Part shown: positions 1 through 64,000 of the stretch, one piece after another
How positions within the stretch are numbered: position 1 is the first letter of the stretch
Layout of the letters: the number at the start of each line of letters is the position of its first letter
From: Nymphaea colorata
Lineage: Eukaryota; Streptophyta; Magnoliopsida; Nymphaeales; Nymphaeaceae
NCBI RefSeq assembly: GCF_008831285.2
Contig: NC_045146.1
Location: 21,569,149-21,633,148 of the forward strand
Length of the DNA stretch: 64,000 nucleotides
Direction: 5' to 3'
Program-made: the position numbers and the translations under genes
The notes under the pieces: model-generated
The model's input: only the letters and a program-made list of their open reading frames with translations
The model's database searches: none
What the model was told of the DNA's origin: nothing

Positions 1-3000
1 AATAATATGACATTAGCAATCACTCACTTAAAAATTTTCACCAATAACTTCCTTAAAAACTCTTCATGTGTTCGCCCTTCAAAATTCTTTATGTGTATTT
101 GATGGTACTCTTAAAAACTTTTGGCATGTCATTAATGATTTCTAAGACATTAAAATATAAAATATTAAAAGTTTTAAATATGGGTGGATATTGAACTGAA
201 TATTCGACAGCTATAAAATTGACACAGTCGGACACTATCTGATGACTAAACAGGCCAAACTTGGGCTGCCTGCAAAGTCTTTCAGTTAGCCCAAGGCTAA
301 TTTTGCCGAGGCTTGGGCCGGATGAACCCGATGCTCAACCTTAAGTAAAAAGCGAAAACTCTCGTTCGACCCCTTCTACTCATAAAATACAAAGTTTGTT
401 TTCGATGCTTAGAACGCTTCGGTTACATTTCAATTTGTATATTGGTGGTCTTCTTTGACAATACAGGAAGTTGATGTCATTAACATTTGAAAAGAAACTA
501 AAAGCCTACCAATCCCTAATTCAAACCGTGGTGCGGTAATATATAACTATCACTACTGAAACTCCTCTTTCTTAAGGTATTTAGGTATTTGCTCATTTCT
601 TCTGGGCCATGATATACAAATATCTCCACTGAAAGTCCTCTTTCTTAAGATATTTGGTCATTTTCGACCCATAACAGCTAAGGGGCAATAATATATAACT
701 AACTCTACTTAAACTCGATCTTATTAGGTGAGGTAAACAGCCCTAAATTCCCTGTATTACTTAACATATGCTTGCACATGGGTAGGAAAGAGAACTGATT
801 TCGTACACTTGAACTCGACCTGCCCTATCAGTATTTTAGCTTCACGTCAATCTTCTTCTTTAAAGGTTTGGAAACACAAAATCAACTCAAGAATAGTATT
901 CCCGCATCCGTGAAGTCGGTCTTTTTTTATAAAACTGCCAAATGCAAAGTATATAAAACTTACATTAGGCATTAACTTTCTGTGATAATTTTCCAGGTAC
1001 AAGAGATAGCTGCATCGTTTAAGAGGTAGTGATAAAAGTTGGCATGCATTTAAGACTATCTGTACAATCAAACGCATATTTCAAGTTATTTTGGGTGCGT
1101 GAGAGGTTAACAACCAGTCAACCACCCACGGCCCAGAGAAGAGGTTCGAAAGCCCTAACGTACACCCTCCCAACCCCTTATCTCCCCAAACCCATTCTCC
1201 TTACCTCCAGAAGCGAAGCCAGGATGTTTTTCAGGGGTGGGTCAAACGGTCTATCGAATTTATCCGAGTAGGGTCAAACTAAATCCGAATATAAAAAATA
1301 CATTACCCAACCAAAATTTTTCAATTTTTTTTTTCAAGTAGTTGGCTGAAATCCTACGCTACAGCAGGGCCTGGGTGAGCAATGGGTTGCTTAACAGACC
1401 ACCCCACCTTTAGCAGTCCAATGGAGTAGCACCTATTAGAATTGCGACAGAGACGTGCTGTCAATACGCACTTCACCCTGTTCTTACTTGGACCAGCTAT
1501 GCTATGGCCAATGAGGCACCCACTTTCAAGTTATTCAAAAAATGAAAAATGCATATCTGCAATTAAGGTCAATCTATTGGAATCAAATGAAAATTCTCTA
1601 CAAAAGCTTTAAGATGTCATCTAACCCAAATTTGTAAAGACTTTGTTTTATGAAAATAAAGTCTTTTAATGAGTTTTGAAAACATGATTTCTTTGTTTGG
1701 TTGCCACAAACAAAATGCAGTTTTTACGAATAACTTGGTGGATGTGAGATTTGTGACTCAATTTTACAAAATATGGCTTTGTCAAAAAATGAGCTTTCAA
1801 CATACCCAGTTTTGATGGCACTCAAACATTTTAAGTTTTAGAGTATCATCCAAACAACCCCTTAAATTGTGAGGGGATCATCGCTTATGGAGCATAGCTG
1901 CTACCCTGCTATAAAAACTTGGTGGATGAAAGTTGTCAACTGGTGCAATGGGGTGAGCATGAACTCAACAGATTGTATTCGAATTGAATATACTCTTACT
2001 TTTTTGAATATTAATATACTTGGCTTCAAATAAAAATGCAAAATAGTCATATCTAAATTCAAATCCAAATTCACAATTATGATTTCTATATTCATATCTA
2101 CACCCAAGTCTAAATTTGGAATCAAATCTGGTTCATTTTCAAAATGTAAGAACATTGGATATAGGATATTTATTAAAAACTAAATCTAATTCGAATCTGA
2201 TAGGATATTTATATATATCCAAATCTGAAGTTGAATCCAATCGAATGTCATTTCTTGAATTCAAAACCGATCTGATTTCTTAATCAAACATTAATTTTTT
2301 TTCATATTTGATTATTTCAGAATGGTTTGATTTGATTGGATATCTGATTCAAATAGGATATATTGACATTCTAAAAATTGCGATCAACTACATACGTGGT
2401 TCAGTTTTGATAAGGGAGCACAAGTCTGATGGGTTAGACGACGACCTTGGCGAATGGCTTGGACGCAGGGCGTATGAACACGCAAGTATTAACTTAACTG
2501 TGTCGAGTCTGATTCATATCCGACCCGTTTGATTTCTTAGGTTCCCAACCCATCGAGTCGAGTTGTTGGGCTTCGACACTTTAACACCTAATCCTGGAAT
2601 CTATTTAACGCACGCCTCTGTGTGCCGCGATGTTGCGGTCAAGACTCAGAGAGTGGGTGGTTTCCTTTGCGGCGTAGTTGGCGACAGCTTGTATATCCAC
2701 AACAAAGAGAAAGTTGTGTGCGTGCGCGCATGGTATGCAGTAAAGGAGGAAAAGACATTTTGGTAATTTATTAAAAATAAAAATATATTTTTATTTTTTT
2801 ATATTTTAATTGTCATGTTTATCTTTACAAAAAAAATCAATATAAACTAAATGTACTTTAGTTATTAACCATATTAGTGCAAAAAAATTAGTGGACCAGT
2901 ATGATGTATAACCAGTTTTAAAGGTTATGCCTCCATCAATTTATTAAAAGAAAGATTTACAAGAAAAAAGGCGACCACTTATACATCATTTTGGGAACAT

Positions 3001-6000
3001 ATGAACCGAAGAAATATAAGATTTGTGTTCATTGATTATAAGTCGCTTGATCAATTCGATTGATGGTTCACAAACTCTAGATATTATATTTTTGGTTAGA
3101 TTGCAACACAATGCGATATGTGCGAATCTTTAAATATTCTCTGTGTGTGAGTGTTTAAGAGAAAAGTTGAGCCGTCTTGTTTTGAAACTTCTTTTTTAGA
3201 CATTTTCCTGTCATGTAATCCACCACCATTAAAGTAAAGAGAATGATTGTCAACAGTTCCTCGATCCTGAGACGGAAAACGGATATATATATATATATAT
3301 ATGGTGTGCCTACCACTAAGTTGGCATGACATTTTTTATTAATATATATGTAGCTTAATAATTAAATACATTAAGTCACCAGTCTTGATTAAACCTAATT
3401 TTGATTCTTTAGAGGAAGTCACATGGATACTGGAATAGATATGGATACGATAAAGTGGCATGAGAACACTGTAAATTAAATGTATGATTAGAATCACGAT
3501 AATAAAACACAAAAAATCATTCTTTTTTTTTTTAAGGTGAAATGATTCAATGTGTTTGGAATAGGGTTTAGCCCAGATCCAATCCAAAACATGTGATGAC
3601 ATGTTTGACTACCTGTATCGGAGTGGTGACTTAGGGCAAATTGTTGGATCTTTAAAATCGATTACGTGCAGAAAACAGGGCTTAGGTTCATGAACAAATA
3701 TCGGAGAGAATTAGTCAATAAATAATTGAAAAAGTCGCACAAAGAATGCTAAAAATCTTCACCTAACTCCATGATTTATGGAACCAAATCCGGATTTGGC
3801 AAGGTTATGAGATCCGGACAATGTACAGCAGGACTTCGATGAAGGACAAAATTATAGTCCTTAATGAGGTTTTGATAAAATAAATGTCTCCTTGCATAAA
3901 TTTGGAGTGACAACTCTGTCTGTGATATCGAACATATTAATACTAGCATATGGTTTACAAGCTAGCCCAATTCCTGCTGCTTTTCAAAGGAATACTTCAT
4001 CCTACCCTACCACTTGATTGAAAGCGAAAGTGCCCACTTCTAGTACTTTCAATTTGCACAATTTAACAGAAAGTTCAAACAAACATCTAATATTTTATGT
4101 TGGAAGCCTTTTTTTTTTTTTTTTCAGATTTCAATCACGTCTAACAGTTTTCTAGAGAATCATTTTTTAGAAGTTAGAGGGACGCGGGAGAACTTGTTGG
4201 TACTATTGCCGGACAACTTGGCTTAGACATGATAAATGCTAAGTCGCTAAACTCTTTTATTTTTGCATCGAGTCGGGTGTGCACCGGACATGGGTGGGGC
4301 TCCAACTCACACTCAAGACCAGTTAAAATGTCATATTACTAAATTACTTATATAATATATGTTGTTCTGATATTTTTCTATGCGATACAATTATTCAAGT
4401 ATGTTATATACATTAATAACTAAATTGTAATATTATAATAATACATACATGTTTATTCTGCTATATATATAATAAATTAAAACTAATAATAATAATAAAA
4501 TACCATCACTGCACCGCCGTACCTACATTTTTGGGATGTGCCGCTTCGGCATTGGCACCGCACCCCGCACTCATGTGACATAGTTGACATGTTAATCAGT
4601 GCTGGATGCTTTCTCTCTAATCATGCCCTTAAGTGGAAGTGGGGTAGGAAGTCCTATGACATGTCAGGTAAGAGCATTTGTTTTATAAACGCTTCTCATT
4701 TAAGAAAACATGCGTTGATTAAATTCAATTTTTGTTTGTTAGAACTAAGAGTAACATTCATAATCGCATCATGTTTCCCGAAATATGAACGCTAATGAAT
4801 TTTTAGAGTATGTTATGAATATGTGATTTTTTTTTTCATCAAATGTTTTTTTTAGTGGTGTCTATGGTTCTCATGTTATTTTATAACAAAAGAAATGTGA
4901 ACATATCAGTCACCCATCTTGGGTTTGTCTGAAAATTACCTTTTTAAAGAAGCCGTCGGAACAAATGGTTTTTTTCTTTTTTCCCCTTTTTAATTAAAGT
5001 CACCGTATCTTAACCTTTGTAGATCGAGCCGCTCCTCATTGTTACTCTTCAGTAGGTAAAGCACGGTGCGCTTAAACGTGGGACCCACAAATTCTCCATC
5101 AGAATATTCAAAGGAAATATTGGCCCCGTCGGCAGTCGGTGTCAACGACCGTGCACAATAAAGAGAGCGCGGTGGGGGAAGCCCATGGCTTTCGCAAGAT
5201 GACGAATATGCCCTTGATAGGTAAGATAGAGACGAACCGGAACTCGGCCGTCAGATTCAACCGGTTCGGTAAACGGATTCGGTCGAGTTGCCTTGCTCTG
5301 CATCTCCAAGATCCAAAAAAGGGATGCCAATATGGCAACTGTAAATGGATCGTGACACCGATCGGGTCACATCAGAACTCGATCCGAGTTTGAATATGGT
5401 TCCAAAACCCGAACGGATTTGATTTTGGTTAGTGATCCCGGATCCTGTAAAGAATGGACATGGAAACACAAGTTTACGGTTTACTACAGTTGCAGATCCA
5501 AATCTCAAGCAGGAGGGAGGACAATCGGGTTTTATAATCCCCGTTAATTATATTAAAATGCGACCATTTGGGATAAAGGTTGAATTAACTTGTATGCGAC
5601 ATTTCAATTACTCTTTACAAAGCGGAACTGTCATGTATCTCTTTCTCCCTCGCATCATTTTTTCACACATCAAGTGAAAAAATGACCCTTCTACTGTAAA
5701 AGTGTCGTTGAAGCAGAATGGCCCCCACGAGTCTCGTCGCTCTCATGCGAAGGTTTTTCCTTCGTCCAGAGCGCCTTTATCAGCAGCATCTTGTCACAAG
5801 CATCCCCACACTTTTCCTACCATCCTTCATGCTTCATGTCAGGTTTTCTCTTTGGCCACAAAGCAACAAGGAAAATTTCTATGGAAAGCTGAGACGGTAG
5901 GAATTTTTCAAACACCGTTTCGTATTCCCATGGAAAATGTTCTCATGAAATCTATAAAGGCTGTTCGAACACATTATTATTGTCTTATGAATTCTCTCGG

Positions 6001-8166
6001 CATGCATCACATTCATGAAACATTTGTTTTAGTGTTTTACGAATTTACAGACAGATTCACCAGACAATAATAATGCATGTTGCTGCATAAAACTCATTCC
6101 CCACAATCAGAAGCGAGTTGAATCTTGAAAGGCCATTTTCTTACAATATTCTCATACCATGAAGGATTTGAGTCACTATCTTATTGGAGTCAATTAATTT
6201 GATGAAGAAAAAAAATGTAACTGGCAAATAAGGTGTGACTTTGTAAGGACTTTCTTCAACCCTACCCAGCCTCTACCTCCTTCTCGTTGCTGGATCTGGT
6301 TATTGCTTAGTGTGGGTCGGGTTGGATCAATACACCATATCCATCCACCGCCAGCATGAAAACGATAGTTCACCGTGTAATTTATTCGCTTGCTTCTTCC
6401 CATTAATAGGGACCTCTTATTTGCCATTGGATTGACATTTCATCTTCTTCACATGTTAAAGCAACTGGTTGCTCAACAAGAAGCAGACCATTGTTGTCCA
6501 AGCATTATGAATACATATTATATGGAATCAATCTTCATTAACAAATATGTTTATTTTTCCATGAAAATAAAAATAAAAGTCACCCTGTTGTTGGTAGGTC
6601 TAGAAAATAACCAGGCTATGTGTTCAACTAGAAAGTGTTCTAGTCCAAACGTCCTACATTTGGGCTATGTTTGAAAATCTCAAAACCATATCCTAACCAT
6701 TTATATTGGCAAGTATGACACTTATGATGCAGGTGGCATGAGAAAAATGTGAAGGGCATCAAGCATTTGATCAACTTTCAATGTGGTCCGCAAAAAAGTT
6801 ATGAGGAGTCATTCTAATGTAACAAAATATAAATCTTTGCATTGTTAAGCATCATGAGACTTCCATGCTCACCCTTGTCACAAAATTAAAACTGGACGTC
6901 GGGTCGGATACCTGCTGGGTTTTGAGGCACCTGCCTGACGGTTCGAATATAAGATTATAATAAATATATAATATAAAATTATATTTAATATGTTCTATTC
7001 AAATTCTCAATATAAATATCATATTTATAAATGTAAATATTTTATATTAAAATTAGGTTGAGCGGGGTCAAAACCTGAACTTTGGTGGTCACGCCTGAGC
7101 TTCAAACCCGTCCGAGTCTGACTTCGAACCGGATGGGTTGGATCGGTCCTTAATTTCAACTTAGTCCATCCCATTGGCTGCCCCTTCTTCAATCGCCGCC
7201 GACTGGTTGTGGTCGCCAACTCCCCACCACCATGGAGTTTGGTCCCACGCGCAAACCCACAATATCGTGCTCCACCCAGCGTTTTCGACCATCGATCTTG
7301 AAAAATCGACGTCCGCACCGGTTCCACCAAATCGGATCCAGATTTTGCTCCCCATCTGCTCCAACCCTATGAAACGCTTCGCCGCCTCGTTCGAAAGCGC
7401 GGACCAGACCTGAGGTTCATTCCGACTCGTAGTAAAAAAAAAATCGGTTCGTCTTTTCACAAATCGAGTAACGCGTATCGCAATTGCAGCAGACTTGGCT
7501 GCAAAGATTGCAACTGCATTGTGATTCTTCAAGTCTTCGGATTCAAGTCCTGTTTAACTGACTGATATGGTACCGATCAAATTTAAATTATAAATTTAAA
7601 AGTCATGTTACTCATCCAATCTCATCTCTATCTTTCTTTTTTTTTTCTTTTTTTTTTTTTTTTTGCAAACTACCAAGAAAAGGAAGTAAATAGTTCAGAG
7701 AATTGAATATAACCCGGTATAGCCAAAAGCAAAATAAACTGCTGAAAGTCTCGCCGGAGACGAGATGGAAAGAGTTCACCTCCAGAACCCGATTCAGGCA
7801 ATTACGAGTCGGATCCCGGGATTTCCGATTCCGAGTGTCGCTGGACTGGGTTCGCCTTGGTCCGAAGACGAAGACCGGGACCTCTTGTCGGTGCAAAAAG
7901 AAAAGAAACGGAGACAGGTGGACTGACTGCAGGCCGTCAAGCAGGCTCATCCCGAGTCTCTCGCTCCTCTCTTCTTTTTATTGTCTTCTTTCCCTTGGTT
8001 TGTTTCTTTTTTCGTATCCGCTTCTCCGTTTGGTGATGGTTGTGGGAAGAAGACCGATAATCGTCTCCGGGTGAATTTCTTTGGGGGCTTTTCTTGCGAG
8101 TCGATGAAATTGTTCTTCCAATTTTGAGAACAGCTTAATTTGGGAAGTGGAATCACGAACGCGGTC
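1..8166. other. Gene-free AT-rich intergenic region
   Basis: No reading frame here has a recognisable domain or credible exon structure. The stretch is AT-rich with patches of higher GC (about 5110-5330 and 7060-7420) that contain overlapping open frames on both strands, none resembling a known protein. Landmarks are a short AT microsatellite near 3282-3302, a 9-bp-stem hairpin around 1636-1666, a segment ending in a hAT/MITE-like CCAAACAACCCC near 1852-1863, a possible transposon end at 4573-4583, and a poly-T tract at 7627-7664. The last few hundred bases must hold the promoter and leader of the TPR gene. The region is best read as decayed transposon and spacer DNA. Confidence 0.6.
7627..7664. 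repeat. Poly-T tract
   Basis: A nearly pure T run interrupted by single C bases, about 500 bp upstream of the TPR gene. It may be the poly-A tail scar of an inverted retroposon or a nucleosome-excluding promoter element; the sequence does not decide between these. Confidence 0.7.
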
Positions 8167-9892
8167 ATGAATTCGAACGCCAGAAGAATGAACGGTGGCG
8201 GTGCTCCAATTGGAGGAGGTGGATCTGCTGCGTCTCTGAAAATTTCGAGTTCGATTTCGGTCTCCCAAGTCGGCAATCTTCCAGGCCGTTGAACGACCAG
8301 AAGACGCAGTACTCATCATCATCATCATCATCTTATTCTTCATTTTCTTATTCCGGAAATCCACCCGCTTCAGGGCCAAACAAGCCCTCTTGGAGCCACC
8401 AGCCGGCTCCGGCTGCCCGGCCGGCGCAGGTGGGGACGAGGGATGCGGGGATCGGGAACCTTTCGGGGCCGACGTCGATGGTGGGTGATATCTTCGGCAA
8501 GAGTTGGTTGCAGCAGCCAATCTCTTCTTCGGCTTCGAAGACCGGAGTAGGTCAAGCGGGGATCGTGGGCACCAACCCGAATCTGTTCAGCGATCTCGTT
8601 GGCTCGGCGTTTGGTCAGGGAAAGAGCTCCAACGCCCCTCTGAAGGATTCTGCTCCGAAAGGATCGTTTTCGATGGGGAATTTGGCGGGATCGCTTCCGA
8701 AGTCGAATCCTTTGGGGTCGGCGAATTCGCGATCTTCTGAAAGTCTTGGGAGTTTTGCATCAGAAACCCATCAGTCAACGAATGGCTCATCTTCATTTGC
8801 AGCGAGCGGAAACAGCGATCCCTTTGGTTCTTTAGGAACGGGAAATTGGCGACCGTCCGGTAATTCTGGTTCTGTTCCTATGACGCAGATGAAGAAGAAT
8901 CCTGGCGTTTCGTCCTCTGAGAAATTGGGGGGCGACCCTTTTGCTTCTTTCGCCGATTTTTCCTCCAGGAAGCCACCTTCTGCTTCGCAACAATCTAGTT
9001 CCGCTGCAAGTAATTCAGATCTCGGATCTGGATTTGGGGATTTCCAGGCTGCACCTGCAGCCAACAAACCATCGTCCTTTTCTACCCCAAAGCAGTCCGA
9101 TTCGTTTGGAATTCCAACTCCAGGTACCTACTCGCAGGAACCGGCAGGTAAATCTGGCGGTGGTGATTCATTGGATATGTTGTTCGCATCTGCTTCAGCT
9201 GCTCAAGCTAGCGCTCATCAACCGGCTTCAGAGGTCGATGATTGGGGTTTCAGCTCAGAGTTTGGAGGAAGTGCCGATACGGGTACCACTACTGAGCTTG
9301 AAGGACTTCCACCACCGCCGGCTGGGGTGACAGCTTCCACAGCGAAGTCGAAGGGATTAGAGAACTATAAGCAGGGTCAGTTCGCTGATGCAATCAAATG
9401 GTTGTCATGGGCAATTACGTTGTTAGGGAAATCGGGTGACAATTCATCCAATGAGGAGGTCTTGACTTGCAGAGCTTCTTGTTATAAAGAAGTGGGAGAG
9501 TATAAGAAGGCAATTGCAGATTGTTCCAAGGTACGACATTGCATTGAGTTGCATTGCCTTATTTGATTGAAGTTGAATCTGTTTTCATCACTTTTCGAGT
9601 TTGCTATATTAAAAGTCTTACTGTGTTGTTACAAATGCAGATCCTGGTCTTGAGTATCATGTTCTTAAATTGCAGGTTGTAAACTTAGTGTTGTCTTGTT
9701 TTCAAAATGCAGGTCCTAGATCGGGACAGCAAGAACGTTGCAGTACTAGTGCAGCGAGCGCTTCTGTATGAGAGCACCGAGAAATACAAGCTTGGAGCTG
9801 AGGACTTGAGAATGGTGATGAAAATTGACCCGGGAAATAGAGTGGCAAGGGGTACACTCCATCGGTTGACAAAACTGGCAGACTATTCTTAG
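8167..9892 (+). CDS. TPR-domain protein with disordered, endocytic-motif-rich N-terminus; frameshift in exon 1
   Basis: Two exons: 8167-9530 and 9713-9892, joined by a 182-bp intron with donor AAG|GTACGA and acceptor TGCAG|GTCC; the phase is 0 and the join is seamless. The C-terminal roughly 125 residues form tandem TPR helices (residues such as GLENYKQGQFADAIKW, then CRASCYKEVGEYKKAIADCSK, then VLVQRALLYESTEKYKLGAEDL), a protein-protein interaction scaffold. The rest is Ser/Gly/Pro-rich, probably disordered, with repeated DPFGS, DPFASFADF, GFGDF and DDWGF motifs like those that bind clathrin-adaptor ear domains. The natural start is probably ATG 8167 (MNSNARRMNGGG), but that frame stops at 8290-8292. 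The long frame carries EFDFGL upstream and has no ATG until 8479. One extra A in the AAAA run at 8239-8242 would join the two into about 514 residues. This is either an assembly or sequencing error or a real lesion. Function beyond adaptor or scaffold is inferred; I did not recognise a named orthologue. Confidence 0.85.
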
Positions 9893-12800
9893 CTAGTTTG
9901 TGTTAGCCTGAGAATCGTTGTCCTTTATACCGTCAAAATGTTCTCGTCTTCTTCTGGATTTTGCACTTCATGCTGATACATATATTTTGTTCAATGGGAG
10001 ATGATATGTGATATAGGATACATATTCCTCAAAAGTAGTTTCGAGCTTGTTTTTTTTTCCTTCAAAGACTGTTGGTCGTGTTGTTTAATGTACTGTATCC
10101 GTTTTCTCTTTGTTGGTCCCGTTGCTTCTTAGAGTTGATTTTGAAGATTTCTTAGGTGATTGGTTTACATTCAGCATTCAACAAATTGTGAATCCCATCG
10201 ATGTTATGCCATTCTATGATATTATTATTATTTTTTTCCACATCTTCTCTCCAGTCTTTTTCTTATGGAAATAGATGCTAACTGCAGGACTAAGGTATGA
10301 AATTGACAATAATCAATTATTAAAACATTCTTCTGGTGAAATACTCTGTTAATTGCAGCTTCTGCGTAACTGTTTTCATCATCGTTCCAAAAGAGGACAT
10401 AGCGCTGGGTGGGAGGGAGAGGTGGTATTTCAGGTCAAGTTTTGTGAATTAGGTTATCATTTCCTGCATGCCCAAACACTCATACTATGAATACAAGTGT
10501 GCTATATTCTAATTTTTTTTATCTCCCCTCACATCATGGCGTGCCAATTTTTCAACATCATTGTTTGATTAATAACGACACGTTTTGAATGTTGTTTAAC
10601 AGTCAAGTCCAGATGCTAATATTCATGGCCTTACACATTGTTTATCATATGTTTTACTAGCATAAAACTCTTACCGTATGAATAATCTGGGGTCTTATGC
10701 TGGTGCATATCATATCAATTTCTGATAAAAAATGGCTGGCTATAAGCATTTCATCTTCGGAGTTGCTGGAGTAGTGCTTGCAGGAAGTTGATAAAAGGAA
10801 ACAAAGATGACAAAAATGGAAACTACTACATAGGATGAAAGAAAGAGAGTAAAATTGGAGAGTGAAAGATTTCAGCAAAAGTGCATATAGGAGAACAGAA
10901 CTGAAAGAAGAAGAAACTGGTTGATATCTAGGACTTGAAAGCAAGATCTCAACAAATATGATGTGAAAGAAAAAGGGCGATAGGAAGGATATGGTTGTAA
11001 TGAAGCTTTGGTTCCCTGCATATCCAACCTCAATGCTCTAGAAGATAAAAGGAAGAGTGCTTCGCCGAAACTTGTTCTCAGTAACCATCATTATTTAGGT
11101 ATTTTATTTATGACAAAAAGTTCTGCCCAAGGCAAAATATTCCAAAAAAACATTGCATTGTAGTGTATAAGTAACATGATCGCCTTCTCCCCATAGGCAA
11201 ACTTTTGAAATAATCATAGATTTTAATGCAGAATAGGGAATTTGAATATCTGATATTGTATTGTTGACAGTGAAAGCGTGCAACTTTGGTGTCCTTGGCT
11301 GTATTTTCTGACTTTAATTCTCCTTTCCTTTTATACTTGTAAGTTATAACTCAGGCTCTGCTTAACTCTGTTAACAAGGGATATTGTAATCCACTGCATT
11401 AACACCAGACATCATATTAAATGTTCTGAAGAACTTGCTTAATATTGACAACGAGCCTTTTTTGAGCTTTGTTACTTGACAGAGGTTGCTTGGCTTGGCT
11501 TATTTGCATATATTAGCTCAAACTAGTGGTCAAGCTTGACTTTCTAAAGCTCGAGTGGAGTTTTATATGCATTGAGCTCAAGTTTGAGTATCTTGGTTCA
11601 GTTGTGCCTCTCCTCCTGATCCAAATTCGCTCCTTTTTACATTGTAACTCTCTCTCTCTCTTTTTCTGTTCACAACCTTCTCTCCAGTTACAATACTCTT
11701 GCATCGAATGTTGAAGGTGCTTTTATCTTTTGTGGGTGATCACTTTTAACATTCAATATTGTTTCAATGTAGTCTAAATAGGAATGTGTTGTGGTTCATG
11801 ACTCGTGTTGAATCCCTAATAATTTTGAAGAAATAGCAGCCGATCTTCTTCTCTCATCTTACTTATCTTACTTGAGAAGCTCCATGTTCTGGGATTACTT
11901 TACTGATATCTATAATCCAATTATTGTTCTGCCTATGTAGACTTTTGCAATTTCATAGTACGTCAATTCTTCCGTAAGGAACAACTAGGAGCTATGGCCA
12001 TGCACATCTGTGATAAGTAGTTCCTGTAACTGGATTATTAGTAGATCGTAGACAGTTGGTTATTTCAACATGGCTAGTTCATTGTATATGTTCTTTTCTC
12101 TGTTCGACTAGTTTGGCTACCCAAAGGAGTGCTATTGACTATTTGATAAGATAATATTTGTTGGAGAAGCTTCAAGTTTCCGTCCATGCGGAGATACTAG
12201 GGCATGATAAACTCTAAAAGGTTAGTAACTACTTTGTCATGGCAAGTGCAATTACACTGCTAATGGATTTGTGGGAAGGTGGTATCATAATATACACTAC
12301 ACTTCCATTTGTGCTACCATTCAGAGCAACCATATGTCAAAACCTCTCAATTGTTTTAGACCTGAGATTTGTGTCAGTTTTGCAAAAACTGGTAAAACTC
12401 TGGCATACAGAGTTCAAAGCATCCCAAACTTGCTAACATTGGTATGCAGACTAGCCAAGACCAGTCCATATATAGCTACAGGTCAGGCTGCCAGTACTCG
12501 CGTTCCTTTTTTTATGTAACTTGCGAGTTTCCATAACCATGCAGGGACGGGTAGAGGCCCTCCTTATGGTTGCATTCCACCCATTTGTTCCACACCCAAA
12601 AGAAAAAGTGATCCGAGAATTCGAAAACAAACATAGAAAATGATAAAAAGGGGACGGCGAGTCTTCCCCTATCTTCGTTTCTATCACAGATACAGAAGTT
12701 GGGAGGCAAATGCCTTTCCCTAGCATATTATTTTTTTGTCGAGTGACATATTCCTGTTATCAATCTAGTGGAGTTTCTATGTTATCCAATAACTCAACAA

Positions 12801-15702
12801 TGAATTGGAGCTAAAAAAAAGCGCAGATCTTGCACGCCTTATGCGTCACATCTGAGATGTATTTTTTAAGCAATTTAGCGATATCTGAGATTCATTATTT
12901 AAGCAGGTTAGCTATATTGGTCTATAGTCATTATTATTTGTACTGGAGAAACTCATAACTTGCACAACTCACCATGAAGATTCTACCACTTTTTGGAAGT
13001 TCTCTGTCGATAGCCTTTTCACAATTACCTGATCAGCATACCTGTTTATCTGTTTCCATGTCGGACAAGAAATGGTAATAAACGCTTGACTATTTCGTGC
13101 GGACTTGCCAAAAAAGGCTGCTGCACCCAAGTTGACTTGGTGCCGGGGACAGCGTAGGTGCTGCGTGGATGATGATGTTACACTAATTCTAATTCAATTG
13201 CATATATATCTTTAGATGTGATTATGAAGCTTAGCTAACAAAAATACACTCCATACCCAAGCTTTTTTGAAAAATGTTGCATCTGCACTTGCACCCTCTA
13301 TTATCGAAGAAATAGTGAAACGAGCGACGATCAGGCACCAGATATCCGGAGGTGTGGAAAGTGCTGCTGTGAGAAGCAGAAAAACCAAAAAAAAAAAAAA
13401 AGAAAAACGATGATTTCCCGTGACCACAGAGACACCCCTGGGTTCTGGCAAACGGATCACAATATATGGGAGCATACCGACGGAATGGAAATGCGAAGAG
13501 TTAACGTCATATGGTCATAGATCTTAAGTTCTAACTTGATCATGAGCGAATTTGTTGATGTTGGTTCCGTTTTGATCTGCATTAATCCTCAGTCTTCTAG
13601 CAGAGGTCAACAGTGAGCCTTCTGATTTTCACGTGGCAAACTATCACTGCGTAGTTCTCTCCTTTATAACACTTCCATTTAATTGACAACGATGTTTTCC
13701 TATCATCACCCCTGATGGAACGACTGCATGGTTTGGAATTACATTTTTGTTGAACCAACAGGGCTTGAATTGAGACGGATTTCGTCTTTCTAAAGCTTGT
13801 AATAAATATTAAGATATGGCCAAATTACTCTAATTCCTGCAGTTGACACTAGTGATGTTCAAAGTGAACGGCCTTGTCGATTGGTCTTGATTTTGTATAG
13901 AAATATAGTAGATCCTTATAACAGTTGACACACCATACCCCATTCTTTGGTAAGTCATGGATATCCATTGTGTTATTTGGGAGGGGTAGCATAGGTGGTT
14001 GGATGGGTGAGCTAGTGAAAGTCAGATTGTTCGATTCCGTGAAGCTAATCCTTTAGAATGTAAGCAGTGATACTTTAGTTAATGGATGTACATTTTTCAC
14101 TCATGTCATAGCTTCTCAAGTTGGTCTGATTCACATAGGGTAGGTCGAGATATGCATCCAAAGAGTTTAATTTACGGTCGTTCCTAAGACGATTTAGGTG
14201 CAAGTTCTACGTGACTCCCAAGTTGGTATTTAGGAGGAATCGTAACGGAGGTGGGCGTCATCGGTTTTCATGAATTATGGTTAAAACGTAAAATGCATCA
14301 CATTTTTGTCGTGCATAGAATTCTGTACCAACTTCAGGGAGCCCTGATCGACTGTCGCCATCCCTTCTCTGTAAATCAGCTTCGCAGCTACAACATTTAT
14401 CACACACCGTGCAGCAAGATGGCATGCTACCGTCACTTTCAGTGGGCCGTCGGGTAGAGGAAGGCGATTTTAAGCCGTCCATTGCTTGGTCTATTAAACC
14501 CAGTGGAGCCATCGCCGGTGCTGCCCGACACAAATTTAACTTGCTCAGTTTGGACATTGATCCCTCGAAATTCGTTATTTTTTGGAATTCATCCAGTTTG
14601 AAGAGACATCTCAATTTATGCTGTTCCATTGCAAGGGAAATAAAAGAAGAGGGAGAGACGCAGAGGTCAAAGTGGAATAAATGGTGAACTAGTACGTTTT
14701 ATGTCACAAGCACAAGTTTTTCATTTTCTTTATGAAGTTCCCATTGTATACTTATATAATTCCTTATCTTAAATCTACTAAAATTATTTTGGAAAACCTT
14801 TTCCTTTTCATGTTCTAAGCCCTCATACCAAGATTTCTCTGTGTTTCTGTCCGCGAGGCCTTTTCTCACTCCAACATGAACCTAGCGTGGGAGCTGGGCG
14901 TTTTCCCTCTGAAATGGGCCTTCTTTTAGATGAAACAGAGAAGCAATGCCTCCATTAAGGTAGATATTCCCGCAACAAATTGCGATAGACCTTCCTTCAT
15001 GGGGAGCCATTTTCTTCCATGGGCACCCACGAGGAAATTTTTTGTATCAGTGGCTTCATCTGAAATAGATGAACACACGAAATAACTAAGTATTGTTAAC
15101 AACAAAGCGTTGGGTATGCCAATAATGCAGTGACCAATGGAGATAATAGGACAAACCAAGTCTTGTACATGAGCTGTTGATGTAGGACTAAGAGAGCTAA
15201 AATGGAGTTTACATTTTCAACTGTAATAACTATGAAAAGGATGTGGTACCTCCTAATCCGATCTATCAAATCTTTCAGTTCTCATTGTTCCATCATCCGT
15301 GTCAAATGGAGGTCGAAAACTTCACCCCACCTATAATCAGATCTGCACCACGGTCAGCCAGACTAGCAGACGTGGCATCCTTTGCCGGGCCAACATTCCA
15401 AATCTATGAGCTAATGAAAGCATCCGCCGGTGAAACAGATGGCCCTGAATCGGCCATGTTGTGCTTGTTTGGCCCATGGCCTACGTCATTGTCAGAACTA
15501 GTGATGTCCACTTCTGAAATTGATGCTAGCTGCAGTTTATTCCAGCCCAAGATTGTGTATCTCGTCTTCCACTGTGCCCATAATCAGCTTTTCTCAGCCT
15601 GCAAATTAGTGGTGCAAGTGGCCACCCATCTGATACGGTACCGCTGTACGGTCCAAAACATTTCTGATTGTGTTTTGGCATGTAGTAAGACCTCAAACAT
15701 TT

Positions 15703-15943
15703 GATAATAATTGCAGAGATCCCATTAGATTGCCACGCGCCAAAAGGACTTGAAGAGGTTCACCTTGCAGTCAACTGAAAATGACTGCATTTATTTAGTG
15801 AACCTGCTTCTATCCTACTTGATAATAGTTGCAATGTTATGTAAAAGATCCCATAAGGTTGTCATGCAGCAAAAGGACTTTTACAAGGTTCATCTTGCAG
15901 TCAACTGAAATGACTGCTTTTTCTTTCATAAACCTTCTTCTGT
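15703..15943. repeat. Diverged tandem duplication, two units of about 118-123 bp
   Basis: Unit 1 is 15703-15820 and unit 2 is 15821-15943. Both open with GATAATARTTGCA, share the blocks GATCCCAT, CAAAAGGACTT and CTTGCAGTCAACTGAAA, and end in a CTTCT-containing stretch. Each unit contains a small stem, GCAGTCA pairing with TGACTGC (15767-15788 and 15897-15917). The units differ by scattered substitutions and one short insertion, so the duplication is old. Confidence 0.8.
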
Positions 15944-16958
15944 CACACAGCATTCAATTCTTAACCTGCATAGAAGGGAAAACGCTTCGAGTTAATGTTA
16001 CCTGTCATGTGTTTCTCTCTCGAAACTTCTGCTCCCATCTGGATATCGATCCTAGAAGAATAATTCCCGAATTACGGTTCTTACATATGCAAATAAAAAA
16101 ATTTGTTTCACTCCATTGATCTTTTGTCATCTTTCAACAAGGTTAAATGCTTGCATGCATGTGAAAGAACCCTATCTATCATGAGAAAGAAAAGTATCTT
16201 TTCCGTGACATCGTCTCATCCTTGGTCCCAGTCCTATTCTACCGAGTAAAATCCAAGTTGCCACAAAACAGAAATTTCCATGAAAAGCAGCCCGTAAGAA
16301 CAGCCTCAGCTGCAGGTGGTTGTCAGCAGCTGCACAAATGGAATCATCGTTAGCAAAGGTACAGGAATGCTTTTGATAAGCTTTCATTCTTGCACAAAAT
16401 TTGACAAATGAAACTCGGACAATTACTTCAAAACAAGGTCACAAGCTTGGTTTCAGCATATCAAAGTAGGTATGCTTTTTTAAACTAGTTCTGATGCTAA
16501 ACTAGGTTTTTAGAGCCAACTGAATGGACCTACTTTTGATAATCAACGCCTTAGAATCCCTTTCAGTGGGTTACAAACCCAAGTTCCTACACCGGAAGAG
16601 CCTATATAAACATACGCATGACCGGAGGAGTGACTGAAAAGAGATTTGTATATCAAACATTCGTGCTATACTAATATCTAGAAATATTTCTATCACTACT
16701 TTCTTCAACTTTTAGCTTGATAATGGCAACAAGAGCAATAAATCATCATTTAGAAGGAGCAGTACTAAGACTGATGATGTCATTATCATCTCTACTTCAA
16801 CTTGCTGGGTACTTTTAGCACGCATATTTTGATTTAATGACTACGATTGGCCAGCTAAAATCACATGTCAAGTAAGAATGATGGGGGCTCTGAGAAATTG
16901 GTCAATGGTGATACGCAGTGCGCCAACTTCGAAATTTGAAATTTGGATGTAAAGGGGG

Positions 16959-16983
16959 CCACCATTTGAAATTTGAATGGTGG
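16959..16983. repeat. Perfect 8-bp-stem hairpin
   Basis: CCACCATT and AATGGTGG flank a 9-nt AT-rich loop. It sits in an A/T-rich patch with repeated GAAATTTG words, as in small foldback elements, but no target-site duplication could be defined. Confidence 0.6.
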
Positions 16984-17252
16984 ATCCTGTTGAACACTAA
17001 GCTGGATGTATGACTCTCAAATTCAACGACGTGGATCTCAATTCCACGCACCACATCTATCATGGGGTCCATGCTGGTACTGAGTTCAGGGCAGAAAAAC
17101 AGTGAATCAGAGGTCACTCCTGCCTGAAAACCAGGAATTCTGAAATTTTAATTTAATTCTTTTTTGAAAAGAAAAAGTATCTCAGGCCTCATCCTGAAAG
17201 TGAGGGATGAGTCAGATGAGAAATAGGCATATTTCTACTGTTCAAATCCAAG

Positions 17253-17277
17253 AACCGACCATTCCATTTGGTCGGTT
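17253..17277. repeat. Perfect 9-bp-stem hairpin
   Basis: AACCGACCA and TGGTCGGTT separated by 7 nt. No flanking gene uses it as an obvious terminator; it is probably a fragment of a decayed inverted-repeat element. Confidence 0.6.
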
Positions 17278-19596
17278 GTACATCAACAGAATTAATGGTT
17301 AAGAGCGGCTTATGGTTCATAAAGGCTGGAGCACAACGGTTGTCCATGCTTGTTATGTGGTAACTACACCGAGAATCTTGAGCAATTTGTTGGAGCTTAT
17401 GAAAAAGGAAATGCCTTCTCTTTCCAAAATCTCCTTTTCGCTTTACCCTTTCTACCTTTTTCCATTTTTCTTTTGTTCTTCTGATTAACTGTCATATGGA
17501 ACAGTACTCTCACACCATTAACTCAACAGCTCACATTGATCTCACCATTTGAGCTGTGACCAGAAGATGTCCCTTTCAAAAGTCACAAAATAGTGCTAGC
17601 ACATGGGTAATCAGCATTTCTGCTTCAGCAGTGTATGGGATCATGGGAACACAAAATGTGTACATATTCTAAAGCATTGTCTGCCCCAAAATAAAGCTGC
17701 CACCATAAAATAATCAAAAGGCAGCCCTTAACAAGAAACCCTACTTTTCATAAGCATGTCGTGTTCCTCTAATTACCAGTGATAGAGGAGGAGAAAAGAA
17801 ATCCAGTTTTGCCCTTGTTGAAAAGCAAAAAGAAATCTCAAATGTGCTGTTTCACGGACAACTGGAATTGACAATTTCTGCACTTAGAATGAGTAATGAG
17901 AAACAACTGGACTGGATTCCTGTCCAACCTACAAGAATTATGCCTTGGTAAAGTTTTGGGTTGGGCCATGCTGTATATGTATATATACACATATGCATTA
18001 ACTAGATGTGTATGTGCATGCATATATAGATGTATATAAAGTACAGCTTTCTCACATTATTGAGAGAAAAAATTATGCTCATAGCTGGACTGTTGCTTAA
18101 GCTTGACTCATTATTCTTCAAATCGTACAAAGAACAATTGGAGGTCAGGCTGGCTTTATCTCTACCACTTACGCGAACCAGTTGGTTTGGACAACACAAA
18201 TATAAAGGAAAAAAGTAAAGTAATCTCGTTTGATCTGGCAGCCATTATTGGAGAAGTGGCTGTCAATTATTCGGGGATTCGTATCTAACACCATATCCAA
18301 GTTCAAACTTAGAGAAAGAAATGACCCGGTTGGATGGCCAGCAAGTAGAGGACTATCTGAATTCTGTTTCAGAACAGCCTGTAGCTAATTTGGTATGCAT
18401 CTGCAATACTAAAATCATAAGCGAAACATCTGGATTTGGATGGATCCAGATCATTCTTATCGTGACCGGTTGTGTTATGTGATTTGCCAGTTTAAATCAT
18501 TCATATGGTTGAGATGTCATGCTAATGTAAATTTACATAATTATATACTGTACAAAGGACCAACTGGGAGGCATGTTCTTAAGAGGATGCACATGGGTGG
18601 AAATGGGGTACAACCATATTTTATGGTGGCAAAAAACATAGTGCTCCCCACCAACCTGAATATCATATTGCCCTCTTGGAAGCTTCTCATCTCATTCATA
18701 GTTTGAATTTGAAAAATAATCGCGTCTCGGCCATTTCTTGATAATCTATCACATTAGCATGCGAATCAAAAGTAAAACAACATGCCGAGAGCGTCCAATT
18801 CCTCCATAAACAAAGCCGAAATAATTAGGATTTGGGTCTTTGGAGGGTAATAAATGCCAACAATTATCTGTCATCGGGCCAACTTCTACATTAGAGTTTC
18901 GAAATTTGACAGGTCGATGAATTCAAAAAATGACGAGCATGTTCCTGTAGTTCAAAGAAGAAGACAAACTGTTCAACTGCCGAGCACTGTGCAGCAGTAA
19001 GAAACTTCCTGCTCAACCATATTCTCTCGAAAGCAAGAACATGCTACCTATTTCTTTAGCAGCTAAGCGAGCAGCCTACCCTCCTTAAGGGTTCTATGAA
19101 AAGGGACTAGTGGCCGAACCAGTTACTGAAAACGGCAATACTCCATATTTAAGAGACGGCAAACAGTTTTCTGACAGGCAGAAGTCTGCGTGAGAAGCCA
19201 ACAGAATTTTCTGCAGTCTGCCATTCACTTAGGCATTTAAGAGCCAAGGCACCATATGGTGAGTTAGATTTGTCTACCAAAATTCAGTTAAGGAATAACA
19301 TTTAGAAAAATCTATAATAACAACAGAAGTGGGGTCTGCTAGATCTACAGAGAGAAAGAGTTGCTTTTGAACGAAAAATGCATAAACTAATTCACTTGTC
19401 CGTGGGATATATCCGTCACATGTCAGATTACTTACATGGCTGAATGAAGCATGATCCTCATACTGTGCTATTCGGCTTAGTCGATTTTAAATACTCATCT
19501 TATAAAATGACGATGAATCTACTGCCTACTGTTCAACTGATATTTGGAATCTACCGTTCAGATTTCATGAAGATTAGGATAGTTAACGAAGGCCTC

Positions 19597-19679
19597 AATG
19601 CTGAACATTGAGGCATTTGTTATGTTCTGCTTGCAAAAGTTGCAAGCAGAACATAACAAATGCCTCAATGTTCAGCATT
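19597..19679. repeat. Perfect inverted repeat: 40-bp arms, 3-nt loop
   Basis: The left arm 19597-19636 is the exact reverse complement of the right arm 19640-19679, with only AAG between them. All 40 pairs are Watson-Crick. Pairing stops immediately outside the arms (C opposite C). The left arm together with its flank also contains a smaller palindrome, CCTCAATG/CATTGAGG, at 19593-19613. A transcript would fold into an almost loopless 40-bp duplex, a good Dicer-like substrate. Candidate explanations are a young MIRNA-like locus, a foldback transposon tip, or an assembly/library palindrome artefact. No matching target was found by eye in this window. Confidence 0.95.
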
Positions 19680-22600
19680 CGCTTTTGGTATCAGATGTAC
19701 GTTACATCCTAAATATGATCCAATTCCCAACAAGTGTTCTGGTCTGTTCTTCTGGCTAGAGGGTTGTGCTTAACAACCTAAAGTTGGAGGATGCATGTCG
19801 ATTACTCAGTACCCGCGATCTGTCTCTCATCACAAACTTTGCTTCAGAAAAAACAAGTACAATTAAGCTTGGTGAACCGGAATAAGGTTTTGTGCTACTG
19901 ACACATGTGCACGGGCACACACACAATTGCGTTTATTTGCTGGGATGATATAAAGTGCTTGGACTGCCATGCCTAAGTAGTCTAAGCCTCAAGTGCTTCT
20001 CATCTTTGCAAAGGGCAGAGGTTTAAGTCCTATACTTTATGACTGCAGCATTCTAGTGGAAGCCATTTTACTGAATTTGATATCTAAAAGGCAATTGTAC
20101 TACGTTGGCAGCTTAAGTATTAAATATCACTTACTTTTCGAGAGTTAAATGGGCTACATTTGCAGCATCCAAACAAGGAGTAATGACTTTGCATCTTACT
20201 CAGCTCACCAACTGCTCAATCAATTTACTGTGTGCCCCTGTTCTCTGTCCAAGCCAGGGGTTCGCCTTCTTCTCAAATAAGTGGGCTGAATAGCACCACG
20301 TCAACGGGGAACCATAGATCTAAAGTTCAGACAGGGTTGCTCTCTGCGGCCTGGCCAGAAGTTATAACTAGAAGCTTCTGGTTGTACTCCAGGGTTTGCT
20401 GGATTGGTCAGCTCGACCGCTTAGTTTGCTTCTATAAAGTATAAACAGAAGAAAAAAAAAAGGAAATTGCTTGGTTACTCATCATTGACTTGCTGCGTTA
20501 AATAATGAATGCTGAAGTAAGGAAACATCTTAAAATTGCTTAAATGCCGACCTTGCCAGTGCTAGTACATGATGGTAAAACCAACTTTGCCGGACGTTGA
20601 AATTTTACTTGAAGAAATCAGATAAAGAAGATCGATCGGAGAAATTTTCAGAGGCCAGCTTCAGAAATAAGTTATGAGAGTTATAGAATGCTTGTAATTA
20701 GCTAGAAAAGTTTTTTGTAATAAAATGCTGATAATTGTACGGGAAGAAGGGATCAACCTCGGAGATGGGCAATCTAAATCAGACCAGTACAGGATATCAA
20801 ATCTGTTGGTTTCTGTGTTGCTGTCTAAGAAAATGCCGCCAGAGAAGCACGAAACGGTCCTCAACTATCAAATAACTGTCCCGTATGTAGCCACTTTTTA
20901 TCACAAGTTTTCGATGCACTTATATCAATGTGAATGATTCACATGAGAAAGTGGCATGATGTTATCTTCTGTCTGTATTTCTGACATTTGTGAAACCAAC
21001 GCTTTCTTCCTTTTCTTGATTAGCAGTAAGCAAAATTTCCTTGTCTAGTGAGTCATTCTATTTTGAAAAAGCTAGCTACAGAGGATCTTGGTCCCACAAA
21101 GGCATCTTTACTGATGGATGGTATTCAAGGTGCAGGATTATTTGTTCATAATCGCAATCTTTGCATTCACCTCCAACATGCGCACTGTAACTGTGGGACC
21201 AAAAGGAGCATAAAGTGTAACTAGCTCTTCAAAATCTCAAGGCCAGCCAGAAAGGTTACCATCCAGTTTTGCAGTAAAGCTCTTCCAATGCTTTGGCATC
21301 TAAAGTGGTACATTTGGGTGCTGATGAAAAAAACTAAAAAAAAAGGGACAATCAAAGCACGTTGACCTAAGAAGATCGAGTTATATGTCATTTTCCAATG
21401 TTTTTTCCAAAAATCAGAAAGAAAATGGTGAAGAAATTTTCTGCAGAAAAAGAAATTGAAGGAAACACGAATTCTACAAGTCTTAATTTCCATAAAACGA
21501 GAGGCTTCAGTAAGGTGGCACTGGCACCACACAATTTCTTTTTTCTTCTGTAAAATGGTACCAGCAGGAAGGTGCTTCTTTGAATGGCGCGCTTGTGATT
21601 TTATGAAACACTGTGCGCCCCATCCTCCTCCCCTTGTTCTTTTGCTCTCTACACACGAAAGGGAAAGTAAAAAGGTTGAAAAGAAGAAGGAGACAATGGG
21701 ACCCGCCTTTGAGTAAAATGTAGGCGGCAGGCATGTGCACACAGCAAGAGGAAAATTATGAGGGAAATTAAACAATGGAAGGTAGGTAGTAACATGGGTG
21801 CCTTTACCTCGAGCTGGACTTTGCTGGCATGAAATAAGAAAGAATGGTGGTGTGCCTTCCATGACAGAACCATAAGCGCCATTTCCCTTCTTTTTCCTTC
21901 CTGTAATAAAAAAGAAGGGAAATTCATTTCTCAGCAGCATGTGAATATGAAAGAATCTGCAATCCCCAGATTGATTTGTGGGATGCCCATCTTTTCTTGG
22001 CAGGTTTTTTTTCTCAAACTTAGGCTGCGGTGTTGGGAATATTCAGAAGACAGGAAAGAAGTTGGAAAGAAAGCTCCCTCCATAGTAAGCATGAATTGTT
22101 TATGCCATATTTTAAGCCCAACAGCCTATGCCAACATGCTGCCCATTTGCCTAAAATGCCTAGGAAGGTTAAACAATAGAAAAAAAGCAGACCTAAGTTC
22201 TTTGCCCACTCTAAAAGTAAGATAAACCTTGGGGCCAGCTCAGGTTGTTCCAGCTGAAAGATTGGTCAACACTTCGAATCCTGCTGTGCACATCCATGCT
22301 TAAGAAGCAATTAATGGTTAGAAACTTAGAGCTCGTCACATTCGACCTATCAAGTGGTCAATTATTTTGTTGTTATAAGATGATAAACTTAGCTTTTCAT
22401 TGGGAAACGATCCAGTTTTGTTGTTTATTTAAAAATAATGTTTCATCTTTTCACTTGTTTCTTCATAGAAGAAAGTATGACGATCAATGCAGACCACAAA
22501 ACAAAAATAATAATAATAATAATAATAATAAAATGTTTCCAGCATGATCAATGCAGTTCAGAAAAACATGTGAACACCCAAATGTCTACAACCACATGTT

Positions 22601-24773
22601 CCAAGAGTGGGTTACAAAGAGTAGGCTTGTTTTAGTAAGAGTTCCTAAACATGAGTGCAATGTCAGCAGAGCACTGACACAGGCGGGGTCGACCCTGCCA
22701 TGGTACAGCGACCAGCCGATGCTGATCCTGGTCGAGGAGGCTTACGGTGGGTCCAAGTTGGTGCAGCCAAGCTTGAACCTGATTGGTGCACCCCATGGGT
22801 AGCTTTTAAGAGCTTGTTGTTTTGGCACGAGACATTAGGGGCAGATGTGCGGATCGATGCTTGATCATTCCTTTTCCACATAAATATCTCAATTAGTGAC
22901 ATATGCGGAGGTAGGGCCGCAAATGGGTCCGATCTGGCCGCAAGCTTCTGTCATTTTTAGTTGCAGTGCATCTGCTTGCTGCTGCCTGGCCTCTAATATA
23001 TTTGGTTGTTTCAGATCCGACCCATTTGCAATCTTAATGTGGTGTGTATGCGGCTAAAATGTATCTCCATATGCATGTGGCTGTGCATGCAATAGCGCAA
23101 AAAAGTATGTGTGTGTTTATATTCTTTTAAATGTCACTAAATACGCTAAAGCACTAAAAAGCTCAAGTTCAAAACCAACTTACATTCTTAAAACGTGAGA
23201 GAAATTGTGGCTTATGTTCGAATGAGTGGGAGTACCTTGCCGCTGCTTGCCCTCAAGGTCAAGAGTTACGTCAGTGGTTGGTATGGGATTCTCGATGCAT
23301 GTCAACTAGTACATTACTCCGACCTCATTTCATTTATACAAGAGGAGTTTATACTTATGCCATTTTGGCGAATCAATGACTGACTGTTTACTAGCTGGGT
23401 GGGTTGCAGAAATACATGAGTGATGTTAATTTAGTTCCACGATTAATACATATTAATGGCCACGCTTAAATTATTATTCCTTTAACAACCGCATGGCTTT
23501 AGGCCCGAGATGATGTTGTTCTGGACATCTTTAACATCTTCTTAAATTTATTTGACCTCCCAGTTTCACATTGAGTATTTTTTTTTTTTCACAAATCTAA
23601 TTATATAAATAGATGCAAAATGATCAATTTTATAGAATTAGGAAATCACGAGAGAGAGAGGAAGGAGATGGAAGGGGCATGGGAGGATGGCAGCGGCGGC
23701 CTTTCCCAGATATCCTTCCTTTATCAAATTCAGTGCCTCCATTCCCCTCCTCTCCTGCTGGCGTCATATCCGGCAAAAAGCTGAAGAGACGGGGCCCGGA
23801 GGACCCGGCCGGCCGCACGCCCATCTCCGGTCTCCGGCTGACCTCCTTTCCTTTATTTCCATTCTCTCCCTCCCTTCCTCATCGCTGCTGCTTCCATACT
23901 TTGATTTCTTGAATGGCTTTCAAAAATTAATTGGTTGTGGGGAAAAAGGAAGGGAGGAGGGGACCAGGACGTTGACGTCTTCTGCTGCATGGGGAGGCGT
24001 AGGAGCCATAATCAATTGAAAAGATGTTGAAGGGATAGAAAAAGAGATTCCCACCTCCCCATCACCAATTACTGTTCATTCATTCCATTTCAGGGCCTCG
24101 CCCTGGAGGTGCCTGTGACCGTTGAGGTCCCCTGGGAAAGAGCATCTGCTTACACAAAATTGGCATCTTAACTATTTTCCGGCAACAAAGCGACTCACAC
24201 TCAAAAAAAGTTTAGGGTTCAAAGCCTGTAGTTGCCGTCATATTTTGATGTATTAACTGCAAAAGGTGGTAGGCAGGTTAACTTAAGAAACATAAGGGCA
24301 TAACATCGAAAGATCAATCTGGCCTTGGAGTACTGTATATCCTAGTAGCTGTGTTTTCTTGTGAAGTCGAATGAGCTCACAAGATGTATGGCCCCCAATA
24401 GTTCTAACGTGATGGAACGTAGACTTGGGGTGCGGCCAGGGTCTGAGATGGTCGGAATACAGTTGGAACTTGAACATTGTTTGGTAAGTCGGCCCCTTTT
24501 TCCAAGTTGCCGAAAGAAAAAGATGAGTTACGTAGAATGAATGGAACCAAATGGGCTCAGGGTCTGCAGTAATTGGAATCGTCCGTTTCTGGCCATGCAG
24601 GTGGATCCATAACTTGCCATAAAAGAGACTGCTTCCATTTCCAGTCATTGTTAAAACCCACGCCCATAGAATTAGAATCCACGACCAATCGTCCCTTCAA
24701 TCCGCGCGTCAAGAATGATCTACAAATCGCAATCGCCGCAAGTTGGTAGGATCATTTTCTCTTTCTCTCTTGG

Positions 24774-24797
24774 ATATATATATATATATATATATAT
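24774..24797. repeat. (TA)n microsatellite
   Basis: Uninterrupted TA dinucleotides, about 12 units, following a CT-rich run. Confidence 0.9.
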
Positions 24798-26595
24798 GAC
24801 GGATTCTTTCTTTCACTAGTTCTTTTTCATATTTTTATATTACAACAATCTTGGAGAAGAAAAGAAAACTAGAAATTCAGTGAGAAATTGAGATTCTAGA
24901 AGAAATTGAAATCAAGGAAGAAAATTATGGATAAAGGAAATCTAATAAGTGAAAGTGATTTCCACGCATGTCCGGTATACAAAAGAGCCCCGCCAAGCTT
25001 ATTTGTAATTAGTTTCAAACGGCATAACATAGTTGGTTGGTTTGAATATTGTGTTGATGATGTACCTTTAGTTTGATTATTGTAGGTGTTATTTTTTTAA
25101 ACTACTACAAACAAGAACATGCACGACGAATATTTTTTTTCAGTTTTTTTCTTTTGGAATTTGTCTTTCTTTTCATCAAACGTTGAGCAATCGTTCGTTT
25201 TAGAAAAGAATTAGTCACAGACCCCCACATACATATATCAGTGACGCCTTCGCTTCAACTCAAAACTTTATAGGAACAGTTACATTTTAAGAAGAGCAAT
25301 TATTATTTTTCTTTGCATTGCATTTGCATGGCATGAGCTTGATGCAATTAGTCAACAACAGATGAATCCAGAACAGGAACGTCTGAAGAGGCGGACGCAC
25401 ATAAATAACTTGTTAATGGTGACGTTGACGGGCACTGTTAGATCCCTAATTTAAGTCAATCATTTCTTTAAAAGAGGACAACCTTATTCAATGACTTCAC
25501 TGCTTCATTTCTTCCAAAAATAAAAGCCAAAGTCTTGTGGCGCTTAGAGAAAGTTCGAAAGTTCAATTAAATAATCTTACTCCACAGTTTTCCTGAATAT
25601 TTTATCAAAACCGGTCATCTCTTTATATAGAAACATATATGAATTGGCTGCTTGGTGTTGAAGGATAAAATTTTGGGGCCATTTCTTGTAATATGATAGC
25701 GACAAGCGGGGCCTGAGAGGGGAGGAGATTAAAATGCTGCCATGTGGTTGGTGCATGCACTCGACTTTTCCGCTTGGTGTCCATGCGATCAATCATCATC
25801 ATCATTTATAGAAAATATTATTGAAATTGACATATTAATTAATGATATATTTATTTAGTACTTTTTTATGTATGTGCCCAAAAATGCATCATAGGCTACT
25901 TTTTCAAGATCTCTTTCGCCAGCCAATCACATCCTACCTAAGCTATACCCAAATAATTAATAGAATTATTCTTTTCTTTTTTTCTTTTACCTTTATATAG
26001 TTTGCTTTTTTTTTTCCATCTGGTTTCACTATTTTCTACTTCCCCCTTTTTCTCACCAAGTAGGTAGTACAATGGGTGGGACTGTGTGGTGTATATAAAT
26101 TGAATTTCTTTACTATGAAAAGAGCCTTCCATTTTTTGATTAACTTAATATAAGGTTCTATATGTACTTACACACACGCACACCAACAATTTAATCAAGT
26201 CAATTCATCTAATATACAGATTGATAGTTGAAAGAAGAACATGAAAATCAATAATAAACGACGAAAATGTCAATCACATTTTTCTTTTTGTTTTTCTATT
26301 AACCATTCATATGATAGAAAGAAACGGTCCTGATTAGATGGTTGGGTGACTTTGAAAGGTTAGGGTCACCATTCAAACTTTCAACATACATACCATACCC
26401 AATAATATTCAATCCAGTCACCAAACTGAGCTTGAATTGCATAGGTCCTTTTTTGATTACTAATGGTGAACTTTTTTTTCCAAAATGCATTTTTTTTTTC
26501 GTACTTGAGCTGAGAATACTTCCATCCACCCCAGTGCAGCTCCAATTCGGCTCATTTACCACCTTATTAAAGAGTTGTTGAACATAGATAAACTG

Positions 26596-26765
26596 CCAGC
26601 ATCGTCTCGTATCGTTACCTGTTACCGATACGTACGAGGCTGCTCTAGGTTTATTTTTATTAATTATTTTAAAATTAAAAGATTGAGAAAGGATGGCACC
26701 GACTGGTACGTGACGATAAGTATGAGGCCATGTATCGTATCGGTGGAGGAACCGATACGGAGCCA
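26596..26765. mobile_element. Possible small DNA-transposon relic with hairpin ends
   Basis: Both ends of this roughly 170-bp segment carry CGTATCG-type inverted words. The right end has a perfect 9-bp stem, CGTATCGGT and ACCGATACG, at 26736-26759. The left end has an imperfect one around 26611-26635 built from the same letters. The middle is AT-rich. Such GTATCGGTACCGATAC-type sequences are common in decayed plant MITEs. No clear target-site duplication was found, so boundaries are approximate. Confidence 0.4.
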
Positions 26766-27433
26766 GTACCACTGTTTACGAGATTGACAAGGAAATAAAG
26801 GACCTTTTACTTTTACAATGGGGGTTGGCTGTGGCTGTTTGTACATGGAATGGATTTACTTGGGGACAGTAAAATTTCTTTTGCTTTGGGAAAGTAGTGG
26901 GCATGCAAAGAGGACGGACGGGGTCAGGTGAGGTGGGGGCTCCTTTTTTTCTTTTTGTCCATCGCACCTCGCCTCCTGATTCCTCCTCAAATCCAAGCAA
27001 TTTGGTTGATAAAACGACACCCAGGTTCGTTCGCCTCCCATGTGCAACAGTCCGCATTATTCCCGTTATCATAATGCGGGGAACCACGGGTAAATCTCAC
27101 ACAGTTATTCACTTCACTGGTTTAGTGTAACCGGTTGGACTAGGGGTCTATAGGTTAGTAGCTGGTTCGATTTTTATGAGCATGCGTTGACCTTTTGTTA
27201 GACAAGCGACAGAGTCTTTCAACCTAGGTGCGGTTTATTCGAGAATAAAAAAAAGACACTCTTGTTGATGGTGTACCGTCGGTCTACCAAAATCCTCAAA
27301 TAGACTTAAACTGGAGAAAGATGAAAAACTTTTCGCTTTTCTTATAGGGCGATGAGATAAAAAATTTCTCCGCTCACCCTTTTATACAAGCCATTTATAC
27401 AATATGTGGAGGTTTTACATTAAGAGGGTCATA

Positions 27434-27454
27434 TCTCTCTCTCTCTCTCTCTCT
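27434..27454. repeat. (TC)n microsatellite
   Basis: About ten TC units in intergenic DNA. Confidence 0.9.
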
Positions 27455-28065
27455 AAGGTCAGCTTGCATGGTATTTGTAAAACAATGTTTTTTTTGTAAG
27501 TGTACGAGCGACATTGTTTATTGAACTATCTAATCAAGTTTGGTGGGCTAGTTTTTTCAAGTGCTTTACCAGCAAAATAACATTCATCAAACAAATCGTG
27601 TTCAAGCTCCAGGTCTATCGCTATCAATATTTAATCCCTCCCACATGAGGCAACAGTGGAATGGGATTAGCTCCAAGTGCATTTTACATAACCCTTTCGA
27701 CCAACACAAAAAAAATCTTGAGCATGAAAAAGAGGTGAAAGGTAAAACCCTCGCATCAAGTCCCATCTCTGCCTGCTACTTAGTTTTCCCCAATTATATC
27801 ATAAAATTTCTAGCTACGCTAGAAATTTTTGCTGGTTCAAAAATTAACTCACTCAGCTTTAAGGGCACAACTATATACAAATCACAAATCATTTAAAGTA
27901 CCAATATGAAAATAAAGGATTTGTTTGACACCCTCGGAAGCGCGATACAGATTGTGGAACATTTTCAAGAAATGTTCTTGTTGCCAATATGGAAGACACT
28001 TCCAAAATTATGCATGATATACCAAATCAACATCGAGTTTTTTATTATAAAATATACACTTATAA

Positions 28066-28195
28066 TAGGTGTTCTGAAAATAACGTGTTCTTATTTCACG
28101 GAAGATTGCTTTTGGCTATACTCGATATTTTAGGTGTTCTGAAAATAACGTGTTCTTATTTCACGGAAGATTGCTTTTGGCTATACTCGATATTT
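28066..28195. repeat. Perfect 65-bp tandem duplication
   Basis: 28066-28130 and 28131-28195 are identical over all 65 bases (both begin TAGGTGTTCTGAAAATAACG). Identity indicates a very recent duplication, gene conversion or an assembly duplication. It lies immediately beside the GC-rich island at 28240-28720. Confidence 0.95.
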
Positions 28196-28239
28196 TTGTA
28201 CCGTTGAACTTGAATCTAAAAATTCTTGCTTCTTCGTAT

Positions 28240-28720
28240 CTTCTCAAAACGGCGTTCTTAAAACTTCGTCCACCGGCCACGGCTTTTCAGAGCGGGCGAC
28301 GGGGAAGTGCCCCGTCGCCGGTGGGCCCCAACGGTCGAGGCGCGTACGCGATCCAGTACGACGTCCCAACTCCAAGAACCCAACTGGTTTTTAATCATTG
28401 CGAGGGCATTTCGGTCATTGAAGCCAACTTCGTTAACTCGTGGGGCACGCCCGTCGACGTCTGGGGCCCACACAAACGAGGACGGCTCAGAATTTTTCCT
28501 TTCCCCTCAAGAGAACGTGGGGGCATCGACGTCATTTCGCCACTTTCGAGCAGATGGACGGTGGAGATATCTCGGGACGACGGATTGATAAGATATCGGT
28601 CCAAATCAGGAAAGCGGCCAGGTCCTCGGATCGCGACGCGCTCCCCGGCCGTCCACGTCGGACAACGGCGCTCGTGCAAGAACGGTTCGGGTACAAATCC
28701 GTTCAACCACGACCCGGTTG
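28240..28720. other. GC-rich, CpG-rich island without a recognised gene
   Basis: Sharp rise in GC and CpG against AT-rich flanks. It contains several ACGT-core words (GACGTC, CGACGTCATT) and a 10-bp perfect stem at 28295-28319 (GGCGACGGGG / CCCCGTCGCC, 5-nt loop). A plus-strand frame of 193 codons (28150-28731) runs through it, but overlapping frames on both strands are also open and no domain is visible. It resembles proximal promoter DNA of plant genes, yet no downstream gene could be identified. Confidence 0.5.
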
Positions 28721-28951
28721 TTTGGGACTAACATATATATGTATAATATAAACATGGGCAATTAAATCTATGAATTTCAAGTAGATTTCGATTTAATCAA
28801 AGTCCAAATGAAATATGACGCATGTGGGCTGTTATTAGACCTAGGTCCGACTCCACAATGACAATACAAGATCTGGATCTAGGAATGACTGGACCAACAA
28901 CATGAAAACTTGTGTTAAATGTTCATGGATTGGGCCATGTTGAATCTATTA

Positions 28952-29050
28952 GGTGGCGTTTGATAGTCTTGGATCTCATACACGAGAATATGTATGAGAT
29001 CGACCGTGAGATCACTAGGGATCTCTGATCTGCGACTAACAAACACACCC
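28952..29050. mobile_element. Tourist-like MITE (PIF/Harbinger type), 99 bp
   Basis: The ends GGTGGCGTTTGATAGTC and GACTAACAAACACACCC are imperfect terminal inverted repeats (13 of 17 positions pair). The element is flanked on both sides by TTA (28949-28951 and 29051-29053), the 3-bp target duplication typical of PIF/Harbinger elements. The interior contains further inverted words around GGATCTCATAC / GTATGAGATC. It is too short to code for protein and would depend on a transposase elsewhere. Confidence 0.6.
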
Positions 29051-29668
29051 TTACAGATCCGAGTTGTAACATACATTGACTTCATTAGTATGAGACCTGA
29101 AAATGGAGGACAGGCAATCCTGCACATCAGCATAGAACGCTTCAATTTGAACCAATGTTTGATGCCAATCTTCTTCCCAAGAGTCTTGGATATATTAAAT
29201 TTATTTAGGTGAGATCCAATGTCAAAATTGAATGTTCATCATCTCGTTGACCTAGTTAAAAAATTAAATGGGCTTACCCCTAACCTGTTTCTCCAATAAA
29301 TAATACATCTTATTTGATAGTACGACTAATTAACGACATAATATTGATCGTTGGAACTTAAACGAGTCAAGATCGAATCAAACTTAAGCGAATGAGTTTG
29401 AGACGAGCCTTGACATACAGAAGAATTGTGAATGTGGACCGTGATGTCAATTGAAAACAAAAATATCATGAGGTGGTTCTCTTTTACTCAACAAACAAAT
29501 TCAAGCAGGCAACTGAAAATCTGCGATGAGTTGAGCAGGTATCCGTAAATAGTGGAAATATAGGAGGCCCCCAACTGCCAAACCGAAAGAAAGCCCGGAA
29601 TCCCGCACAGGGATTGGGCCCAAAGGAATAAACAAATGGAAGCAAAAGGCAAAAGCGTTTATGCCGCT

Positions 29669-29678
29669 CCCACGTGGG
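29669..29678. promoter_or_regulatory. Palindromic G-box (CCCACGTGGG)
   Basis: A perfect 10-bp palindrome around CACGTG, the core bound by plant bZIP and bHLH factors. No adjacent gene is visible, so a regulatory role is unproven. Confidence 0.35.
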
Positions 29679-30771
29679 TAAACCGTCAGGGAAAGAATAA
29701 AATTACAATTTCGTGCTCCTGTCTATGAAAATTTACTGAAAACGTCCAGAGGTTTTCTATCTATACATTTTAGGTCCTATGTGTGTCTGGTTTTTTTTTT
29801 AATGCACGACTTTCCAGGATCAACCTTCATATGTCTAATGTTATATAGATTTGAATGAACAGACGGATGCATCGCATCGTTCCTTACTTCTCCATTGGAA
29901 AAGAAGGGCTCTAAACTATAGATATATATATATGGCTATAAAAAAAAAATAGTTCGATGGAGACGACAAGTTTTGGCCGATATTTGAAGGACGCACTCCG
30001 TTTTCTTCTCACATGCACTTTGTGGTCCTTCCCTTTCTCATGCAAATTAAATCTTCGGAACTGCCTTCTGTAGGATAAAAAGAAAGAGAGCATAATTGCG
30101 AGTATCTTACAAATGGTGGACCTGGGTGAAAAAATATAAATTAAATAGAAAAGTTAGAAAATGAGGAGCACTGGGCCGCTGGCGTCAGGCTCACGCGGCT
30201 ATGGGTAGAGAGAGAAGGGAAGAAAGCATGGCCTTCTCCTCCTCGGGATTTATAAAAGGGAAAAGAGAGGGCTGGCTTTTATTTTATTGTTTAATGCTCC
30301 ACAGGTATTACATGCATTTTCAGGGTTTAGAGTCAACCTGACGAGATATTTTAATTGAATAAAACAGCAATTTGTAGCAAATATCTTTAGGGTCATTTGG
30401 GTATTATTATCACATTTTAACTCATTGTAACAATTAACATAATAAATAACTTAAATATATTATGGTTACTGTAAAAAAGGCCGTGCAAATAAAATGTAGG
30501 TCAGGAACTTAGGAGCAATCACCAATCCCATGAAGTTAGGAAGGCTTGAGATGAGATAAAATGGATATAGCGCTAATGGAATTGAACCATAACCCATTGA
30601 CGGCAGCTGCAATTAATCTCCTTTATGATAAGCACGTTGGATGTAGCCATGCTCTGTCAAGCAATTTCCTCACTTCTTCAACTATGTTCAATTCCTAATT
30701 AAGTAAGTGAGACTCGCATTGATAAAAGGACTTACAAAAATGAAGCAAATGCCCTGTAATTTTATTTGAAA

Positions 30772-30800
30772 TCTCTCTCTCTCTCTCTCTCTAACACACA

Positions 30801-30841
<41 letters not shown>
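30772..30841. repeat. (TC)n - (TA)n compound microsatellite
   Basis: About 11 TC units (30772-30793), a short ACACACA linker, then about 18 TA units (30805-30841). Confidence 0.9.
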
Positions 30842-30842
<1 letters not shown>

Positions 30843-31734
30843 CCAAACCTTGAAATGCTATATTATTAAAGAACGATTTCAACTATTGATTTCTTTGTTC
30901 CATGTGAAAAGTTGACAAAATCAGTCTTGGCACCAACCCATTTCTCTTTCTCTCACTGTAAATGAAATTTTAATGGTGACTTTCTTTATCCAACTGATCC
31001 ATGAGGCCCATAGATTCAGTGTCATGGATGGTTGAGATAAAAACAAGAAGAAAAAAATGATAAACATTTTAGTCATATAGTATTAGTTCACTCTTTTTTT
31101 TTATTTCTTTGACATAAAATCCACAATTCATGGCACCCAAATATTTAGCTGTTTGGCTGACTCGTATAAGTCCAATTCAAAAAAATCAACAGTAAAGGTT
31201 TGTTAAAAAATAATCAAATTTGATATATAAATTAGATTCTACAGTTATTATGTGATTATTCTCGAGTTTTTTTTGGGCCGAAAAACCGCCAACAAAATTT
31301 TGATGGACTCTTGTCATATCTTTAATCCATGGATTAATTAATCGAACATTTTGCATCTTAATTTTTAGAAACAATGCATCAAACTGCTGGGCAACCACGT
31401 CTGAACACCTTGTAAGATTCTTAACATATGAAATTTAGTCTATGGCTTTTCAGAAACGTAGCCCTCTTCTTGTTATGAATCTAACCCAAGCAAGAACTCA
31501 AAATTCTGAAACAATGAAATGTCATTTACAAAAATCTGATATCCAAATCAGGTTTTATAACATGAGTTTAACCAATACATTCGAATTTTTTACCTCAAAA
31601 TTCAATCCACGTTTTTTCTTTATCTTATAATTCTTAGCATAATGAGTTCATTTAAACAGTTAGGTTTATAAAAATCGTCCGTATTCTCTCTCTCCCCCCT
31701 TTTAGGTCCAATACTCGGTTATAATGTTATACAA

Positions 31735-31735
31735 T

Positions 31736-31797
<62 letters not shown>

Positions 31798-31808
31798 GAG
31801 AGAGAGAA
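31735..31808. repeat. (TC)n-(TA)n-(AG)n self-complementary microsatellite
   Basis: A TC run (31735-31762), a TA run (about 31764-31792) and an AG run (31795-31808) in immediate succession. TC and AG arms are complementary and the TA centre is self-complementary, so the whole block can fold as one hairpin or cruciform. Confidence 0.9.
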
Positions 31809-32894
31809 CATGTAAGCAATGAAAGCCAGAGTTCGAACAATCAAGGAAAAATAATCAGGTAAAAGAAAAAAAATGCACGAACCTCTCCCTCTCCTTCTCT
31901 CTAAAAAGAACATACTGACTTAAATGGAGGTGGCTGAAAACCAATTCGATTAAAGGAACTCAAGATGAAAACAAAATTGATCGCAGGAGGAGGAAATTGG
32001 CAAGAAGAAAGTGCTTTTTTTTCCCTGCTTACAACACCACCAACAACAAAACTTACAGAGAACAAAAAGGATGAACGAGAGAAGACAAAACAGAATCCTG
32101 AGATCAGAAAATGTACAGATACACGGGCAATTGGGACATCAGGAAATTCAAAATAAATTTAGAAAAAAGCTTCAATGGAAAACGAAATATCATCCCCTCA
32201 TTCATTCTCTCCCTCTCTTTTTTCTCTAGCTTCCTTTTTTTTTTTTTCTATAGCTCCCCCAAGAAATGAGAAAGGGAAAAGAAATTCCAGATAAAGCGCA
32301 AAAACAATACGAATTTCGAGATCGAACGGCCAGAGTTTCATCTCTCAAATTTGCACCTTTAAACGGAAGCCTTTCATCTTCCGGCCACCATCCGAACTCG
32401 CCGGCTTCTCCGCCGGATATACCAAACTGCACGTAAAGCCGGCGATCTCCGAATCTACTTCTCTTGTGGGGATTTTCTGTTTCCTTTCCCTTTGCTCTTT
32501 TTGTTTCTGCAAGATTAGGGGATGTCCTGTCTTTCGATTCAATCTCCGCCGTCGATGTTCCGAATATTAATTTATTAAATAAATAAATAAATAAAATGGT
32601 TTTTTCTTACTGGAAGCCATGAAGAAACTGGGTGGTAGGACTCGAAGAAGAAGAACGACTCGAGGGGGGTTATTCGCGAGGCCTGTCCGGAAGATTTCGG
32701 CCTCAGAGAAATAGGTACATATGGTACACTTTCAAATCGAAGATGAAGAATGGAGGACAAAAAAAAAAAAAAAGAAAGAAGAAGACCGACCGAAGAAGGA
32801 AACGAAGGAACGACAAAGAAGATAGTAAGTAGAAGAAGAAGAAGAAGAAGAAGAAGAAGAAAAGGAGGAGGGAAGAAGAAGAAGAGGGTGGTGG

Positions 32895-33488
32895 TTATTG
32901 AACCATGGTGATGAACGAGCCAGCGTTGCCGGTGGAAGTTGGTGCCCCCTGCCTTGGGTACTGCGCCTCGTAGGCCGCCGGTATCCGCGTGCTTGGCTCC
33001 CTGTCGTCGTCCTCTTCGTCGTCGTCGTCTTCATCATCTCGCTCCTCATCGTCGTCGGCCTCGACGTTGTCGCTGTCGGGATCGTCCATGTCCATAACCG
33101 CCTGGTGCTGCAGTTTATGGCCCATCAACCCCTTCACAATGTCTTCTGGCTTCAATCCAAAGCCACAATAATTTCAATGAATTCGGAATGAAGGAAAACT
33201 AAAAAATGAACAACAATTGATTATTGATTCGACGACGAACTTGGTGCTTGTATTTTTGTCCCTTGAAGCTCAGAGGATCGACAGAACGAGCGACGCATAA
33301 GCCAAAGCGAGAACAATAATCACCGTGATCATGATTTGTGTTCATGCCTTTTCTTCTAAACCAAAAGCGTCCTCGCCCTCTCATCATTAGCACAAGATGA
33401 CAGAAACTGTGTGAGGAAATGACTAAACCAGTCTCCCCCCAACGGAAACTCCGGCATGACGGAGAGGCCAGTTTTGTCATTTCTCCTC

Positions 33489-33562
<74 letters not shown>

Positions 33563-36206
33563 TCACGATCATTTTTACCTTCTTCGCTCCCACGCCGTTG
33601 CCTTCTTCCACTGCGCCCGAGTAGAAGCCTGCCCCGTTGTTGCTGTTGTTTTTGCCCTTCTGTCCCTGCATTGCTGATCCGCCGTCACCCCCACGGCCGT
33701 TTTCTCCGTCGCCGCCTTCTTTCTCAGGCGGGGCAGCCGATATCGGGGTTGGCATGATCGCCAAGATGTCGCCGCCGGTGTGGTGCTCTGGGGGCAGGCT
33801 TGGCTCGCGGGGCGACTCTAGGTCGGGCTTGCTTGAGTTGCCGCCGAGGATCTTCTTGCGGTAGAGAGCGTCAAGCTGGGGGAAGTAGGGGCACGTCTTC
33901 GAGTCCTCCGGCCGCTTCTTGTTGCTCTCCTTCACTTTCTTGTAGTACTTGTTGATGTTCTCCCACTTCTCTTTGCATCTCTTGGCGCTGCGCTTATAGC
34001 CCATCTTCCCCATCTCCGCAGAGATCTCCTCCCAAAGTGGGCCCTTGGGTCCCGCTTCCTGGTACCTCGACTCGAGCCCACTCCGGAGATTGATCAGCGC
34101 TAGCACCTCCACTTTCGGCCACCGGGAGCTCGCCGTTTCGAACCCCCCCGAGCACGGCTCCTGCTCGTGAGCTACGATATCGGTACTCGACGATGGCATT
34201 GGCCTTATCTCTACCTGTTGCTGCTGCTGAGGCGGAGGTGGCGGCGGCTGCGGCTGGTGGTGTTGGTTGTGGTGGTGCTGCTTGTGCGGCGGCTGCACGG
34301 CTGGAATTGTGACGACGGGAGCGGTGGAAACAGCCGGCGCGAGCTGCTGGGGGGGAGGCGGCTGTGGAGGAGGTGGGAGGTGGATAGTTTGGCCGGTGAA
34401 CTTCTGAAGGAAGGCGATCATGGCGGCGTCCCTCGATGCCGACATTGCGCGTTCTTGAGCAAGAACGTCGAGCTCCTTATTTAGCCTAGCCATCTCTTGG
34501 CGTTTCCACGCTTCTTCCCTTATCATTCTGTCTTCTTCTCTCTTTTCTATGGTCTCTAGAAACTTTTGCTGCAGCGCCACCTGCTTCTCCACCACCTGCT
34601 TCATCAGCCCCTCGAAGAAATTCATCATTTTCCGAGTGCTCGACTCGGAAGATCTCTTGCGCTTTCTATGGCTTTGTTCCTGGATTTCCTCGGACGAGTC
34701 TCCGGACGTTGAGGACCCGCCGGAGGATAGGCTGATCTCGCGGCTCAGATCGGTGGGGATCCTCGTTAAAATTGGTGGTCCGGGGATGGTCGGCCGGCTC
34801 GGTTGGCTAGGGGCGGCCGCGGTTGTGGCACTGCTTGGCTGAGTCTGCATTCTTGTGGCACTCCCCATGACACCACTTGCCACGACAGTGGGGCTGTGAA
34901 TTGTACTTGCGGCTGCTGGTGGTGGCGGCGCAGCCACCGTGGTGACCGCTACTGGTGTTGTGGTAGAGGTGGAGATGGCGTTGGAGGTGCCACTGGTACT
35001 GCCATGGAGCGCCTCCAATTGCTTAAAAAATCGGTAGTTCTTTCCGTCCTGCCGGCCGGCCCTTCCTTCCTTGGTCCTCTTGTAGTACTTGTGAACGTTC
35101 TCGAATTTCTCTTTGCACTTCTTGGAGCTTCTGTTGTACCCCAATTCCGCTAGCTTCCTGTGAATCACAAGCAAGGGTAGGGCGTGAGTTCAGGGATATA
35201 GAGCAAATGGCATAATTGCTTCGTGCCTATAGATAGACCTGTAGTGAAAAAGGAATCCAGGACGCGGAATATTATATTTGCAATTTGGGTGTCCTTTTTT
35301 TCTTCTTCTTTTTGGACCAAAGATTGAAGGCCAGGTGATGATAATTCTGATTGGTGGTGGAGATGGAGATGACGATGAGGGTGATGATGGTGAGGGTGAT
35401 AGAAGTGAGATAGTCGGAGAGAATAGCATCTCCCTAGCAGCTAACAGCAAACAACAGAGTCCCCTATGATCCGTGGTACGACATAATTGAATCGTTACCA
35501 GTCTTTTTCTCTATTTTCCCCCTTTTTTTCGGTATATCGGACTATGTACTGAAACCCTTGCAAGCAGCACGGTTGTCCGTGAAGTTTTCTTCGTTACCTG
35601 GATCTGCGAATCCCTCACAACCTAAATTTAGAGAGAGGGAGAGAGAGAATGAGAGTTGAACGCCAAGGGTTCTGTGTTCGTTGAATTCGTTGTAGGTCCA
35701 GTGTTGAGAGACTATGGACTGATTGAGAGAGGTTGCTGGGTCTCCATCGCATTCACAGAAAGCAGAAGGGAGGAGGTGGAGAAGCGATTTCGTGGTGGTA
35801 GAGAGCCATACCTCGACACATCTTCCCAGAGAGGGCCCTTGAGGGTGGCGTCGCGGAAAGCGGCGTCCATTTCCGACCTGATCTTCAAGAGGGCGAGAGT
35901 CTCCTGCCTCGGCCACCGGTTCCCACCAGCTCCCCTCTCGGCCTCCTCCCCCGCAAGCGCCTCATCGTCGGGGAAGCCACCCCCCGCCCCCACGGGCACC
36001 AACTCCTCGAAATTGGCCGATCTGGCTGGCGGCCTCGAGCTGATCGGAGACGCGGCCTCCGCCAGTGGCTGCTGCTGCTGCTCCGAGTGTTGGTGCTGAG
36101 AGGTCGATATGTCGTGGCCGCCGGAAATTCCCATCATGTGGCCCCGTCCCCCGGCGGCCCCTCCCCCATACTGCGTCACTTCATATGGAGACCCTCCTTG
36201 CTGCAT
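32895..36206 (-). CDS. GTL1: GT-2 / GTL1-like trihelix transcription factor
   Basis: Three exons on the minus strand: 36206-35812, 35157-33579 and 33149-32895. Splice sites are AG|GTATGG...CACAG|GAAG (intron 654 bp) and AAG|GTAAAA...TGAAG|CCAG (intron 429 bp); phases close to give 742 residues. Order: Gly/Gln-rich start with the conserved SPISSRPP; first trihelix DNA-binding domain about 97-182 (RWPRQETLALLKIRSEMD, LWEDVSRKLAELGY, split by intron 1); KRKR nuclear signal about 297; central helical region about 315-387; His/Pro/Gln-rich linker; second trihelix about 477-565 (RWPKVEVLALINLRSGLE, CKEKWENINKYYKK); KPEDIV motif, acidic tract and ITMVQ terminus. This matches Arabidopsis GTL1/DF1, nuclear GT-element binders; GTL1 represses SDD1 and restrains ploidy-linked cell growth. 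Orthology to GTL1 rather than DF1 or GT-2 is inference. A long CU repeat lies just inside intron 2. Confidence 0.95.
33490..33556. repeat. (AC)n-(AG)n repeat inside intron 2 of the trihelix gene
   Basis: Plus strand reads CA dinucleotides (33490-33498) then about 29 GA units (33499-33556). On the coding strand this is a CU run beginning 22 nt after the 5' splice site (intron starts at 33578). If the intron is retained, the reading frame continues as a Ser-Leu repeat and stops at 33479-33477. Confidence 0.9.
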
Positions 36207-37100
36207 ATTTCTTCCGCCGCCCCCTCTCCCTTGCCCCTTCCCTCTTTTTACCTATCTTGTCCACTCTTTCTTTTACATAAAACACACAATTCCTCCCGTT
36301 CCTTCCCCAGGGAGAGAGAAAGAGAGAGAGCTAGGGAAGGAAATCTGCAAGGTGGGGGTGAAAAAAAAGGAAGAGGAAGGGCGGGGGCCAACTGGAAAGC
36401 TGTGGGGGAGATGCCAAAGAAATCTAGAGATAGAGAGAGACCGTGGGGTGAAGAGAAACGGAGCAGGATTGACAAGGAAGGAAAAGGAAAAATAACTTGA
36501 AAGAAATAAAATAATCGAAAGGGAGGCAGAGAAAATTAGAGAAATGGATGGATGAATCATGTAAGAGATGGGAGGGAAGGAAGGAAGGGGGAAAGAAGGA
36601 GATGAAGAAGAAGAAAGCGGAGAGTGGCGACGATTATTATGAGGATGATGGTGGTGGTGGTGGCGGTGATGATGACCCCCTCAACTTGATAAAACAAATA
36701 GAGATGCTTCGTTGTCAGCCGAGAGAGGAGGAGGAGGAGAGGAAGCGGAAGAAGAGGAGGTGTAAGTGGTGTGCTTGCTTTGCACCTAATAACATTTGTT
36801 AAAAAGAAGCCCCGACTTCTATATTTCCTCCTTTTCCCCTTTTCCCTTTTTTTTTTTTTGCATGTCCGAACCCCCAGCACTACTCAATTCCCCCAGCAGT
36901 GGTAGTGCTGTTTTTGCTTAAAGAGCTCACGGTGAAAAGAAAAAAGAATCGTAACAATACCTCTCAGTCTCAGTCACTGAAGAATTCACCCTCCACTGCA
37001 GTCACTCCCTGATAAAAAAAAAAAGCTCCAAAGAAACCCTAGATCTTCTTCTCTCCCTCTGTTTTATTTTTTTTTTTTTTACCTTGTGAGATATGGAGGG
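36207..37100 (-). promoter_or_regulatory. Probable 5' leader and promoter of the trihelix gene
   Basis: Strongly strand-biased DNA: on the coding strand it is CT-rich, with TC runs around 36310-36330 and 36430-36442, typical of plant 5' UTRs and Y-patch promoters and of GAGA-binding (BBR/BPC) sites. A telo-box-like AAACCCTAG is present on the plus strand at about 37037-37045. No exact transcription start can be set. Open frames in this stretch, such as the 84-codon plus-strand frame at 36548-36802, are low-complexity and not credible genes. Confidence 0.45.
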
Positions 37101-37914
37101 GGTGAAATGGAGAGTGCTCAGTAAATTCGAGAATGTGGAAGGAGGAGAAGAGAGCAGACAGGAACACACTGAACAGCTGTAGCGTGGGCCCCCGTCACTT
37201 GGGTGGGTGAGGTGGGGATCGTTCCGGACGTGCTTCCTCCCGAATTATACCATACCCCCTTTCACACCACCACCAGTCCCTGCCAACGGCCGGCGGCTTT
37301 CCGGCCGCTCTCCGGCGTTCACGCCCGCCATATCAGCAGCCTTCCTTCCCTTCCGCCCTGACGTGCAACATCGAGTTTAAAAATTTTACCATGAAAAGAA
37401 AATGACGGTGTTACCCTTGGCACGGTTGACCTCAGAGAAATCGCGCCGATCGATGAGAAGAAGATAGGGAGGTCGGGAAGGGGAGAAGGAAGGGGGGGGG
37501 GCAGTTTCGTCTCCTTCGTGGGAGATCATCCTCCTTCCCCTGCCGCTGCCGCTGCTTTCCTTTCTCTTTTTTAATATTCCGTTGTCTTGGATCTCACGCG
37601 GTAACTATCTTTTCTTTTCTTCTCTTTGTCCTCTTACGTTATTATCTTTTACCCTTTTCCATTATTAAATATCAGCAGCAATTTTCTTTGCTCCTCTCCT
37701 TTTCTTTTGTTTTTACCAGTCTTTTATCTTGGTGGCAAAGAAAGGAAGGAGGGATGGAATTGGAGCCCTCCTTCCTTCTCTCTCCTTTTTAACTCCCCGT
37801 TCATAATCACGTCCCTACCACTTGTCGCCTGATTAAGAGTTATCCTTACTGCCACGTCACCGTCCGGCTGCCTCTTTCTCTCTCTTGTTGTATTTATTTA
37901 TTTATCTTTTTTTA

Positions 37915-37915
37915 A

Positions 37916-37942
<27 letters not shown>
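37915..37942. repeat. (TC)n microsatellite
   Basis: About 13 TC units in the distal upstream region of the trihelix gene. Confidence 0.9.
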
Positions 37943-37947
<5 letters not shown>

Positions 37948-38713
37948 TGGACGGGCACATGGCTGCACTGCCCCCCACTATTCGAATGACGGCCGCTGCT
38001 CTCCCCACCGGCTCGGCTGAGCTCCGGCCTTTCGGCTTCGACCATCCGTAACCGGATGACCGAAATGCCCCTGCTTCCAACGGAATCACGTCCGGCCCCC
38101 CCACCAATTCGGGACAATTTTTTCTTTTAGTTTCAAGGAGGGCAGCTTCGTCAACGGGTGGGGGCGGGCGGCCAGATTCCTCCTCCTCTCTCCGGCGGCA
38201 TGACCTTTTCTGACCTGATGGCTATAAACAGAAAATCCGAAGCCGTAAATGACGAGATTGCCCTCTTTGGCGTCCGGCCGGTTCTTCAGGGTTGGACGAA
38301 AAGACGGCGTAAGAAGTCGACTGACAATCGGAGAAGAAGAACACACTGTTTCTTCCCCTTCAATTTCGTGGGGTTAAAGGTCAGCCGTCAACTCTATGAT
38401 GTTACCATTGTTTTTCCTTTCTACCGCGCGGTAGAAAACTGGTGGGAGCTGTGGTGTGGTGAATTTGAGAGTGTGACTGCGGAAGCAAGCCATAAAGATA
38501 GGGAGAGCGAGAGGAAGATCACAAGGCTTCTGAAAAGGACAGAATGGGAAGAACGGAGATGGGGCCATACACTGCTTCAGTAGTTTATCTTCTTCTTCAT
38601 CATCATCGTCGTCGCCTGATAGTTGGCAATGCGTGCACATTAACACAACCCATCAGACCCACACTCCTACGCTACAGAAAACAAGGAGGAATCCAATTAA
38701 AGAAACCCCATAA

Positions 38714-38739
38714 AAGAGAGAGAGAGAGAGAGAGAGAGA
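38714..38739. repeat. (AG)n microsatellite
   Basis: About 12 AG units, opposite in strand sense to the TC repeat 800 bp away. Confidence 0.9.
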
Positions 38740-39023
38740 TCTAAGTTTAAGAATACAATTAAACTTTTGGCAATCTTCACACTTTTTTCCGGTTTTATCT
38801 ATCTGCCAACTATTTGCTTAGGTCCCAGATCTCCTCCTACTTTTGGTTCGGTCCCAATTTAATTACCAAATGCTGGAGCCACTACATTATGATCGGGTTT
38901 GTGTTTACTAGATACGTGTTTGTTTTCTGGGCCAACTGGGGACGGCATCTGATCTACACATAAAGATTTGGCCCTAGGGGATGCATATAGACGTTCTTAA
39001 AAAGTTTTTTTAAGTAGACAATG

Positions 39024-39090
39024 TGCAGTGGTTGGTGTAATGGGTTGGGCAATCACCGTTTGATTCCCATGATTGCGTTTTCTCATACAC
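39024..39090 (+). mobile_element. Possible tRNA-derived SINE head
   Basis: GTGGTTGGTGTAATGGG resembles a pol III A box, and GTTTGATTCCC about 25 nt later resembles a B box. Together they look like the 5' head of a tRNA-derived SINE. No intact tRNA cloverleaf can be drawn, and the 3' end is not defined. Confidence 0.4.
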
Positions 39091-39289
39091 CGGCACTCCC
39101 TCTTCTTCTTTTTTCTTTCTTTTCCGGCGCTCCCATGAACATTCACGACTGGACTGTCCCTTTCCACGATGCTTAAAAATTAATGGAGTCAATAATAAAA
39201 CAACAATTATGCTAAATTAATGGTGGGATTTCACTTCGTCAACGAAAACCTTCTTTTTAAGTTTTCTATATTCTCAAATGACACCAAGA

Positions 39290-39450
39290 AAAAAATAGTT
39301 TCGGCTTTCTGTCATGCGGTAGGATTCTCCGGCTTGCATGAAGGATGACACCGAAAAAAAAAAAAAAAAGTCACGGCTGGGATTCGATCCAGGGACTTCT
39401 TCTTTTACCAAATACTTCCCAAGCAAGATAATTCCATCATATCTGATAAA
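39290..39450 (-). mobile_element. Possible second tRNA-like SINE relic, opposite orientation
   Basis: On the minus strand TCCCTGGATCGAATCCCAG is a good pol III B box / T-loop-like sequence, preceded by a tRNA-like stretch (TATCTTGCTTGGGAAG) and followed by a T-rich tract (plus-strand A run 39356-39369). It lies about 250 bp from the plus-strand SINE-like head but is a different family by sequence. Confidence 0.4.
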
Positions 39451-40503
39451 ATTTTTCCACAATCATCTCTAGCGTGGCAAACGTTCAGTTTTGTGACCCC
39501 ACATGTTCTTTTTTGTTTCTTACGCTAGAAAATCTCGGTGCAGTAAGACTCAGATGCGCTCATCTTCCAGTTTTTTACGTTCGTTGAGTAGAAAATTACT
39601 TTCCGGCGAGTCACAGGTATCCATAACATGAAGACGATATATGTTGGCAACTTGATCATTTCTAGATGTTTGAGATGTGTAAAAGATAGCTAGAAGGTGG
39701 ATTTGCAGACTGGTCGCTACTTGAGAATTTGATTAACCTAATTTAGATCCGTTTAAGTTCCTTAATCAGACGCCAAAAGGAAGAGGTCATAGTCATGCTA
39801 ACAATGATTTCGAACTGCATTATGCCTCTTTAGCTTTCTGAAATCATCCAGAGCAAAGGAAAATTCCCTTTATGATGCAATCATAATAACCAAAAGTTTC
39901 TGAGTTAAAGCATCTAGAGAGATCAGGAGCTGCCATTGATTGTAAGGAATGATTACTTGCAGAAGAATCGATGCTTTTAGACGAAAAGGACTTGATTTGC
40001 TATCTCTCTAATCATTGAAATTGTGCTTAGTTCTTAATCATCGTTTATTCCTAAGGCAAAAAACATCTTAATTAATTTCCAACAAGGCAACAACGTTCCT
40101 TGTTCTTCTGTTTCCAATTTTGCACTTCTTTTCAAGATGATCATTGTGCAATGCTGCTTTCTATGGAAACATATGTTCCAAGAATGATTTTTGAGTATCA
40201 TGACGAAAATGTTGCGGCTACGAATTAATTGGCATCTGAATTTAAGCCCAAGGAATTCCTCTCGGCAGATAAGCTTTAACTTTCTTCTCAGTTTTGTAAT
40301 TCTCAACTGAAGACATGCAACCTCATATTCTTCTTATCTTAGTTAGCTTTATTTATGGGAAATGAGAAATAAATAAATGAATTACAACAAGCAACTTCGT
40401 TTACCTGATGCAAGACAGACTCTCCCTTCAAATTATTGATTTGATCCCATGCAGTAGGTTGAGTTATACGTTACACAACTATTAAAAGTAGTAGCTATGT
40501 AAA

Positions 40504-40506
<3 letters not shown>

Positions 40507-40534
<28 letters not shown>
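40507..40534. repeat. (AT)n microsatellite
   Basis: About 14 AT units in gene-free DNA. Confidence 0.9.
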
Positions 40535-42825
40535 GGACCAAACATATCTAAAGTTGTTCAATATGTCCTTATATCAATAAGAAGCCATAGGGGCCTCGTG
40601 GGCAGGTGTACATGAGATATTGGCAACCTTATCAGTAATGATCCACTGATGTCATTCAACTTTACCCAAAAAATAAGATAGAAATCCCCAGCTTTTCCAT
40701 GGAGTTGTCCTCACAAGGCATGGAGATCATAAGGGCTATAGCCCACCCAGGGTTTACTTTTCAATGTATGGACTTCTTTGAGTGATATGATATTTTGAAG
40801 TTTCTTTGTCATATTTATTTTTTTTAGATAAAAGATATCCCCGAAATTAATAATCAATTATACTGGTTAGACGTTATTCCAACTATCAAGGTCAAGCAAG
40901 GGGTCCAGCCTTATCTATCTCCAACTTACCACTTATAAAGGAAAAAAATCTGCGAATATATATATATATATACACACTCGACATCATGATCATGATTTTT
41001 CCATTAGGACCAAATGAACGAAACGTCTGAACTTGAATTATGTGCCTGGTCCATCCCTTTGGAGCCTACCACTACAGGTGGGGCATATAAGTGCTCAATC
41101 TTGTCTAGCTTCCTTTATGAAAAGCGGGAGAAAAAAGACTGAGTAAAATAAAATAGATCAACTACGGTGGCATTTGATCGTTTTAGATCTAATGTGATTG
41201 CTAATTCTGGAAATGAATCGATCGGCTTCATTAGAACAGTTAAGTGGATGCAAGCGACCATCTAAAGAGTTTAATGCTCATGAGATACAAGTCAAGGAGG
41301 TTGGGAACTTTGACATAAATGTATTCGGCAAATAATTAATCAGATTAAATACCATTAAACTTTCTAGTGGAACTTCTCAACAAAACTTACTTAGACGCAG
41401 TGGTTGAGGTAAGATTGTGCATCATTACCACCAAAATGACGCTATTTGTGTCACTGTATACCTTCAGTCGAAGAATGTATAATCTCGGGCCATCCCATTT
41501 TATAACTTTGTCTTGGAAGAATAATTAAAGTCTTTAGGCCTTAATAGCAATAGTGTGGTAAAATAAACTAAAGGATATGTATCAAAATCTACACTTTTTG
41601 TTAACAAACCTCAAAACTTACTTTAATTGACTTAGGAATTCATATATAATAAGACCATGAGCACTAAGCTTTGTTAGGTAAGTTTCTATATAATCACAAA
41701 CATTAAAGTCTCACAAGTTAAGCATCACTTTCGTGACATTTACCTAGACAACCGCCCTTTCTGAAAAGCACTAAGTGGCATAATTAGGAGTGTTACAATG
41801 AACAAAGGCATATGACCCATTTGAAGTTTCAAGCCCCCCAGCATTGAATGTGCAAGCCAGATCCAATTTTATGTCTCCTCACACTGACGCTATTCTGTTA
41901 GATTAGTACCATATAAGTGCCCAAGAGAGCCCATTTTTTTCTGCACTAATTAATTCCTTTTCACAACAAATGATGACCATATTCAAATCAGTTTTAGCTA
42001 AACGGCAGCCGGTGAAAATAATCGGGTCCAGACTCATATTTAGCTGTTTGTCTTGTAAAATTGATTTAAGGTGAGCTGTGTTTGATTTGATGGATCTCGA
42101 GACCAGGAACTGGCAATCGTGCTGCCTTGCCTCTCTTCTTTCCAACATATCATAATGATCAAATGTCTCAGAATGGTCCTCTTGAGATCTTGATATTCTA
42201 TTTAGAAAAGACTGGAACATCTAACTTTCTCACTCATGAAAGCAATCTACATCACTCTCTTTAGGGTTTTACGTACACGCGGTTGTCCACGAAAAACAAC
42301 CAGTTCAAGTAGGCGTTATATTGAAGGCATGATCTCTCTTGAGTGCTTTAATCCGTGAGAAAACGTGATGGCCTTCAAGCAAAGTTTGCACTGCGGTTCA
42401 TCATGGCGTATCAAAATTTAATTTGGCACCTTAATTAGGTCGTTTGTGTTTGTTGGCCGTTCATTCATTTGATTAGACGTTTCTTAGTGGCAGTTATCTC
42501 TCAGATTCCAAGTTCCTCTTATCTTACCACCTTTTATTTTTAAAAATTTTTTTCGAAAGTACTTGTAATTATGTCTTTCTGATCTTGACGCTCAACTGTT
42601 TATATATATATATATATATATAACACGATAATCACATTGCAGAAGCCAAAAGTCATGAAATATGAATTTAAAAATGTTGTGAAATTTTCCTCCTATAAAT
42701 TCATCGAATCTTAGATATCTTGTATGAGGGGTAAATGAATTTAAGATAGATAATTGTGGTCGTAAGGGTAGTTGTGTAAATGGGCGTCCAGCAACTGACA
42801 ACCGCCCAAGCCGTGGACCCTCTGA

Positions 42826-42859
42826 GCCGAAGCCGAAGCCGAAGCCGAAGCCGAAGCCG
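42826..42859. repeat. (GCCGAA)n hexanucleotide repeat, about 5.7 copies
   Basis: Perfect six-base units. On the minus strand one frame would read Gly-Phe repeats and another Ser-Ala repeats, but neither frame has gene support. Confidence 0.9.
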
Positions 42860-42921
42860 TGTGAAGAGAAAAGGTGGGGATGAAGGGCATCTTTGAGGGC
42901 GACAGCAGGGCCCCTAGGAAC

Positions 42922-42933
42922 CGACACGTGTCG
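42922..42933. promoter_or_regulatory. Palindromic ABRE/G-box (CGACACGTGTCG)
   Basis: A 12-bp perfect palindrome with the ACACGTGT core recognised by ABF/AREB bZIP factors. A second perfect palindrome, AAGACGGGCCGTCTT, follows at 42936-42950. Both are in a GC-rich patch (about 42780-43130) that looks promoter-like, although no gene was found next to it. Confidence 0.4.
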
Positions 42934-45900
42934 AGAAGACGGGCCGTCTTAACTGCTTTACGTAGGGGATGAGGAGGTGAAGTGGGTCCCACGCTTCTTT
43001 GTCCATAAACGCCCGCAACTTTGGTGCATTTGCTTGCCCCCCTCCCTCTTTTCCCTCCGCCCCCTCCCCTCTTTCCGTTTTTCGCTGGTGCCCCACCACA
43101 TGCCCTTCAATAAATGCTAAGAAGAACCCCACCACCTCTTCTAACTTTCCCCCTCACGCTCAACTTGCTTTTTCTTTTCTTTTTTTTTGTTCTTTCAGGA
43201 AACTTAATAAAAATAAAAATTTCACAAATTTGAAAAAAAAGAAGAAGAAGAAGAAGAAAAATCTTTTTTGTTTGGACTGCGAAACGGGATGGTAGAATTT
43301 AGAAACAGCACCATGTAGTTACTAGGAGAGGCCCCTTTGAGCACTGGCCAACAGAAATTTGTGGGTTTTCTTTTTTAACGTGGTAGACTGATCCTAGTGG
43401 TTCCGCTTCTTTACAGTCTTTTTCTCTCTTTTTTCATTCCTGAATTTCTTTCAGTTCGAATCTGTTGTCCAGATAAGCTAAAAACCGGCTTTGTTCTTCT
43501 TGCAACAACCGCGCAAAGGAAATGAGTTTCTGATCTTTTTTTTTCTTCTTTTCTACGCAGTCGGTTGTTCGGGCACTGTTTCTTTCTTCTTCTTCTTCTT
43601 CTACAAGCACTCAAAACAAAAAATCTGTTGCAACACATGAATTGCGTTCTCAGAGGGATAAGGTCGATACTCCGCCTCCCTCTCTCCCCCGAATGAAACC
43701 CTTTTTTAGCAACGCTTTTGCGTCTCTAAATCCTCTTTCGAGATGTTCACCGAAACTACTCTCAACTAAAAGCATTGCTGAGAATAGCGGTTATTAATGC
43801 CGAAACTTTATTAATTTCTGATCTCCTGTTGAGAAAGAGAGAAGAAAAGGGGAGAAGCACATGTACATGAAGCTTTCATGGGCCAATAATTTCTCTGAAA
43901 AATACGGCATATCTACCAGTGCGTAATGATCCAGAATGGGAATTAAATGGCATCGGAAAAGAATGAGCAGACAGTGAGGAGGCTGGAGGAAGTGGTTGTA
44001 ACCGTCACGCCAAGCACATAAAGCATGATGTGAGTTGTGGATTTCGCCATGACAGTATACTAGATTTCATCTCTCTCTCTCTCTCTCATCCCCATCGTCC
44101 CCTTTCTCTTTCGTTGGGGAAAGTGAGGAATTAAGAGATGAGCTGCCAAATTGACACAAATTTATGCTTGTTACGAGAATGAAGACATTTTCTCGATAAA
44201 GTAACCATGGCTGCGACATGGGCAGCCCTCAGAAACACTGCTGAACCTTAGCCACGGCCTTCTCTCGTTTCACTTTCACCTTGTCTAGTTTTTTTTGGGT
44301 AGCGGGGGCCCTCCCGGCCACGGAAGATTTTTGGACCTGTCCTTTGCCTCATGAACCTAGCTACCTCACCATGCATCGCTTTGGTTAAACCCATGCAGCC
44401 CATAATCCGGCCCTCGGTTCAAGTTCAAAGAGACAAGGCCCACTTGGGTTTTGGATTTTACGAGTCTGGAATTTTTTGTAAATTTGGTGTTTGGTGGGGA
44501 GCGATGGAAGAAGCAAGAAAATAAATGAATTATTCTTGTGGTATACGTTCGCCTTCGTTTAAGGAGTAGGCCATACTGTATAGTGACCTCCACCACCGAG
44601 GAATTATTGAACCATAACTCTTGAATTATTGGACTTAGGGCTACTGTTTAATTTATTAGTATCGGTGTCAACTACGCCAACTGTAAAAAAAAAATTTCAG
44701 TCCGTTAACAAGAAACTCTCATAAATCTATCAGCATTAACAAATATTAGCGTTTCTTCCATTCTTATATACGAGTAGCAGCGTAGTCTGCGTTACATAAT
44801 ATTGTTGATCAATTTTCTCCAATTCTTTTCATTTTCTTGTAGTTTTCTTCCTTCCCGAGTTGTTTTTTTTTCCTGATACATTTATGGAAGGGGCCGGAGA
44901 GCTTCTTCTTTTTCAATGGTTCATGAGATTTTGGGCCCTTATGTTTTAACTTTGTATCAATGATCAGGACTACAGATCTAGAGCGGTTCCATCATTAACT
45001 AAATGACACAAGAGTTGACCTAAGTTTTATCTTAAACGACGTTTCTTAGAAGGATGGAACTGCGTTTCAGTAATGCTATTAGAAGACAAAGAACAAGAGA
45101 AAAGATAAAGAGAGGAATAAAAAGAAAGGCAATATCCGCAAATAGCTAGAAAAGAAATTGGCAACAGTTTTCAATATTACATCAGAAAGTATACAAGGAG
45201 TTATTGTGGAAGAGGTGAGAAAGACGCATGTGACTCTGGTTGGCACACGTCCTTGCCTTGACAAGTCTCGGACCTCATCTTGGTAGCCATTAAATAAAAA
45301 TGAAATGCTGGTTTGACCTAGCTGATCATTTCATAACTAAGAGTAAATGAAAGAAGAGGACATCGACGGCATATTACAGCACTGGACATGAAAAATATTT
45401 TGTCAATTGAGACGCAATTATCGATTCACCTCATGCATGGTCCCTCTACATCTACAAAAGTTGGTTTTTCTCCTTTTTCTTTCACAAATTCGAAAAGAAT
45501 TGAATTCCAACCTGAACCCTCTTGGAAGTTGTAGCAGTAAACTCTACTTGCTGATGTGCTTCCCTAATTCCATGGTAGTGCACCAATAGCTTCGGTTTGA
45601 GCAAGCAATGATGTCTGTAAGAATCATATTTCATAACTTTGTATACGACAGCCAATCCATTCCTACCCCACCATATATGCCAATCCTTTATAGTCTCTTG
45701 TTATGTTTTGATCGGTTCAAACATTCACATGCAAATCCAATTCACTTGTGCAGTTTCTGCAAGTACTCCAAAACCTACCACTATAAAAACAAACAAGTGT
45801 GGTAATAAGTGTCTTGGTTCTATCTTCTATGAGCTCGCGACGTGGGTTAGGAGACGAAGTCACGAACCGCGACCGACAAGATCTACGGTCGATTCATTTT

Positions 45901-48354
45901 CATTATTTGCATTTAGATTTGCTTATCTTGTATGGATATTGGGTATCATATCCTAATTTAAATCTTAGGAGAATTTGTATAGCAGAATTAGGGTTCCTGT
46001 TTCTTTTGAAAGTGTTCATTACCAAGTCCTTGGCAGGGCATTGCAAGTTTGGTATTTTTACTTTTCCTCGTATATTTTTCTTTCACTTAATTTGTTGTGT
46101 TATAACTAGATGCCACTATGAGCACTTAATATCTGCATTAAGATCTTGAAGTAACTTACTCAAAAAGCACATAACGCGGAATGAAGGCAGCATCTGAGAG
46201 AAAAAAGACAACCACAACATAATTTTTTGTCTTTTTCTTTTTATTCTTTGAAGAAAAGATCAAAATTTTGCAGACAAGGTATACTGCTTAGTGAAATATT
46301 GCTACGCCTTTTGTGTACATAAGGATGTGCTTGCATGATCGGGAGATCTTTTTGTGGATCAGATAAAGTTGTCCAACAACTGGTTGGACCCCTTGGGATC
46401 TGATATTAATTTTATCCCTAGAATATACATGTGGTAAATCTGGAAAGGGTTGCTCGAGATAACTTTTTTCTGCATCCTAATGGTTTACAGAACCCAGACT
46501 AAAAGCAGGATACTAATATTAAATTAGATAAATTATTCGACGATGAAAACATTAAAAGTGGAATCCTCCTACTTGTAATTTGCTTGAGTAGATCGTCTCA
46601 ACTTTGCGTTACCTTTGCTAGCAGTGTTCATGGCAAAAGTCGTCTGAGTCAACTTGTGACTTGCCTGGGACGATCCGGGTCGGCCCTAACTTAGTCTACA
46701 TTGTAGGGTCAAACACATTGAGCTGTTGACTTGACTCACCCAAACCAGTAAAAAACTGACCGGGTCAGCTGAGATTTGTGGTTGACTTGACCGATCCGGT
46801 CAATTTAGACTCTCTTAGTTATGGTTAAAGGTCACCACCAAGTTGACTTGCCGGACTCACCGAGACGTTTTTGGCAAGTCCGATACTCTTGAAGAGAGAA
46901 CTATTATTCGAAGACGGATCGGTTTCCTTGGTGTAACACTGCATTCAAAGAGTTCATCTACCAATTTGATGTGTGCCAGGAAAAATGTCAATGGACAAAA
47001 GAAATCGTCTGCCCCAGTGATCGTAGTATGTAGTATGGCCACTCATAATTAAACCAGTACTGGAACTTGAACTTTCAGTCCTGCCAGCCAAGTTAGGGGG
47101 TGAGCTTTATTATAATATCTGCTTTTGCTGTTAAAATTATCATTATATGTTCCTATTTCAATGTATGAGCATTGCAAAAGAACAAATTGCTTGTTGAAAA
47201 TCAAAAACAGGTTAGAAAAAGACACATGAAAGCGAAACTGGGAACTACAATTTCCTCTCTGTCATAATCTAAGTCAGAAAATCTCAACGTCAGCCGGCCC
47301 CTCGTAGAAACATTGCAAAGGCGTCAGTTGGTCGTCCTCGACCATAGATTTTTGCCCACTGTGTTTGGCTCCATAAGTTGGTGATATGGAATATCGATCA
47401 TATGGTCTGTATCACGAGAGATTTCGTCAGCCATTCGTACTGGAGGAGAACCATATTTGGAGAAAGATCTAAGGAATCGGGTATAGGTTATATCAAGTTA
47501 TGATTTGGGGCCCCTGGTTTGTTTGGAAACAGTAGCAGCTGCTTGATGTGCATGGGCTGACAACGATACTAATGGCCAGGAGGGTCACCTTGCAACTTGT
47601 CCTACGAATTTAGGCTTGCGGAAAATTTCCGTGATGTTAATGAACAAGACATACTTCTAGTTATTAACAATATCTTTCGCTTCGTTTCGTTGAAGCCGCG
47701 TCAGAAGTATCTGCAGGGATATGATCCACCAGCCTGCTAGTTATTTTTATGAGGCATAAGCAGAAGAATATTTGAAATAACCGGCTAGTATTCTCGTGAT
47801 TGGTGTAGCCTCAAAAGAGTATGTTTTCCATAAGGAAATGGGTCGAGGTTCGAGGATTTGTTTGTAGCAAAATAGTCCATGAACGATTCCTATCCTTCAG
47901 ATGCCACATGAAAACAACGCATTGGGTGTCCTTCTATTTACGTATTCATAGTGTATAATAAGTACTGAATTTGCGACAAACTCCCAAGGTCAGATGGAAA
48001 AAACTAGAAAAGTTGCACATATCTGGCGTCCAACCTGGTGAGATTGTCCAAGCTTTTGTCTAACAGCGTTTGAAATGCTTAGACTTGATACCTTTGCAAA
48101 ACGAGTTATCCAGGTAGTCAAACTTGTCCTTGAGATCCTCCGTAAGGTATACACACAAGTACAAAAGCTTTCAATGGCAAAAAGTGCCCACCACGGGATT
48201 TGGACTTTTGGTGTCCTGTCCAACTAGGCAAAGAAATGCGTGCTGCAGCAGCTAAAATTCGTCCATACAATCACTTGTTCATGGAATCACTATAAAGGGA
48301 CAACAGGGGCAATTACACACATACTCGTTTTCCAAACACGAGAAGCACGTTCTG

Positions 48355-48548
48355 CAAATGCTAAAGAACATAAAGAATTAGATCTTGCATACAGGTTTAG
48401 AATTGAAACCTGCAGCAGGAGATAAACCTGCAACCAAACAACCTTATTCTTTGCCTTCTCTTTTTCTATTGGAACGTACTTCTTCATAACAGCAGGTTCA
48501 AATAGGGCATGGTCGACACTGAGGACTTTTAGGCTCAGTTGTATGATT
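48355..48548 (-). pseudogene. Exon-like segment, arm 1 of a distant inverted duplication
   Basis: This segment is repeated in inverted orientation at 52819-53008 with high but imperfect identity. Read on the minus strand it translates as coding-like sequence, ALFEPAVMKKYVPIEKEKAK followed by NKVVWLQ, ending near a CAG|GTTTAT donor-like site. The charged, protein-like character suggests a captured or dead exon. I do not recognise the parent family. Sequence outside the arm does not match around arm 2. Confidence 0.5.
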
Positions 48549-51509
48549 ATTACAGGACATACTTTAATGTTTGCTCCCGTCTTACTTCCATCGATCAGTA
48601 TCATTAGCAAAAGTGTATTCCCTGACCTATTCGAAACTGTCAGGCAGCAAAACCATGACACTCCAAGCCCACCTTCCCATAACAACTGGCATGAGAGTCT
48701 AAAGACCAGAATCAACTCCTGACAACCAAAGGCCAAACCCAGGCTGCAGTCAAGAAGAGCATGACAAATCGGCTGTAACTAGAGCTACGTTAAGTTTCTC
48801 TTAGAAAAATCAACAAGAAAACAGCAACACAAACTGCCCCTTTTTCCCACTGCCGCATAAAATTTGGCAACCTCACCAAGTCCCACATAAAAGGGAAAGC
48901 GTGGGGCCTTACAGACAATGGTTGTTCTGTTTCGAGCGACGATATGACATTAGTGTCTACGCCCCGTATTCTAGCATCCTTGGTATTGCTCCTATGGAAT
49001 GCAGAATTCCACATTGCTCAATTCTTGTGCTTGTTATGAACGACAAGAACCACTACAGTTTTCAGTGCCCGAGTCCTCCCATCATGAAGCCAAACATTAG
49101 CAAGCACAGTATCCAGGCCGAATTCATTCTAGTGAATATGATAACATTTGCTTCAAATTCATGACCAGAAGACTGAGAAGTTAATGGAGGTCGAAAACAA
49201 TAAAGTGGAATCCGTTGGCAGATAAACTGTTTCAACATCTCCATACCAAAACTTCCATTTGGGAATAACAAGATTCCAGCCATTCAACTACACGGGTTCA
49301 CTTTCCTATGGATGCTCTACATGATTAGTACAGGAATGCTCGACAGTGGTAAAATGGCAATTCCAGTAGAGTTGAACACAAGCACCAGGAATAACCACCC
49401 CCCCCCTTCCCCCACAACAAAAATGTACACTATAACATCAGTACAATGCATTGGACATGAATGTGCTCGTTTTTGCTTGTGCAAGTTTTCTGGTTTTGTT
49501 TGCTTGCCCATGAATTTGCAACTTAAAAAATGAAGCTGTCTATACATTCACCTTCAAACAGGCAAAGCCACATACCTTAGTTTGAAAATATTCTAAACCA
49601 AGTTCCAACAGGGACACAATGACAGTCCACATTTCCATCTGAAAGTAACATTCAAGAAAATAAACTGATGCAAATAAAATACAATGTACCAAGAAGTAAG
49701 AAACCACAATAAATACATCGGTATATCTGAAGCAATAGAAAATTCATGACCAGATAAATAACACTGTAACATGGATGTCAATTTTGGCCTGGTCAACTAA
49801 AGAGGGAACTTCTTGCACAAACACATGTTATATTCATATGAAAAATATATGTGTGATTCATCAAGCACATCAGTTAAACTGACGTAAGTTTTGAGTTGGA
49901 ACTCGCAGTCGCAGTCATATATGGTTCCTCCTAAAAGAATCTAGGTTTTCCCGCACTCCATGTCTTGCCACATACATGCGCAACTGTATCTGTCCCATGT
50001 GGAAGTTATGGAAGTTCAAATCAGTTTAGTGACAAGAATTGGCCAAGATAATGAACTTATTGCACCAACATGCGTTGTTGAGATTCAACCTCAAAATTAT
50101 ACTGGATGCCTGTAATCTCTATTTAACAAGTTATACTAGTTTGCTTCTTAAGAAATGGGGCATAGTAAAGGCATGACAATAAAAGAGAAGAAAGGTTTCA
50201 AAAGTTCAGAAGATATCTTAATTTATCAACATAGAGACTTTAAGAAAGAAATAGACTGAAGTTCATAAAGGACAAGTAACTCTCTTTCGCTTAAATTGTT
50301 TCAGTAATATTCCAGCACCAAACACAGGTGACTAGAGAGAATAAACCTAGACCAACAATGCACATATAGACTGATCATGCACCATAAATATGCTGTGTCC
50401 AACGAACACATTTTTGCCTAAAATGCCTTTTATCATAATTTCTCATCTTAATTTCATGACATTATCAAAATTAGGCAGCCAATGATATATGAAGAGGCCA
50501 GAGAAGATAACAACTGGATCCAATGTAATAAGCTGAAAAGCTCAAATCATGCGTTAAGTTCACATGCACGGTCCACTCTATTGTCTAAAGGCCAGATGAC
50601 AAAGATTTTGATGGATGAAAATTGGATAAAAATGATCAAATGTAAGTGGCATAGTACTGTTAAACATATGATTATTTAGTTAGCAGTGCACTATGGAAAT
50701 CCATTTATAAAGGTTGTCATAATAAAACTGCTACATCTTCAGGCAATTAGCTCCGGTATCAACTAGCATTTAGCAAATGAAGAACCCAATCAGGATCTAA
50801 CAAATGTAGGCATGCAGAACTAGACAAGTCAGTGAAGCAAAGCAAGCAAAATGAAACAGCTTCAGAGCTTCCAACATTTACTTTAAAAATTCATCATCTC
50901 ATTACTTATTCTTCACTTTCTAACAGAATAAACAATTGCAAGTCTTACTGTAACTAGATGATGCTATCACAACTGGGAGTTTTGGAGTTATTAATCACAC
51001 TGAAATCCTGTGTGGAAAATGAATGCAGTGGAAAGATCAAGCTTAGACAGGTAAAGAAACAAAACTGTGGTTTCAGAATAGAAGCTTCTTCGCACACCTT
51101 ACAAGTCACGCGGGAAAAATATTGTGAAATAATGCATAAACTATACCAAGTGATTGGGCGTAGAGTGCACAATAGTGTAGGAAGCATTAGCATCTTATGA
51201 CCACTTGCCCATATACCAAATATATAATCAGCTATTTCAGTTTATGCATTCCCATACAAATGTTCACTTGAAGGATAACAAAGGATAATAAAACAGGTTA
51301 ACAGTGCTGTAACATAGACTTCTATACCATAAACCTAAAGCTGAAAATGAAAATGAAAAAACTGGGTTGTTCTGGATACAGATAATGAATCGGCTGCTGC
51401 CCTAGATATTGTGTATCTCACAAAGAATCTACTTTGTTGGAATTTGAAAAGGTGAATCTTTTTTACAGCACTAAAGCAGAAAACAGGGCATCAATATCAG
51501 CTTGCCGCC
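48549..51509. other. Gene-free region between the inverted arms
   Basis: AT-rich spacer with several short open frames on both strands and none with recognisable domains. A C10-type run occurs near 49397-49407. Minus-strand frames at 48790-49014 and 49062-49283 look superficially protein-like but lack family resemblance and splice context. Confidence 0.5.
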
Positions 51510-52113
51510 TCTGTCACACGGGTACGGGTACGGCCCTGGGTACAGCAGGGGTGCTGCGTTGACCGCACCGGGTGCTGTCAACGCACCCAAGGTCATTTTT
51601 GACCTTTTTCAGACTCGATCAAAGTTGACTGAGTCCAAATTTGTCCGATTTTAATGTTAACAATTTTTACATTTTAACTTTTTAAACCATTTTAACGTTA
51701 AAATTATCAAAACCCTCATTTTAATGTCCCACTTTCCTCTTTTTTCTTCATTCTTGCTTTGTAGTGTTGGGATTCGTTTTTTGCTTTGCTAGCTCTTTTA
51801 TCTTGTTATGTAAAAGTTTGTGTTGTTCTTTTGTTTGTGCTTCTGCTTTTGTACATGCGTGATTTTTTTCGACTTCAGTTGAGCAGTAAATTTGCGACTG
51901 AGGAGAATGAGAATCAAGAATGATAAAATTTGGATTATGATATGTTATTCTGTTTGTAATTTTATGATATATATATGTGCAAATATGTTATTCTGTTTGA
52001 ATTTTTTTGACATATATATGTATATGTGCATGTGTGTGTGCGGCCGTACCCCCGCACCCATGTTTTTTAAAAATGGTTCGTACCCATACCCGTACCCGTA
52101 CCTATGTGACATA
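51510..52113. mobile_element. Mutator-like non-autonomous DNA transposon, 604 bp
   Basis: Flanked by an identical 10-bp target-site duplication GCTTGCCGCC (51500-51509 and 52114-52123; 11 bp if one shared A is counted). Terminal inverted repeats are TCTGTCACACGGGTACGGG at the left and, reverse-complemented, TATGTCACATAGGTACGGG at the right; 21 of the first 24 positions match. The 9-11-bp duplication points to the Mutator (MULE) superfamily. The interior is AT-rich with no transposase frame, and contains an internal direct repeat of about 45 bp around 51940-52030. A transposase in trans would be needed. Confidence 0.8.
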
Positions 52114-52123
52114 GCTTGCCGCC

Positions 52124-52818
52124 CAATGTTTCTAATAACTTATAATAAAACTGTTGTAACACCAGCTGTTGATCTCATAGTTCACAATAAATCAAAACAT
52201 ATAGAAATGTTATATTGCTTATTTGGGTAAAAGTGGAAAATAAAGAGAAAAAAATAGACTTCATATATCAGGTTCCCATTATTGAGTGTTGATATGTTCA
52301 TGATCAGCCTGCAAAAGAAAATATAAATCTCTTTGAAGTTTTAGATGTTTGGAACCATGTACTACCACAGACTTCAGAGGAAGTACGATCTGAGCTTAAA
52401 GAGATGTATTTCATCACAGCTGACACATCATTGAAGATGACTTCCACTGGTCCTACTTAGCGTCATATGCCTCCTTCTCCCTACAAAACCCATTTTTTCT
52501 TTACTTATATTGAGGAAAGCAAGTGCATTCCTGCGATATTACCAGTAAAAAACCACACCTTGAAACATTGTTCATTGACTATGACCAATAGGATAGAAAA
52601 TGGTACTTATTTCATAGGACAACCAGGAATGTTGCATTGCACAGCTTCTTTTCATGCATTGTCAATGTGCAAAGAAGAATATTCACTATCCAGAGAGCAC
52701 TAAACTTGAACTCCACACTGTAATGAGTACAGGTATTTTGTTGTTTCATCTCACAAAAAAACTAAGAAGAATACCATTTGTAACACCAGTCCTTAAGATA
52801 CATCAACTTTAAGAGCAG
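52124..52818. other. Spacer with one coding-like patch
   Basis: Mostly AT-rich. From 52302 to the stop at 52458-52460 the plus strand reads an acidic, protein-like stretch (LFEVLDVWNHVLPQTSEEVR then SELKEMYFITAD). It lacks a start codon and obvious flanking exons and I do not recognise it; it could be an exon fragment related to the nearby duplicated segment or chance. Confidence 0.35.
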
Positions 52819-53008
52819 AATCATACAACTGAGTTTAAAAGTCCTCAGTGTCCATGCCCTATTTGAACCTGCTTTTATGAAGAAGCACCTTCTAATGGAA
52901 AAAGAGAAGGCAAAGAATAAGGTTGGCTGGTTGCAGGTTTATCTCCTGCTGCAGGTTTCAATTCTAAACCTGTAAGCAAGATCTAATTCTGAATGATCTT
53001 TAGCATTT
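52819..53008 (+). pseudogene. Exon-like segment, arm 2 of the inverted duplication
   Basis: Reverse-complement homologue of 48355-48548. On the plus strand it reads ALFEPAFMKKHLLMEKEKAK then NKVGWLQ, with a few replacements relative to arm 1. It lies about 240 bp beyond the stop codon of the DUF604 gene and on the opposite strand, so it may fall within that gene's 3' UTR as antisense sequence. No ATG or upstream exon is recognisable. Confidence 0.5.
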
Positions 53009-53246
53009 GAAAACCATGCCCACCCAAATCAACGGACCACCTTAGTAGGAAGTTACAGGAATCTGAATTCAAAAAGGTATGGACGATTTAGGAAGATTGC
53101 TTTAATAGATGGTGGGCTTCAAGAATCTATGATGCTGTAAAGAACCTTCAATGTCAATTGCACCACACGTATAAAGTAAATCCACCTCTTAAAGCTGCCA
53201 GAATCATTCTCCGAGGAAAAAAGCAAAAATAGGTACTCAGCCATAT

Positions 53247-55101
53247 TCACAAGATATCAGCCACAGATGAAAGCTTCCCCCTTTCGCATTGCCCAACTGC
53301 CAATCTGAGGGTATTGTTGATATTAACAGTCATTTGACAACAGAGTCTCCGAGGGTACTGAACCAAAGGAAAACAAAGTGCAGGAAGGAGAAAGTCAGAG
53401 GCAAGACAACAATGAACATAAACTAACACACATACAGTTTGAAACAACTATGATTTATCAAAAAGATAAGAGCAAAATAAACATTTTTTGATACCCACCA
53501 AGTGCCAGTTCTCACTGAGGGGTTTCCCTATCACTTGAATGTCTTTCACTTCACGAAGAGGAAGGGTTCTGGGGAAGCACAATACCCTTCTTTTCAGTTC
53601 ATCTTTCCCTTTTGTTCTTGTATATGTACCCAATGTAGAATTCCCCGCTTTACGGACATCTCTCAGGAAGAACAACACTGGCTTCTTACAGGTCGATCTG
53701 TAGGAGTCCCTTGTATCGAAATCAAACTCGTTTCTACTACTCAATCTGTTCCAAGCCATGTACGTCTGCTCGGACCTTTCAAGATCACGAGGAAGCACAA
53801 TGTTGGGAAACACTTGAACAACATAACCCAGAGAAACGGCAAACGTCAACCTGCGTCGACGATCATAACAAACCGAACGCTGCAAGAAGCTCAGGGGGTC
53901 AACTTTCATTGCTCTGGCGAAGAGCTTCAGGCTATCGAGTAAATTCAAACCAGGGTAAATCGGATCCACTGCTTCCACATGATGAATAGAAATGAATGGT
54001 GCAACGGGGTGTGCAGATAAAAGTCCGTGAGCGCTCCCTCTTATATCCCACTGTTTGTATAAGAAAATTCCACCAAAACGAAACCGGAATCAAGAAAAAT
54101 GAAAGTGCCCAAAATGAATTTCTCTACGGATGAAAAGAAGAAGAACAAGCAAATACACTATCGTTAAACAATCAAGGACGAAAACAAGGTGTGAGAGGAA
54201 GTACTTGATGGAATCCATATTCCCGCGTGAGTGGGACTCCCAGTTCAGAGATGCATGCGTGAAGCCGGTCATCACTCCCGTAGAGCTTCGGGTACCTCTC
54301 CAAGCACTCGTCCTGCATTTTGGAGATTGACTCCGCCAGCGGATAACTGATAGCGATCCCACCACCGCCGAATGCCATCGAATGGCTGAAGTAGGTGTTT
54401 GCTGAATGGCTCTCCGATGGCCCGCCGATGTAGACCATCTCGTTATGATCATACTTGGCCAGTACCCGAACCAAATTATCTGGGTTGAAGATCGTATCGT
54501 CGTCCCCAAGGACGAACCACCGAACCCCGGGCAACCCGAGCCGGAAACTCTCCTTAACTATCCGCGAAATCCTCAGCCCCGAAGGATGCCCCGTCGGATT
54601 AGTATAGCTGAACCTGGAGATGTCCTCAGAAACCCTAATCGGCGGCAAACCCTCCTCCTCCGAGAGCACTTCCTCCAGCCAGACGTGACCAATCATCTCC
54701 TCTGGCCTCCACCACAGCCTGACGAACTCTTTTCTGTTGCTCCAGAGCTGCGCGGAGCCGGCGATGCCGAACTCGATGTGTCTCAACGACAGCTGCTCGT
54801 CCTCCCTGTCATCCCGGCCTCCGCTGCCTCCGTCACGAACGGGACCGGACGTCTTCCGGAAGGACCCAGCGGAGGCATCAACCTCATCGGGCTGCCAGGG
54901 GAAGGAGCGAGGGCTGCCCTCCCATTCCTTGAGCTTGTGCCAGCAGCGGCGACGACTACCGCCGGAGAATACGAGGGACAGCCAGGCGCCGGTGGCAAGG
55001 AGAAGGACAAGGGAAACAGATATGGTGACGCCCGTCCGGCCCTGCCGCCACCTCCGGCTCTTGGACCGCCCTAAAACCCTAGCCTTCTCGTGATTCAACA
55101 T
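53247..55101 (-). CDS. DUF604 Fringe-related glycosyltransferase
   Basis: Three minus-strand exons: 55101-54205, 54050-53499 and 53357-53247, all phase 0, giving 519 residues. Junctions are CATCAA|GTACTT, AACAG|TGGG, CACTTG|GTGGGT and TTCAG|TACC. It is a type II membrane protein: short basic cytosolic tail, one anchor about 25-46 (TISVSLVLLLATGAWLSLVF), variable stem, then a Fringe-like catalytic domain with the metal/UDP-sugar DDD motif at 200-202 (FVLGDDDTIF), GGPSES, GGGGIAIS about 245-252 and GSDDRLHACISELG about 275-288. Exon 2 starts WDIRGSAHGLLSAHP and carries HHVEAVDPIYP. The tiny last exon supplies PRRLCC, the Cys pair expected at the family's C-terminus. Length fits plant family members. 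Likely Golgi and sugar-transferring; donor and acceptor are not known from the sequence. The adjacent leader is CT-rich (55349-55368). Confidence 0.95.
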
Positions 55102-57719
55102 CCTTCGCGGCGCTCATCTCCAGCCCTCCGACAGGATGAAGGAAGATGCCCCAGAGATTAGGGCATCGGAGAGCCGGACCGCCCACGACTTCCGACGCCT
55201 CGCCGGACTTAGGGCTCCAGAGAAAGAAAGAAAAAAGATGAGAGAGGCTGGCAGTTCGGCCGTTTGCCTTGGCTCCCTCTATTTTTTGAAATTCAGAGCG
55301 ATCTCTTCGCAGAGACCCACGCGACAGCGCCAGCCGTTCTGTCGTCCTTCTCTCTCTCTCTCTCTCCCTCATTTTTTTTGATCAATTCTTATTCGACTAG
55401 TGGAGACACCATTTACAAATTCGCGTCATGAAATTTTCTATATTTTCAAATAACCGATCATGGGTAACAAGATAATCTAAGTGACTCTCATCCCGAGCTC
55501 TAGACAGCAGCAAAGTTGCAAAGGATTAAAATAAGCAAGATTTGTTCATGTTTGTCTTTCATTCTAGAAAAAATCTTTAAGTGTTATATGTTTATCAACA
55601 GATTTATGCTTATCTTGACAATGAACGAACTCTCCTGGAAAAACCTGCCTGTGAACTGCATATTAAACCAAGTAAAATGGCATACAATGTTTGATAAAAG
55701 AAGAAGTTACCATGAGTAGACTAGTTAACATGGCATGTGAAGGAGACAAATATAAGAACTACGTAAACTGATGTTAAATCATTCAATTCATCTAACCAAT
55801 AATTCACAGAACTACTTTTTTAAGAAAGTAAACAAGCAATCAATGCTTTAACTTTGAAAAAAAAAAACAACTTTATACAGTACTTTCCAAATTACAATAA
55901 CCCTTAATCAGTGTGTACAGTTTCCATCTTTACTTAGTTCATATATATATATATAAATATATAAAGATGCAATTCTCCCGCATTGATTAGAGGTTCCAAG
56001 CTTATCTACTTAGCAAGGAGCCGCCAGTAGTTATCTCCTTTTGTTGACATAAACAGGTGAAATTTCCCTAAAACTTCTCCATCGCCAAAGAGCTACACCT
56101 AAACCTTTGTCTGGAGCTTGATCAATAAAACCTTGAAGCTAAATACGGTCAAAATTCTGAGAAATCAGATACACATCTGTGTAAATTGGTAAAGATTTTA
56201 AGGATAAATTAAAATGACACAAAGTGTGGACTTTGAAGGAAATTCGAAATTTTTACAAGATAAGAAGTTCTCGGCTACTTGCCGTAACGGTAAAAGCGTA
56301 GGGCCACAATAACGTGTACGTTTTGCTTGATGTGGACATCGGAATCCCACCGTCTTCCGTTCCTTCAATGGAATTTTTCAGGCGATTGCAGGTGATCGCC
56401 TCTAAGCGGCGGAAATTGCTGCATTTCTTTTCTTCTTTTTTCTCTCTTTTCGATCTTCTTCCCATATTCCTCCAAGAGGAGCAGGCAATCGGCGAATCTA
56501 TTTAGTTTTTACTTTAAAATAGTAAAAATGAGTTATTCCTCTCAGCTTAAACTGTTTTTCTCTCAATAAAATAGCTCGAGCATCCTTTTAAAAGGGTGAA
56601 AATGAATTATGTTGTTATCAATATGATAAGGGAAACGTAAATATATTCCGTTATGGATGACTAGTGCTAAGTTGTTAATCCTGACTGAAATTTTAAAAAT
56701 AAACGAAATTATTTTAAATTGCACAAAAAAGTTTAAAATAGATATATTAAAATCCATTGGATGAGCTTGGAAAGCAGAGAATAATTTTGAGCAAAAGAAA
56801 TCGATGTTATTTGTAACTCTGAACGCGATTATTATCTGGGAGAAAGAAAATGAAAGGAAAACCAGCAAAAAAAAAAGGTCTTTGGTAGGCAAACTTTTGA
56901 CCCCAAATCGGTAAAGGGCCTGCCAGCTTTTGCTTTTACAAACTTTTCTAATTATAAAAAATATTTTCTGTTTCAAAAAACTATGTATCAGACTTTATTT
57001 TTTTTCTTAAAAAAATTAAAAGCATTGTCTATTTTTATAAACAAAGAATTATCTCTTTAAATCTATTTTACACTAAACAGCTACTCAATGTGCCGCATAT
57101 ATACTTATTTTCTAAAGCAACGAACAAAGAAGGCTTTATATCTTGAAACGCATTTTACAAAATCAGCATGTTAGATGTAATCAAACACATCTTAGGTTGC
57201 TGCGGTAAATATTTGTCGAAGTAAATCGAACACTCGTAATTTGTTTTTTCTCTCCCACCGTCAGTTCTTTCTTTTTGTTGGTTCTCCTCCCTTCGATTCA
57301 AGGGAACCACTTCCAAAAAGTTAATAATTTGTATACATGTTTCTAAGCAGCTAATAATTGTACGCATCTAATAATTTTGAAATCAGCTGTCTACGGGTTA
57401 TTATTTTTTAATATTATTAAAAACCATCGTAAAATGTGAGTTCGCGATGGCTAGTTACTTGGCCACAGTTTTTAGCCACAAAATGCATGTTTTCTAACGA
57501 TTAGTTCTTTGACTACAGTTTTTACCAACAAAATCTGCATTTTGTATTAGTTTTTAGTGATACAAAATAAAAAACCCATCTAATTATATAGAGATAGCAT
57601 TTCAATTTATATAGATATATATAGATGCGCCTCGCCCTCGTGGAAGCCATTTCCTTCCTGCTGCTCCTCATGAACAAGTTGTGTAAAAGTTAGGATGCCT
57701 GGAAGCACTTTATAAGCCC
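55102..57719. other. Promoter/leader of the DUF604 gene, then gene-free spacer
   Basis: 55102-55380 is GC-rich then CT-repeat DNA (55349-55368) and presumably holds the DUF604 5' UTR and core promoter. Beyond that is AT-rich spacer with a short AT repeat (about 55940-55963), open frames of no recognisable type, and a diverged 53-bp tandem repeat at 57445-57550. Confidence 0.5.
57445..57550. repeat. Diverged 53-bp direct repeat
   Basis: 57445-57497 and 57498-57550 share the pattern TAGTT-CTT-G-C-ACAGTTTTTA followed by CCA-CAAAAT and GCAT-TTT. About three quarters of positions match. Confidence 0.65.
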
Positions 57720-60150
57720 GAAAATAAATAGACAAGATTTAATTCGCACAAGGAGAATCTTAACAAGATAAAGTGATCAACGACCAGCTTCTTCTTGCAC
57801 GAGATATCATGGACTGGTACATGCCTCGATTTCAATCAGGACTGATCTCCAAAGTCATGGCTATCATCAAAACCACGTCGGATTCCATACTCATAAATGG
57901 TCATGAAGGAAGACGTTTTGGAAGTAAAAGGGGAGTCGTACAAGGGGACCATCTATCCCCCTACCTTTTCATAATGGCAATAGAAGCAGTTTCTAGAGGT
58001 TGAAAAAGTCAAGTGATGCACAAGAAGATCGCCCTCCCCAGAGCTCCTAGAGCGATGGAGAATATCAATTCCATTATGTTCGCTGATGGTGTAATGGTTT
58101 TCTGCAAAGCCACCAATAAATCCTTACACGAAGAATCAAATCCTTTTTTGAAGAAATGGAAAGAAGACTAATCCCTTCAAAACCAAAATTATCTTCTGCA
58201 ATGTTCAAAAAAGTGATCAAGCTAGTTTGACAACAATTCTTAACTGGAAAATAGCCCAATTACCCCTCAAGTATCTTTGTCTCTCCCTCTCCTAGGGTGT
58301 TTAACGGAGAAAATTTGTCGAGAATTGACTGATAAATTTGACAAAAATCTATCAGGCTGGAAAATGACTTCTCTCTCTCATAGTAGCAGACTTTGTCTCA
58401 TCAAGCACAACCTTTACTCTCTACCTCTTTTTTTGGATGCAATCGATGCGGCTACCTAGAGCAGTCATCCAACAATTGGAAGCATCAATGGCCAGATTCT
58501 TATGGGCTGAAAATCAGATCTATAATCATAACTATAGATAAAAAGGCACCAAGCTCTCTCTGTGGTCCAAAGAAGAAGGCAAAATGGGTCTTAAGAGTTT
58601 GAAGACAATAAATGCCTCCCTTCTAGTGAAGAGGATTTGCCAGCTAGTCAATACCAACTCACTTGCATGGAATTGGCGCAAGTAAAAATACTTGAGATCA
58701 GCCAAGAGCCTGTGGTCCATAGTTCTTACTTTTGGAAAAGTCTAGGTTGAGCTTGGTCAAAGATCGAAGACATGATCGTTTGGACTATCGAAGATGGTCA
58801 ATCTACCATCCTTTGTATGGACAAATGGAGAGATGTTCTTCTCAACAACTGTATTCAAGCCAATGACTATGTCACCCTCATTAAGAACTTTCATCTCAAT
58901 GTTGGTAAAGCAGGAATAAATATTTGCAGCACTTTATCAGCATTCAACTTGTCATGACCAATGTTCGTGAGATCACCTTGAAAGACAACAGGGATTGGCT
59001 TGGGTAGATTGAAATTGTCACCAGTCTTGTTTTATAAGGCTCTCAAGCACAAAGGCACTAAGGAATCCTGGAGAAAGTTAATTTGGAGTAACTCTGCCGC
59101 TCCAAAGGCTTATTGGTTCGTCTACCTTGCCGTGACAACAAACTACCCACATTGGACTCTCTTCAGAGAAGAGAGATCATCTTAGCAAACAAATGTACCT
59201 TATGGCCCAAAGCCAAAGAATCCAATCACCACCTCCTCTTTCAATGTGATTAGCCCCTAAAACATAGCAGTGGATAGTCAAGAAGTTTGGGAAGTGCAGA
59301 GCGCCTTGATTGGACGTCAAGCATGAGCTCCAAATCTGGATGAATAATCGCTTCAAGCAACGCTGGATGGCCGAGTGTTGGCCGGTCACCTTTCACATAG
59401 TTTGTTGGCAGCTTTGGTGGGCCAGGAACAAGCCTACCATGAAGGTTGGGACGTGAATAGGATTAAGTCTCTTGATCACATCATTGGGTAGAAATGCAAA
59501 AAGGCCTATAAGGCCTTTCAATGGAATGATGTGGACAAAAATTTGGTTGATCTTTGGGCAAGCCACAGTTAAATTTGTTCAAATGTCATGGAAATTGTAT
59601 GTTATCACCCTGATCATCAAATGCAAAAGATGCAAGGCTCAGATACTAGTATTGAAGGAGCCTTGTCCCTAGAAGCCTGCTATGGTAAAGATGATGTAGA
59701 ATTTAACCTTCTCAAGTGGGGAAAAACCATGTGTTCCACTAGCCCAATCCCTCTTGTCATCTATTCCAACAACAAAGGGTGGATCCGACATCTCAAGTCT
59801 ATTATTGAAGGAAGAAGGAAATGGCTTAAGAAATTGAGCTATTTAGCTAACAACTGCTGCCAATGGAGGCTCAAAGATGATACAATTCCTTTAAACATTG
59901 GTTTTCTGGTAAGGGATTGCTCAGAATCCTTTGACAGAGTCTCCACAGGCTGATATTTTCATATGCTTAATTATACTTTTTTGGTAGAGGTTGTTTATGG
60001 CCTCCTCTTGGCTCTGCCTGTTTTTTGGTTACTCGTGAGGGGTTGCAATGTTAGCAACCCGGGTTTTGGCTTTATACTTACAGATAGATGTGTGGCATCT
60101 TTGTCAATTCTGGTTTTGTACATCGTTTTTGTTATATAATTCCTTCTTGA
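57720..60150 (+). mobile_element. Degenerate LINE (non-LTR retrotransposon) fragment
   Basis: Plus-strand pieces of a plant LINE ORF2 occur in order but in different frames with stops: an RT segment (INDQLLLARDIMDWYM, then GVVQGDHLSPYLFIMAIEAV about 57770-58003, a degraded MFADGVMVF box about 58076-58102), further degraded ORF2 sequence, and a C-terminal zinc-knuckle (zf-RVT) region about 59090-59250 (AAPKAYWFV; CTLWPKAKESNHHLLFQC). The block between IMDWYM and RFQSG is shorter than in intact RT, indicating an internal deletion. The 3' end resembles a LINE tail, ending in GTTATATAATTCCTTCTTG near 60150. The 5' part (endonuclease, ORF1) is absent. It is a dead, 5'-truncated copy. Confidence 0.85.
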
Positions 60151-62096
60151 TAAATAGTGGAGAGCCTACCTCCAGTCATCCTTCATTGGGAGGAGAATCT
60201 TAACAAAGTGATTGTTTCACAACCACTCATTAGCGTCCTAAACATTAAAGTGATCTTCCACAACCACATCCCTCACTTGGCTAAATGTCAAACTTTTCTG
60301 TTCACGATACACTATAACTGTTACCATTATCTTGAGATTTTTTTGCTATAATAGACATATCATACATACTTTAGATTCTCAATTTAGTTAACCTAATTGT
60401 AATGACATATTCATTTTAGTGAATGTGATAGAAGAGAACATGAACCAGATTAGTTTTTATATCTAAAATTTTGATGGAACTTTCCTACTGGTAGAGGTGC
60501 GCCAGGCCCGTGCAGTAGTGCAACACAAGGGCCATCTTGGTACCAACCTAACAAAATTGGACCGAGCTTGACCCGATCTTAGGCCGGCCATATAAGAATA
60601 GTTGGCAAACTTGACAGGTGACTTAGGAATCGCCCGAGTCAACACAGATCGCTAAGAAACCCAGCCACTTGTCAAGGTTGGCTCGACTCGCCCCTAACTC
60701 GACCTTGTCTTGCCCCCTGACTCGCTCGATTCAGCTGTGGTGATTTACATTATGATTATTTAAATATTCAACCGAGTCAACTCACTGACTTAGTGACCTG
60801 GTCATCTGCCGATTTGAGTCTGAGTCATGGGTTTGTCAACTATGCCTATAAGCGTCGACTCAACCCTAGTTCATTAATCAGTATGTTTGTATGCCAACCC
60901 AGCCCTATTCAGTTTGAATCCAGCCAATGGCCATCTATTTTCTTCGACATGTAGACTAATAATTATTATCATAGAACTTTTTTAGATTTAATAAGTTTAT
61001 TAACAATGGTTATGGTACAGCAAAAAACTGAAATACAGATCCAACCCATTTGCGATCATACCCACAATGACAACAAAATTCTGAAGGAATTTCTGTTCCT
61101 TTTTTCTCCCTTATAAGCTCAAGATAACATTCGAAACAGAACTTTTCTTGCTTTTCTAGGTTGATGTAATTAAAGAACCAGATGTCCTTATTTATTAGCT
61201 TAATTGCCTGAACATTTGTTTCTAATTGGTTAATTCAAAATTAGTTATGGATTTTTGCTTTTAAGGCAGACAACCAACCCTAAAAACTGTACATTGCATG
61301 TGTTAAACTTTTGAATGATTATTGTACAATGCATACTTCTTTTTCTTCACATATTGTCCAAGCAATCAAACTTGTTTTTAGATAAAAATCACCAATGTAA
61401 TCAGTGGTATTATTGATGAAATCGAACAGTAACCTGCGACTAGGAAAATGAAATTCTTCGGAAAGCGTGGTTTTCATACTTCCAACCGGAACATTGTAGT
61501 CCGATGTTCAGCTCTTGCCAAATTTTGTAAATGACACTAAGAATTATGCGAAGATATGCCAGGAGAGAAATTCGACAGTGAATGCAGGCAAACAGAAATC
61601 AATAATAAGACCAATAAAAGAGAGAGAGAGAGAGAGTAATGAGGGAAAACTATCGTGTCTGTGACAGGAAGAAAAAGCTCGATGATTGTGCTAGTACGGT
61701 ATTGGTCACTAAGAACTATGTAAAGATATGCCAGGAGGGAAATTTAAGTGCTTCTTGCGACATAGATTGCAGTAATAAGAGAGATAGAGAGAGGGAGGGA
61801 GAAAGATGAAAGTTAGAGCAAGAAAACTCGGCCTTCTTTATGACAGGAAGCAAAAGCTCAATAATTTTGTTAGATAGTGACGTATACCGTCAAGCAAAGC
61901 AGCTTTGAGTAGGCCCTACATAGCAACTGCTAGTGAAACACATTGAAAGATTTGACCTAAAAAGGGGACCAATACCAACACCGGCATAAAATCTTGCCGG
62001 AAAAGGGAAAAAATGCACCTTTTTTACAATGGAAAATTTTTACTAGACAGCTTGAAAGGATAAGCCTACAGAGGTCATCCGATAACTATATAAGGA
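60151..62096. other. Gene-free region between the LINE and the membrane-protein gene
   Basis: A decayed repetitive segment rich in GACTCG/CTCGAC words lies at about 60540-60860, similar in flavour to 46620-46880. The tandem duplication at 61535-61882 follows. The final 100-300 bases before 62097 should contain the 3' UTR of the minus-strand membrane-protein gene. Confidence 0.5.
61535..61882. repeat. Diverged tandem duplication, two units of about 170 bp
   Basis: Unit 1 (61535-61700) and unit 2 (61707-61882) both begin CACTAAGAAYTATG, share AAGATATGCCAGGAG, a GA-repeat tract, and TGACAGGAAG-AAAAGCTC-AT near the end. The GA tracts differ in length and purity between units. Confidence 0.75.
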
Positions 62097-62907
62097 CTAG
62101 GAAGAATCTCTTAATGCAGAAGGGCTTGTGGGTTGACCATGGTCGAAATCCTGCTTGCTTCTGCTTCTCTTCATTGCTTTGAACCTCGATTTTGCCATAA
62201 GAGTCTGGACTGTGTTGATGAAGTTTCCTATTGCCATAGCAACCAGAAGGGTTCCGCAAACCACGACCTAAAGGTCGCAACATTGACCAGTCATTAGAAA
62301 TTTCATCAAATTTGGTGTTTCAAAGACCCTTCACAAATATTAAGAAAATTACTGGAATGAGATCAGAAGCAAATATTTACCTGCCATTCAGAAACAACCC
62401 CAGAAACTGCAGTCTGAAGCAACAATACACCAACATATGCCTCAAAAGCCTGAAAATGGTACAAAGAAATATGGTTTTAACAACTTTCCTGGATCAAAAA
62501 GATAACGTGCAACCACAGGTCCCCCAGCCAAGAAATCATCATTAACTGAGTTAAAATACGGGACAACTCTCCTGAATATTGACTTCCTATGCACATGCAG
62601 TGGTTTAGGGACATGCTTAAGTACTGGTCCAAGTCAACCATGTTAGTGGGTTTGCAATCAGATGGTTGCGCCAATCATTGACTCAGCCAGGTTGATCACC
62701 TAAATTGAATCTACAGAACCATGTTTAAGTTCCAACCTTTTGTATACGCATGAGGTAAAAGCTACAACACAAAGAATGGAGGGAAAGATGCCACTATTCT
62801 TAGAAAAAGTTTTAGTATACCTGCAATATGAAAAGAATCGGGTACAAAAGCCATAGTTGACCTTCAACACCAGCAGTTTCCCCCCAGACAACATCCATTC
62901 TCCTTGC
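62097..62907 (-). CDS. C-terminal exons of an unrecognised multi-pass membrane protein (partial)
   Basis: Three consecutive minus-strand exons, all phase 0: 62907-62821 (29 codons), 62449-62381 (23 codons) and 62267-62097 (56 codons plus stop). Splice sites are TTGCAG|GCAAGG, TTGCAG|GTATAC, TTTTCAG|GCTTTT, GGCAG|GTAAAT and CTTTAG|GTCGTG. The protein reads RRMDVVWGETAGVEGQLW, then a hydrophobic segment LLYPILFILQ, a second hydrophobic stretch YVGVLLLQTAVSGVVSEWQ, a third VVVCGTLLVAMAIGNFI, and a basic Ser-rich tail ending ALRDSS. At least two, probably three, membrane spans are visible. Upstream exons must lie above 62907, but I could not identify them up to the end of the window. I do not recognise the family; organellar or endomembrane location is possible but undetermined. 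Confidence 0.75.
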
Positions 62908-64000
62908 CTGCAAATAGTCAGTTAAGCAAGAAAACCTTCAGCTAAGCATACGAGGAAAAAACGCAGGAAAGTACTCTAGTGCAAGTGAGCAATTACTAAA
63001 TGTCATCAAATTGGAAAGTAGATGGAAACAGTGGCTGCAGCCAAGCACTATGTTCCGAAGAAAGAACCAAAACCCAGCAGTTGTATTTGAACAAGACAGG
63101 AAGCTTCATCTGTTATACATGCAATATCCAAAGCATTGCCACAATGTATAGAGGAAATCCTCTCATGTTCCCTTTGCTGAAGAAACATAGTTACCATACA
63201 TAGTCAACATACAATTGTGATGACAGTTCTGGTGACAAGGAAGACTGTCAACTTTTCTGCACGTGTCAATTGTCAACCTTACAAGTTACAACTTACAACC
63301 ATATCATGCACATTAGTTAATAACAAAACTGCAAAAATATAAGTAATAACAATTTAACATGATGCCACTACAAATATCCAATAGCAGCTGGCCCTTGATT
63401 TATAGTGATCAGGGATCACCTGGCCCAAAACGATAAGAAAACCTAGGTAGGATTATATGAATCCAGATGTGCATCAAGCAGATATATTATTCAAATTTTG
63501 TTATTTTAATATGCCCAACACCAGCTAAGATATATGAAATCTGATCAAAATAGAAAAATAACTGTCAATTTGTCTACAAATATGCCCTTGGAATGAAGCA
63601 TCTCAAGTACTTGAGTATCTTAGCAGTGATAAATTAGAGGCTAAACATAAAAAAGGATGATGAAGTTGCATGCTTTCCTCCTCCAAGAGATCTAAAGAAA
63701 CAAATTAAATCCCTCTTTCAGGAGTCATCATTTTTGCTCGACTTTACCAACAAACTTGACCTAAAGTTAATTATCTCCAGTAGCAGTTACCCATCATCAT
63801 ATTTCATTCCACAGAATATCTGATGCAAGAAATACCAATATTTCAGAAGTTACTAACATTTTGCTTTTGTTATTTTAAAAAAATTGAAATGGATAATTTG
63901 ACTAGCACTATAGAATGTCAGTTGCTGAATATTAGGAGCACAAGATGGACCTAACTTTGCACAGCATTATGTAGAAAACGTGCAGCAATGTTCATGAAAA
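62908..64000. other. Probable intron sequence of the membrane-protein gene
   Basis: AT-rich with no recognisable exon on either strand. Because the minus-strand gene at 62097-62907 lacks its start, this stretch is probably intronic, with the remaining 5' exons inside an undetected short exon or beyond the window. Confidence 0.4.

Follow-up and report, generated by a model that had tools for sequence, protein, structure and literature searches.

A perfect hairpin at positions 19597 to 19679, in gene-poor plant DNA, is a real, rare and explicable feature of the 64-kb stretch of DNA analyzed here (contig C9, positions 21569149 to 21633148; hereafter, the window). We put at roughly 60% the probability that it is a recent local fold-back mutation at an existing quasi-palindrome. 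The locus combines perfect arms, a tiny loop and an overlap with an older hairpin, and we found neither another copy of it nor the hallmarks of a mobile element. Which arm was the original, which polymerase acted, when it acted and whether the product lacks a function are matters of inference.

A perfect 40-bp hairpin that is rare in the sampled DNA

The left arm of the hairpin (positions 19597 to 19636, forward strand) and its right arm (positions 19640 to 19679, reverse strand) are exact reverse complements, matching at 40 of 40 positions, and are separated by the 3-nt loop AAG (positions 19637 to 19639). The original prediction of a 40-bp perfect repeat with a 3-nt loop was therefore exact in pairing, loop and coordinates. 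It also held that pairing stops abruptly at both edges. Exact pairing is indeed confined to the 40 bp, but the RNA fold has a weak outer extension, in which positions 19681 to 19687 (forward strand) pair with positions 19587 to 19593 beyond a 3x1 internal loop. This extension has seven pairs, two of them G-U, and it may be a chance product of folding. If the locus were transcribed, the transcript would be predicted to form the 40-bp stem plus these seven weaker outer pairs.

Perfect arms of at least 40 nt with a loop of at most 12 nt are expected by chance 2.9e-18 times per 64 kb and 1.9e-14 times per 408 Mb, and in 10 sequences simulated from the window with a first-order Markov model the longest perfect arms were 9 to 15 nt. 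We then surveyed perfect hairpins (arm of at least 13 nt; loop of at most 12 nt) in 293,703 sampled bases, made up of the window together with three regions of 9.9 kb and twenty 10-kb samples from contig C9. The survey returned 192 reports, overlapping ones included, from which a low-complexity filter of our own left four hairpins, with arms of 40 (the hairpin described here), 18, 15 and 13 nt. By that filter, it is the sole complex perfect hairpin with an arm longer than 18 nt in the 294 kb sampled. Within the window, the perfect short-loop hairpins that follow it in length are AT repeats (arms of up to 18 nt) and one purine/pyrimidine tract (arm of 15 nt).

An older imperfect hairpin shares the left arm

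A second, decayed hairpin spans positions 19583 to 19623. Its 5′ arm (positions 19583 to 19600, forward strand) pairs across the loop CTGAA (positions 19601 to 19605) with a 3′ arm (positions 19606 to 19623, reverse strand) that lies within the left arm of the perfect hairpin. Pairing is Watson-Crick at 15 of 18 positions, or 16 of 18 counting one G-T pair. The 5′ arm also resembles, in direct orientation, a portion of the perfect hairpin's right arm: TTAACGAAGGCCTCAATG in the left flank is a diverged version of ATAACAAATGCCTCAATG, which lies 70 nt downstream in that arm. Read in this way, the locus consists of three copies in alternating orientation, one decayed and two identical, and the decayed copy is most simply taken to be older than the two identical ones. 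The original prediction had stated that nothing else in the window explains the perfect hairpin; an older imperfect hairpin overlapping its left arm contradicts that statement.

Five sites in the window have at least 15 of 18 pairs with a loop of 3 to 12 nt. They are the older hairpin, the perfect hairpin, two AT/CT repeats and one purine/pyrimidine-rich site; the Markov control gave a mean of 0.275 such sites per 64 kb (40 sequences). The fold of the older hairpin has a z-score of −4.81, equaled by 0 of 200 shuffles, and the whole alignment was equaled by 9 of 20,000 shuffles. The corresponding figures for random draws, in which draws near the locus were skipped yet counted in n, were 31 of 20,000 random 41-mers for the whole alignment and 2 of 3,000 random window 30-mers for the anchored extension outside the perfect hairpin. 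All of these values are optimistic, because the older hairpin was spotted post hoc. A cruder, position-blind test of flank similarity gave a weak result: 529 of 4,000 random 30-mers equaled the left flank against either arm.

No convincing donor or second copy in the genome

We searched the whole genome (407.8 Mb; 783 contigs) using DNA similarity searches that pass over very common words, and using pattern matching. A 281-bp query yielded only its self match (E of at most 0.001), and a 4-kb query yielded diverged copies of pieces of the flanks and none of the hairpin itself. The 40-nt arm, with up to three mismatches allowed, matched once in the forward and once in the reverse orientation, both self matches; the reversed-pattern control gave 0 matches. 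A donor gene or repeat family was thus rejected as a source at the level of the 281-bp, 4-kb and 40-nt searches, each of which returned only itself for the hairpin. The proposal that the arm be used to find a parental locus has been carried out, and it turned up no convincing parent.

An inner 21-mer of the arm, again with up to three mismatches, had 28 matches in the genome, two of them self matches, compared with three for the reversed-pattern control. The 26 non-self matches are an excess for which we found no explanation. By coordinates, none of them lies near an oppositely oriented partner match. Nine of the 26 are one identical sequence belonging to a repeat family. That family carries GTCATTTGTAATGTTATGCTT (18 of 21 positions identical to the inner arm) at C8:1503392, C13:9938760, C11:23431247 and six other places; the three copies that we read are mutually 89 to 96% identical over about 219 nt and have no long match to the hairpin locus. 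Flanks were read for 12 of the 26 matches, including those three, and BLAST found no resemblance to the hairpin locus beyond 31 nt among the 12, the best being a C12 match with 26 of 31 positions identical and a C2 match with 22 of 24. With looser gapped scoring, the C12 match extends over 62 columns, including part of the older hairpin, with a score of 47, the other 11 scoring 30 to 43. We treat these short arm resemblances, those on C12 and C2 included, as probable chance, a judgment made without a formal test. Because the C12 sequence aligns loosely over 62 columns, a distant donor stays conceivable.

At the border combinations tried around the hairpin, we found no target-site duplication of 4 to 12 nt; 46 of 200 pairs of shuffled flanks likewise had none. 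TC and CG are the bases directly at the borders. With an arm that matched nowhere else in the genome within three mismatches, no target-site duplication of 4 to 12 nt found and no Rfam family reaching its cutoff, we recognize no repeat family and no donor gene.

Flanking paralogues and gene setting

A segment of the left flank (positions 19447 to 19567, forward strand) has a 77% identical copy at C2:33820559-33820682. Significant homology stops some 15 nt short of the older hairpin, and the C2 copy has no hairpin. Since the match ends before the hairpin border, this paralogue does not provide a clean empty site, and we rejected it as one. Scores for the C2 copy against the window were 147.5 for the whole sequence, 154.0 with the hairpin removed and 143.5 with the right arm and loop removed; the last of these does not favor a one-arm ancestor. 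Extension of the homology to position 19597 was equaled by 184 of 3,000 random placements, and the similarity of the C2 copy to the arm and right flank was no better than that of shuffles (396 to 1,846 of 2,000; 460 of 500). The 4-kb query found further copies: positions 20119 to 20299 and 19887 to 19925 match C8:7378242-7378448 at 77 and 87%, positions 18054 to 18222 match C2:14545549 at 81%, and positions 17974 to 18037 have a short match on C15. The segments at 19447 to 19567, 19887 to 19925, 20119 to 20299 and 18054 to 18222, which have no recognized coding, are perhaps remnants of genome duplication or old transposon pieces.

We scanned 10 open reading frames (ORFs) of the window with Pfam. 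The closest supported ones on either side of the hairpin are a TPR ORF (positions 8139 to 9566), roughly 10 kb leftward, and a Myb/SANT-like (trihelix) ORF (positions 33477 to 35189), 13.8 kb to the right; DUF604 ORFs are also among the Pfam matches, and this gene content suggests a plant. Inspection by eye of ORFs of at least 50 amino acids between 9.4 and 30 kb revealed no convincing coding ORF. A scan for bacterial promoters and terminators has no bearing on a plant locus. Elsewhere in the window, a 65-bp unit is present in 2.0 copies at positions 28066 to 28196 with 100% matching, a second apparently very young local duplication, and positions 48345 to 48512 and 52852 to 53019 form a 168-nt inverted pair, 91% complementary and 4.3 kb apart.

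Origin of the perfect hairpin

In the fold-back reading, DNA synthesis would have crossed the pre-existing quasi-palindrome at positions 19583 to 19623, and the polymerase would have switched template just past it, turning within 3 nt (AAG). Forty nucleotides would then have been copied back on the polymerase's own strand or on the sister strand, through the older hairpin's 3′ arm and its loop. Back-copying would have halted at position 19597, four bases inside the older 5′ arm, where the polymerase would have rejoined the original template. This single step would add about 40 nt and leave two identical inverted arms. As a fold-back would have it, one arm is the exact reverse complement of its neighboring sequence (40 of 40 positions), and the origin is local, with self matches only for the 281-bp query and for the 40-nt arm with up to three mismatches.

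Short-range template switches, described by the four-point model of Loytynoja and Goldman, likewise place a reverse-complement copy beside its source (PMC8794818 and PMC7954356, both cited here in part). According to the cited sections, template switching can form a perfect stem by a single event, human MIR633 being a case in which this was deduced (PMC8794818). The hairpin resembles such mutations in its perfect stem, for which one event would suffice, its tiny loop and its position adjoining a pre-existing structure. In a subset of great-ape template switches, structure-forming potential precedes the event, as that portion of the source has it (PMC7954356); the older hairpin here fits this pattern. 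Unlike in those mutations, the putative event at positions 19597 to 19679 is read from its product, and the copied 40 nt is well over the great-ape median of 12 nt, with a maximum of 128 nt, given in the same excerpt (PMC7954356). By that comparison, 40 nt would be long for a template-switch event, which counts against the reading that we prefer. The cases treated in the cited parts of these sources are human microRNAs, rRNA genes and great apes, whereas the present hairpin is a plant locus (PMC8794818; PMC7954356). A further possibility, doubtful on present evidence, is that this is a serial fold-back site, at which a first hairpin, itself the product of a fold-back, decayed and its remnant seeded a second fold-back that made the perfect hairpin sharing an arm with it.

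The second arm could instead be filler from the repair of a double-strand break: a resected 3′ end would have snapped back, polymerase theta would have copied 40 nt of flank, and the end would then have been joined. The product would be identical to that of replicative template switching. The polymerase-theta study on which this comparison draws was reportedly done in C. elegans. It provides, in the part cited, a precedent for reverse-complement inserts for which a single break end served as both primer and template, and these resemble the hairpin in being inverted inserts templated by the flank (PMC5068794). The inserts described in that part are, however, below 25 bp overall, with some stretches longer than 20 bp; snap-back accounts for a minor part of them, and templated inserts carry about one error per 30 bp (PMC5068794). 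The present copy is longer than most and has no copying errors (compare PMC5068794, as excerpted). By our own arithmetic, an error-free 40-nt copy is possible, with a chance of about one in four at one error per 30 bp. We regard repair by polymerase theta, the main rival, as unlikely and as the less likely of the two routes, replicative template switching being preferred. An artefact of assembly, cloning or library preparation, in which a fold-back chimera added a false second arm, is quite improbable. A perfect foldback is difficult to copy, and its presence in an assembled contig is by itself no proof, but 83 bp fits inside one read, and an artefact leaves the older imperfect hairpin at the same spot unexplained. 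A read folded back over a whole molecule would not yield the locus, because its two flanks are different DNA. Distinct flanks and the related older hairpin thus argue against the palindromic artefact that the original prediction had raised.

Human MADE1, a palindromic miniature transposon that gave rise to mir-548 (Rfam RF01061), is a near-perfect hairpin of about 80 bp. The perfect hairpin has that size and shape, and it scores 54 bits against the Rfam mir-548 model (cutoff, 90), mostly through pairing. Little sequence is otherwise shared, and unlike MADE1, the hairpin has no second copy that could be found in 408 Mb (281-bp query; 40-nt arm with up to three mismatches) and no target-site duplication of 4 to 12 nt, with TC and CG as its border bases. 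The 26 non-self inner 21-mer matches have no nearby opposite partner by coordinates, and the 12 with flanks read have no BLAST resemblance longer than 31 nt. Neither the several genomic copies nor the 4- to 12-nt duplication expected of a miniature inverted-repeat or foldback element was found, and a transposon, or the foldback-element tip suggested earlier, is scarcely credible for an arm that occurs, within three mismatches, only here.

Age of the arms

Substitution rates are taken as 4e-9 to 1.3e-8 per site per year. At these rates, 0 differences in 40 sites place the 95% upper age of the arms at about 9 to 3 million years, although repair between the arms could make the hairpin look younger than its true age. 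The earlier view that the hairpin is either very young or maintained stands, and the evidence leans toward very young. The accompanying argument from instability is weaker than claimed, since the palindromes treated in the cited part of one source have arms of at least about 100 bp (PMC3855049).

Function as a small-RNA locus

The stem could belong to a working or nascent small-RNA gene, in which case Dicer-like enzymes would process its transcript to small RNAs of 21 to 24 nt, while the stem itself would be preserved by selection. Its fold energy is −76.3 kcal/mol (z-score, −15), and by geometry the stem holds one 21-nt duplex with stem to spare on each side. In maize, regions with miRNA-like structure have a higher diversity of mapped small RNAs, according to the cited extract (PMC10760457). 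At curated gathering scores, Rfam gave 0 matches in the 64-kb window. Permissive scores were, among others, 59 of 74 bits for MIR6288, 54 of 90 for mir-548 and 37.8 of 40.6 for mir-130, the last being closest to its cutoff. Several of these subcutoff matches occur on both strands, and in the five alignments shown the agreement is mostly one of pairing; the families are plant, human and other ones from unrelated hosts, mir-130 being an animal family. With all scores below curated cutoffs, a known RNA family was rejected for the hairpin.

Young MIRNA loci born of inverted duplication offer one close comparison, and the hairpin shares with them a plant foldback of precursor-like length (z-score, −15). 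It differs in that its pairing is perfect and no close parental gene was found (281-bp query; 40-nt arm with up to three mismatches), the best arm resemblances being short ones of 26 of 31 positions (C12) and 22 of 24 (C2); in the cited passage, moreover, perfectly paired stems are said to serve DCL1 poorly as substrates (PMC1790633). A search of the main text of the available papers for six arm-derived words of 19 to 21 nt gave no occurrence. We consider a small-RNA gene very doubtful; the hairpin is probably not a gene and without function.

Significance

Taken alone, the hairpin is one ordinary mutation. It is also the sort of raw hairpin in which small-RNA genes could begin. How new microRNA genes acquire their perfect stems is debated, with inverted duplication of genes, transposons and replication slips all proposed, and a perfect hairpin overlying an older, decayed one, with no donor found, offers a concrete case in a plant on which to test the replication-slip route. 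If the hairpin segregates, the age of a newborn hairpin, its starting sequence and its first small RNAs would be measurable. Serial fold-back, if true, would make such sites self-renewing sources of perfect stems, from which new plant small-RNA precursors could arise without a donor gene.
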